Below the pieces are notes generated by a model, which saw nothing but the letters and a program-made list of their open reading frames with translations, ran no database searches and was not told the origin of the DNA. DNA of 41,949 nt from Deltaproteobacteria bacterium (lineage in GTDB: Bacteria; Desulfobacterota; Desulfuromonadia; Geobacterales; Pseudopelobacteraceae): contig JAFLLC010000036.1 in assembly GCA_019162745.1 (NCBI GenBank), forward strand, positions 1-41,949. Reading direction: 5' to 3'. A program made the position numbers and the translations under genes. Numbering within the stretch: position 1 is the first letter of the stretch; every line of letters begins with the position of its first letter. This document shows, piece after piece, positions 1 through 41,949 of the stretch.

Positions 1-1
1 G

Positions 2-55
2 GCGGACAGCCCTGCCGAGATGGCACAGGCGCTGCTGAAGGTGTATAAGCCGTAA
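2..55 (+). CDS. C-terminal end of an unidentified protein (partial)
   Basis: A reading frame open from the left window edge ends at a TAA at 53-55. The visible tail reads ADSPAEMAQALLKVYKP, which looks like an amphipathic C-terminal helix. It is followed by a strong hairpin, which supports a real gene end here. Nothing identifies the family. If the tRNA-Gln 3' end at 354-375 is an attachment site, this gene would lie inside the integrated element. Confidence 0.35.
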   Translation, partial: ADSPAEMAQALLKVYKP

Positions 56-77
56 AAAAATATGCATATAGTCCTAA

Positions 78-111
78 CTAATAAAGGCGACCGAAAGGCC
101 GCCTTTATTAG
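78..111 (+). terminator. Hairpin downstream of the first gene
   Basis: Perfect 12-bp stem (78-89 with 100-111) enclosing a small CC-GAAA-GG sub-hairpin. It lies 22 bases after the stop codon at 55. There is no T-run on either side, so it may be a weak or Rho-assisted terminator or an RNA end-stabilising structure. Confidence 0.5.
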
Positions 112-353
112 TAGTAAGAAAGATTTGTCACCCAATATCAACTACTGACCCACTTGTATCATTATAGCGAGTAGGATTGTCACAGGAACGTAAACATAAT
201 TGGATTGATAATTGGTACTCAATTAGGTATACAAGGACGCGTATTTTCAAGTTAAGAACGATGATCTTTGTATGGTAACGGCTGATAATCCAGTTAATGT
301 ACTGATATATAAAGTTTAATTGGATTGTGAAGAGAGTTGAATTGTGCGACAGT
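112..353. other. AT-rich stretch without a credible gene
   Basis: About 240 bases, clearly richer in A+T than the genes to the right. The only long frame is a minus-strand one of 97 codons at 128-421. It runs through the terminator at 386-415, has no ribosome binding site and shows no recognisable domain, so I do not call it. No RNA gene is evident. The stretch may be the end of an integrated element (see 354-375). Confidence 0.4.
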
Positions 354-375
354 GAGTCCCCTGGCGCCCCAGCCA
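354..375 (+). other. Remnant of the 3' end of tRNA-Gln (possible att site)
   Basis: Bases 365-375 read CGCCCCAGCCA, the typical 3' acceptor strand, discriminator G and CCA of tRNA-Gln. They are followed by a T-run (376-383) and a terminator (386-415). The preceding bases resemble a T-arm 3' strand but do not fold into a whole tRNA, and no 5' half is present upstream. In Pseudomonas the order is ispE, tRNA-Gln, prs, rplY, pth, ychF; here prs-rplY-pth-ychF follows about 2 kb downstream. The likeliest reading is a duplicated tRNA 3' end left by site-specific integration, with the intact tRNA to the left of the window. A decayed tRNA gene is the alternative. Confidence 0.42.
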
Positions 376-385
376 TTTTTTTTGT

Positions 386-415
386 AAAGGTCAGCTTTCG
401 AGGCTGACCTTTTTT
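386..415 (+). terminator. Intrinsic terminator
   Basis: Ten-bp stem (386-395 with 403-412) around a TTTCGAG loop, followed by a T-run. It lies directly after the tRNA-Gln-like 3' end and probably was, or is, the terminator of that tRNA transcript. It overlaps the earliest possible start (TTG 414) of the next gene, which argues for the GTG start at 480. Confidence 0.75.
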
Positions 416-479
416 GTTCAATCTATATCTGATAGCCTATACTCCGCCGCCCTGTGATGTAGGCAAGGACTTAAGCAGC

Positions 480-2321
480 GTGCTGATCAACCTTGTTTCG
501 ATTCACCCCTACCCTTCTCCGCAATCAATTCCCCTGGCGAACGCCTTTCTAAAGGCGTATGCGCTCAAGAGCGCTGTTTCTATAACTCTTGTTGATTTTT
601 TTAACGGAGATGATACTGCAACGTGCGCTGCAAAGCTCGCCGAGCCGCCCCCTATCGCAGTGGGCTTTTCGATGTATGTCTGGAATCGTGAACTCAGTTG
701 TGAAATTGCGGCCGAACTGCGGCGAAATCATCCTGCCGTCATACTCTTTTCCGGTGGTCCGGAAGTCACTGCTGATCCTGAGTCTGTCTTAAATATGGGC
801 ATCTTTGACTTCGTTATTATCGGCGAAGGCGAAGTCCCTTTTTTATCACTTTGCCAATCATTGGAAACAGGTGGAGATTATTCGAGCATACCCGGTGTTC
901 TGCTGCCCGGCTCTGCCATACTCCCCCCGCCTGCCCCACTGGCAAATATGGACCTAATACCATCTCCATACCTGACCGGGGTGATCGATACTCATGCCTA
1001 TCCGGGGATTCTCTGGCAATTGTCTCGTGGCTGCAGCTTTACCTGTGATTTCTGTTTTGATTCGCGCGGGATCCACGGTGTACGGCATTTTTCGCTGGAA
1101 AGAGTGGAAGCCGAATTACGACATTTTGCCGCCAGCGGCATCCGGCAGATATTTGTACTTGATTCCACTTTTAACCTGAATCCAAAGCGTGCCAAACAAA
1201 TCCTGAGGATGATTAAAAAAATTGCCCCGAATATCCACTTTCATTTTGAGGTCCGCAATGAATTTATTGACCGTGAAATGGCAAAACTCTTCGCACAGAT
1301 TGCATGTTCATTGCAAATCGGGCTGCAGAGTGCTGATCGGGAAGTTCTCAGACAGGTTGGGCGGTCATTTGACAAAACTGACTTCACTGCAAAGGTCGGG
1401 CTGCTGAATGAAAGCGGCGCTATTTTCGGTTTTGACCTGATTTACGGCCTGCCCGGGGACACCCTGGACGGTTTTCGTGTCACCATGGACTATGCTCTGT
1501 CGCTCTACCCGAATCACCTCGATATTTTCCCACTTGCTGTTCTGCCGGGGACAAGGTTGGCGTCTCGCGGGATTTCTCTAAAATTACGCTGGGACAATAA
1601 GCCACCTTATATACTCGAAGCGACCGACAGTTTCAGCCCGGCTGATATGGCCACGGCATCCGCACTGGCCGCTGCGTGTGACATTTTTTATACACGAGGT
1701 AAAGCGGTCGCATGGTTTAATGCCGTAGTTGCCGTCCTTGGTCTGAAACCTTCAGCTTTTTTGCAGAAGTTCAGCCGCTGGCTGCTTGAAGAGAGGGGCT
1801 GCAGCAAAAAAGAGTCTGACTTTAGTGATGATGACATCTGGGAAATACAGCAGCTTTTTACCAGATATCTTTTCAGCGGTAAAAAAGTAAAGCGCTTGCA
1901 TCCTCTTGTACTTGATCTGGTAAATTATCATCATCATTACGCCTCTGTGCTGCTGTCTCCCTTACCGGAGGCCACTGTTGATTACCCCACCACTGACAAC
2001 TTGTGCGCAACTCGCTTCAGGCTTTCTCCATCAGCCCGGATAGTGCATTTTACTTATGAGATAGAAGAACTTCTCGATTGTGGAGAGCCGCATATTATCC
2101 TGATGTACGAAAATCTCGCTCAATCCGGCTCCCAGGCGGTTATCTACCTCAATGATGGATCGGTATGCACCGAATCACTGGCAGCTCCCTACATATCCCT
2201 GTTGGAGCAGATCCGAGTTGGAGGCGACAGTATCAGCTTGTCAGAAACCGGGCTTACCAGCGATGAAGTCAATGAATTTATTGATTTTGCTCTACAGGAA
2301 GGTATTATTATGAAAATATGA
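480..2321 (+). CDS. B12-binding-type radical SAM protein with DUF4080-like C-terminus
   Basis: Predicted radical SAM enzyme of 613 residues. Residues 1-150 form a Rossmann-like cobalamin-binding-type domain (GFSMYVWN, SGGPEVT and GEGE segments). The radical SAM core follows with C185-x3-C189-x2-C192, the ligands of a [4Fe-4S] cluster. The C-terminal third resembles the DUF4080 region found in this group. The B12 domain lacks an obvious DxHxxG cobalamin-ligand motif, so B12 may not be bound in the usual way. The substrate is unknown. I chose GTG 480 because AAGGA lies about 9 bases upstream and it begins just at the first beta strand. The frame is also open from TTG 414 (635 residues), but that codon sits in a terminator T-run. 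It lies alone between the tRNA-Gln remnant and prs. Confidence 0.85.
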   Translation: MLINLVSIHPYPSPQSIPLANAFLKAYALKSAVSITLVDFFNGDDTATCAAKLAEPPPIAVGFSMYVWNRELSCEIAAELRRNHPAVILFSGGPEVTADPESVLNMGIFDFVIIGEGEVPFLSLCQSLETGGDYSSIPGVLLPGSAILPPPAPLANMDLIPSPYLTGVIDTHAYPGILWQLSRGCSFTCDFCFDSRGIHGVRHFSLERVEAELRHFAASGIRQIFVLDSTFNLNPKRAKQILRMIKKIAPNIHFHFEVRNEFIDREMAKLFAQIACSLQIGLQSADREVLRQVGRSFDKTDFTAKVGLLNESGAIFGFDLIYGLPGDTLDGFRVTMDYALSLYPNHLDIFPLAVLPGTRLASRGISLKLRWDNKPPYILEATDSFSPADMATASALAAACDIFYTRGKAVAWFNAVVAVLGLKPSAFLQKFSRWLLEERGCSKKESDFSDDDIWEIQQLFTRYLFSGKKVKRLHPLVLDLVNYHHHYASVLLSPLPEATVDYPTTDNLCATRFRLSPSARIVHFTYEIEELLDCGEPHIILMYENLAQSGSQAVIYLNDGSVCTESLAAPYISLLEQIRVGGDSISLSETGLTSDEVNEFIDFALQEGIIMKI

Positions 2322-2375
2322 TAAAAAACAGGACCGATCAACTATCCGTATCCAGCTTGGTAGTATTGAAAGAGG

Positions 2376-2404
2376 TTGCATTTCGCTTATTTTTTAAGTA
2401 TAAG
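2376..2404 (+). promoter_or_regulatory. Sigma-70 type promoter for prs
   Basis: TTGCAT (2376-2381), a 17-base spacer and TATAAG (2399-2404), 60 bases before the prs start. It would drive prs and probably rplY, pth and ychF. Confidence 0.5.
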
Positions 2405-2464
2405 TACTAATTCTTTGGCATATGTTTTTTACTCTGCTCCTATTTTGAAAGGTGCTTAATCGCC

Positions 2465-3409
2465 ATGTACGATAAAATTAAGATTTTTTCCGGCAACTCA
2501 AATCCTGATTTGGCTCAAAGCATTTGCGACAGCCTTGGCGTTCCGCTCGGTACGGCTCGGGTTCGCCGGTTCTCCGATGGCGAAGTTATGGTTGAGATCG
2601 GTGAAAATGTCCGCGGCCGCGATGTGTATGTTGTTCAGTCAACCTGCGCGCCGACCAATGACAACCTCATGGAGCTGCTGGTTATTACTGATGCATTGAA
2701 ACGGGCGTCGGCAGCAACCATAACTGCAGTTATACCCTATTACGGCTATGCCCGCCAGGATCGCAAAGCGGCGCCCCGTACTCCGATCACAGCCAAACTG
2801 GTTGCAGATCTCATAACAACCGCCGGTGTTAACAGAGTTGTCACTATTGACCTGCACGCCGGTCAGATTCAGGGCTTTTTCAATATACCGGTTGACAATC
2901 TATACGCGGCACCCGTTATTCTTAATTATCTAAAAGATCGCTTCATCGGCGAACAAGTAGTCATGGTTTCTCCTGACGCCGGCGGCACCGAAAGAGCCCG
3001 CGCATTTGCCAAACGCCTGGAATACTCACTTGCAGTAATTGACAAGCGCCGTACCGGCCCTAACGTAGCCGAAGTAATGCACCTGATCGGTGATGTCCGT
3101 GATAAGATAGCCGTTATTCTGGATGATATGATTGATACGGCCGGCACCTTGACTCAAGCGGCCAAAGCACTTAAAGCAAACGGCGCCAAAGCGGTTTACG
3201 CCTGTGCCACACACGGCGTCCTGTCAGGCCCGGCAATTGAGCGCATCAATGCTTCCGAAATTGAAGAGGTTGTTTTTACTGACACAATACCGGGCGGTAC
3301 CCGTAATAATTTAACGTCAAAAATCAAAGTACTTTCTGTGGCAGACCTGTTGGCCGAAGCTATCAGGCGAATTCATGAAGATGAATCTGTAAGTTCGTTA
3401 TTTGTATAG
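2465..3409 (+). CDS. prs: Ribose-phosphate pyrophosphokinase
   Basis: Makes phosphoribosyl pyrophosphate (PRPP) from ribose 5-phosphate and ATP in the cytosol, feeding purine, pyrimidine, histidine, tryptophan and NAD synthesis. At 314 residues it has the normal bacterial class I length. Visible family motifs are the [12 protein letters not shown] flexible-loop and catalytic region, [11 protein letters not shown], and the PRPP-binding loop [12 protein letters not shown] near residues 218-229. The ATG is preceded by GAAAGGTG. It heads the conserved prs-rplY-pth-ychF order. trpD, further right in the window, consumes PRPP. Confidence 0.98.
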
Positions 3410-3469
3410 AACCAAATTGTTGATTATGAATAGGACGGTGTTGACCCGTCACTACACGTGGAGGAACTT

Positions 3470-4072
3470 ATGCAACAGAAACAAATGAATATTGAACTGC
3501 GCACCAAGACCGGTACAGGCGTAAGCCGAAGACTTCGCATGGCTGATATGGTACCGGGTGTTGTTTACGGCAAGGGTCTTGATCCGGTAACTGTCAGTGT
3601 TAAAAGCCGTGATCTGCAGGAAGCTATTTCCGGCGCTGGCGGGCAGAACAATCTGATCACCTTTATCGGCGGCGGAAGTTTGGACCAGAATATTGCGATT
3701 GTTGCAGATATTCAGCGTGATCCAATCAAGCGTACCTTTAAGCACGTTGATCTCCATCGCATCAATCCGAATGAAAAACTCCGGGTCACCGTACCTGTTG
3801 TTATCTCCGGTTCCGCTATCGGCGTAAAAGAAGGAGGTTTGCTCGATCAAGCTCATCATGAACTGCACATCGAGTGCCTCCCGGGAAACATCCCTGACAG
3901 CATTACAATTGATGTAACTGATCTCAAAGTTGGCGAATCGGTTCATGTCAGCGAAATCACGCTTCCTGAAGGTATTGTTATTCTTGATCAGCCCAAGATT
4001 CCTGTTGTCAGCATTCTTGGTAAAGCCAAGGAAGAAGAAGAAACTGCAGCTGAATCTCCAACCGCCGCCTAG
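3470..4072 (+). CDS. rplY: 50S ribosomal protein L25 (general stress protein Ctc type)
   Basis: Binds 5S rRNA in the large ribosomal subunit. The 200-residue form has an N-terminal L25 domain (residues 5-95) and the extra C-terminal beta domain of the TL5/CTC type, ending in a Glu/Ala-rich tail. The start is ATG 3470, five bases after GGAGG; an upstream in-frame GTG at 3458 overlaps that ribosome binding site and is rejected. It lies 60 bases after prs and 19 bases before pth, most likely in one transcript. Confidence 0.97.
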
Positions 4073-4091
4073 CAGAACCATAACTAACAGT

Positions 4092-4673
4092 ATGAGTACC
4101 TATATAATTGCGGGGCTGGGTAATCCCGGCCCCACCTATCAATGGACCCGCCATAATGCGGGTTTTCTTTTTTTGGAGCGCCTTTCTCAGCGTGAAAATA
4201 TTTCTATTTCCAGAAAATCATTCTCAGGTTTTAGCGGGGAATGGAATTTTGCCGGACACCGTCTGATACTGCTTAAGCCTCAGACTTTCATGAACTTGTC
4301 CGGGAACTCTGTTATGCCGGCTCTCCAATTCTCTAAGCTGCCGATTTCCAATTTGATCGTCGTCCATGATGAACTTGATCTTCCGTTTGGGGTCGTACGT
4401 TTCAAGCATGGCGGCGGGCATGGCGGCCACAACGGCTTGCGTTCCATAATGGAAAATCTTGGCAAAGGTGACTTTATTCGACTGCGAATAGGCATTGGAA
4501 AATCACCCTATGGTGACACAACCGGCCATGTCCTTGGAAATATCCCCCCGGACCAGATGGAAAGGCTGCCCAGAGTACTCGATGGCGGCATAGAAATGCT
4601 TGAAGTGATGCTTAAAGAAGGGCTCCCTAAATCTATGAGTCTCTACAATAACAAGAATTTTCTGGAAGGATAG
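4092..4673 (+). CDS. pth: Peptidyl-tRNA hydrolase
   Basis: Releases peptides from peptidyl-tRNA that has dropped off the ribosome, recycling the tRNA. The protein has 193 residues, the usual length. Visible motifs are GLGNPG (residues 8-13), TRHNAG with catalytic His21, [10 protein letters not shown], and HDELDLPFG with the conserved Asp. The frame is open far upstream through rplY, but ATG 4092 begins exactly at the family N-terminus. ychF starts 4 bases after its stop, so the two are probably translationally coupled. Confidence 0.97.
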
Positions 4674-4677
4674 TTTT

Positions 4678-5772
4678 ATGGGTTTTAACTGCGGAATTGT
4701 CGGACTGCCAAATGTTGGCAAATCTACTATCTTTAATGCTCTAACCTCAGCCGGTGCGGAATCTGCAAATTATCCATTTTGCACAATTGAACCGAATGTC
4801 GGAATTGTCCAGGTGCCCGACCCCCGAATGGATCAATTGGCAATCATCGTCAAACCGCAGAAAATGCAGCCGACGACAATTGAATTCGTCGACATCGCCG
4901 GCCTTGTCAAGGGCGCCAGCCAGGGTGAAGGACTCGGGAACCAGTTTCTTGGTCACATCCGCAGCGTTGATGCGATCGTTCATGTTGTGCGCTGTTTCGA
5001 TGACGACAATATTATTCATGTGAATGGTCGTGTTTCGCCGGCCGATGACATCGAGATCATTAATACCGAACTCGCTCTGGCAGACCTTGACACAATTGAA
5101 AAAAAATTGCAGCGGGCTGAAAAAATGGCACGCAGCGGTGACAAGAAAGCAAAGGAAGAGGTTGATTTTTATCTGCGGGTCAGAGCCCTTCTCGAACAGG
5201 TCAAAAAGCTTCAAGGGATTGCCCAGAACGAAGACGAAAGAATCTGGATGCGAGACCTGCATCTTCTGACCGATAAACCGGTCCTTTATGTTGCAAATGT
5301 CGCCGAAGACGACCTGGAGGGGAACCACCCTAACGTTGCCAAGGTCCGCGAAATTGCCGCCTCTGAAGGAGCAGGCGTTGTAGTTATCTGCGGAAAACTG
5401 GAAGCAGAAATAGCCGAGCTTGACGGTCCTGAAAAAAAGGGGTTTCTTGATGATATGGGATTAGAGGAAGCCGGTCTTGATCGCCTTATCCGCAACGGTT
5501 ATGCGCTTTTGGGCCTCATCACCTATTTTACAGCCGGTGTCAAGGAGGTCCGCGCCTGGACAATTGCCAACGGCACAAAAGCGCCACAAGCTGCGGGCGT
5601 TATCCACACTGATTTTGAAAAAGGGTTTATCCGGGCGGAAGTAATCGGCTTCAATGATTACATAAGCTGCAATGGTGAAGCTGGTGCGAAAGAGAAGGGG
5701 TTGATGAGGCTGGAAGGAAAAGAGTACATAGTTAAGGACGGAGACGTTATGCATTTTCGTTTTAATGTGTAG
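4678..5772 (+). CDS. ychF: Redox-regulated ATPase/GTPase YchF
   Basis: OBG-family P-loop protein that prefers ATP in characterised members and associates with ribosomes. It has 364 residues. GLPNVGKST (residues 9-17) is the Walker A motif; [12 protein letters not shown] and DIAGLV are switch regions. The G4 position reads NVAED in place of NKxD, the known YchF trait that relaxes guanine specificity. A coiled-coil insert precedes a C-terminal TGS domain. It is the last gene of the prs cluster; pth-ychF pairing is widely conserved. Confidence 0.97.
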
Positions 5773-5927
5773 CTGTACGTTTATATTAGTATTGGTCCAA
5801 AACTATTCAATAGCAACGCACCACCGCCACTATGTTCTGTTCGACCTTTTTAATTGAGCGGCATCATGAGTTATGTTACTGTACAAAGCTGTTTTGGCAA
5901 ATATTCAACCTGCGGGAGATAATTTAT

Positions 5928-8621
5928 ATGTTCAGTTCAATTATAAAAAAGTTTATCGGAAGCAAAAATGAGCGTGAAATAAAAAAAATGTGGCCGACCG
6001 TATCGGCGATCAATGCTCTTGAAGCTTCACTTTCTTCCCTTTCTGATGAACAGCTGACCAACAAAACCGCAGAATTCAAGGAACGCTATATAAAGGGTGA
6101 ATCTCTTGATTCATTGCTCTCTGAAGCATTTGCTGTCTGCCGTGAAGCAAGTAAACGTGTGCTCGGTATGCGCCATTTTGACGTTCAGTTGATAGGCGGC
6201 ATGGTACTGCATTCGGGTAAAATTGCCGAAATGAAAACCGGAGAGGGAAAAACGCTGGTAGCCACCCTTCCCGCCTACCTTAATGCCATTTCCGGCAAGG
6301 GTGTGCATGTTGTTACCGTCAACGATTATCTGGCAAAACGTGACTCCGAATGGATGGGGCGGCTGTACAATTTCCTCGGGTTGACGGTAGGCATAGTTGT
6401 GCATGGCATTGAAGATGACCAGCGCCGCCTTAATTATGCTGCTGATATTACGTATGGAACCAACAACGAGTTCGGCTTTGATTACCTGCGGGATAATATG
6501 AAATTTGACCTCGCTGATTATGTTCAGCGCGGTTTCAACTACGCCATCGTGGACGAAGTTGACTCTATTCTGATTGACGAGGCCAGGACGCCGCTGATCA
6601 TTTCCGGCCCTACCGAAGATTCAACAGACAAATACTACGTTATTAACAATATAATTCCAAAGCTGGTAAAAGGTGAAACAATAGAAGTCGAAGCAAATAC
6701 TCTCTCCGGGAAACGCAAGCAATATACCGGTGATTTTACCATTGATGAAAAGGCCAAAAGTGCGGCTTTGACCGAACAGGGTGTACTGCAGGTAGAAAAA
6801 CTTTTAAAGATTGAAAACCTGTATGATCCACGTAACATTGAAATTCTTCATCATGTCAACCAGGCTCTGCGCGCCCACGCCATGTACAAGCTTGATGTGG
6901 ACTATGTCGTAAAAGAGGGTGAAGTGCTTATTGTTGATGAATTTACCGGCCGTCTCATGCCAGGTCGCCGCTGGTCTGACGGTCTGCACCAGGCTATTGA
7001 GGCGAAAGAAGGGGTCAAGATCGAAAACGAGAACCAGACCCTCGCTACGATCACTTTTCAGAACTATTTCCGCATGTACAGCAAACTGTCCGGGATGACC
7101 GGTACGGCCGATACCGAAGCTGAAGAATTTCACAAAATATATAAACTTGATGTGTGTGTTATTCCAACTAACCGACCGCTTGTACGTCCCGATTTTCCTG
7201 ATGTTATATACAAAACAGAGAAGGAAAAATTCAAAGCGGTTATTGAGGATATCAAAGAGCATTATGCTGTTGGTCAGCCTTGCCTTGTCGGGACCATCTC
7301 GATTGAAAAATCTGAAGTCCTTTCAGAACTGCTGAAACTGCAGGGTGTTCCACACAGCGTACTGAATGCCAAACAGCATGAACGCGAGGCGGAGATAGTC
7401 TCGCAGGCCGGGCGCAAGGGTGCCATAATGATTGCCACCAATATGGCTGGCCGTGGTACCGACATTGTGCTGGGCGGGAACCCGGATGCCCTGGCTAAAC
7501 AGTGGCGGCGGGCTAATCCGGAAGCTACGGACGAACAATATGAAGCGGTGGTTGCCAAATATAAAGCTGAATGTCTTGCTGAGCATGAAGAAGTAATTAA
7601 ACTTGGCGGTCTGCACATCCTCGGAACCGAACGGCATGAGTCGCGCCGTATCGACAATCAGCTGCGCGGCCGCTCCGGACGTCAGGGAGACCCGGGGTCA
7701 TCTAAATTCTACCTGTCACTGGAAGATGATCTGCTGCGGATTTTCGGCTCCGAGCGAGTCTCCAAAATCATGGATCTTCTCAAAATTGAGGAGGGTGAGG
7801 CTATTACTCACGGCATGATTTCAAGATCGATTGAAAATGCCCAGAAGAAAGTTGAGGCGCATAACTTTGACATTCGTAAGCACCTCATCGAATATGATGA
7901 TGTCATGAACAAGCAGCGCGAAGTTATTTACAGCCAGCGCCGCGAAATCCTGGGGGGCCAGGATATAAGGGAGAGTTTCCTGGAAATGCTCGATGATACG
8001 ATTGAGGAGATTGCCTCCGCTTTCGCCATTGACAAGGTACCCCCGCACGAATGGGATTGGCAGGGGATAAGCGAAAGTGTTTATAAATATTTTAACCTCC
8101 AGCTTGATCTGCCGGAAGAGATGATAAGCCGCCTGACACCGGTCAATTTCCAGGAAACAATCAGCGAGCAGGTCCATGCCATCTTCACTGCCCGGGTTGA
8201 AGAGATGGGCGACGAACTGATTGACCATCTCATCAAAATAATGATGCTGCAGGCCATTGATACGCACTGGAAAGACCACCTGTTGAACATCGACCACCTG
8301 AAGGAAGGTATCGGTCTGCGTGGTTACGGTCAGAAAGACCCCAAACAGGAATACAAAAAAGAAGCCTACAACCTATTTATGGAATTGATGAGCCGTATCC
8401 GCGATGAGGTTGTAGAACGTATCTTCTGGGTTCAGATAAATAAAGATGGTGAAGAAATAGAAGAGATGGAGGAAGAACAGCGCAGCAAAAAGCTTGTTTT
8501 CAATCTTGGAGGTGGCGACGAGTATTCCCAGGAACCGGCCAAAAGCCAGAAAGTTGCAGGGCGTAACGATCCCTGTCCGTGCGGAAGCGGCAAAAAATAC
8601 AAAAAATGCTGCGGAAAGTAA
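5928..8621 (+). CDS. secA: Preprotein translocase subunit SecA
   Basis: ATPase motor that pushes unfolded preproteins through SecYEG. From ATG 5928 it is 897 residues, normal for SecA, and starts [10 protein letters not shown] as in the family. The frame is open from 5832, but GGGAG lies upstream of 5928. Visible motifs are Walker A GEGKT (K108), [13 protein letters not shown] (Walker B region), GTDIVLGG, and [12 protein letters not shown]. The C-terminus carries the [13 protein letters not shown] zinc motif that binds SecB and phospholipid. It should be needed for export of the PEP-CTERM proteins, the lipoprotein and the repeat protein further right. Confidence 0.98.
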
Positions 8622-8672
8622 CTGAGCTCTTTCCAGAACTGAATATTTTATCTTTTCAAGAGGTGTAGTCCG

Positions 8673-9854
8673 ATGGATATACGGGGCTTTTCATTTTCTA
8701 CGATAGAAGCGGCAATTAAAATAGCGGGGCGTAAAGATCTTGCACTTATATTTTCAGAAGTTCCGGCAATCGCCGCTGCCGTATTTACAACCAGTACGGT
8801 AAAGGCCGCACCGGTGCTGGTATCCAGCGAGCACATTGCAAGCGGGCTCGCCCAGGCACTGGTTGTTAACAGCGGCAATGCCAACGCCTGTACCGGTGAA
8901 GCCGGAATGAAAGTCGCACAGGAAACTACCCGGCTTGTTGCACACGCTCTTGGAATTGACACTACTGCCGTACAAGTCTGCTCAACCGGAGTCATTGGCG
9001 TGCAGATGCCGATGGAACGGATACGGAACGCTATTCCTGCTCTGGTTGACGGTCTCAGCTCAGGTACGCTTGACGATATAGCCCAGGCAATTATGACGAC
9101 TGATACCTTCCCCAAAATGGAAGCCAGCAGCGGCCAGGCCGGCGGAGTCAGTTACACTGTAGCAGGAATCGCCAAAGGAGCCGGCATGATCATGCCAAAC
9201 ATGGCTACCATGCTCTCCTTAATCATCACCGATGCCGTCATAGAACCGACATTCCTCCAGCAGAGCTTCCGCCACGCGGTCGACAACTCTTTTAACGCCA
9301 TCACCGTTGACGGCGACATGTCTACCAATGACACCTGCCTGATTATGGCAAACGGTATGGCAGGAAATCCGGTTATCACTGCGGGATCAGCGGAAGGAAT
9401 TTCCTTTACACTAATCTTGAATGACGTTTTACTCTCATTGGCCAAACAGATCGTAAAAGACGGCGAGGGAGCAACAAAATTTGTTGAAATACGAGTCACC
9501 GGCGCCAGGGACGATTCCGATGCAAAGCGTGCCGCCATGGCGATCGCCAACTCCAGTCTGGTTAAGACAGCTTTTTTCGGGCAGGATGCCAACTGGGGAC
9601 GGATCTTTGCCGCAGTCGGGTATTCCGGCGCTGAAGTCGATCAATCGCGGCTGTCACTGAACTTTAACGAAGTCTGCATGGCCAGAAACGGAATCTTTGC
9701 CGGTGAAGATGCCGAAGTCCGCGGCACAGAGGTGCTCAAACAAAAGGAATTTACCGTTTCGGTTGATCTTGGCATCGGCAGCGGCACTGCCACCGTGTAC
9801 ACCTCTGATCTGACTCATGAATACATCAATATCAACGCGGACTATCGATCCTGA
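8673..9854 (+). CDS. argJ: Glutamate N-acetyltransferase / amino-acid acetyltransferase (ArgJ)
   Basis: Recycles the acetyl group from N-acetylornithine to glutamate in the cyclic arginine pathway; bifunctional members also use acetyl-CoA. It has 393 residues. The self-cleavage site lies in MATMLS, with Thr179 as the N-terminal nucleophile of the beta chain. KGAGMIMPNM precedes it, and DANWGRI is conserved in the C-terminal part. It starts 51 bases after secA and has AAGAGG upstream. No other arg genes are in the window. Confidence 0.96.
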   Translation: MDIRGFSFSTIEAAIKIAGRKDLALIFSEVPAIAAAVFTTSTVKAAPVLVSSEHIASGLAQALVVNSGNANACTGEAGMKVAQETTRLVAHALGIDTTAVQVCSTGVIGVQMPMERIRNAIPALVDGLSSGTLDDIAQAIMTTDTFPKMEASSGQAGGVSYTVAGIAKGAGMIMPNMATMLSLIITDAVIEPTFLQQSFRHAVDNSFNAITVDGDMSTNDTCLIMANGMAGNPVITAGSAEGISFTLILNDVLLSLAKQIVKDGEGATKFVEIRVTGARDDSDAKRAAMAIANSSLVKTAFFGQDANWGRIFAAVGYSGAEVDQSRLSLNFNEVCMARNGIFAGEDAEVRGTEVLKQKEFTVSVDLGIGSGTATVYTSDLTHEYININADYRS

Positions 9855-10060
9855 TTTTTTAAAGAGCAGACACCCCAAGGGATCTAAATGGTGTACCTGT
9901 GATGAAATTACGATGTGATAAATCAACACTGAGAACTGCGGCCGGAATTAACAACAACACAAAATACCTTGAAACGCTAATACCTTGACACGTTATTGCA
10001 CCTGTGTTAGTTGTTTCCGGCGTATTATTCTTGCGTATCCACTAAGCAAGGGAGGGCTTG

Positions 10061-11152
10061 ATGAGCATAAAAGTGCTGGTCGCCGACGACAGTATCACCA
10101 TCCAGAAAGTAATCGGCATTATTTTTGGTGGAGACGAATACTCCTTAACAATTGTTGATAACGGCAAATCTGCTGTAGATAAAGCACGTGAAATCATCCC
10201 CGATATACTACTGATTGATGCCCTGATGCCTGGAATGAGCGGTTATGAAGTGGCTGAAGCCGTCCGCTCGACGCCGTCGTTGGCCGCTAAGCCGATTTTG
10301 ATCCTTACCGGTTCATTTGAACCTTTTGACGAAGATAAAGCAAAAAAAAGCGGTGCGGATGGTTTTATTGCCAAACCTTTTGAGTCACAGCAAATTATCA
10401 CCAAGGTAAAAGAACTCCTGGAACTTGGCAAATCAAGGGCCACTTCAGCCGCCTCGCAATCTCAGCCTGCCTTTGAAACAACTGATATACCAACCCCGGT
10501 TTTTGCTCAACAACACGAAGCTCCGGAAGCAGCACCGGCTGATATATGGGGTGCATTTACCCTGGATGTTGAACCACCGGCAACAACAGCGGCTCCAATA
10601 GTCACTCCTCCCTCTGCAGCGACGGCCGAACCGGACGTATTTGCGATAGTCCATGAAGAAAATGATGCCCAACTCATTCAGACTGCAATCACAGCTGACA
10701 TTTTGCCTGAAGATGCAGGCTCACAATGGTTCCCTGTTGAGGAAAATACGTTTGAATTTGAAGAGGAGGACATTGCAGAATCTCCACCGACAGCATTTGC
10801 TGAGCAAACAGTTCCGACTCAGAAGGGAGCATTTGGTGCCATCGTTTTTGAAGATGACGCTGCGACTCCGGCTGCCGCAGCTTTTTCCGCAGCTCCTGCT
10901 TCGGATTTCAATTATTCCACTCCTCCGTCAGCGGCATTTGAAGCGCCAATTCTGTCAGATTCATCCCCCCTTGCAGAAAAAGCGGCTCCTGCTGCACCCG
11001 CTAACACTGTATCTCTGACTGAGGAGCAGTTGAAAGCGGCGATCTCTGCCGCTTCAAAAGAAGTTATCGAGCGAATCGTCTGGGAGGTCGTTCCTGACCT
11101 GGCAGAGGCTCTGATCCGCGAGGCAATCCGTAAGATCAAAGAAGGGGCCTAG
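10061..11152 (+). CDS. Response regulator with long acidic linker and PopZ-like C-terminal helix
   Basis: Protein of 363 residues with three parts. Residues 3-120 are a complete receiver domain (acidic pair D9/D10, phospho-acceptor D53, conserved Lys in AKPF). Residues 130-315 are low-complexity, rich in Ala, Pro, Glu and Ser, and probably disordered. Residues 318-360 form a predicted helical segment with IVWEVVPDLAEALIREAI. No DNA-binding or enzymatic output domain is visible. The end pattern VxPxLAExLIxEEI recalls the C-terminal oligomerisation helix of PopZ (DUF2497), and the layout recalls polarity scaffolds such as RomR; both are comparisons from memory, not alignments. ATG 10061 follows GGAGGG by four bases. 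The gene stands alone, followed by a terminator. Confidence 0.85.
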   Translation: MSIKVLVADDSITIQKVIGIIFGGDEYSLTIVDNGKSAVDKAREIIPDILLIDALMPGMSGYEVAEAVRSTPSLAAKPILILTGSFEPFDEDKAKKSGADGFIAKPFESQQIITKVKELLELGKSRATSAASQSQPAFETTDIPTPVFAQQHEAPEAAPADIWGAFTLDVEPPATTAAPIVTPPSAATAEPDVFAIVHEENDAQLIQTAITADILPEDAGSQWFPVEENTFEFEEEDIAESPPTAFAEQTVPTQKGAFGAIVFEDDAATPAAAAFSAAPASDFNYSTPPSAAFEAPILSDSSPLAEKAAPAAPANTVSLTEEQLKAAISAASKEVIERIVWEVVPDLAEALIREAIRKIKEGA

Positions 11153-11178
11153 TTCCCATTGCAGGCATAACAACCTAT

Positions 11179-11204
11179 AAGGGGATGGCGACATCCTCTT
11201 TTTT
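11179..11204 (+). terminator. Intrinsic terminator after the response regulator
   Basis: Nine-bp stem (11179-11187 with 11192-11200, one G-T pair), GCGA loop, then a run of six T (11199-11204). It separates the response regulator from trpD. Confidence 0.75.
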
Positions 11205-11222
11205 CGTCTGGAGATACAGAAC

Positions 11223-12281
11223 ATGATCAAAAAAGCCATAGCCAAAGTTGTTGACCGTGAAAATTTGACCGAAGGCGAGATGATCGAGGTCATGAATCAG
11301 ATCATGTCTGGTGAGTGCACCCCGGCGCAGATCGGAGCCTTTATCACCGCTCTGCGCATGAAGGGAGAAACTGTCGAGGAGATAACCGGCGCAGCCCGCG
11401 TCATGCGCGAACGGGCTACTCCGATCAAGGTCGGCAAAGGTGTGCTTGATATTGACCGCGACGATATCAACATCGACCGGGAAACAATCCTGGATGTGGT
11501 CGGCACAGGCGGCGACGGCACTAACACCTTCAACGTCTCCACTACCGTTTCCTTTGTGGTTTCGGCCTGCGGGGTCAAGGTAGCCAAGCACGGCAACCGC
11601 TCGGTCTCTTCCGCCTGCGGCAGCGCCGACGTACTCGAAAAGTTGGGTATTAATCTGGATGTGACACCCGATCTTGTCGAAAAGTGTATCGATCAGATCG
11701 GTATCGGCTTCCTGTTCGCCCCTGCCCTGCACGGCGCCATGAAGCACGCCATCGGCCCGCGCCGGGAGATCGGCATCCGCACAATCTTTAACATTCTCGG
11801 CCCCTTGACTAATCCGGCCGGTGCCGACTGCCAGGTGATGGGGGTCTACAGTCCTGATCTGGTGGAAAAGCTGGCCGGTGTACTGCACAAACTGGGGTGC
11901 AAGCATGGTTTTGTGGTTCATGGATCGGACGGCATGGATGAAATGACCATGACCGGTGAAACTCTCGTCGCCGAAGTCACCCCCGCCGGTATAAAACTGT
12001 TATCGGTCACCCCGGAACAGCTGGGACTGACGCGCTGCCTGATGCAGGCACTCAAGGGAGGCGATGCCGCTACCAACGCGGTAATCATTAAAGCAGTACT
12101 ATCCGGGGAACGTGGACCGCGGAGAGATATCGTCCTCCTGAATGCTGCCTATGCCCTGGTGGCCGCAGGCAAGACGGACTCACCCGCAGAAGGAATAACG
12201 CTGGCCGCTGAGGCTATTGATTCCGGCCGGGCGCTGCAGCAGGTGGAGAAGTTGGCGGTTTTGACTAATCATCTGATATGA
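11223..12281 (+). CDS. trpD: Anthranilate phosphoribosyltransferase
   Basis: Second committed step of tryptophan synthesis: anthranilate plus PRPP gives N-(5'-phosphoribosyl)anthranilate. It has 352 residues, normal for the unfused enzyme. [15 protein letters not shown] is the PRPP-binding glycine loop, and [18 protein letters not shown] is the second family signature. CTGGAG precedes the ATG. Its stop overlaps the trpC start (ATGA), so the two are translationally coupled. trpE, trpG, trpF, trpB and trpA are not in the window on either side, so the trp genes are split in this genome. Confidence 0.97.
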
Positions 12282-13099
12282 AAGCAGACACCATGACTAC
12301 CGATACCCCGGATATTCTTAAAAAAATAGTAGCTCACAAGATAGAAGAAGTAGCCTCTGCCAAATTCAAGGTTCCGCTCAGCGAACTGCAGGGACGTATA
12401 CTTGACCTGGAGGATGTGCCGCGCGGTTTCGAGCGTCATCTGCGTGATGCGGCAGCGTCCGGTTGGACCGCAGTCATTGCCGAGATCAAGAAGGGCTCCC
12501 CAAGCAAGGGCGTTATCCGTGATGATTTCGACCCGCTGGAGATTGCCGGGATCTATCAGGACAACGGTGCAATCTGCCTGTCGGTATTGACTGATGAGCA
12601 GTTCTTTCTAGGGCACCTCCGCTATCTGGCCCTGATCCGTGAAACGGTCTCCCTCCCGCTGCTGCGCAAGGATTTCATCTGTGATCCCTATCAGATCTTT
12701 GAGGCTCGGGCCGCCGGGGCGGATGCCATTCTGCTGATCGCCGCCATGCTTGATCTGAATACGCTGCTTGATTTCCATGCCGTGGCACAGGAGGTTCACC
12801 TGGATGTGCTGCTGGAAGTCCATGATGAAGCGGAGATGGAGAAGGCTCTTAAAACTGACTGCACCCTGATTGGTGTAAACAACCGCAATCTGAGGACGTT
12901 TGCAACCGATCTCGGCACTACCGGACGTCTGGCACGCATGATGCCGGCCGGCCGGTTCCTGGTGACTGAAAGCGGGATAAACCATCGGGATGATATCAAC
13001 CGTCTTGCTGCTGATGGAGCTCAAGCGTATCTGATCGGCGAATCCATGATGCGTGAAGCTGATATTGGTCAGAAACTTCGTGAACTGCTCGCCAGCTGA
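12278..13099 (+). CDS. trpC: Indole-3-glycerol phosphate synthase
   Basis: Closes the indole ring from carboxyphenylamino-deoxyribulose phosphate. This is the unfused 273-residue TIM-barrel form with no trpF part. Visible residues are the catalytic Lys in [30 protein letters not shown] and VTESGI. It starts at ATG 12278 within the trpD stop; ATG 12293 is a possible alternative. Its TGA (13097-13099) directly abuts the stop of the convergent ntrX, leaving no intergenic base and no room for a terminator outside coding sequence. Confidence 0.97.
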
Positions 13100-14473
13100 T
13101 TATCTCCGTACATCAATGCCGTAACTTTTGATTTTACGATGCAGGTTACTCCGCTCCAGCTCAATAAGTTCCGCAGTACGGGAGATATTCCAGTCGTTTT
13201 CTTCTAATTTTTGAATAATGAACTCCCGTTCGAAATCCTCACGGGCATCCCGCAGTGCCGACCGGGCATGAAGGCCATCCGGAGATGCGGCATGCATCGT
13301 TCCGGTTAAAGATTCTCCTGATAAATCCGGAATATCCTCAGCTGAAATAATACGCCCTGGTGCCACAATCAGTATTCGTTCCACCACATTTTTTAATTCG
13401 CGCAGGTTACCGGGCCATGAATACCGCTGCAGTTTGTCGAGCGCCTCCGGAAGAAAAACCTTTGCTTCGCCACCTTCCCGCCGGAAGAATTGGACAACAA
13501 AATTCTGGACAAGCGGACCAATATCCTCCAGGCGCTCACGCAGTGACGGAGCTCTGAATGGCATGGTATTCAGTTGATAATACAGATCAGCGCTGAACTT
13601 TCCTGCCGCCATATCCTGTTCGAGGGATCTCGTAGTTGCAGCAATAATACGAATATCCGCGTTAAGCCGGCGGATACCCCCTATCCGTTCAAAACTCCCT
13701 TCCTGAATAAAGTGAAGAATTTTCATCTGAGTGGCAAGTGACAATTCACCTATTTCATCCAAAAAAAGCGTACCGCCATCGGCCTGATCAAAGCGCCCTT
13801 TCTTATGTGACGTTGCACCGATGAAAGCGCCCTTCTCATGACCGAACAACTCGCTCTCGATCAGCTCTTCGGGGATGGCGGAGCAATGCACAGTGACAAG
13901 TGGCCGCTCTCTCCTTGGGCTGGAGCAGTGAATTGAGCATGCAATCAATTCCTTTCCGGAACCGTTTTCACCACGTATCAATACGGAGGCCGAAGTCGGC
14001 GCAACGTGCCGGATCTGTTCCCGAATATTAATAATCTCCGGAGAATCACCGATAAGTTCATAATTTGCAGAGACTGAACGTTTCAGTTCGGCGTTTTCAA
14101 CTTTTAATTCCTGTAACTGCAGCGCGTTGGCGACACTGATCAGAACTTTTTCGAGCGAAAGCGGCTTTTCAATAAAATCAAAAGCCCCCAGCTTGGTAGC
14201 ACGCACCGCCGTCTCAATCGTGCCGTGACCGGAAATCATGATGACTGTTATCTGAGGGAACTGCACTTTAAGTTTCTCAAGGGTCGCCAGACCATCCATA
14301 CCAGGCATCCAGATATCGAGGAGGATCAGGTCCGGAAGTTCCTGTCGGGCGGTATCAATACCTTCAGCGCCACTTTCCGCGCTCAGAACCTGATACCCTT
14401 CATCTTCAAGAATCCCGCTCAGGGCGGTTCTGATATCCTTTTCATCATCAATTATCAAAATTGTGTGTGTCAT
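13100..14473 (-). CDS. ntrX: NtrX-type sigma-54 response regulator with GAFIGA loop
   Basis: Response regulator of 457 residues: receiver (residues 1-120, D53), AAA+ domain (138-370) with GENGSGKE Walker A and GGTLFLDEIGEL Walker B, and a Fis-type HTH near the C-terminus (NISRTAELIELERSNLHRKI). It should act on sigma-54 promoters when phosphorylated by NtrY, encoded directly upstream. The loop that contacts sigma-54, normally GAFTGA, reads GAFIGA (215-220); the codon at 13820-13822 is ATC. In studied activators this Thr is nearly essential, so this protein may not open sigma-54 complexes normally. A GGAG precedes the ATG. NtrX is the best match by order and kinase partner, but other NtrC-like assignments are possible. 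Confidence 0.9.
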   Translation of the reverse strand: MTHTILIIDDEKDIRTALSGILEDEGYQVLSAESGAEGIDTARQELPDLILLDIWMPGMDGLATLEKLKVQFPQITVIMISGHGTIETAVRATKLGAFDFIEKPLSLEKVLISVANALQLQELKVENAELKRSVSANYELIGDSPEIINIREQIRHVAPTSASVLIRGENGSGKELIACSIHCSSPRRERPLVTVHCSAIPEELIESELFGHEKGAFIGATSHKKGRFDQADGGTLFLDEIGELSLATQMKILHFIQEGSFERIGGIRRLNADIRIIAATTRSLEQDMAAGKFSADLYYQLNTMPFRAPSLRERLEDIGPLVQNFVVQFFRREGGEAKVFLPEALDKLQRYSWPGNLRELKNVVERILIVAPGRIISAEDIPDLSGESLTGTMHAASPDGLHARSALRDAREDFEREFIIQKLEENDWNISRTAELIELERSNLHRKIKSYGIDVRR

Positions 14474-14497
14474 AACGGCTCCAAACGTATAATTTGT

Positions 14498-16714
14498 TTA
14501 TCCGGCAGGCAATTCTACTACAAAGACCGCTCCGTGCGGCATATTGTCACGTATCCGCACAAAACCGCCATGATCTGTCACAATACTGCTCACTATGGCC
14601 AACCCGAGACCTGTCCCGCTCTTCTTGGTTGAGAAATACGGTTCAAACAGGCGCGGCTTGTCTTGCGGCGAAATTCCCGGCCCATCATCAGCAATGCTTA
14701 TAGTCGCCATTTTCAGCACATCATCAAAGAATGTCGATATGATAACGGTGCCATGCTCTCCCATGGCGGCAACAGCATTTTCAAGAATATTGATCAGCAC
14801 ACGCTTGATTTGATCTCGATCAATCATTAACAGCGGCATCCGGGCATCGGTAGCGACTTCGAATTGCACACCGCGATGAGCTTCCTGGTACAGTGTCAGA
14901 GATTCGTGAATCAGCCCGTTAATATCGTTCGGTTCAGGTTGAATAGCTGGCATCCGGGCAAAATTGGAAAATTCATTGACAAGATTTTTCAAATCTTCAA
15001 CCGATTTGATAATCATCTCGGTACATTCATCAAACACCTTCTCATCATCACTAAAGCGTGAAAGATAGCGTTTTCTGAGGCGCTGGGCAGAGAGCTGAAT
15101 CGGAGTCAGCGGATTCTTGATTTCATGGGCTATTCTGCGGGCGACCTCACGCCAGGCGGCCATGCGTTGGGCCCGCATCATCTGCGTCAGATCATCAAGC
15201 ACAGCGACCATCCCGAGTATCTCGCCATTCTGGGCGCGCAGCAGCGTCAAATGCAACTGCAGTGCGAGACGAGACCCACTTAGATCCAGAAAAATCTGTT
15301 TGCTGATAGTCCCCAGCTTCGACTGCATCAGTTCCCTGATGGATTCCGAGGCGATATCAAGGTGTTTTTCGTTGATGACCTCCCGGTAGTTTTTACCAAG
15401 AACCTTACCGGCGCTTAAACCGAGCAGACGCTCGGCAGAAGTATTGATCGTACGCAATACTCCCTCGCTGTCGATCGAGATGACACCGGCAGTAATATTG
15501 TGCAGCACAATCTCCATATACTGCTGACGCCGCTCGATTTCACTGTTACTCCGGAGCAGTTCGAGATTGGAGACATTCAGCGCATACTGTTTGGTACGTA
15601 AATCATCCGTCATGAGATTAAACGACTGCACCAGCATGCCGATTTCATCAGCTGAATAAGACTCTATCCGGACATCCAGGTTACCACCCGCTACGGCATG
15701 TGTAGCATCCACCAGCTCCTGAAGCGGTCTGGTCATACTGTTTGCCAGATAGACTCCCATCCAGTACGCAAAAAATACAATCACCATCGCAATTAAAAAA
15801 AGTGTGATTATATAACCGGTCCGGATCGGATTTTTCATAATCTTGAGCTGACGAAATTCATGGTACGACGCGGTAATCTCCTTCATTTTGTTCACAAGTG
15901 AATACGGCACGTAATAATTGACAACAACGACACCGACAACATCCGACTCGTTCCAGGTCGAACGGATAGGCACAATGCCCCGGATCAGATCGGCCTTTCC
16001 TGCCTGATTCACTCTGGTCAGCTCTTCACCAGCCAAACCACGCTTGATATCTTCCGAAGATGGATTGGTAAATTCACCCTTTGGTACTGCAGGATTAGAA
16101 GAGCGTACCAACTCCTCACGCTGGGCAGAATACACCTCAACAACTCCCAGGTTATATTCCTTCTGTTTCTGGTGGATAAGCCGCTTGAGCCGCGGCAGAT
16201 TCGCTTCGTTAAGCAGCTTTTGATCTTTAATAAAACTGCTGATTTGTTTACCGTAATACAGTGAATTTGATGCCGAACTTTTGTAGTACGTTTGCGCGAC
16301 TTCAAGTGACTCACTCAAAGATGTTTCAACCTGGGTGTTAAACCAGTTATGGACGGTATTATTAATAAACCCGGCGGCGGCAAAAAACAGCAACAGGGTG
16401 GGAACCAGCGAAAGGGCGACAAATGAAAGTACAAGTTTTGTACGTAGTTTTTTTGCAAGGGGGTTTGAGCGACTTTCAATAAATAGTTTTACAACATTGC
16501 GGCTGACCAGATATACAAGCAGAATAACAAGCAGAATGACTACATTAATAACTGCGAAAATAGCAATATTGCTCCCCAGTTTGGCACCGGCGCTTATCTG
16601 GGTCAGACTGATTTCAAACTTGGTCAGGAATATAATTGCTATAAAGGCCAGAACTATGATCATCGCTTCACGATATCGTTTTTTACGTTCTTCCTTTGAA
16701 ACTATACTATTCAT
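14498..16714 (-). CDS. ntrY: NtrY-type membrane sensor histidine kinase
   Basis: Sensor kinase of 738 residues. Three hydrophobic segments lie in residues 15-130; an extracytoplasmic sensing region and a fourth segment (about 290-320) follow. Then come a HAMP domain (TRPLQELVDATHAVAGG), a PAS domain (VLHNITAGVISIDSEG), a HisKA domain with phospho-acceptor H530 in AHEIKNPL, and an ATPase domain with DDGPGISP and GTGLGLAIV. This is the NtrY layout. ntrX begins 24 bases downstream, forming the pair that in other bacteria responds to nitrogen status or redox. AAGGAA precedes the ATG. The gene is divergent from the YaaR-like gene. Confidence 0.94.
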   Translation of the reverse strand: MNSIVSKEERKKRYREAMIIVLAFIAIIFLTKFEISLTQISAGAKLGSNIAIFAVINVVILLVILLVYLVSRNVVKLFIESRSNPLAKKLRTKLVLSFVALSLVPTLLLFFAAAGFINNTVHNWFNTQVETSLSESLEVAQTYYKSSASNSLYYGKQISSFIKDQKLLNEANLPRLKRLIHQKQKEYNLGVVEVYSAQREELVRSSNPAVPKGEFTNPSSEDIKRGLAGEELTRVNQAGKADLIRGIVPIRSTWNESDVVGVVVVNYYVPYSLVNKMKEITASYHEFRQLKIMKNPIRTGYIITLFLIAMVIVFFAYWMGVYLANSMTRPLQELVDATHAVAGGNLDVRIESYSADEIGMLVQSFNLMTDDLRTKQYALNVSNLELLRSNSEIERRQQYMEIVLHNITAGVISIDSEGVLRTINTSAERLLGLSAGKVLGKNYREVINEKHLDIASESIRELMQSKLGTISKQIFLDLSGSRLALQLHLTLLRAQNGEILGMVAVLDDLTQMMRAQRMAAWREVARRIAHEIKNPLTPIQLSAQRLRKRYLSRFSDDEKVFDECTEMIIKSVEDLKNLVNEFSNFARMPAIQPEPNDINGLIHESLTLYQEAHRGVQFEVATDARMPLLMIDRDQIKRVLINILENAVAAMGEHGTVIISTFFDDVLKMATISIADDGPGISPQDKPRLFEPYFSTKKSGTGLGLAIVSSIVTDHGGFVRIRDNMPHGAVFVVELPAG

Positions 16715-16865
16715 ACAGCCGGAATTCCTTTCTATTATAGAGAGATGCCGATACTAGCATAGATAACATACGTTTAAAACTCATTGTTGCATTTTTGCAT
16801 CAATTGCCGATTCAATTCAGGTATGATACTGTCCTGCATTATCTGAACAGAACTGGAGTAAGGTC

Positions 16866-17312
16866 ATGCGCATACAGGACTCATCTTCACTGCGAGAACT
16901 TGATAAAAACACAAAGAGTTCATCACCGATAAAGAAAATCATGAATTCATTCTTCGCGGATGAATTAAGTCACCAGGAGGAAGGTGCCGTTTCTTATCAG
17001 GATGATATTGAAACGTTCAGAGCAGAAATCGAGAAGGCGGGAGATCTGCTGGCCACGGAACCGACACTGGCAAACTTTAAACATTTTCGCGATCTGCTGA
17101 GCAAGCTCGCAACAAAGGTAAATGCCGAGGCGTACCGATTGGAAAAGTTTGGCGGAACAGCGCAGAATCCACGCTATTATGAAATCATCACGGTAATTAA
17201 TCGGGAAGCAGACAGCCTCTACAACCTTATTGTCAAAGAAAACCGCACTTCCATGGCGATTACCGCCAAGGTCATCGGCATCAAGGGGTTGGTGGTAGAT
17301 CTGGTTACCTGA
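16866..17312 (+). CDS. YaaR-like protein (DUF327)
   Basis: Small soluble protein of 148 residues matching the DUF327/YaaR pattern: a charged N-terminus, a helical middle (FRAEIEKAGDLLATEPT), and the family C-terminus AEAYRLEKFGG to KVIGIKGLVVDL. The biochemical role of the family is unknown. GGAGTAAGG precedes the ATG. It is the first of three co-directional genes with the TPR protein (98 bases downstream) and the TatD fusion, and is divergent from ntrY. Confidence 0.85.
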   Translation: MRIQDSSSLRELDKNTKSSSPIKKIMNSFFADELSHQEEGAVSYQDDIETFRAEIEKAGDLLATEPTLANFKHFRDLLSKLATKVNAEAYRLEKFGGTAQNPRYYEIITVINREADSLYNLIVKENRTSMAITAKVIGIKGLVVDLVT

Positions 17313-17410
17313 ATATGGGAATATGGCAAAAGAATAAGTCCGCTCATACAGGAATAGACACTCAGCCATGGGCCGTATTGATCATAAATTGAAACAAAAA
17401 GGAGAATCAT

Positions 17411-18211
17411 ATGAGTGATACAGAATTGAACGCAACAGTACAAAAAGGGCTTGATCTTCTCGATCAGGGAGAGGTTAAACAATCTGTTTCCTTATTCGAA
17501 GAGTATTTGGACAGCAACAGGAACCAACCGGACAGTTGGTTCTACCTCGGAGATGCATTGGCTGAAGATGGCCGCCTGGATGACGCCATCGCCCGCTACC
17601 GTGAAGGGCTCAAGCTGTCTCCAGAAGATACCGACGCTCTGACGACGTTGGGGGATATGCTGCTCGAAACTGGTGACCACAGGGAGTCGCTTGCCTGTTA
17701 CAAAAAAGTTCTGGAGATAGATCCGAAAGATACCGATACTCTCGTGAGCATCGGTCTTGTCTACAACAGCCAGGATCGCACTGATGATGCTATTCGCGCC
17801 TTTAGACAAGCGCTCGAAGTAGAACCGGACAACGTTTTTGCGCTCAATGCGCTTGGAGATGCGCTTTACGGACAGGGAGATGTCGATGGGGCTATTGCCG
17901 CCTTCACCAAAGGGGTGGAAATAGACCCTGAAGATCCGGCTGCACACTTTAGCCTGGGCGAACTGTACTATGATCTGGAAGAACTGGAAGAGGCCGAAGA
18001 TTCCTGCCTGGAAGCGGTACGTCTTGATCCGGCCTACAGTATGGCGTACCTGACATTGGGTGGCATCTGTATGGATCAGGACCGCACGGCCGATGCGGTA
18101 GCCTATTTTGAGAACTACCTGAAATATGAAAAATCACTCCAGGCAGCTGACATGATCGCCGAGGTCAAGGCGGTTATCGAGGGGCTCAAAGAGGAATTAA
18201 AGGGGTCATAA
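17411..18211 (+). CDS. Tetratricopeptide repeat protein
   Basis: A 266-residue soluble protein made almost wholly of about seven TPR units (for example WFYLGDALAEDGRLDDAI). It has no signal peptide or membrane segment, so it is probably a cytoplasmic scaffold for protein contacts. AAAGGAG precedes the ATG. Its TAA overlaps the ATG of the next gene by one base (TAATG), so it is translationally coupled to the TatD-radical SAM protein and may serve with it. Client proteins cannot be inferred. Confidence 0.92.
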   Translation: MSDTELNATVQKGLDLLDQGEVKQSVSLFEEYLDSNRNQPDSWFYLGDALAEDGRLDDAIARYREGLKLSPEDTDALTTLGDMLLETGDHRESLACYKKVLEIDPKDTDTLVSIGLVYNSQDRTDDAIRAFRQALEVEPDNVFALNALGDALYGQGDVDGAIAAFTKGVEIDPEDPAAHFSLGELYYDLEELEEAEDSCLEAVRLDPAYSMAYLTLGGICMDQDRTADAVAYFENYLKYEKSLQAADMIAEVKAVIEGLKEELKGS

Positions 18212-19596
18212 TGCTGCAACAAAAGCCTGTCCTGATAGATTCTCACGCTCATATATACTACCGCGACTTTGCCGGTGATTTTGAAGACATGCTGAAGCGT
18301 GCCGAGGAAGCCGGTGTGTCTGCCATTGTGGTGGTTGGCACAGATATCGAATCAAGTCGTGAAGCGGTCGTACTTGCAGAAAAATACCCGCAATTGTACG
18401 CCGCAGTGGGCATTCATCCACATGATGCAGGACGGGTCACCGATTCCTGTTATGACATTATACGAACGCTTGCCGTATCAAGTAAGAAGGTCGTTGCTAT
18501 CGGTGAAATCGGGCTTGATTTCTTCCGCGACCGTTCGCCGCGCGACCAGCAGGAACTCGTTTTTCGCCGTTTCCTCCGGATTGCCGCGGATCTGAACAAA
18601 CCGGTTATTATTCATGATCGCGACGCTCATCTCCGTGTCATGGCTATTCTGCGGGAAGAAAAGGTAAAAAGAGGCGTCCTGCACTGTTTTTCCGGTGATG
18701 CCGCTATGGCTGCAGAGGCATTCAGCCTTGGATTGTATATTTCAATACCTGGCACGATCACCTACCACAACAACCAAAACCTGAGAGATGTGGTGCAAGC
18801 GGTCAGTATCGATCGCATGATGGTCGAGACCGACTGTCCCTACCTGACCCCTGTCCCGCATCGCGGCGGTCGCAACGAACCCGCTTTTGTACGTCTCGCT
18901 GCCGAGAAAGTAGCCGAAGTTAAAGGACTAACTCTGGAAGATGTCGCCCGCATCACAACGAAAAATGCCGGCGACCTGTTCGGCATCAGCATCTGGGATC
19001 AATCGACGAAAATCGCTTACAAGATTCGTAATTCCCTGTACCTTAATATCACTAACCGCTGCTCAAACCGTTGTATTTTCTGCGCAAAGTTTGATAACTT
19101 TACGGTCAAAGGGCACAATCTGCTTTTGGATCATGAACCATCCTTTGAGGAGGTTATGGCAGCGGTCGGCCAGCCGGAGGATATTGATGAGGTCGTTTTC
19201 TGCGGTTACGGCGAGCCTCTGCTACGTCTGGATCTTGTCAAACAGGTTGCGGTCGCCCTTAAGGCGCGTGGCTATCAGATCCGCATAAATACTGACGGTC
19301 AGGCCAATCTGGCCCATAGCCGCAATGTCCTGCCGGAACTGGCAGGACTGGTGGACAGCATCTCCGTCAGCCTGAATGCTCCCGATGCCGCAACTTACAG
19401 CCGACTCTGCAATACCCCGTTCGGCGGAGCCGGTTTTACAGGGGTCTGTGACTTTATCCGGGCGGCATCCGTACATTTTCCGCAGGTAATAGCCAGCGTA
19501 GTGACAGTTCCTGGCGTTGACGTCGAGGCCTGTCGAATATTGGCAGAATCGCTCGGTGCCGAGTTTCGGGTGAGGGAATACTCGGAAGTCGGGTAA
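18211..19596 (+). CDS. TatD-family metal-dependent hydrolase fused to a radical SAM domain
   Basis: Two enzymes in one 461-residue chain. Residues 1-262 are a TatD-type TIM barrel with the metal ligands in DSHAHIY, GEIGLDFF, VIIHDRDAH, LHCFSGD and VETDCPYLTP; the family acts as 3'-5' exonuclease or D-aminoacyl hydrolase. Residues 272-461 are a short radical SAM domain with C284-x3-C288-x2-C291 in NRCSNRCIFC. A TatD-associated radical SAM family is known (TIGR04038, from memory), usually as a neighbouring gene; here the two are joined. The radical SAM reaction is unknown. Its start overlaps the TPR gene stop by one base. Confidence 0.93.
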   Translation: MLQQKPVLIDSHAHIYYRDFAGDFEDMLKRAEEAGVSAIVVVGTDIESSREAVVLAEKYPQLYAAVGIHPHDAGRVTDSCYDIIRTLAVSSKKVVAIGEIGLDFFRDRSPRDQQELVFRRFLRIAADLNKPVIIHDRDAHLRVMAILREEKVKRGVLHCFSGDAAMAAEAFSLGLYISIPGTITYHNNQNLRDVVQAVSIDRMMVETDCPYLTPVPHRGGRNEPAFVRLAAEKVAEVKGLTLEDVARITTKNAGDLFGISIWDQSTKIAYKIRNSLYLNITNRCSNRCIFCAKFDNFTVKGHNLLLDHEPSFEEVMAAVGQPEDIDEVVFCGYGEPLLRLDLVKQVAVALKARGYQIRINTDGQANLAHSRNVLPELAGLVDSISVSLNAPDAATYSRLCNTPFGGAGFTGVCDFIRAASVHFPQVIASVVTVPGVDVEACRILAESLGAEFRVREYSEVG

Positions 19597-19692
19597 AGGC
19601 TTTGGATTAACATCAAGCATTTTCCATTAAAGGTGGGAGATGCTTACATAATGATGTTGGTGCAAACCCATGAAATATGATCCAATATATTG

Positions 19693-19721
19693 TTGACGGT
19701 ATTATTTTTAGATGATATTTT
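19693..19721 (+). promoter_or_regulatory. Possible sigma-70 promoter for the HDOD kinase operon
   Basis: TTGACG (19693-19698), 17-base spacer, TATTTT (19716-19721), 105 bases before the TTG start. The -10 match is moderate. The inverted repeat at 19725-19764 lies where transcription would begin. Confidence 0.35.
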
Positions 19722-19724
19722 CTA

Positions 19725-19764
19725 CAACGATGTAATATGCTAGTATTAATATATTACGTTGTTG
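19725..19764. repeat. Imperfect inverted repeat, possible operator
   Basis: Arms CAACGATGTAATAT (19725-19738) and ATATTACGTTGTTG (19751-19764) match at 11 of 14 positions around a 12-base AT-rich centre. It sits just downstream of the candidate promoter and upstream of the HDOD kinase gene, so it could be a repressor site or a leader hairpin. Confidence 0.35.
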
Positions 19765-19825
19765 AATTAAAACTCTATATCATTTTATACGTTAGGTTAG
19801 TCAGCAATGTATAGGAGTGTGATCC

Positions 19826-22003
19826 TTGTCGCTCATACCAGTAGAGATTATTGACTCTATCGAAGCAATTCATCTTCCTACTATACCGCAAACGTTATTA
19901 CGTTTTTTGCAGTTAGCTGATGATGAAAAGACTTCCATGGCGGAATTAGCAGCGCTTGTAAGTCAGGATCCTGCTCTGAGTGCCAGGGTCTTAACTGTTG
20001 CCAACTCGCCAGCGCTGAAATGCAGAGCAGAGTCAAAGAGTCTGGTCCGCAGCCTGACCAATATCGGAACACGCCTTGCTCGAACTCTGGCGGCCTGCCT
20101 TGTCGTACAAAAAGTTTTTTCACCGGCGATCGATAACCAGGACTATGATTTTACCGGTTTTTGGGGGCATTCCTTACGGGTTGCTGAAGTGGCTCGTGCT
20201 TTGGCCGTCGAAATCAATTATCCCGACGTAGACGAAGCTTATCTCGCCGGTCTTTTGCATGATATAGGGCAATTACTATTATTAGGCGGGTTGAGGGGAC
20301 GCTACGGCTTGCTGCTGGCAGCAAGTTCAGACGAGACATACCTTCGGGACTGCGAAAAAAAGGAACTCGGCACAAACCATTCTGCCGTAGGGGCATGGCT
20401 GGTTGATCAATGGAATATCTCTTCCTTCATGGCTGATGCAATTCTGTTCCATCATACCGCGGCAGATGAGATTGTGGCTGCCGACACATTAAGTCGAATC
20501 ATATGGTCCGCTCACAAAATTTGTCACCACTACACGGCATCGGACCATCTGCAACAGGAACAAGATACCGACTTCGCAACAATATATTCAACGTTGGGAG
20601 TTGACACCTCAAAACTGTTTACTCTTTACCAACAGTGCTCTGCCCAGATTACCCAGGTTGCCTCAGCCCTGGGTATTTCTGAATCTGTTGACGCCAAAAC
20701 TCTTCCGTATTCGACAACCGTTCCTCTTGAAATCCTGCGCCCCCCTCTGAAAACAACTGACACCGCCACCTCTCAAATGACTGTGATGGTTCACGATATG
20801 GCCATGCTGCAGCCCCTTCAGCGTGGGCTTGCCTCGTTACAAAGCGAAACTGAAATACTGCTTTCCATACGTGAATCGGCCTGGATTCTTTTTGGCCCGG
20901 GACAACTGGCCTTTCTCCTCGTGCAGCCGGAAGAAGCGGTACTTTCAGGAGCAAATATCAGTGGTCAACCAACTCTGCTGCAGCAGATCAGAATCCCGCT
21001 TGAATCATATCAAAGTCTGGCGGCTGGCGTGGCTCTCGGCAAAGATCCATACTCGACGACCTTTGAGCAAAAAAGCCCGGCTACCATCTCCCTGGCTGAT
21101 GTGCAAATCACCCGCATTCTCGGGAGCGAGGGGCTGCTGTACATACCATTAAAAGGGCGCTCACGAACCATTGGTGTCATGGCATACGGAATCAGCGCCT
21201 CACAATACCATCGGCTTAAAACACGTCTGCCGTTACTGTCCAGTTTTGCCACTATGGCGGCAACCAGTCTTGATGAATGGCGTGAGGTGCAGGAACGTGA
21301 ACACAAACTTACAACAACACTGACAAACAATTTTGAACTTCAGGCGCGTAAAGTCATTCATGAAGCAGGGAATCCTCTCGGCATAATAAAGAACTATCTT
21401 GAAATTGTGCGCAAGAGGCTTCCGGATCATGGCAGCATACTGCATGAAGTAAACATCCTTGGCGAAGAGATTGATCGCGTCACGCATATAATCCGGAGGA
21501 TGGGTGATCTTACGAGTGAAACAAATACTGTCGGCACCGTAGATATTAATGCCGTGATTGACAGCATGGTGGTGCTTTATGGCGATTCACTTTTCTCCGG
21601 CCACGGTATTATAATTGAAAAAGAGCTGGATCCCGAGCTTTCTGCCGTTACCTGCGATCGGGACAGCATAAAACAGATTCTCTTTAACCTGTGGAATAAT
21701 GCCTCCGACGCCATTACAGCGGGAGGATATTTTGTCATCTCTACGCATGACAACATCAACCAGGATGGACGTTCCTATATAGAGATCCGCCTGAGCGACA
21801 CCGGCCCCGGCCTCCCCCCCGAAGTCATGCAGCACCTCTTTCAACCGTTGGGCCCTGACAGATGCCGTCCCGGCCATGCCGGCCTCGGGCTGTCAATTGT
21901 TGCCGCGCTGGTAGAGCAGCTTGAAGGCCGTATTACCTGCCAGAGCAAAGCTGGACGGGGAACAAGGTTCTCGATTCTGCTGCCGAAAAGTGGAAAAGCG
22001 TAA
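19826..22003 (+). CDS. Soluble HDOD-domain histidine kinase
   Basis: Protein of 725 residues without membrane segments. Residues 5-210 are an HDOD domain (IHLPTIPQTLLRFLQLADD, with LLHDIG). About 305-480 looks like a GAF-type sensor. Residues 500-725 are a kinase core with H512 in VIHEAGNPLGIIKNYL and an ATPase domain (NLWNNASDAI, DTGPGLPP, GLGLSIVAALVE). HDOD domains usually lack phosphohydrolase activity and serve as protein-contact modules. The start is TTG, supported by AGGAG 8 bases before it. The next gene, a response regulator, begins 2 bases after the stop, so it is the likely phosphorylation partner. Confidence 0.93.
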   Translation: MSLIPVEIIDSIEAIHLPTIPQTLLRFLQLADDEKTSMAELAALVSQDPALSARVLTVANSPALKCRAESKSLVRSLTNIGTRLARTLAACLVVQKVFSPAIDNQDYDFTGFWGHSLRVAEVARALAVEINYPDVDEAYLAGLLHDIGQLLLLGGLRGRYGLLLAASSDETYLRDCEKKELGTNHSAVGAWLVDQWNISSFMADAILFHHTAADEIVAADTLSRIIWSAHKICHHYTASDHLQQEQDTDFATIYSTLGVDTSKLFTLYQQCSAQITQVASALGISESVDAKTLPYSTTVPLEILRPPLKTTDTATSQMTVMVHDMAMLQPLQRGLASLQSETEILLSIRESAWILFGPGQLAFLLVQPEEAVLSGANISGQPTLLQQIRIPLESYQSLAAGVALGKDPYSTTFEQKSPATISLADVQITRILGSEGLLYIPLKGRSRTIGVMAYGISASQYHRLKTRLPLLSSFATMAATSLDEWREVQEREHKLTTTLTNNFELQARKVIHEAGNPLGIIKNYLEIVRKRLPDHGSILHEVNILGEEIDRVTHIIRRMGDLTSETNTVGTVDINAVIDSMVVLYGDSLFSGHGIIIEKELDPELSAVTCDRDSIKQILFNLWNNASDAITAGGYFVISTHDNINQDGRSYIEIRLSDTGPGLPPEVMQHLFQPLGPDRCRPGHAGLGLSIVAALVEQLEGRITCQSKAGRGTRFSILLPKSGKA

Positions 22004-22005
22004 CT

Positions 22006-24234
22006 ATGTATAAAACCACTCAACCATATATGTATGAGTCACCTGATTTCTCCGCCAGATCTCAGAGCATCCTGATCGTCGATGATGAACAGCGCATGCG
22101 TTCAAGCTTAAAGCTCCTGCTGGATGACCCCAGGCGTGAATTATTGGAGTGCGCCACCGGCACGGATGCCATTACAACACTCAAGACCAGGAATATTGAC
22201 CTTGTCCTGCTTGATATTAACCTTCCCGACATTTCCGGTTTGGAAGTGATGGAGTGGATTTCACGCAACAATATTGCCACGATTGTTATTTTTATCAGTG
22301 CTGACACCAGCATCGACTCAGCTATTCTTGCTCTGCGTAACGGTGCGGCGGAATTTATTCGTAAACCGAGTGAACTGGGAGATGTGCAGTTTAAAGTAAA
22401 AAATGCGCTCCATCGCCACCGCCTTGAGCACAGTAATTCCTTGATGGCAGCGCGACTTGAACAGTCAGAGCGTCTGCACCGATTTCTGGTGGAGAACTCT
22501 CCCGATCTGATCTACACACTTGACCTTTCCGGCCATTTTGTGTTCATCAACAAGCGGATAGAAACACTGCTCGGCTACACACAAACGGAGCTGATCGGCA
22601 AGCCGTACAATACCATTGTCCATGATGATGATATCGGCAAGGCTCTTTACGCCTTTACGGAACGACGCAGAGATGACCGCGCGACGTTTAATCTTGAGAT
22701 ACGCCTGAAATACAAAGACAAAAGCCATCAGGATGTAACCTCCCTGAATATTGTAGCCATCATGAGCGCTACCGGCATCTATGATGACATGGGCGTAACG
22801 TCTCAGACAGCTGGGTATATGGGCACCTATGGTGTGGCACGCGACATCACGGAGCGTAAGAGAGCAGAGGAAACGATCGCGTTTCAGGCTTTCCACGACC
22901 ACCTCACCCATCTGCCTAACCAACGCCTGTTCAATGACCGCCTCGAAATGGCAATTGCCCACTCCAAGCGGTACGAGAGACTGGTAGGCATCATGTTTAT
23001 CGACCTTGATCGCTTCAAGCGGGTAAATGATACCTATGGGCATGCAAAGGGTGATGAATTGCTAAAAAGTGTGGCTGATCGTCTGCGCAACTGCATGCGG
23101 GCAGTTGACACCCTCGCACGCAAGGGGGGCGACGAGTTTACGGTTCTCCTGCCGGATCTTTTACACGTCGAAAATGCCGCAATTATCGCCGAAAAGATTT
23201 TGAGCGCATTTAAAAAGCCCTTTGACATCGCCGATCAGCAGATCTATATCACCGCCAGCATCGGGATTTCTGTTACGCCCCACGATGGCGACAGCATTGA
23301 CATCCTCTTGAAACATGCCGACATTGCCATGTACAAGGTCAAAGCCAATGGCAAAAACGGCTACCGGTTCTTCTCTCAGGATATGAACATCAGTGGTCAC
23401 AAACGAATCAGACTTGAAAGCGAGCTGCGGCAGGCCCTGGAGAATTCCGAGCTACAAGTTTATTACCAGCCGCAAATCAGCGCAAATGAGTCCAGGATCA
23501 TCGGCATGGAAGCGCTCATCCGCTGGCAGCATCCGGAACGTGGTTTGTTAATGCCGTGTGATTTTATCGATGTCGCTGAGGAAGCCGGTTTAATAAGCAG
23601 GATTACCGACTGGGTGCTGACCGAGGCGTGCCGGCAACTGGCTCACTGGCGCACTCTGGGATTGCAGAATGTACGGATGTCCGTCAATGTTTCTCCCCAG
23701 GAATTTGATAATGATGACATGGTTGAGCGTATCTGTGCGCAGATGAACCGGCATCAACTCCCGGCTGATGTTCTTGAGGTAGAAATCACGGAAAATATCT
23801 TTCTGCGAGAGTCAACCAGCATAATCAGCAAGATGAGGGTGTTACGTCAAAAAGGCGTCCGTATCTCTATTGATGACTTCGGCACCGGCTATTCTTCACT
23901 TAACTATCTGCGCCTTTTCCCGATATCTACCTTAAAGATCGACCAGGCATTTGTTCGCGACCTGGTTGAGGGACGTAAAACAGCGCCGATCATCCCGGCT
24001 ATCGTCGACATAGCACGCGGCTTCGGTTTGCATTTAATTGCTGAAGGTATTGAAACAAGGTATCAAATGGAAACATTGCGCAGTCTTGGCTGTGACGAGA
24101 TGCAGGGATATCTTTTTAATAAGCCGGTACCTGCTGCGGAGGCAGAATATTTGTTGTGTAACGACATTTTTTTCGCCGAAAAGGAATGCCATCACACCTT
24201 TAGCAATTTTACGGTCGCCCTGCCGGAGGCATAA
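22006..24234 (+). CDS. Response regulator with PAS, GGDEF and EAL domains
   Basis: Makes and/or breaks cyclic di-GMP. In 742 residues: receiver (20-140, phospho-acceptor D70), PAS (about 155-285), GGDEF (295-455) and EAL (475-735). The diguanylate cyclase motif GGDEF is intact (374-378) with an inhibitory I-site R365-x2-D368. The phosphodiesterase motifs are also intact: EAL (502-504), DDFGTGYSSL, and AEGIET. Both activities are therefore possible, and the sequence alone does not say which dominates. It follows the HDOD kinase by 2 bases and is most likely controlled by it. A PilZ receptor gene lies 2.2 kb downstream. Confidence 0.95.
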   Translation: MYKTTQPYMYESPDFSARSQSILIVDDEQRMRSSLKLLLDDPRRELLECATGTDAITTLKTRNIDLVLLDINLPDISGLEVMEWISRNNIATIVIFISADTSIDSAILALRNGAAEFIRKPSELGDVQFKVKNALHRHRLEHSNSLMAARLEQSERLHRFLVENSPDLIYTLDLSGHFVFINKRIETLLGYTQTELIGKPYNTIVHDDDIGKALYAFTERRRDDRATFNLEIRLKYKDKSHQDVTSLNIVAIMSATGIYDDMGVTSQTAGYMGTYGVARDITERKRAEETIAFQAFHDHLTHLPNQRLFNDRLEMAIAHSKRYERLVGIMFIDLDRFKRVNDTYGHAKGDELLKSVADRLRNCMRAVDTLARKGGDEFTVLLPDLLHVENAAIIAEKILSAFKKPFDIADQQIYITASIGISVTPHDGDSIDILLKHADIAMYKVKANGKNGYRFFSQDMNISGHKRIRLESELRQALENSELQVYYQPQISANESRIIGMEALIRWQHPERGLLMPCDFIDVAEEAGLISRITDWVLTEACRQLAHWRTLGLQNVRMSVNVSPQEFDNDDMVERICAQMNRHQLPADVLEVEITENIFLRESTSIISKMRVLRQKGVRISIDDFGTGYSSLNYLRLFPISTLKIDQAFVRDLVEGRKTAPIIPAIVDIARGFGLHLIAEGIETRYQMETLRSLGCDEMQGYLFNKPVPAAEAEYLLCNDIFFAEKECHHTFSNFTVALPEA

Positions 24235-24293
24235 ATAGGGACCACCATGAAAGACTCGAACTCAACTGATACATAGCAGGATGATATCAACTA

Positions 24294-24641
24294 TTATTGT
24301 ACACGTTTAGTCAACCTCACAGGGTCCACCCCTATAGTTACCCACCCATCTTTTCGCTTGAATTTGGCAATTTTGTTTGATCTTATTAAATCATCTAATT
24401 TATAATCTGAAACATAATCATAATTATTATCATTATAAAGTACGTGAACAATTTTACTTTCGCCTTCTTGCAACTTACGAATCGAATGACGTTTTAATTT
24501 CCGTAAAGGGTCAATTCCTATTGTCACCCAACCAGAGGAACGCTTAAAACGTGTAATATCCCTGGATTCGATCAAACCATGCAACATATTTTTATGAACA
24601 TAATCGAAACGGTTGTCAGGATAATTTACTTGAATAAGCAC
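24294..24641 (-). CDS. Small protein with two GWVTIGxDPxR repeats, unknown family
   Basis: I do not recognise a named family. The protein is two tandem units of about 45 and 50 residues, each following YxDNxxDYV - L - LI.S..I..FKR..GWVTIG.DP.R. It is basic and lacks a signal peptide or membrane segment. The start is revised to GTG 24641 (115 residues): GGGGAG lies 6 bases upstream, and this start begins unit 1 where unit 2 begins. A longer frame from TTG 24695 has no such site. It is the only minus-strand gene in this signalling block, is convergent with the GGDEF-EAL gene, and has lower GC than its neighbours. The repeated basic GWV module could bind nucleic acid, but that is a guess. Confidence 0.72.
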   Translation of the reverse strand: MLIQVNYPDNRFDYVHKNMLHGLIESRDITRFKRSSGWVTIGIDPLRKLKRHSIRKLQEGESKIVHVLYNDNNYDYVSDYKLDDLIRSNKIAKFKRKDGWVTIGVDPVRLTKRVQ

Positions 24642-24740
24642 GTTCGGCTCCCCTTTGTGATATGCAGGAATTGAGTACTTACCAACAGCCCACAATGATG
24701 AGTGCTGTCAGTCGATTTATAACAGAGCAATAATTATTCC

Positions 24741-24762
24741 ATAATTCAACATGCTGAATTAT
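24741..24762. repeat. Perfect 8-bp inverted repeat
   Basis: ATAATTCA (24741-24748), six-base centre, TGAATTAT (24755-24762), in the AT-rich region shared by the divergent small repeat protein and the PATAN-HDOD gene. It could be an operator. The rest of 24642-24944 is very AT-rich and holds no gene. Confidence 0.3.
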
Positions 24763-24944
24763 CAGAACTATAAATAAGCTGCGCTGCTGCCATTTAAAAC
24801 TGTAAAGATATCCGACAGTACCTGATTGAAGCGGACAAAGCATAATTTATAAAATAGTAATCATAAACTTATAAATAAATAATTGGACTAATAAAATAGT
24901 ATGTTATATATGTTGTTTATAATATATGTATAACAGGTGACAAT

Positions 24945-26264
24945 TTGCGAACCTTGCACGGGCATCTTAAGTTTATTTCTATAATGGATTTAATCCAGTG
25001 GGCCGGTAACAGCAAACGCTCCGGTACACTCGTAGTCTCTTGTAATGGGCAGAACAAAAAGTTCTATTTTCAGGACGGCAAGGTCATCTTTGTCGATTCA
25101 GGACTCGATAATGAACGTATTATCGACTTTTTGATGCTTGAAACACCTTTGAACAAGCAGGAAATTCAAGAGAAAATTTCAGTCGCCAATAGCTTGGGAC
25201 TACCATTCATCAGCTATTTGATAGCTGATAATATTTTCAGTAAAGAAATCATTAATAAAATAATTCGCCAGATTGCACAATCTGCAGTGACTGATGTTAT
25301 GAAATGGCTATCCGGTGAATTCGAGTTTATCGACAAGCTGCCAAGCACTGTACTAAATGGTCCGATAGAACTGGATTCCACCCTGCTCCTGATGGAATCG
25401 GTAAATAAATTCGATGAACTGTTAATGGAAAGAACGTTAGACACAAACCTTGTTGCAGATGAAATTAAAACCAATATCATGACCGGCAACATTAACCTCC
25501 CCGTCATCCCGGACATCATTCAGCAGATTCAAGAAAAAATCGAAGATCCAAACGCCTCTATTGGGAAGATTGTTGACTGCATCACCGACCAGATACTCGT
25601 TGCCAAAATTTTCCGAATTTGCAATTCATCCTATTACAAAAATGCCAATAAAATATCTACACTGAAAGAAGCGGTCGTTCTTATTGGTCTCAAGTCTTTG
25701 TTGAGTATTGTTGCAGTCCACGCTCTCAGCAGCTTTAGCCCCAAAAATTCAGGTGAAGTGAGAAAAGTGTTGGGGCACAGCCTGGTGTGCGGGATGATAG
25801 CCCGTCAGATTGCTCGTGACATGTCCGGTAATTTTGAATTAGCCTTCATATGTGGGCTAATGCACGATATCGGCAAAACCATTATGCTTGATATGCTCGA
25901 CGATTACATGCTTTCCCCTGGACTCCGGGCTAAAGTAATGGAGGAAAATCACACGGAAATAGGCTATCTGCTTGCAAAGAAATGGCATTTTGCTGAAGAC
26001 ATACAAGAATGCATCCGCTATCACCATTCACCTGACAAAGCGTCAATAAACAGAAGCATGGTTGAATTAGTTTATCTGGCCAATACTATGTCGCATACCA
26101 GTGATCAACCAGGGACAAGTGGCGAGATATTTCTCAGCATGGCACAATGTAATAGCTATTCGGAACCAAACCATAGGAAGACTGAAATAAAACAGGAGGG
26201 TGTTGACAAGCAGATTGGAGAAATGAAAAATATGTACAAAGACGCATGGGATTTTTTAGTATAG
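24945..26264 (+). CDS. PATAN (DUF4388) and HDOD domain protein
   Basis: Cytoplasmic signalling protein of 439 residues. Residues 1-120 match the PATAN/DUF4388 module (LHGHLKFISIMDLIQW, FYFQDGKVIFVDSG), which in other bacteria couples to response regulators and gliding or type IV pilus control. About 175-385 is an HDOD domain (LPVIPDIIQQIQ, LMHDIGKT). There is no receiver or catalytic domain, so it probably works by protein contacts. The TTG start is supported by AGGTGA four bases upstream; the PATAN domain begins immediately, and no better start is in frame. Confidence 0.9.
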   Translation: MRTLHGHLKFISIMDLIQWAGNSKRSGTLVVSCNGQNKKFYFQDGKVIFVDSGLDNERIIDFLMLETPLNKQEIQEKISVANSLGLPFISYLIADNIFSKEIINKIIRQIAQSAVTDVMKWLSGEFEFIDKLPSTVLNGPIELDSTLLLMESVNKFDELLMERTLDTNLVADEIKTNIMTGNINLPVIPDIIQQIQEKIEDPNASIGKIVDCITDQILVAKIFRICNSSYYKNANKISTLKEAVVLIGLKSLLSIVAVHALSSFSPKNSGEVRKVLGHSLVCGMIARQIARDMSGNFELAFICGLMHDIGKTIMLDMLDDYMLSPGLRAKVMEENHTEIGYLLAKKWHFAEDIQECIRYHHSPDKASINRSMVELVYLANTMSHTSDQPGTSGEIFLSMAQCNSYSEPNHRKTEIKQEGVDKQIGEMKNMYKDAWDFLV

Positions 26265-26355
26265 TCGGCACAAAACGTCGATTAAATTTACACTATATCG
26301 CTAATTTAGCACTATATCCAATATTCTATTGCATAGAAACAGGCGGTTAGCTCAA

Positions 26356-26371
26356 TGGCACATATTTTGCT
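26356..26371 (+). promoter_or_regulatory. Sigma-54 (-24/-12) promoter of the PilZ gene
   Basis: TGGCACATATTTTGCT agrees fully with the consensus TGGCACRNNNNTTGCW. GG (26357-26358) and GC (26369-26370) are separated by the required 10 bases. It lies 82 bases before the PilZ start. An enhancer-binding activator is needed; PrsR and NtrX are encoded in this window. Confidence 0.75.
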
Positions 26372-26452
26372 TTTAATTCAGTATGCAGTGACTACATGCT
26401 GAGTAGCACAGAAATCCACCGGCATTTAATTCCGTTCTAAGGAATCTATCTA

Positions 26453-26806
26453 ATGGAAAACAGAAATTTCACACGGGTGGATTTTAGTCAATGCGCCTCT
26501 ATCAAGCATGAAAACCAGACTTTTTTTGGTGATATTCAGAATTTGAGCCTGCAAGGATTATTCATTAAAACTCCCGAAAAAGTGCCGCTTCATACCCCTG
26601 TAGAGATCACAGTCTATTTTTCTCAGAACTCATCCATGTACCTGAATGCCAATGTCGTACGCTGTGAAGACGCAGGATTAGGCATCCAGATAAGCGGCAT
26701 GGATGTTAATTCGTTTGTGCATCTGAGAAATGCTGTAAGCATGCAATGTAATGATCAAGATCTCCTTATGAAGGAGACTTTTAAGGTAACCAGCTGTATT
26801 CATTGA
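26453..26806 (+). CDS. PilZ-domain protein (c-di-GMP receptor)
   Basis: A 117-residue single PilZ domain. Both ligand motifs are present: RxxxR as RNFTR near residue 4, and [D/N]xSxxG as NLSLQG. It should therefore bind cyclic di-GMP and signal through a partner. The C-terminal 15 residues are extra. AAGGAA precedes the ATG. A sigma-54 promoter (26356-26371) precedes it, as for both PEP-CTERM genes, which suggests shared control with exopolysaccharide or surface-protein expression. Confidence 0.9.
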   Translation: MENRNFTRVDFSQCASIKHENQTFFGDIQNLSLQGLFIKTPEKVPLHTPVEITVYFSQNSSMYLNANVVRCEDAGLGIQISGMDVNSFVHLRNAVSMQCNDQDLLMKETFKVTSCIH

Positions 26807-26834
26807 GCAGCAATAAAGGTGAGAAATTACCCGG

Positions 26835-26894
26835 GATTAAAGCTTTTGACGTTACATCCAGAGTAATCCCGCTAATCCCGAAGCTGAAAAAAGG
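26835..26894 (+). repeat. Dispersed 60-bp intergenic repeat, copy 1
   Basis: Matches the reverse complement of 32051-32110 at 53 of 60 positions. It contains iterated TAATCC-like words. A frame of 77 codons runs through it but is not a credible gene. It lies between the PilZ gene and the CAAX-protease-like gene. Confidence 0.7.
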
Positions 26895-27032
26895 TTCGTT
26901 TTCAGGAGTCCCCCAAATTAACCAGGGTCAAGACCCTTCCGAGCGAGTTTTAGGCGCTTTTTTAGTTCGTCGGATTATTTTACAATTTTTCAGACCGGTG
27001 CGCCACATGTGCATTCGCAAGGATTCCCCTCT

Positions 27033-27734
27033 GTGACCAATTACCCTGCCTCCCGTTCTGCCTTTTATCGCTATCTCCCCTTTGCAGTCTTTATCGGTTT
27101 CATTGCCCTTGACGAGTTGCTCCGTTTTTTAGCCGGACAGGGGCTCTTCAAACTTGAAGCAACAACACTCTATTATCTTTACCCGGTCAAAGCTGTGATT
27201 ACCGGTTATCTGCTATACCGGTTCAAAGAACAGTACCACGAGCTGACGTTAAAAGATCTTGCCAACCTCAAGGCAACCATGGCGTCATGCGCGGTCGGCC
27301 TACTGGTTTTTGCGCTCTGGATCAATATGGACTGGGCTCTTGGAGCTGCCAGCGCTCCGCAGGGGTTTAATCCGCATCTGCTGCCGGGACAAAACATTCA
27401 GATCGCGATGACACTGATCAGGATTGCCGGGGCGGTATTGGTTGTCCCGCTGATGGAAGAACTATTCTGGCGCTCATTTCTTATCCGCTATGTTATTAAC
27501 CATGCGTTCGAGAATGTTCGCATCGGCACGTTTACCTGGGCATCTTTCCTTATAACCGTCATATTCTTCGGCCTCGAGCACAACTACTTCTATGCTGGCA
27601 TGATGGCGGGAATCTTCTACAATCTGCTCCTCTACAGGAACCGTAGTATTGCCCAGTGCGTACTGGCCCATGCCATGACCAACCTGGCGCTGGCTGTATA
27701 TGTTGTTGCTACCGGGAAGTGGCAGTTCTGGTGA
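27033..27734 (+). CDS. CAAX prenyl protease-related (CPBP) membrane protein of PEP-CTERM genomes
   Basis: Integral membrane protein of 233 residues with about six hydrophobic segments. It has the glutamic-type intramembrane protease motifs: EELFWRSF (EExxxR), FGLEHNYFYAG (FxxxH) and HAMTN. It resembles the CAAX-related family (TIGR03008, from memory) confined to exosortase-bearing genomes. That makes it a candidate processing or maturation protease for the PEP-CTERM pathway; no substrate is proven. I chose GTG 27033, nine bases after AAGGA. An earlier GTG at 27009 adds eight residues and has no good ribosome binding site. The first PEP-CTERM gene follows 206 bases downstream with its own promoter. 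Confidence 0.88.
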   Translation: MTNYPASRSAFYRYLPFAVFIGFIALDELLRFLAGQGLFKLEATTLYYLYPVKAVITGYLLYRFKEQYHELTLKDLANLKATMASCAVGLLVFALWINMDWALGAASAPQGFNPHLLPGQNIQIAMTLIRIAGAVLVVPLMEELFWRSFLIRYVINHAFENVRIGTFTWASFLITVIFFGLEHNYFYAGMMAGIFYNLLLYRNRSIAQCVLAHAMTNLALAVYVVATGKWQFW

Positions 27735-27887
27735 AGAATTAGCTTGAAGGTTACACCATAATGAAACCATCAACTGCCGTCAGGTGTTTATATCCCTCTG
27801 TCGGTTTTTTTTACATGTGTTTCAGAAATCAGTAAACACCCAGAATAAACGTTTTTAACCCTTTTAGTATTAGCTAGTTACACAGCT

Positions 27888-27903
27888 TGGCACATAAATA
27901 GCT
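27888..27903 (+). promoter_or_regulatory. Sigma-54 (-24/-12) promoter of PEP-CTERM gene 1
   Basis: TGGCACATAAATAGCT: the -24 element is perfect and the -12 element has one mismatch (TAGCT). GG (27889-27890) and GC (27901-27902) are 10 bases apart. It lies 38 bases before the ATG. Upstream, GTGTTT (27818-27823) and AAACAC (27834-27839) form an inverted repeat that might bind the activator. Confidence 0.75.
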
Positions 27904-27940
27904 TATCGAAATATAACTATTTTTTTAAGGAGATTCGCAT

Positions 27941-28816
27941 ATGAAAACTATAACAATTATAATCATCGCGCTTATTACGGCAGTTACTTTTACCGTTCCG
28001 GCGAGGGCTGTGTCCTTCTTAAGTTTAGATACAGGCAAAAATATTACTGTTAATGATTCCATATGGAATTCAACATACAACCCATATAATAATACGGTAG
28101 TGACTGCAACGAATGCTGGCAATGAGGACAATGAAACCGAGCGACTTCAAGACGGCAGAGTAACTTATACAGGGCAGAAATGGGACTTTGAAGGAATGTA
28201 TTGGAATTCAAATTCAAATGTACTTACGCTGATAGCAGGGTGGAATTTTGCCAATGGCGTAACACATAGCCCGAATGTTCAGGTAGGTGACTTGTTCATA
28301 GGTGACTGGAATAGCACACAATATTTAAATGGCGGGATCGTTGTCGCCCAAGGATTTACTCCCAGCATGGCACTAGATTTTTCAAGAGATACTACTGACG
28401 GGAGCCTCCAAGCTAACGGTACATACAATAAAATCACCGGTTCTTTCTCTACAAACACAACATCAGATGTAACACCACTTTCAGATCCATATACATACAA
28501 AAATGGCGGTACTCCCGTTTCTAATAATTATTTTACATACATAACTGGTAGCGTTGATAATACTCCTTTTCTAGGATGGGCTGATTCTGACAACAACAAC
28601 ATAATGAATAACAACCATTATTACATGCAGATATTCGGTCTTACAGGTTCGGAAGTCTACGACAATGTATTGCATATAACTCTCGCCTGTGGAAACGACG
28701 TTGGTAGAGGTGAAACAGTTGCTCCCGTCCCGGAACCAGGCACAATGATGCTTTTCGGCATCGGTATGCTTGGTCTTGCTGTCTACGGCAAGCGCCGCAT
28801 GAACAAAGACGCCTGA
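27941..28816 (+). CDS. PEP-CTERM sorting-domain protein 1
   Basis: Secreted protein of 291 residues. The Sec signal peptide is residues 1-23, ending PARA. The middle is Asn/Thr/Ser-rich, likely beta-rich, and of unknown fold. The C-terminus is the sorting signal: VPEPG at 263-267, a hydrophobic stretch and an Arg-rich tail (KRRMNK). The exosortase at 36613-38190 is expected to cut near the PEP and release or attach the protein at the envelope. AAGGAG precedes the ATG. A sigma-54 promoter lies upstream and a strong terminator downstream, so it is transcribed alone. Confidence 0.92.
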   Translation: MKTITIIIIALITAVTFTVPARAVSFLSLDTGKNITVNDSIWNSTYNPYNNTVVTATNAGNEDNETERLQDGRVTYTGQKWDFEGMYWNSNSNVLTLIAGWNFANGVTHSPNVQVGDLFIGDWNSTQYLNGGIVVAQGFTPSMALDFSRDTTDGSLQANGTYNKITGSFSTNTTSDVTPLSDPYTYKNGGTPVSNNYFTYITGSVDNTPFLGWADSDNNNIMNNNHYYMQIFGLTGSEVYDNVLHITLACGNDVGRGETVAPVPEPGTMMLFGIGMLGLAVYGKRRMNKDA

Positions 28817-28843
28817 TAGAGTTGTCACTATAAAGAGCTCGAC

Positions 28844-28878
28844 AAGAAAAGGCGCTGCAGTACGGGGCGCCTTTTCTT
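28844..28878 (+). terminator. Terminator after PEP-CTERM gene 1
   Basis: Perfect 12-bp stem (28844-28855 with 28867-28878), 11-base loop. The 3' arm itself ends in a T-rich tract (CCTTTTCTT). Confidence 0.75.
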
Positions 28879-29030
28879 ATGGGTAGTCTCGTATGGAATT
28901 AACATCCGGCAGGCCAACAAACCAGTGAAGCATGATAAACCTGACACTGATAAACAGGCAGGTGCCATGGAACACTTTAACCTAGAAACAGAGTTGGGGG
29001 ATGCAGAAATCACCAAATTACAGTTTTTGC

Positions 29031-29121
29031 GTAGGGGCAAAGCAAACGTCTCACCTGCTTTGCCCTTGATGGGATAAAGATCAAAGGCGGGCAAAGCAGA
29101 TGAAGCTTGCTTTGCCCCTAC
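29031..29121. repeat. REP-like double palindrome
   Basis: Four alternating copies of GGGCAAAGCA and its complement: 29035-29044, 29056-29065 (inverted), 29089-29098, and 29108-29117 (inverted). The outer arms extend to 14 bp (29031-29044 with 29108-29121). It can fold as two hairpins or one cruciform. This is the layout of REP/BIME elements, which are moved by RAYT transposases; no RAYT gene is in the window. Confidence 0.65.
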
Positions 29122-29252
29122 ATTATAAAACGGTATTCCAACAAGTTCCAGGTATCTAACCCAAAAAACGATTTGTTTTTTTGAAATAAGTCCTGGTTTT
29201 TCGGCGTGTGTCCGTTTTTATCGGCGGTTAACTGCCGTTTGCTTCACAAATC
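29122..29252. other. Non-coding spacer between repeats
   Basis: No gene seen. It contains a TTTTTATCGGCGGTTAACTG segment that resembles the 'CGGCGTTCATCTGCGGTT' type sequence at 31923-31940, which belongs to a widespread intergenic repeat class. The whole gene-free stretch 28879-29451 is made mostly of repeats. Confidence 0.4.
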
Positions 29253-29331
29253 AACCCCTCCAAACCTCCCCTTATCAAGGGAGGCTTAAAGGCCTCCCCC
29301 CTGATAAGGGGGGATTGAGGGGGGTTGGGGT
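29253..29331. repeat. Long imperfect palindrome of C-rich and G-rich arms
   Basis: The left arm (29253-29285, CCCCTCC...TTATCAAGGGAGG) pairs imperfectly with the right arm (29291-29331, CCTCCC...TGATAAGGGGGG...GGGG) around a TTAAA centre. This type of 'CCTTATCAGGGGGG' palindrome is a common dispersed element in bacterial intergenic DNA. Confidence 0.65.
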
Positions 29332-29451
29332 TGGTTTAGATGTCACCCATCACTGGCGAGCCAGCCAAATCCTAATGTTGAAAAACTTTACAATCGGCAA
29401 GAAGCGTTCCAATAAACTTATTAAACACTGTAATTACAGCAAGATACAACT

Positions 29452-29467
29452 TGGCACTGGAATTGCT
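29452..29467 (+). promoter_or_regulatory. Sigma-54 (-24/-12) promoter of PEP-CTERM gene 2
   Basis: TGGCACTGGAATTGCT matches the consensus except one weakly conserved position. GG (29453-29454) and GC (29465-29466) are 10 bases apart. It lies 71 bases before the ATG. A perfect 12-bp palindrome CTGTAATTACAG lies at 29429-29440, and TAAACAC (29422-29428) is shared with the upstream region of PEP-CTERM gene 1. Confidence 0.8.
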
Positions 29468-29537
29468 TTACTATGATCACATAACAAAATTATTTAATTG
29501 CAAAACTCGCAATAACCCAAAACAGGAGGAACAGAAA

Positions 29538-30251
29538 ATGAGAAAAAGAATGGTAGCATTACTGGCAGGGGCGATGTTGATGATGGCAACGAGTGCAATG
29601 GCAATAACGGTAGGACCAGACGGTTCATATGTAAAGTCAAATAATTTAATCGAATTTTACGATACTGGGGCAGAGTCGGTTGTACTCAACGACGCAGATG
29701 GGGTATCCGATGATGCAAATGCATTTATGCTTCTGGAACTTGCTGGTTATTATGGTACAAACACATTAGGGATTTATGGTTTCACAATGTCTGGTACCAC
29801 TGTGAATGTTGTGAATACACTTCAAGTATTTGCAGGTGGAGACAACGTTGGTAGCGATGGTAGCGATACATCTCTTGAATTTGACCTTCTTGCAGGAACT
29901 GTAAAAAACTCAATAACTGGTGTTACTGCATCGATTGGAAAAAATTTCGGATTCTACCTTACGACACAAGAGGGTTATACATTCTATACACATACTTCTC
30001 TTAACGCAGATAATAAAGATCACTTCAGAGTCTATGATACAAGTGCACATACTGGAACCGGTTTTAGTCAGTCTGACGTTGTTCTGGGAATAGAAGATTT
30101 GTACAATCTTGGTGATCATGATTATGACGATATGGTTGTTGGCGTGACTGACGTTTCTCCAGTTCCAGAGCCAGGCACAATGTTGTTGTTCGGCATCGGT
30201 ATGCTCGGCCTTGCTGTCTACGGCAAACGCCGCATGAACAAAGAAGCCTGA
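29538..30251 (+). CDS. PEP-CTERM sorting-domain protein 2 with DUF4114-like region
   Basis: Secreted protein of 237 residues with a signal peptide (MRKRMVALLAGAML to SAMA, about 22 residues). The region near residues 170-205 (GIEDLYNLGDHDYDDMVVGV) resembles DUF4114, a putative calcium-binding beta domain. The C-terminus is the sorting signal VPEPG (209-213), a transmembrane stretch and KRRMNK. The frame is open from 29451, but ATG 29538 follows AGGAGGA and begins the signal peptide; the longer form would also overlap the sigma-54 promoter. Its sorting tail is nearly identical in DNA to that of PEP-CTERM gene 1, while the bodies are unrelated. Confidence 0.93.
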   Translation: MRKRMVALLAGAMLMMATSAMAITVGPDGSYVKSNNLIEFYDTGAESVVLNDADGVSDDANAFMLLELAGYYGTNTLGIYGFTMSGTTVNVVNTLQVFAGGDNVGSDGSDTSLEFDLLAGTVKNSITGVTASIGKNFGFYLTTQEGYTFYTHTSLNADNKDHFRVYDTSAHTGTGFSQSDVVLGIEDLYNLGDHDYDDMVVGVTDVSPVPEPGTMLLFGIGMLGLAVYGKRRMNKEA

Positions 30252-30272
30252 TAGATACATAGGCTACAGCTT

Positions 30273-30312
30273 AACAAGAAGAGGCGTTGCGAAAGCAGCG
30301 CCTCTTCTTGTT
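30273..30312 (+). terminator. Strong terminator after PEP-CTERM gene 2
   Basis: Eighteen-bp stem (30273-30290 with 30295-30312, one G-T pair) capped by a GAAA tetraloop. The 3' arm ends CTTCTTGTTTGTT. It also separates this transcript from the convergent prsR. Confidence 0.8.
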
Positions 30313-30363
30313 TGTTGGGAAACTTTACACTCTTTAAAGTACAGAGAAGCGGGTTTTAAAACA

Positions 30364-30425
30364 CGGTAAAGCGGTGATGCGTGGATGCGCTTTTCTGAGC
30401 CTTCACCCCTTCCCCGCTTCCCCGC
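30364..30425. repeat. GCGGTGATGCGG / CCGCTTCCCCGC repeat, copy a (overlaps prsR 3' end)
   Basis: CGGTAAAGCGGTGATGCG (30364-30381) differs at one of 18 bases from 37246-37263, and CCGCTTCCCCGC recurs at 30414-30425. The element supplies the last codons and stop of prsR (residues GGEAGKG). Related copies lie at 36558-36617 and 37246-37375. Confidence 0.65.
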
Positions 30426-31794
30426 CTAACGGTGTCAAATTGTGCTTTTTTAGCAGATCATAAAGAGTCGGCCTGCTCACCCCCAACTCCTCGGCAGCTT
30501 TGACAACATTGCCATTCTGGCGATCTATCGCTGCGGCGATCATTTCCCGTTCTACCTTGTCCCTGGCCTCCCGCAGCCTGATAACCGGCTGGATATCCTC
30601 CTCCAGGGTCGGCAAATCCATTTTGCAGCCAAGATCCGACGGTTCCAGTGCCGAGGCATCACTCATAAGGATCGCGCGCTGAATCCTGTTTTGCAGCTCA
30701 CGCACGTTTCCCGGCCACTCATAACTCTTGAGAAAATCCATTGACGCTGAACTGAAGCGGCGCACTTTTTTCCGGTACTCTTCCCTGAACATCCGCAGAA
30801 AATAATTGGCCAGCATCAGGATATCATCGCCCCGCTCCCTTAGCGGAGGCAGGTTAATCGTTATGACACTGATCCGGTAATACAGATCCTCGCGGAATTT
30901 ACCCTCCTTGATCGCCCGGTCAATATCCACGTTAGTGGCACAGACCGTCCGCGTGTCGATGGGAATATCCTGCCTGCCCCCTACCCGCTGAATGACCCCT
31001 TCCTGCAGAAAACGGAGCAGCTTCACCTGGAGGTTGAACGGCAGCTCTCCGATTTCATCGAGAAACAGCGTGCCCTTGTCTGCGTATTGGACCTTTCCCT
31101 GTACAGTGGCATGGGCACCGGTGAATGAGCCCTTTTCATGGCCGAATAATTCAGACTCAATAAGATTTTCAGGAATGGCGCCGCAATTGATCGCCACAAA
31201 CGGGCTGCTCTTGCGCAGGCTTGCTTCATGGATCGCCTGGGCCACCAGCTCCTTCCCGGTGCCGTTTTCACCTGTAATAAATATCGACACATCGGATGGC
31301 GCCACTTTTTTGATGGTTGAGAAAATTGACAGCATCTCCGGACACTGCCCGATCATCCCTCCTGATTCCATCGACTTAAGGTTGATTATTCGTTGCAGTG
31401 AGCGGTTCTGCTCTTCAAGGTTGGACAAGTTAAACGCTCTGCCAAGAACAACCAGCAGTTCACTGACCACAGGCGGCTTGGGAAAAAAGTCATAGGCCCC
31501 CATCTGCATCGCCTTCAACGCATTTTCACGCTCGCTGTTGCCGGTCAGCATGATTACTTTAACGTACGGATCCAGTTCAAGTAATTCACCCAGTCCACGA
31601 AATCCTTCAACAGAAGTATCCACGTGGGGTGGAAGCCCGAGATCAAGAATAACAACCCGGGGCCGATATTTCTTGAACACGCCAATTCCTTCATTAACAT
31701 CAGCGGCCAGCAGCACCGCATAATCTTCACCCAGCCCCCACTTCAGCTGCTGGCGTAGATCGGAATTGTCATCAATAATTAATAGTTTTTCCAC
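30403..31794 (-). CDS. prsR: PEP-CTERM-box response regulator PrsR
   Basis: Sigma-54 activator of the exosortase system, 463 residues. The receiver (1-125, D51) has the family-typical LGLPPHVD segment. The AAA+ domain has GENGTGKE, GSFTGA (222-227, with the key Thr intact) and GTLFLDEIGEL. A Fis-type HTH near 430-452 reads VVKAAEELGVSRPTLYDLL. It is expected to activate the sigma-54 promoters of the PEP-CTERM genes at 27888 and 29452. The last residues (GGEAGKG) are encoded by a dispersed repeat and replace the usual end just after the HTH. It is separated from prsK by 356 bases of repeat DNA. Confidence 0.95.
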   Translation of the reverse strand: MEKLLIIDDNSDLRQQLKWGLGEDYAVLLAADVNEGIGVFKKYRPRVVILDLGLPPHVDTSVEGFRGLGELLELDPYVKVIMLTGNSERENALKAMQMGAYDFFPKPPVVSELLVVLGRAFNLSNLEEQNRSLQRIINLKSMESGGMIGQCPEMLSIFSTIKKVAPSDVSIFITGENGTGKELVAQAIHEASLRKSSPFVAINCGAIPENLIESELFGHEKGSFTGAHATVQGKVQYADKGTLFLDEIGELPFNLQVKLLRFLQEGVIQRVGGRQDIPIDTRTVCATNVDIDRAIKEGKFREDLYYRISVITINLPPLRERGDDILMLANYFLRMFREEYRKKVRRFSSASMDFLKSYEWPGNVRELQNRIQRAILMSDASALEPSDLGCKMDLPTLEEDIQPVIRLREARDKVEREMIAAAIDRQNGNVVKAAEELGVSRPTLYDLLKKHNLTPLGGEAGKG

Positions 31795-32150
31795 AGGAGA
31801 CCTCTTAACCTATAAACCAAAATCGGCAGTTTAATAACACGGAGACACTGAGAACACGGAGAAATCAAAGGCTTAATACCCTTTAGGTAAACCAAAATCT
31901 TTCGGCTTTGTCTTGGTTCTAATCGGCGTTCATCTGCGGTTCCAACAAAAGCTTTCAGTCTTTTAATCCTGAAGCTAAAACCTTTTTGCCTCTGATCTTA
32001 ATCCTAAAGGCTTTAATCCTGAGTAATCCTGAGTAATCCTGAAGCTAAAACCTTTTTTCAGCCTCGGGATTACTTCGATTACTCTGGATTTAACGTCAAA
32101 AGCGTTAATCATGGATAATCCTGAAGCTACAATAGCTTTTCAGTCCCGGT
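31795..32150. repeat. Repeat-filled spacer between prsK and prsR
   Basis: No gene. It contains, in order: an ACACGGAGACACTGAGAACA-type tract (31836-31860); a CGGCGTTCATCTGCGGTT segment (31923-31940); a 24-bp direct repeat TAATCCTGAAGC...TTTTT at 31964-31987 and 32034-32057; iterated AATCCTGAGT units; and the 60-bp element at 32051-32110. These sequence classes are typical Geobacter intergenic repeats. No clear promoter for prsR is seen. Confidence 0.6.
32051..32110 (-). repeat. Dispersed 60-bp intergenic repeat, copy 2
   Basis: Inverted relative to copy 1 at 26835-26894, with 53 of 60 bases matching. The mismatches cluster in the middle (four adjacent bases). Confidence 0.7.
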
Positions 32151-34202
32151 TTACGGATTTGCGCTGTCATCAAACCACACGGTAAAAACCGAGCCGCTTC
32201 CCTCCACACTGTTCACTTCAATTCTGCCGCCATGCGCTTCAACAATCTGCTGACACTGGTACAATCCAATGCCAAGGCCCTGCCTCTTGGTAGTCCTGAA
32301 TGGCTTGAACAGTTCTGTACGCAAATAGCTGGCCGACATCCCGCAGCCTTTATCACTTACTCTGATAAACGGCACGCCGGAACACCCGACTTCTAAAGCA
32401 ACCGGTTCATGCTGGTCGGACGCTTCGATTCCATTTATAAGGAGGTTCAAAATGACTTTCTGAATCTCGTTTTCATCGACCAGTGCAGTCTCGGCAGTTC
32501 CGGAAACGGTAATCGTGCTGCCGGCGACCAACTTTGCTGTTTTATCAGCCAGTTCAAGTATGTTTACCTGCTGCCGGCTGATGGGATCGAGTTCGCCAAG
32601 ATTTTTCATTCTGGCGATAAGTTTCTGCATTTTGTCAACGGTATTTCCCAGTGACGTAAGCATATCCTTCTGAAAATCCGGATTATGTATATATTTAGCG
32701 GCATTTTCGACAATCAGCGACAGATTTGACACCAGGTTTTTCAGGTCATGCGCAACAAAGGTGGCAACATTGCCGATCGCCTCGATTTCGCGGGCATGGG
32801 TGAGCTGTTGTGTCTGCCGATGATGCAGGAGCGCCAGGGAAGCCTGCCGGGCGATTGTTTTCATCAAATCGTAATCTTCATAAATAAAAGATTCATTGGT
32901 ATTAATGGATTTGCCAAGAGCAATAAAGCCCTCCAGTCTCTCGCCGTCAAACAGAGGAATTACAATAAAGATACTGTTTTCACCGAAAAAATAGCCATTT
33001 TCTTCCAGTATTTTAGAATTGTCATCCCGAATGTTTATGACCCAGGAACTCTCTTTCATAAATTTGATCAGGGAATTATCCCTGGTTAGTATATCCGGAA
33101 TCCGCTTCATTTGAAAACTGTCCGTCATGCAATATCCGGCATAGACCTCTTCATAAAGGAAAAGAGCCGCACCGCCTGTTCCAAAAATTTCGCAATACGC
33201 CGAAAGAATTCTTTGCTGGAGTTCATCCAGCGTTCTGGCGGTTGCGAGCAGTTCAGTGAAACGAAGCCACTGGGTTCGGTAATCGTGCTTATGCTGATAA
33301 AAGTTTTTACGCAGCAGCACCTTGATCTTACGCCGGAATTGTTCAGAGAGCAGCAGAATCAGCAAGGCTATCCCGCTCAGGAAGGCGAGAGAGATAGTCA
33401 CTGTGCGCGGGAAAAAGGTGCCGAAATACTTCATCCCTTCGCCCAAAAGCCCGATCAAGACAAGATAAATACCCACGGCAAACAGCACAACTGATTTGAA
33501 AGCAACCTGACGTGATACCTGAATGTGGACGTTGCCACGCCGGAATGTCAGCGAATATGCTATCAGCGCCGCAGCGACCAGATAAAGAAAGGAGCGCACA
33601 GGCAGATAATTCATGTTCAGTGATCGATACAACAATGCCTGACTGTAGTAGAAGATCTGCACCGCCAGCATAATACCGATGCCGATGACCTCATATTTGA
33701 TTGTCCAGAGGGCTTCGGGCGAGGCATTGGCAAGCGTTACTTCAAAGTTGACCAGGGCAATAATCAGACAGGCCATCAAAGCTATATAAAAGAAATAACC
33801 GGCGTTGCCAAGAAAGAGCATCCGTTCAGCGGGGAAATCGGGGGCGTAAAAAAAATCGCACAGAGGCAGCGTTTTGGCAACAACTAAAAAAAGGAATGTG
33901 GCAGCAACCATCGTCCTGGCCGTCAGGCCTATTTTCCATGGTCCGGACTGCCGGGCAAAAGTCAGGCTGCAGAGTATCCAGAACGGGGGGAGAAGAGACT
34001 CGGTAAACAAGGCGCATTCTTTCCAGAAAAAAGCATCGGCGGATGAGGCAAAGGACAGCAGATCGAATAATTCGAGCAGAGCGGTGGCGGTGATGGCAGC
34101 AAAGAGGAACAGCCCTGCCCGGGAGCGCTCTTTATAGATGGCATAGCCTGCACCGGCAAGTAAAACAATAATTGCCGTTATGGAAATAATCATATTAACC
34201 AT
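32151..34202 (-). CDS. prsK: PEP-CTERM system histidine kinase PrsK
   Basis: Membrane sensor kinase of 683 residues. The N-terminal 300 residues hold about eight or nine hydrophobic segments, the PrsK family trait. A GAF domain follows (about 320-460), then a HisKA domain with H485 in VAHDLKNLVSNL and an ATPase domain (NLLINGIEA, DKGCGMS, GLGIGLYQC). It is the cognate kinase of PrsR. The start at ATG 34202 has no strong ribosome binding site; ATG 34193 is an alternative. It lies 12 bases after tviC and is probably cotranscribed with the sugar-nucleotide genes and the exosortase. Confidence 0.95.
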   Translation of the reverse strand: MVNMIISITAIIVLLAGAGYAIYKERSRAGLFLFAAITATALLELFDLLSFASSADAFFWKECALFTESLLPPFWILCSLTFARQSGPWKIGLTARTMVAATFLFLVVAKTLPLCDFFYAPDFPAERMLFLGNAGYFFYIALMACLIIALVNFEVTLANASPEALWTIKYEVIGIGIMLAVQIFYYSQALLYRSLNMNYLPVRSFLYLVAAALIAYSLTFRRGNVHIQVSRQVAFKSVVLFAVGIYLVLIGLLGEGMKYFGTFFPRTVTISLAFLSGIALLILLLSEQFRRKIKVLLRKNFYQHKHDYRTQWLRFTELLATARTLDELQQRILSAYCEIFGTGGAALFLYEEVYAGYCMTDSFQMKRIPDILTRDNSLIKFMKESSWVINIRDDNSKILEENGYFFGENSIFIVIPLFDGERLEGFIALGKSINTNESFIYEDYDLMKTIARQASLALLHHRQTQQLTHAREIEAIGNVATFVAHDLKNLVSNLSLIVENAAKYIHNPDFQKDMLTSLGNTVDKMQKLIARMKNLGELDPISRQQVNILELADKTAKLVAGSTITVSGTAETALVDENEIQKVILNLLINGIEASDQHEPVALEVGCSGVPFIRVSDKGCGMSASYLRTELFKPFRTTKRQGLGIGLYQCQQIVEAHGGRIEVNSVEGSGSVFTVWFDDSANP

Positions 34203-34214
34203 ATTTCAAGTAAC

Positions 34215-35240
34215 TCACAGGTTCGCCATATACCATGAAAGGGCGGCATCAAGTCCCGCATCAATTGTATGGCTCGGCTCAAACCCTAAAAGACGCACCG
34301 CTTTACTGATATCTGCCTGGGAATGGAGCACATCCCCTTTCCGGAACTCTCGATAGACCGGTTTGCTCCCCTGTAGATGGGGAAAGTGTGGCAACAGGCG
34401 GCCATGGAGCATACTGAAGAGCTCATTTAGCGACGTACGTGCATTCAGCGCAGTGTTGAATACCTGATTTATCGCAGCGGCCTCAGCGGTTGTCGCGGCC
34501 AGCAGGTTCATCTGTATCACGTTTTCCACGAAGCAGAAATCTCTGCTGGTTTCACCGCTGCCATTGATATGGACCGTTTCTCCCTTGATCAGCGCCCTGA
34601 TCCAGCAAGGGATTACAGCAGCATAGGCACCCTCCGGGTCCTGACGAGGACCGAACACATTGAAGTAGCGCAATCCGATCAGCTCCATCCCATAGGTTCT
34701 GGCGAAGACATCTGCATAGAGTTCATTTACGTATTTGGTAACCGCATAGGGCGACAGAGGTCTGCCGATCGTATCCTCAACCTTTGGCAGACCCGGATGG
34801 TCGCCGTAGGTTGAGCTGCTGGCGGCGTAGACAAACCTTTTTACCCCCGCATCCCGCGCTGCCACAAGCATGTTAAGAAAACCGCTGACATTACTCTCGT
34901 TACTGGTAATTGGATCTTCGATAGAGCGTGGCACCGACCCAAGTGCCGCCTCGTGAAGAATATAATCCGCATTCTGACAGACTTCACGGCAGGTTGCTAA
35001 CTCGCGGATATCCCCTTCGATAAAACTGAACCGCTGCCACTGTTCCGCAGTAACCAACCCCTGCACCTCCTGCAGGTTGGAAGGTTTCCCGGTCGAAAAA
35101 TTATCCAGACCAATAACCCGCTGATTCAATTGGAGAAGTTTTTCCAGCAGGTTGGAGCCGATAAAACCGGCACAGCCGGTGACAAGCCAGATTTTAGGAT
35201 CTGATTGCAATTGGTTGAGTACTGTTTCGTAACGATTCAT
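34215..35240 (-). CDS. tviC: UDP-N-acetylglucosamine 4-epimerase, WbpP/TviC type
   Basis: Interconverts UDP-GlcNAc and UDP-GalNAc, or their uronic acids. It has 341 residues, like Pseudomonas WbpP. The N-terminus reads RYETVLNQL then [16 protein letters not shown], the NAD-binding Rossmann motif. Catalytic Tyr165 and Lys169 lie in SPYAVTKY, with the Ser in [10 protein letters not shown] chose ATG 35240, which follows GGGAG and matches the family start; an upstream ATG-like extension to 35315 overlaps tviB. Its start lies 10 bases after the tviB stop, consistent with a two-step pathway in one operon. Confidence 0.93.
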
Positions 35241-35250
35241 AAGACTCCCT

Positions 35251-36537
35251 TCACAGTCTCCACACCTTGATACCCGCCGCAGCCATCGCCCGCTGGTCAA
35301 ACATCCCCTTGACATCGATCAAAACAGGGTTGGTTCCCATCAGGGCGGAAATATCCTCAATTGACCACTTCAGGAACTGCTGGTGAGAAACTGCGGCAAC
35401 GACTGCAACAGCCGGTTTTAAGTCTGATATAGGCACCAGCTTGACGCCGTACTCATGAACCGCTTCGTCAGGATCAGCCATCGGGTCGCACACCTGGACA
35501 TCAACGCCATAATCCTGAAGTTCCCGGATGATATCTATCACCTTGGAATTACGCAGATCAGGACAATCTTCCTTAAAAGTCAAACCAAGCACAGTCACGA
35601 TATTTCCCAGAATAGTATGCCCCGAGTGAATCATTTCCCTGATGGCACGCTGGGCCACAAATTTCCCCATACCGTCGTTGATCCGGCGTCCGGCCAAGAT
35701 AACCTGGGGGATATAGCCGATCTTCTCCGCCTTATGAGTGAGATAGTACGGATCAACACCGATACAGTGCCCGCCAACAAGGCCCGGCTTGAACTTGAGA
35801 AAATTCCACTTCGTACCTGCCGCTTCAAGCACATCGTTGGTATCAATCCCCATGCGATCGAAGATCAGCGCCAGCTCGTTCATCAAGGCTATATTCAGGT
35901 CGCGCTGTGTATTTTCAATGACTTTCGCCGCCTCGGCTACCTTGATGGAGGAGGCCCGGTGGACGCCGGCGGTTACAACCGATTCATACACACTGGCCAC
36001 GATCTCAAGGGTCTCCGCATCCTGGCCGGAAACAACTTTTTTGATTTTGGTAAAGGTGTGCTCTTTATCACCCGGATTGATCCTCTCCGGGCTGTAGCCC
36101 ACCGTGAAATCCCGCCCGCAGACGAGACCCGACACCCTTTCCAGCACCGGTACGCATTCGTCTTCCGTCACCCCCGGATAAACTGTTGACTCATAAACAA
36201 CAATATCGCCTTTTTTCAGCGCCTTGCCAACTGTCTCGGATGCCCGGTACATCAGGGTAAGATCCGGCTGATGCGCTTCATCCACCGGAGTCGGCACCGC
36301 CACGATATGGAAATCCGCCTGGGCAAGCTCGTCCAGTTTTTCGGTAAAAAGGATATCCGCCGATTGCAGATCCGCAGCCGTTACCTCACCGGTCCGGTCA
36401 TGCCCATTCTGCAGCTCTTTGATCCTTATCTGGTTGATATCAAAACCGACTGTACGGCGAACCTTGCCAAAGGCAACCGCAACCGGTAAGCCGACATAAC
36501 CAAGCCCGATGACGGAAATAATTCTTTCAGTGTTCAT
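35251..36537 (-). CDS. tviB: UDP-N-acetyl-D-hexosamine 6-dehydrogenase, TviB/WbpO type
   Basis: Oxidises C6 of UDP-GalNAc or UDP-GlcNAc to the uronic acid, using two NAD. It has 428 residues. The N-terminal NAD motif is GLGYVGLP; catalytic C258 is in [28 protein letters not shown] is the central family segment. Its closest relatives are Vi-antigen TviB and WbpO. Together with tviC it supplies UDP-N-acetylgalactosaminuronate for an exopolysaccharide. AGGAG precedes the ATG. A dispersed repeat fills the gap to the exosortase gene upstream. Confidence 0.94.
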
Positions 36538-36557
36538 AAAATCTCCTAGTTTTTTTT

Positions 36558-36617
36558 AGTGAAGCGGGAAAGCAATAAAGCGGTTAAAAAGCGCATCTCC
36601 GCATCCCCGCATTCACT
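36558..36617. repeat. GCGG/CCCCGC repeat, copy b (between exosortase and tviB)
   Basis: Imperfect palindrome with ends AGTGAAGCGGGAAAGC (36558-36573) and GCATCCCCGCATTCACT (36601-36617). It shares the GCGG-spaced vocabulary of copies a and c and overlaps the exosortase stop codon. Confidence 0.55.
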
Positions 36618-38190
36618 TAGGCAAAAACTCCCTGAATGACGGTTCAAAATCACGTATAAACTGTTCACCCTGAGCGACAGCCTGGTCAACATTCGCGTCA
36701 ACCGGCACTGACACCCGTATAAAGGAAGCATCCCGGCGACTGTACATAACCGAATTGGTTATTTCAGCAAGTTTCAGAGAATATTCGTCTGAAATAGAAC
36801 GATCCCGCACCTGATACCAGTACAGGAACAGTTCTCTGCTGTCACCCTTCTGGTAGACAGCCCGCACAAGATTGATCGCACCTCCGGGAATCGCCAGAAT
36901 CCCCCGGCGTGACGAGACCTCGTGCCAGCCGCTGCCGGGCAGGCAGTGTTTGGGAGAATGGATCTCGCCCCCGCCTTTGCCGCCACCATGATAACCGATA
37001 TAAAGATTTACCGTTTTCCCGGCAACATTTTTGTACTGACTGGAGAGATAATCTGTCGCTTTCAGCACACCAAGAACAGAAGCACTAAACTCGCTTCGAT
37101 TGGTCAGCTGCCATGACTGCACCTGTTTCGGAAATTCACTAAAGGGACGATTGATTGGTACATCGGTATCTCTGTGGAAGTTAATAACCATCGCGGCAGC
37201 CGCAAACAGAGCGTAAACTGCAATGATGCGGGAATTGAAATGCTGCGGTAAAGCGCTGATGCGGTCAAGCGGTGATACGGCAACATCAACATCCGGTGAT
37301 GCGGTAATGCGGTCATCCGCTAATGGGGAGAGTCCGCTTCCCCGCTTCCCCGCTTTCCCGCCCCCCCGCTTAACCACCGCGCCGAACGCAAACAGCATCA
37401 CCATGGCCAGCACAAACACCGCTACGCCGGCAAATTCATGGAAAAAACCTTCTGCCGCCCTCCCCCCCCACCATTGGGCCAGTATGCCGGTCACAATCAC
37501 CCTCAGCATATTAGTTGCAACAGCAATCGGAATGGCAGAGAAAATGATGATCCAGCGACGCACATTGGAAGTACCCATCATAAATGCATACGCCACGGCA
37601 ATAGCCAGCAGTGAAATAAGCGACCGTATACCGCTGCAGGCATCCGCGACTTCCAGCGTAGTCGTGGGAAACATGATAATGTTCCCCTCACGCATCACCA
37701 CAACCCCGACTAGTTTTAAAAATACGACTGAAACCTTGGTAACAAACAGCTTGAGCGGGAAGGCAAGCATATCGTAGATAATATAGGGGATTGGTACCAT
37801 GAAAATCAGATACCCCAACGGCATGGCCATCCCCTTCAGAATCTCACGACCGAACCAGAAAAGCGTCATACCGACCAGCAGCACGATAAGGGAACTTCGC
37901 ATGGTGAAATACTCGGTACCCAACCAGGCTGCCAGAAGTTGCAGCAGACCCCAGACGATCACTAAAAGCCCAAGTGCATCCGGTTTAACAAGACGGTTTT
38001 TCAGGTCAGGCCAGCGCTGCCAGAGAAAGTATCCGGCAATGATCGGGACAAAAAAACCGTGCGCATAGTTTTCATCCTGATACCATTCTTTGACCATATC
38101 GGGCACGATCGTGTAATACATTCCGACAAGCAAGGGCAGGACCAGAATAAGCTTTAGGCGCTGCTGTTTCAGCGCTTCACCGAATGTCAT
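36613..38190 (-). CDS. Exosortase fused to EpsI domain
   Basis: Transpeptidase-like membrane enzyme that processes PEP-CTERM proteins. In 525 residues, 1-272 form the exosortase with about eight membrane segments, ENYAHGFFVPI, and the catalytic triad C185 (ADACSGIRS), R230 (NMLRV) and H251 (FFHEFAG). Residues 322-525 form an EpsI-type domain with one membrane segment and HSPKHCLPGSGW. The two are joined by a 46-residue hydrophilic linker (274-320) made from a dispersed DNA repeat. I chose ATG 38190, ten bases after GGGAAGG; the frame is open to 38340. The fusion recalls the XrtD type, while the PrsK/PrsR neighbours recall the XrtA type, so the subclass is left open. It heads a minus-strand operon. 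Confidence 0.94.
   Translation of the reverse strand: MTFGEALKQQRLKLILVLPLLVGMYYTIVPDMVKEWYQDENYAHGFFVPIIAGYFLWQRWPDLKNRLVKPDALGLLVIVWGLLQLLAAWLGTEYFTMRSSLIVLLVGMTLFWFGREILKGMAMPLGYLIFMVPIPYIIYDMLAFPLKLFVTKVSVVFLKLVGVVVMREGNIIMFPTTTLEVADACSGIRSLISLLAIAVAYAFMMGTSNVRRWIIIFSAIPIAVATNMLRVIVTGILAQWWGGRAAEGFFHEFAGVAVFVLAMVMLFAFGAVVKRGGGKAGKRGSGLSPLADDRITASPDVDVAVSPLDRISALPQHFNSRIIAVYALFAAAAMVINFHRDTDVPINRPFSEFPKQVQSWQLTNRSEFSASVLGVLKATDYLSSQYKNVAGKTVNLYIGYHGGGKGGGEIHSPKHCLPGSGWHEVSSRRGILAIPGGAINLVRAVYQKGDSRELFLYWYQVRDRSISDEYSLKLAEITNSVMYSRRDASFIRVSVPVDANVDQAVAQGEQFIRDFEPSFREFLPK
37246..37375. repeat. GCGGTGATGCGG / CCGCTTCCCCGC repeat, copy c (inside exosortase gene)
   Basis: Tandem-like GCGGT(G/A)ATGCGG words (37246-37320) followed by CCGCTTCCCCGC words (37334-37375). 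It lies fully inside coding sequence and in frame, and encodes the linker between the two domains. Copies a and b are non-coding or at gene ends. Confidence 0.7.
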
Positions 38191-38484
38191 AATATGGATA
38201 CCTTCCCGGTTAATCATAAAAGCTTCAGAGCAGCTATACAAAGGAGGAACGAAAATGATATTGGCTTCAGGATTTCCTGTGTTTCCTCTGCCGTTTATAG
38301 TGTTATAAATTTTGAGAACTATATAGATATATTTTAACATTTACAACAACTGACACAGCTGAATGCCACATTTGGCGATATTTACTATAGTGGTTAAAGG
38401 GGGATGAGGGATTTTATCTGCACGACAAGTGGTACAACACCTTTGTGGACCGACTGGAAATACAACTGTACTTTTATTGCCGCA

Positions 38485-38814
38485 CTACTTCTTTTCCGCT
38501 GTAAAGGTGGAAACGTCGCCCCTGTGGAAATAGATATTCCCGCTCATGTTGGGACCTGAAACATGGGCCCATCCACGGCCGCAGACAAATTCTCCCTCGT
38601 CTCCTCCTGCAAAGGAGAATTCAAGACGCTCAGCACCATTCACGGACTCCACCCGTCCGTCAACTACAACATTCACAGCGCCAAATATAATTGTCCCGGT
38701 ACCATCATCATTAAAAGTTAAATGACCAGCTTCAATCAAATCGACAAATTCCTGATCCCATAGTTCCATGTCAGAAATACGCCACTTGCCTGTGTATGAT
38801 TTTTCTATTTGCAT
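38485..38814 (-). CDS. Conserved small protein of unknown function
   Basis: Soluble protein of 109 residues: KSYTGKWRISDMELWDQEF at the start, then short beta-rich stretches (FNDDGTGTIIFGAV, RLEFSFAGGDEGEF) ending NIYFHRGDVSTFTAEK. I recall close relatives as a widely spread hypothetical family, with no function known to me. It lacks a signal peptide. The start at ATG 38814 follows GAGGAA; the frame is open to 38841 without a better site. It is monocistronic and minus strand, with 294 bases of gene-free DNA to the exosortase. Confidence 0.78.
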   Translation of the reverse strand: MQIEKSYTGKWRISDMELWDQEFVDLIEAGHLTFNDDGTGTIIFGAVNVVVDGRVESVNGAERLEFSFAGGDEGEFVCGRGWAHVSGPNMSGNIYFHRGDVSTFTAEKK

Positions 38815-39174
38815 TTTTTCCTCTGTGACATTGTTAATCACGCGTCCAACAATAATAAAATAAAAAGTTCCAATAAGTGCATATGTTGGTTTATACTTTT
38901 TATCTGAAAAAAGTATAAAAAAATACTATCTTTTTAAATATTATTTTACATTAACAGGAATGCCTTGTTATTTGTTTACAGCTCCTAAGTTCGGCATGAT
39001 GCCCCTCCACATCAGTAACGGAATCGACCAAGCGGCAACATTCAGGATAACCGTGCTACTATCTGGATATCTGCCAGAAATAAATGTCTGGACATATTCA
39101 AGAGTGAAAACACCGACCACCAGCAATATTTTATGTTTTTGTTGCCATTATTTTTTGCCAAGGAGGTTTGTAGC
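38815..39174. other. AT-rich divergent intergenic region with inverted repeat
   Basis: Holds the control regions of the divergent small protein and Crp/Fnr genes. At 38891-38918 an 11-bp perfect inverted repeat TTATACTTTTT / AAAAAGTATAA flanks ATCTGA; it has no T-run after it and looks more like an operator or cruciform than a terminator. No convincing -35/-10 pair could be fixed. Confidence 0.45.
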
Positions 39175-39885
39175 ATGGTCTGGAAATCAACCATCTCGAA
39201 TAAATATGACAACATCATCAAAAACATCCCTCTGTTTTCCGAACTTTCCGATGATGAAATCGAGAGAATCGAAGGTATCATAATTAAAAAAAAGTTTGCC
39301 CGAGATCAGATCGTTCTGCTTGAAGAAGAAACCGGCAACTATATGTATATTGTCTATGCAGGAAAGGTCAGAGTAGTAAAGCACAGTCAGGAAGGGCGTG
39401 AACAGATCATTACGATGCACAGGAAAAATGATTTTTTTGGCGAAATGTCGCTTCTCGACAGCAAGACCTCTCCGGCAACGGTCATCGCTCACGAAGATGC
39501 AGTTATTGGCCTGATCTCAAAGAATGATTTTGAGCTGCATCTCCTTAACCATGACGGAATGCGCAAAAAAATCATCGATCTTCTCTGCGCGCACTTGCGT
39601 GACTCGTGGGCAATGATAAAGGTTCTCAGTTTTAATAATGCCGAGCACCGGATTATGGCAGTTCTTGAACGTATGCATGAATTATACGGCGTGGTTGATG
39701 CTCGGGGCGGGATTATTAACGTCAAGTTGACGCACCAGCAGATTGCTAACTACGCATCAGTTACTCGTGAGACGGCTACAAGGGTACTCCATCGGCTTGA
39801 AAAGGATGCAGTTATTCAGGTACTGGAGAGGAAAAACATCCTGCTGACAAGACTTTTTTATGAGAAGATGAAAGAAACTGCTTAG
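39175..39885 (+). CDS. Crp/Fnr-family transcriptional regulator
   Basis: Protein of 236 residues. Residues 10-135 are a cyclic-nucleotide-binding-type beta barrel (GKVRVVKHSQEGREQII, FFGEMSLLDSKTSPATV). A dimer helix and a winged HTH follow (THQQIANYASVTRETATRVLHRL). It has no cysteine cluster of the Fnr kind, so it is not an obvious oxygen sensor; the ligand is unknown. ATG 39175 follows AGGAGG by eight bases. It converges on the lipoprotein gene with two bases between the stops. Targets are unknown; the inverted repeat at 38891-38918 could be its own operator. Confidence 0.93.
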   Translation: MVWKSTISNKYDNIIKNIPLFSELSDDEIERIEGIIIKKKFARDQIVLLEEETGNYMYIVYAGKVRVVKHSQEGREQIITMHRKNDFFGEMSLLDSKTSPATVIAHEDAVIGLISKNDFELHLLNHDGMRKKIIDLLCAHLRDSWAMIKVLSFNNAEHRIMAVLERMHELYGVVDARGGIINVKLTHQQIANYASVTRETATRVLHRLEKDAVIQVLERKNILLTRLFYEKMKETA

Positions 39886-39887
39886 CC

Positions 39888-40424
39888 TTAATTAAAGCTG
39901 GCTGTAGCGGTAGCCTCCAACGGATTCCCCCCCGATATCCCATCAAAAGGGGCAAAGGCTTCATATTCAAAATTACTATTTATATCGGCGGGATTTGGCA
40001 CATAACTACTCGGGACAGTGACCAAAATTGTGATAAATTCACCAAGTTCGTAACTATTTGTTGTTGGATAATTGATTTTTAATTCCCGTGTAATACTATT
40101 ATAAGCAACAGTGTTTGCAGTGAGTATGGCAGCATTTTGAAATTTACCGGACAAAAAGACGATACTAGATAATGGGACTGCCACGGCAGCGCCCTCTGAG
40201 TCAAGTTTTATTTCAGTTTGTATGGCAGAAATACTCGGCAGGGTTACAGTCAGGTTAAAACCGCCTATCAGATCACCTGAATTAGTGCTTTGCGAAGAAA
40301 ATTTCAATGTTGCAGTTTTTGTTGTAGGTAGCGGCGTACCCCCCCCACCCCCCCCACCGCAACCAGCGATAGTTTGAGCCATAATAATAACCAGCAACAC
40401 AGCATAGCATTTCAAAAACCGCAT
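39888..40424 (-). CDS. Lipoprotein with possible cohesin-like domain
   Basis: Exported lipoprotein of 178 residues. The signal peptide ends in the lipobox IAGC (C about residue 21), followed by seven Gly. The rest is a beta-rich domain: FNLTVTLP near its start, then TRELKINYPTTNSYELGEFITILVTVP, ending with a conserved-looking TATASF. This pattern resembles the cohesin-like lipoproteins I recall from Geobacter, but no strict motif proves it. ATG 40424 follows GGGAGGA. It lies 86 bases downstream of, and on the same strand as, a gene with a C-terminal dockerin-like domain, which is the main support for a cohesin role. Confidence 0.8.
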   Translation of the reverse strand: MRFLKCYAVLLVIIMAQTIAGCGGGGGGGTPLPTTKTATLKFSSQSTNSGDLIGGFNLTVTLPSISAIQTEIKLDSEGAAVAVPLSSIVFLSGKFQNAAILTANTVAYNSITRELKINYPTTNSYELGEFITILVTVPSSYVPNPADINSNFEYEAFAPFDGISGGNPLEATATASFN

Positions 40425-40448
40425 AAATCCTCCCGAAACCCAATTCGC

Positions 40449-40482
40449 CAAGAAGGTAACGTTTCGCAACGTCACCTTCTTG
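40449..40482. other. Intercistronic hairpin upstream of the lipoprotein
   Basis: Fifteen-bp stem with one mismatch (40449-40463 with 40468-40482) and a TCGC loop. On the plus strand it is followed by five T (40483-40487), but no plus-strand gene ends here. On the minus strand, which is transcribed, there is no U-run and the stem ends about 15 bases before the lipoprotein ribosome binding site. It may therefore control RNA stability or relative expression of the two genes. Confidence 0.5.
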
Positions 40483-40510
40483 TTTTTCAAGTACACCTGA
40501 ATTCAGAAAA

Positions 40511-41949
40511 TTACAAGATGGTTTTCCCAACAATTTTTGAGAGAAGTACTATCGCGTCACCAGTATCAACCTTGCCATCAGGTGCAGACTTGCCATGTAC
40601 GACAGGAGCCACGTCCAGACGAGTTTTCTGGTCAGAGGTTGCCTTTACTTTTCCCGATCCAATTTGAAGTGCAAGAAGTGCATCGGAAATTGTAGGGATA
40701 CTGCTATCCGGCAATGTAATGGTGACTGAGGCGGAACGGCTGGCGGAGATATTACCGGTGGCATCTTTGGCCCAGGCGTAGGCGGTTTTCGTGCCGGCGC
40801 TTGCGAAGGTATAGCTGGCAGGGGCAGAGGCTGACCACCCGCTGGCGGAAACAGATGGGGCTGTCGCGCTTTCGGTAATCAGATAGCCGGTGACGCCGAT
40901 GTTGTCGCTGGCGATGAGTCCGGAAACCGGCACGGTCAGTGATGTTGCGCTTGCCGGCAGGGTAAAGCCGCCAAGCAGCGGTGCGATTACGTCCGGCAAT
41001 GTTATGGTGACTGAGGCGGAACGGCTGGCGGAGATATTGCCGGTGGCATCTTTGGCCCAGGCGTAGGCGGTTTTCGTGCCGGCGCTTGCGAAGGTATAGC
41101 TGGCAGGGGCAGAGGCTGACCACCCGCTGGCGGAAACAGATGGGGCTGTCGCGCTTTCGGTAATCAGATAGCCGGTGACGCCGATGTTGTCGCTGGCGAT
41201 GAGTCCGGAAACCGGCACGGTCAGTGATGTTGCGCTTGCCGGCAGGGTAAAGCCGCCAAGCAGCGGTGCGATTACGTCCGGCAATGTTATGGTGACTGAG
41301 GCGGAACGGCTGGCGGAGATATTGCCGGTGGCATCTTTGGCCCAGGCGTAGGCGGTTTTCGTGCCGGCGCTTGCGAAGGTATAGCTGGCAGGGGCAGAGG
41401 CTGACCACCCGCTGGCGGAAACAGATGGGGCTGTCGCGCTTTCGGTAATCAGATAGCCGGTGACGCCGATGTTGTCGCTGGCGATGAGTCCGGAAACCGG
41501 CACGGTCAGTGATGTTGCGCTTGCCGGCAGGGTAAAGCCGCCAAGCAGCGGTGCGATTACGTCCGGCAATGTTATGGTGACTGAGGCGGAACGGCTGGCG
41601 GAGATATTGCCGGTGGCATCTTTGGCCCAGGCGTAGGCGGTTTTCGTGCCGGCGCTTGCGAAGGTATAGCTGGCAGGGGCAGAGGCTGACCACCCGCTGG
41701 CGGAAACAGATGGGGCTGTCGCACTTTCGGTAATCAGGTAGCCGGTGACGCCGACGTTGTCGCTGGCGATGAGGCCGGAAACCGGCACGGTCAGCGATGT
41801 TGCGCTTGCCGGCAGGGCAAAGCCGCCAAGCAGTGGTGCGGCCATGTCAGGCAATGTTATGGTGACTGAGGCGGAACGGCTGGCGGAGATATTACCGGTG
41901 GCATCTTTGGCCCAGGCGTAGGCGGTTTTCGTGCCGGCGCTTGCGAAGG
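40511..41949 (-). CDS. Ig-like repeat surface protein with C-terminal dockerin-like domain (5' end outside window)
   Basis: The N-terminus lies beyond the right edge; 479 C-terminal residues are visible. They consist of four complete 95-residue repeats and part of a fifth, each with SLTVPVSGLIASDN, GVTGYLITESATAPS and FASAGTKTAYAWAKDATGNIS. This beta-sandwich repeat is common in Desulfuromonadales surface proteins. The C-terminal 60 residues resemble a type I dockerin. The second calcium loop is well formed (PDGKVDTGDAIVLLSKIVG). The first is degenerate: the D-N-D loop is replaced by LPDSSIPTISDALLALQIG. It is probably secreted and non-covalently anchored. The downstream lipoprotein is the natural cohesin candidate. 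Confidence 0.85.
   Translation of the reverse strand, partial: FASAGTKTAYAWAKDATGNISASRSASVTITLPDMAAPLLGGFALPASATSLTVPVSGLIASDNVGVTGYLITESATAPSVSASGWSASAPASYTFASAGTKTAYAWAKDATGNISASRSASVTITLPDVIAPLLGGFTLPASATSLTVPVSGLIASDNIGVTGYLITESATAPSVSASGWSASAPASYTFASAGTKTAYAWAKDATGNISASRSASVTITLPDVIAPLLGGFTLPASATSLTVPVSGLIASDNIGVTGYLITESATAPSVSASGWSASAPASYTFASAGTKTAYAWAKDATGNISASRSASVTITLPDVIAPLLGGFTLPASATSLTVPVSGLIASDNIGVTGYLITESATAPSVSASGWSASAPASYTFASAGTKTAYAWAKDATGNISASRSASVTITLPDSSIPTISDALLALQIGSGKVKATSDQKTRLDVAPVVHGKSAPDGKVDTGDAIVLLSKIVGKTIL
40711..41949. repeat. 285-bp tandem repeats in the Ig-repeat gene
   Basis: Exact period of 285 bp (95 codons): units start at 40711, 40996, 41281, 41566 and 41851 (partial). 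The middle units look almost identical in DNA, including at third positions, while the outermost ones differ at several. This indicates recent expansion or ongoing homogenisation. Confidence 0.95.

Follow-up and report, generated by a model that had tools for sequence, protein, structure and literature searches.

A recurrent gene pair encoding an Ig-repeat protein and a lipoprotein, with predicted dockerin-like and cohesin-like domains, in the Geobacter order

The gene pair and its surroundings

The right end of the window, i.e. the whole stretch of 41,949 nucleotides that we analysed, carries two genes on the minus strand, one for a repeat protein and one for a lipoprotein. Their features, in window positions, are:

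39888..40424, minus strand: lipoprotein gene, cohesin-like, 178 aa (ATG at 40424, stop at 39888)
39891..40334, minus strand: cohesin-like beta domain (AlphaFold2 model, VIA; no Pfam match)
40359..40424, minus strand: lipoprotein signal peptide with lipobox (..QTIAG/C), then a poly-Gly linker (from the sequence)
40450..40481, minus strand: 14-bp hairpin between the two genes (folding, pattern search, covariation)
40511..41949, minus strand: 3' part of the gene for the Ig-repeat dockerin protein (open reading frame, stop at 40511)
40514..40708, minus strand: dockerin-like domain, last 65 residues of the repeat protein (AlphaFold2 model, VIA, profile)
40556..40615, minus strand: interrupted loop 2 (DVAP, insert, DGKVDTGD), in the form common to the family
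40682..40708, minus strand: degenerate loop 1, DSSIPTISD (alignments, pattern count)
40709..41947, minus strand: Ig-like repeats in the window (NCBIfam NF047446, five stretches; PKD_4 just over cut-off)

The lipoprotein open reading frame was listed as 39888-40496 with a GTG start. Judged on the sequence, the ATG at 40424, which GGGAGG precedes, is a likelier start than the GTG at 40496. From this ATG the protein begins with MRFLKCYAVLLVIIMAQTIAG followed by CGGGG, and the lipobox rule was used to call its signal peptide as that of a lipoprotein.

The repeat-protein frame is open from 40511 to the window end and beyond. The contig (C18, 44622 bases in total) continues past that point, and directly beyond it a 100-N gap (C18:41950-42049) interrupts the Ig repeats. 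On the far side of the gap, an ATG near C18:43752 opens the frame. The protein begins there with three MshEN-like c-di-GMP domains (the first ~195 residues), followed by a signal-like segment, LQKMLVSSVLAAILSLSMSAPGFASS. The initial annotation had pictured Ig repeats and a dockerin, both of which stand, but had missed this triple MshEN head in front of the signal-like helix.

Searched together with three relatives against PDB sequences, the head matched MshE (5htl, E 8.1e-9) and, in three stretches, PilF (6f8l, E 2.8e-18). An MshEN domain has two 24-residue motifs spaced by 5 residues, and the relaxed c-di-GMP motif is a published one (PMC5013675). The third repeat alone contains this relaxed motif, with copies at residues 144-167 and 173-196 that are separated by 5 residues; the strict motif had no match in the three proteins scanned. 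Among Pfam matches listed at E <= 5, DUF4388 was over cut-off, and neither MshEN nor T2SSE_N appeared. At E <= 1e-20, 41 genomes of the 138 carry the MshEN-like module, which the genome of the window has once. The dockerin end falls inside the locus in six of 12 MshEN loci (in one of them partly); the remaining six extend past the end of the locus or contig, run into the gap or, at L198, end without a dockerin.

The window also holds an exosortase/PEP-CTERM exopolysaccharide locus, which adjoins the gene pair. A PEP-CTERM response regulator, the histidine kinase PrsK, an exosortase with an EpsI domain and a CAAX-type protease scored over cut-off; sugar enzymes resembling TviC and TviB, and proteins of a PEP-CTERM-like kind, scored below it. 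Genes that resemble exosortases lie near the pair in L026, L061 and L062 as well. This neighbourhood suggests a role for the pair in matrix or envelope build-up.

Between the two genes, the 86-nt spacer folds at -32.1 kcal/mol. Even when up to 3 mismatches are allowed, the 26-nt hairpin pattern has no second genomic site, which rules out a dispersed repeat. A stem stands at the equivalent place in 8 of 9 window-type loci, the L063 spacer being different, and none was found in C3-type or C147-type spacers. The L026 hairpin spacer has a T-run. When the eight spacers were aligned, 92% of cells paired and 8 of the 14 pairs were changed on both sides, compared with at most 59% paired and 3 double-changed pairs in slid controls. 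A terminator scan at the hairpin found none. In a clostridial cellulosome operon the product ratio is set by RNA processing; here, the hairpin may set the ratio of the two gene products.

Predicted folds of the two domains

The dockerin-like domain was modelled with AlphaFold2 from 14 sequences without templates (pLDDT 80). When this model was compared using VIA, dockerins filled 15 of the 15 rows shown (Z 6.9-4.1), and the C-terminal domain is predicted to have the dockerin fold of PF00404. Eighteen dockerin-like C-termini are alignable, and the profile matches 98 of the 138 genomes of the order (own included, E <= 1e-8), which is above chance, with up to 17 domains per genome. The dockerin-like end proposed in the initial annotation is borne out by both results. 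In Pfam (PF00404) and NCBIfam the window domain has no match over cut-off. The Pfam dockerin model matches 5 of 18 family members at E <= 1; the relative on C3 is over cut-off with its frame neighbours and otherwise scores 22.3 vs 22.9 bits.

Set against the two duplicated 12-residue calcium loops of PF00404, the window domain has no such pair. It had been read as having one degenerate and one good loop. The degenerate one is confirmed, as the final Asp is all that loop 1 (DSSIPTISD) retains, whereas the supposedly good loop, DGKVDTGD, is not canonical: it is the second half of loop 2 (ligand positions 5, 9 and 12) and is separated from the first half, DVAP, by an 8-residue insert. By eye, all 64 paired relatives carry D-x-x-P, an insert and a second calcium half-loop, or something close to it. 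A relaxed loop-1 pattern matched 31 of these 64 and did not match 33, a few of which are still loop-like in appearance; a DxNxD pattern matched 25 of 64, and the loop-1 ligands are absent in six window-type sequences. Loss of loop 1 disfavours ordinary two-calcium dockerin chemistry; calcium dependence of the window dockerin is plausible and would rest on the one interrupted loop.

The lipoprotein model (AlphaFold2, 9 sequences, without templates) is of medium quality, with pLDDT 61 and pTM 0.61. In VIA, cohesins, counted by their titles, occupied ranks 1-36 of the 50 rows shown (Z 8.2-5.7, rmsd 3.0-4.4), ranks 1 and 3 being titled as scaffoldin components; the best Z is barely above the VIA caution line of 8, and the first non-cohesin fold follows at rank 37 with Z 5.5. 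Plain Foldseek returned nothing at E <= 0.001. It placed the cohesins 2xdh and 8ajy at ranks 24 and 31, and the probability for 2xdh, 0.72, was the highest among the 50 rows shown. From this medium-quality model, the lipoprotein domain is predicted to have a cohesin beta-sandwich fold. The next gene on the strand is thus a lipoprotein with a cohesin-like beta domain by predicted fold, as first proposed, and the fold unrelated to cohesins that would have told against the proposal did not appear.

The comparison with cohesins that the initial annotation had called for succeeded by structure but failed by profile: in hhalign, the lipoprotein family against 13 local cohesins (of 24 that are Pfam-positive) gave a probability of 1.4. 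The window lipoprotein has no Pfam match, including Cohesin (PF00963), none over cut-off in NCBIfam and nothing significant among PDB sequences. We aligned 26 lipoprotein domains, and PF00963 matches one of the 26 family members (E 0.016, 15.8 bits), below its cut-off of 24.1. By predicted fold and genetics the pair is cohesin-dockerin-like, rather than a filed member of PF00963 and PF00404.

In a sequence search with the lipoprotein (E <= 0.01), 42 genomes of 58, the window's own among them, gave matches, many of the weak ones being confined to the signal and Gly stretch; by eye, those at L041, L043 and L047-L053 are mainly of this kind. Two matches were dropped, one on C129 to a poly-Gly lipoprotein with no visible relation and a weak one on C1 located in a gene that resembles NusA. 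The family profile matches 87 of 138 genomes at E <= 1e-5, with up to 16 domains per genome.

Pairing across the order

In the genome of the window, the family profiles found four dockerin-like and four lipoprotein domains, and 4/4 are paired. The lipoprotein search had turned up relatives at C3 and C30 and a weak one at C147; the Pfam dockerin matches in this genome, mostly sub-threshold, lie beside the same three places. Gene order there is that of the window: a dockerin-ended protein, then a lipoprotein with a cohesin-like domain.

For 13 genomes we had full listings (12 single-contig genomes and the window's own). Of the 53 lipoprotein domains in these genomes, 43 have a dockerin <=2 kb upstream on the same strand, with 0.09 expected by chance. 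The other 10 are unpaired, none of them lying <=2 kb from a dockerin in another arrangement, and for 31 of the 73 dockerins no lipoprotein domain was detected <=2 kb downstream. Order-wide, among the best 150 of 455 dockerin matches and the best 150 of 314 lipoprotein matches, at least 68 of the 150 dockerins have a lipoprotein domain downstream on the same strand at <=1.7 kb, which is a lower bound; the three other gene arrangements were seen for 0 of the 150 in the same best rows.

At the level of single loci, 26 of 30 could be parsed (L084, L089, L090 and L093 were left out) and 22 have a lipoprotein neighbour, 21 by script and L096 by eye and also by profile match. Nine of 15 named loci have the lipoprotein domain just downstream by profile; the paired ones include Geobacter sp. 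OR-1, Geomesophilobacter sediminis and Desulfuromonadales MAGs. L060, where an N run splits the gene, is a tenth by eye only, and lipoproteins are present in L066 and L067. Five of the 15, including two Clostridia and a second OR-1 locus, lack the domain just downstream, and L064 (Geobacter sp. OR-1, with a window-like MshEN head) has none in 6 kb downstream.

Across the 138 genomes, 87 have both domains, 11 the dockerin only, none the lipoprotein only and 40 neither (dockerin E <= 1e-8, lipoprotein E <= 1e-5; both searches were assumed to cover the same 138). Copy numbers of the two domains correlate, with Spearman 0.85 over all 138 genomes and 0.72 among dockerin genomes; as the genomes are related, p-values overstate independence. 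The pairing is order-wide and recurs in many Geobacter relatives. The pair is real and extends well beyond the window, and the order-wide pairs are mostly missed by current domain models.

Partner distances were compared for 64 of the 68 order-wide pairs (4 were left out). The Mantel r was 0.55, a value that 0 of 5000 full permutations reached; swapping partners within genomes gave a mean of 0.24 and a maximum of 0.47, and again 0 of 5000 reached 0.55. The partners co-diverge beyond the species tree, which linkage or joint duplication alone could also yield.

A putative envelope tether

On the predicted folds, we consider it fairly probable that the pair is a dedicated envelope tether, a cohesin-dockerin-type plug and socket in which the repeat protein is docked on the neighbouring lipoprotein. 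The two proteins probably bind each other and hold the repeat proteins at the cell envelope. This reading rests on gene order, recurrence, co-divergence and predicted folds; from these we infer the binding, the calcium need, the membrane and its face, and the purpose in envelope or matrix attachment.

In brief, the Ig-repeat protein would be exported through its signal-like segment, and its C-terminal dockerin-like domain would dock on the beta sandwich of the lipoprotein from the adjacent gene. The residue following the lipobox Cys governs sorting to the outer membrane. With Gly in this position, the lipid of the lipoprotein would anchor the socket in a membrane that is probably the outer one, and the lipoprotein may face the periplasm. 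Calcium, if bound, would be placed in the interrupted second loop. Where present, the lipoprotein would usually be dedicated to the repeat protein encoded just upstream, and this usual one-to-one gene pairing would give a set of single tethers and not a shared scaffold; dockerins that lack such a neighbour may dock on the lipoprotein of a different pair or on some other cohesin. The purpose would be envelope or matrix attachment beside the exosortase/PEP-CTERM exopolysaccharide locus.

The MshEN head is of a cytoplasmic type and precedes a signal-like helix, so the repeat protein may be an inner-membrane protein or a processed precursor. If the segment is uncleaved, the repeat protein would be in the inner membrane with its ectodomain meeting the lipoprotein. 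A c-di-GMP-responsive tether can be drawn from this, with three cytoplasmic MshEN domains, an uncleaved helix across the inner membrane and an Ig ectodomain docking through its dockerin on its own lipoprotein; c-di-GMP would then control envelope or matrix attachment near the exosortase/exopolysaccharide machinery. We regard this elaboration as possible, though unlikely.

A rather improbable alternative is that the two proteins do not bind, the C-terminal domain being an ion-stabilised cap or an export signal, and the lipoprotein sharing the operon as an adhesin in its own right. Degenerate dockerin loops, a lipoprotein without sequence-level cohesin homology and the many dockerins without a lipoprotein would all fit this. 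However, the order and orientation of the gene pair are fixed, lipoprotein occurrence is nested within dockerin genomes, the partners co-diverge within genomes and, by predicted fold, they match the two halves of one known complex.

Alternatively, the true dockerin partner might be another cohesin, above all the one at the C-terminus of a conserved pilus/type II-like secretin, or else that of a secreted ~430-aa protein, with the neighbouring lipoprotein only accompanying the dockerin. Of 58 genomes, counting the window's own, 56 have Pfam cohesins, which commonly sit in frames of about 790-930 or about 420-510 aa. The window's own genome has two, neither in the window locus. The first makes up the C-terminal part of a secretin-type lipoprotein of 851 aa, and the second belongs to a secreted protein of 429 aa. 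No cellulosome-like scaffoldin was seen in this genome, which agrees with the non-cellulosomal setting first proposed. Such cohesins could be partners for those 31 of 73 dockerins that have no lipoprotein domain close by, but they are rarely near dockerins: within 5 kb, a Pfam cohesin is present for 3 of the 49 listed dockerins of the same genus (49 dockerin rows vs 90 listed Pfam-cohesin rows; by eye, the remaining rows have no contig in common with those 49). Moreover, genomes G006 and G027 have long-frame cohesins and gave no match to the dockerin profile, and the lipoprotein domain occurs in 0 of 40 dockerin-free genomes. We judge this alternative improbable. It is more improbable still that the lipoprotein domain is some other Ig-like beta sandwich placed near cohesins in Foldseek and VIA by chance, since the moderate model (pLDDT 61), the plain Foldseek ranks of 24 and 31 and the unrelated folds close behind in VIA (rank 37, Z 5.5) have to be set against an unbroken run of 36 cohesin rows at the top of the VIA list and a neighbouring-gene domain that matches only dockerins.

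For the putative tether, the best structural matches of both predicted domains are cellulosomal type I pairs (Clostridium thermocellum; 1ohz, 2ccl, 1aoh), with which it shares its layout, a short plug at the C-terminus of one protein and a beta-sandwich socket on another. In contrast to those pairs, no scaffoldin or cellulase was seen in the window locus, loop 1 of the dockerin is lost and loop 2 interrupted, and the predicted socket is a single-domain lipoprotein without detectable sequence homology to the cohesins. A review by Peer et al. in 2009 reportedly covers non-cellulosomal cohesin/dockerin modules. The Archaeoglobus fulgidus non-cellulosomal cohesin 2xdh was the best-ranked cohesin in plain Foldseek, and like this and other non-cellulosomal modules the window pair lies outside cellulose degradation; unlike them, it has a dedicated lipoprotein gene after the dockerin gene across one bacterial order.

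Cohesin/dockerin proteins of ANME archaea and syntrophic sulfate reducers are described as possible adhesins of unclear role (PMC10553843, PMC9012536, PMC5244752), and one of these papers names an Ig-domain adhesin that has cohesin/dockerin domains next to it (PMC10553843). A proposed extracellular attachment in anaerobes (PMC9012536, PMC10553843) is common to both; those adhesins were found via existing domain libraries, whereas neither Pfam nor NCBIfam detects the window pair. The group 1 single-binding-mode dockerins of Ruminococcus flavefaciens resemble the window dockerin in their asymmetric halves but coordinate two calcium ions, whereas the window dockerin lacks loop 1 (PMC5429695). The repeat-protein head matches the MshEN receptors MshE (5htl) and PilF (6f8l); known MshEN domains are fused to an ATPase, and here the module is fused to an exported Ig-repeat/dockerin protein (PMC5013675). 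Among the matches listed from open-licence PMC literature, no title or abstract describes this pairing.

If the tether reading is correct, the Geobacter order would have a widespread and largely unannotated protein-attachment system of dedicated pairs, and cohesin-dockerin logic would extend to Gram-negative lipoprotein anchors. The paralogous pairs would then be available for specificity studies. Should the MshEN head also work, c-di-GMP signalling would be joined to a physical tether.

Surroundings and head of the repeat protein

The genes around the dockerin-like/lipoprotein pair, and the parts of the Ig-repeat protein on the same contig (C18), include the following:

Window 27009-38340: exosortase/PEP-CTERM exopolysaccharide locus
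Window 40450-40481: covarying hairpin between the dockerin and lipoprotein genes
C18:41950-42049: 100-N gap inside the near-identical Ig repeats
C18:43132-43740 (outside the window; loci L016 and L189): three predicted MshEN-like c-di-GMP domains, the head of the repeat protein

The exopolysaccharide locus encodes the histidine kinase PrsK together with the response regulator that belongs to it. It also encodes exosortase-EpsI, sugar enzymes resembling TviB and TviC, and PEP-CTERM-like proteins. The hairpin has one copy only in the genome, and a search for the MshEN-like head module in 138 genomes from the order gave hits in 41 of them at E <= 1e-20.

Neighbours of the other pairs

In two of the genome's four pairs, the gene next after the lipoprotein is, by resemblance, that of an OmpA-like outer-membrane protein:

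L020:2381-3589 (contig C3): OmpA-like gene
L021:949-2100 (contig C30): OmpA-like gene
L020:4755-10000 (contig C3): long repeat proteins with tail-fibre-like features

The long repeat proteins lie upstream of the C3 dockerin, and they have an end similar to the S74 self-cleaving chaperone.

Cohesins in the genome and its relatives

Cohesins occur in proteins of several architectures:

L018:2536-5088 (contig C1): secretin-type lipoprotein, 851 aa, C-terminal Pfam cohesin
L019 (contig C37), cohesin at 12108-12350: secreted protein, 429 aa, N-terminal cohesin
G008:C471:17217-20846 (a relative): single open frame, 1243 aa

The 1243-aa frame seems to combine two Pfam cohesins with the dockerin and is followed by a lipoprotein domain; it appears to be a scaffoldin-like protein. 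The 429-aa protein has a single calcium-loop motif, at its C-terminal end (DLNNDGVRDYVDEF). Cohesin frames of similar size were found repeatedly among relatives, and in one of these (G015) such a frame adjoins a dockerin-lipoprotein pair. Cohesin frames about the size of the secretin-type protein are likewise common in relatives. The neighbours of that protein are pilus/type II-like genes, and it might handle the dockerin proteins during export.
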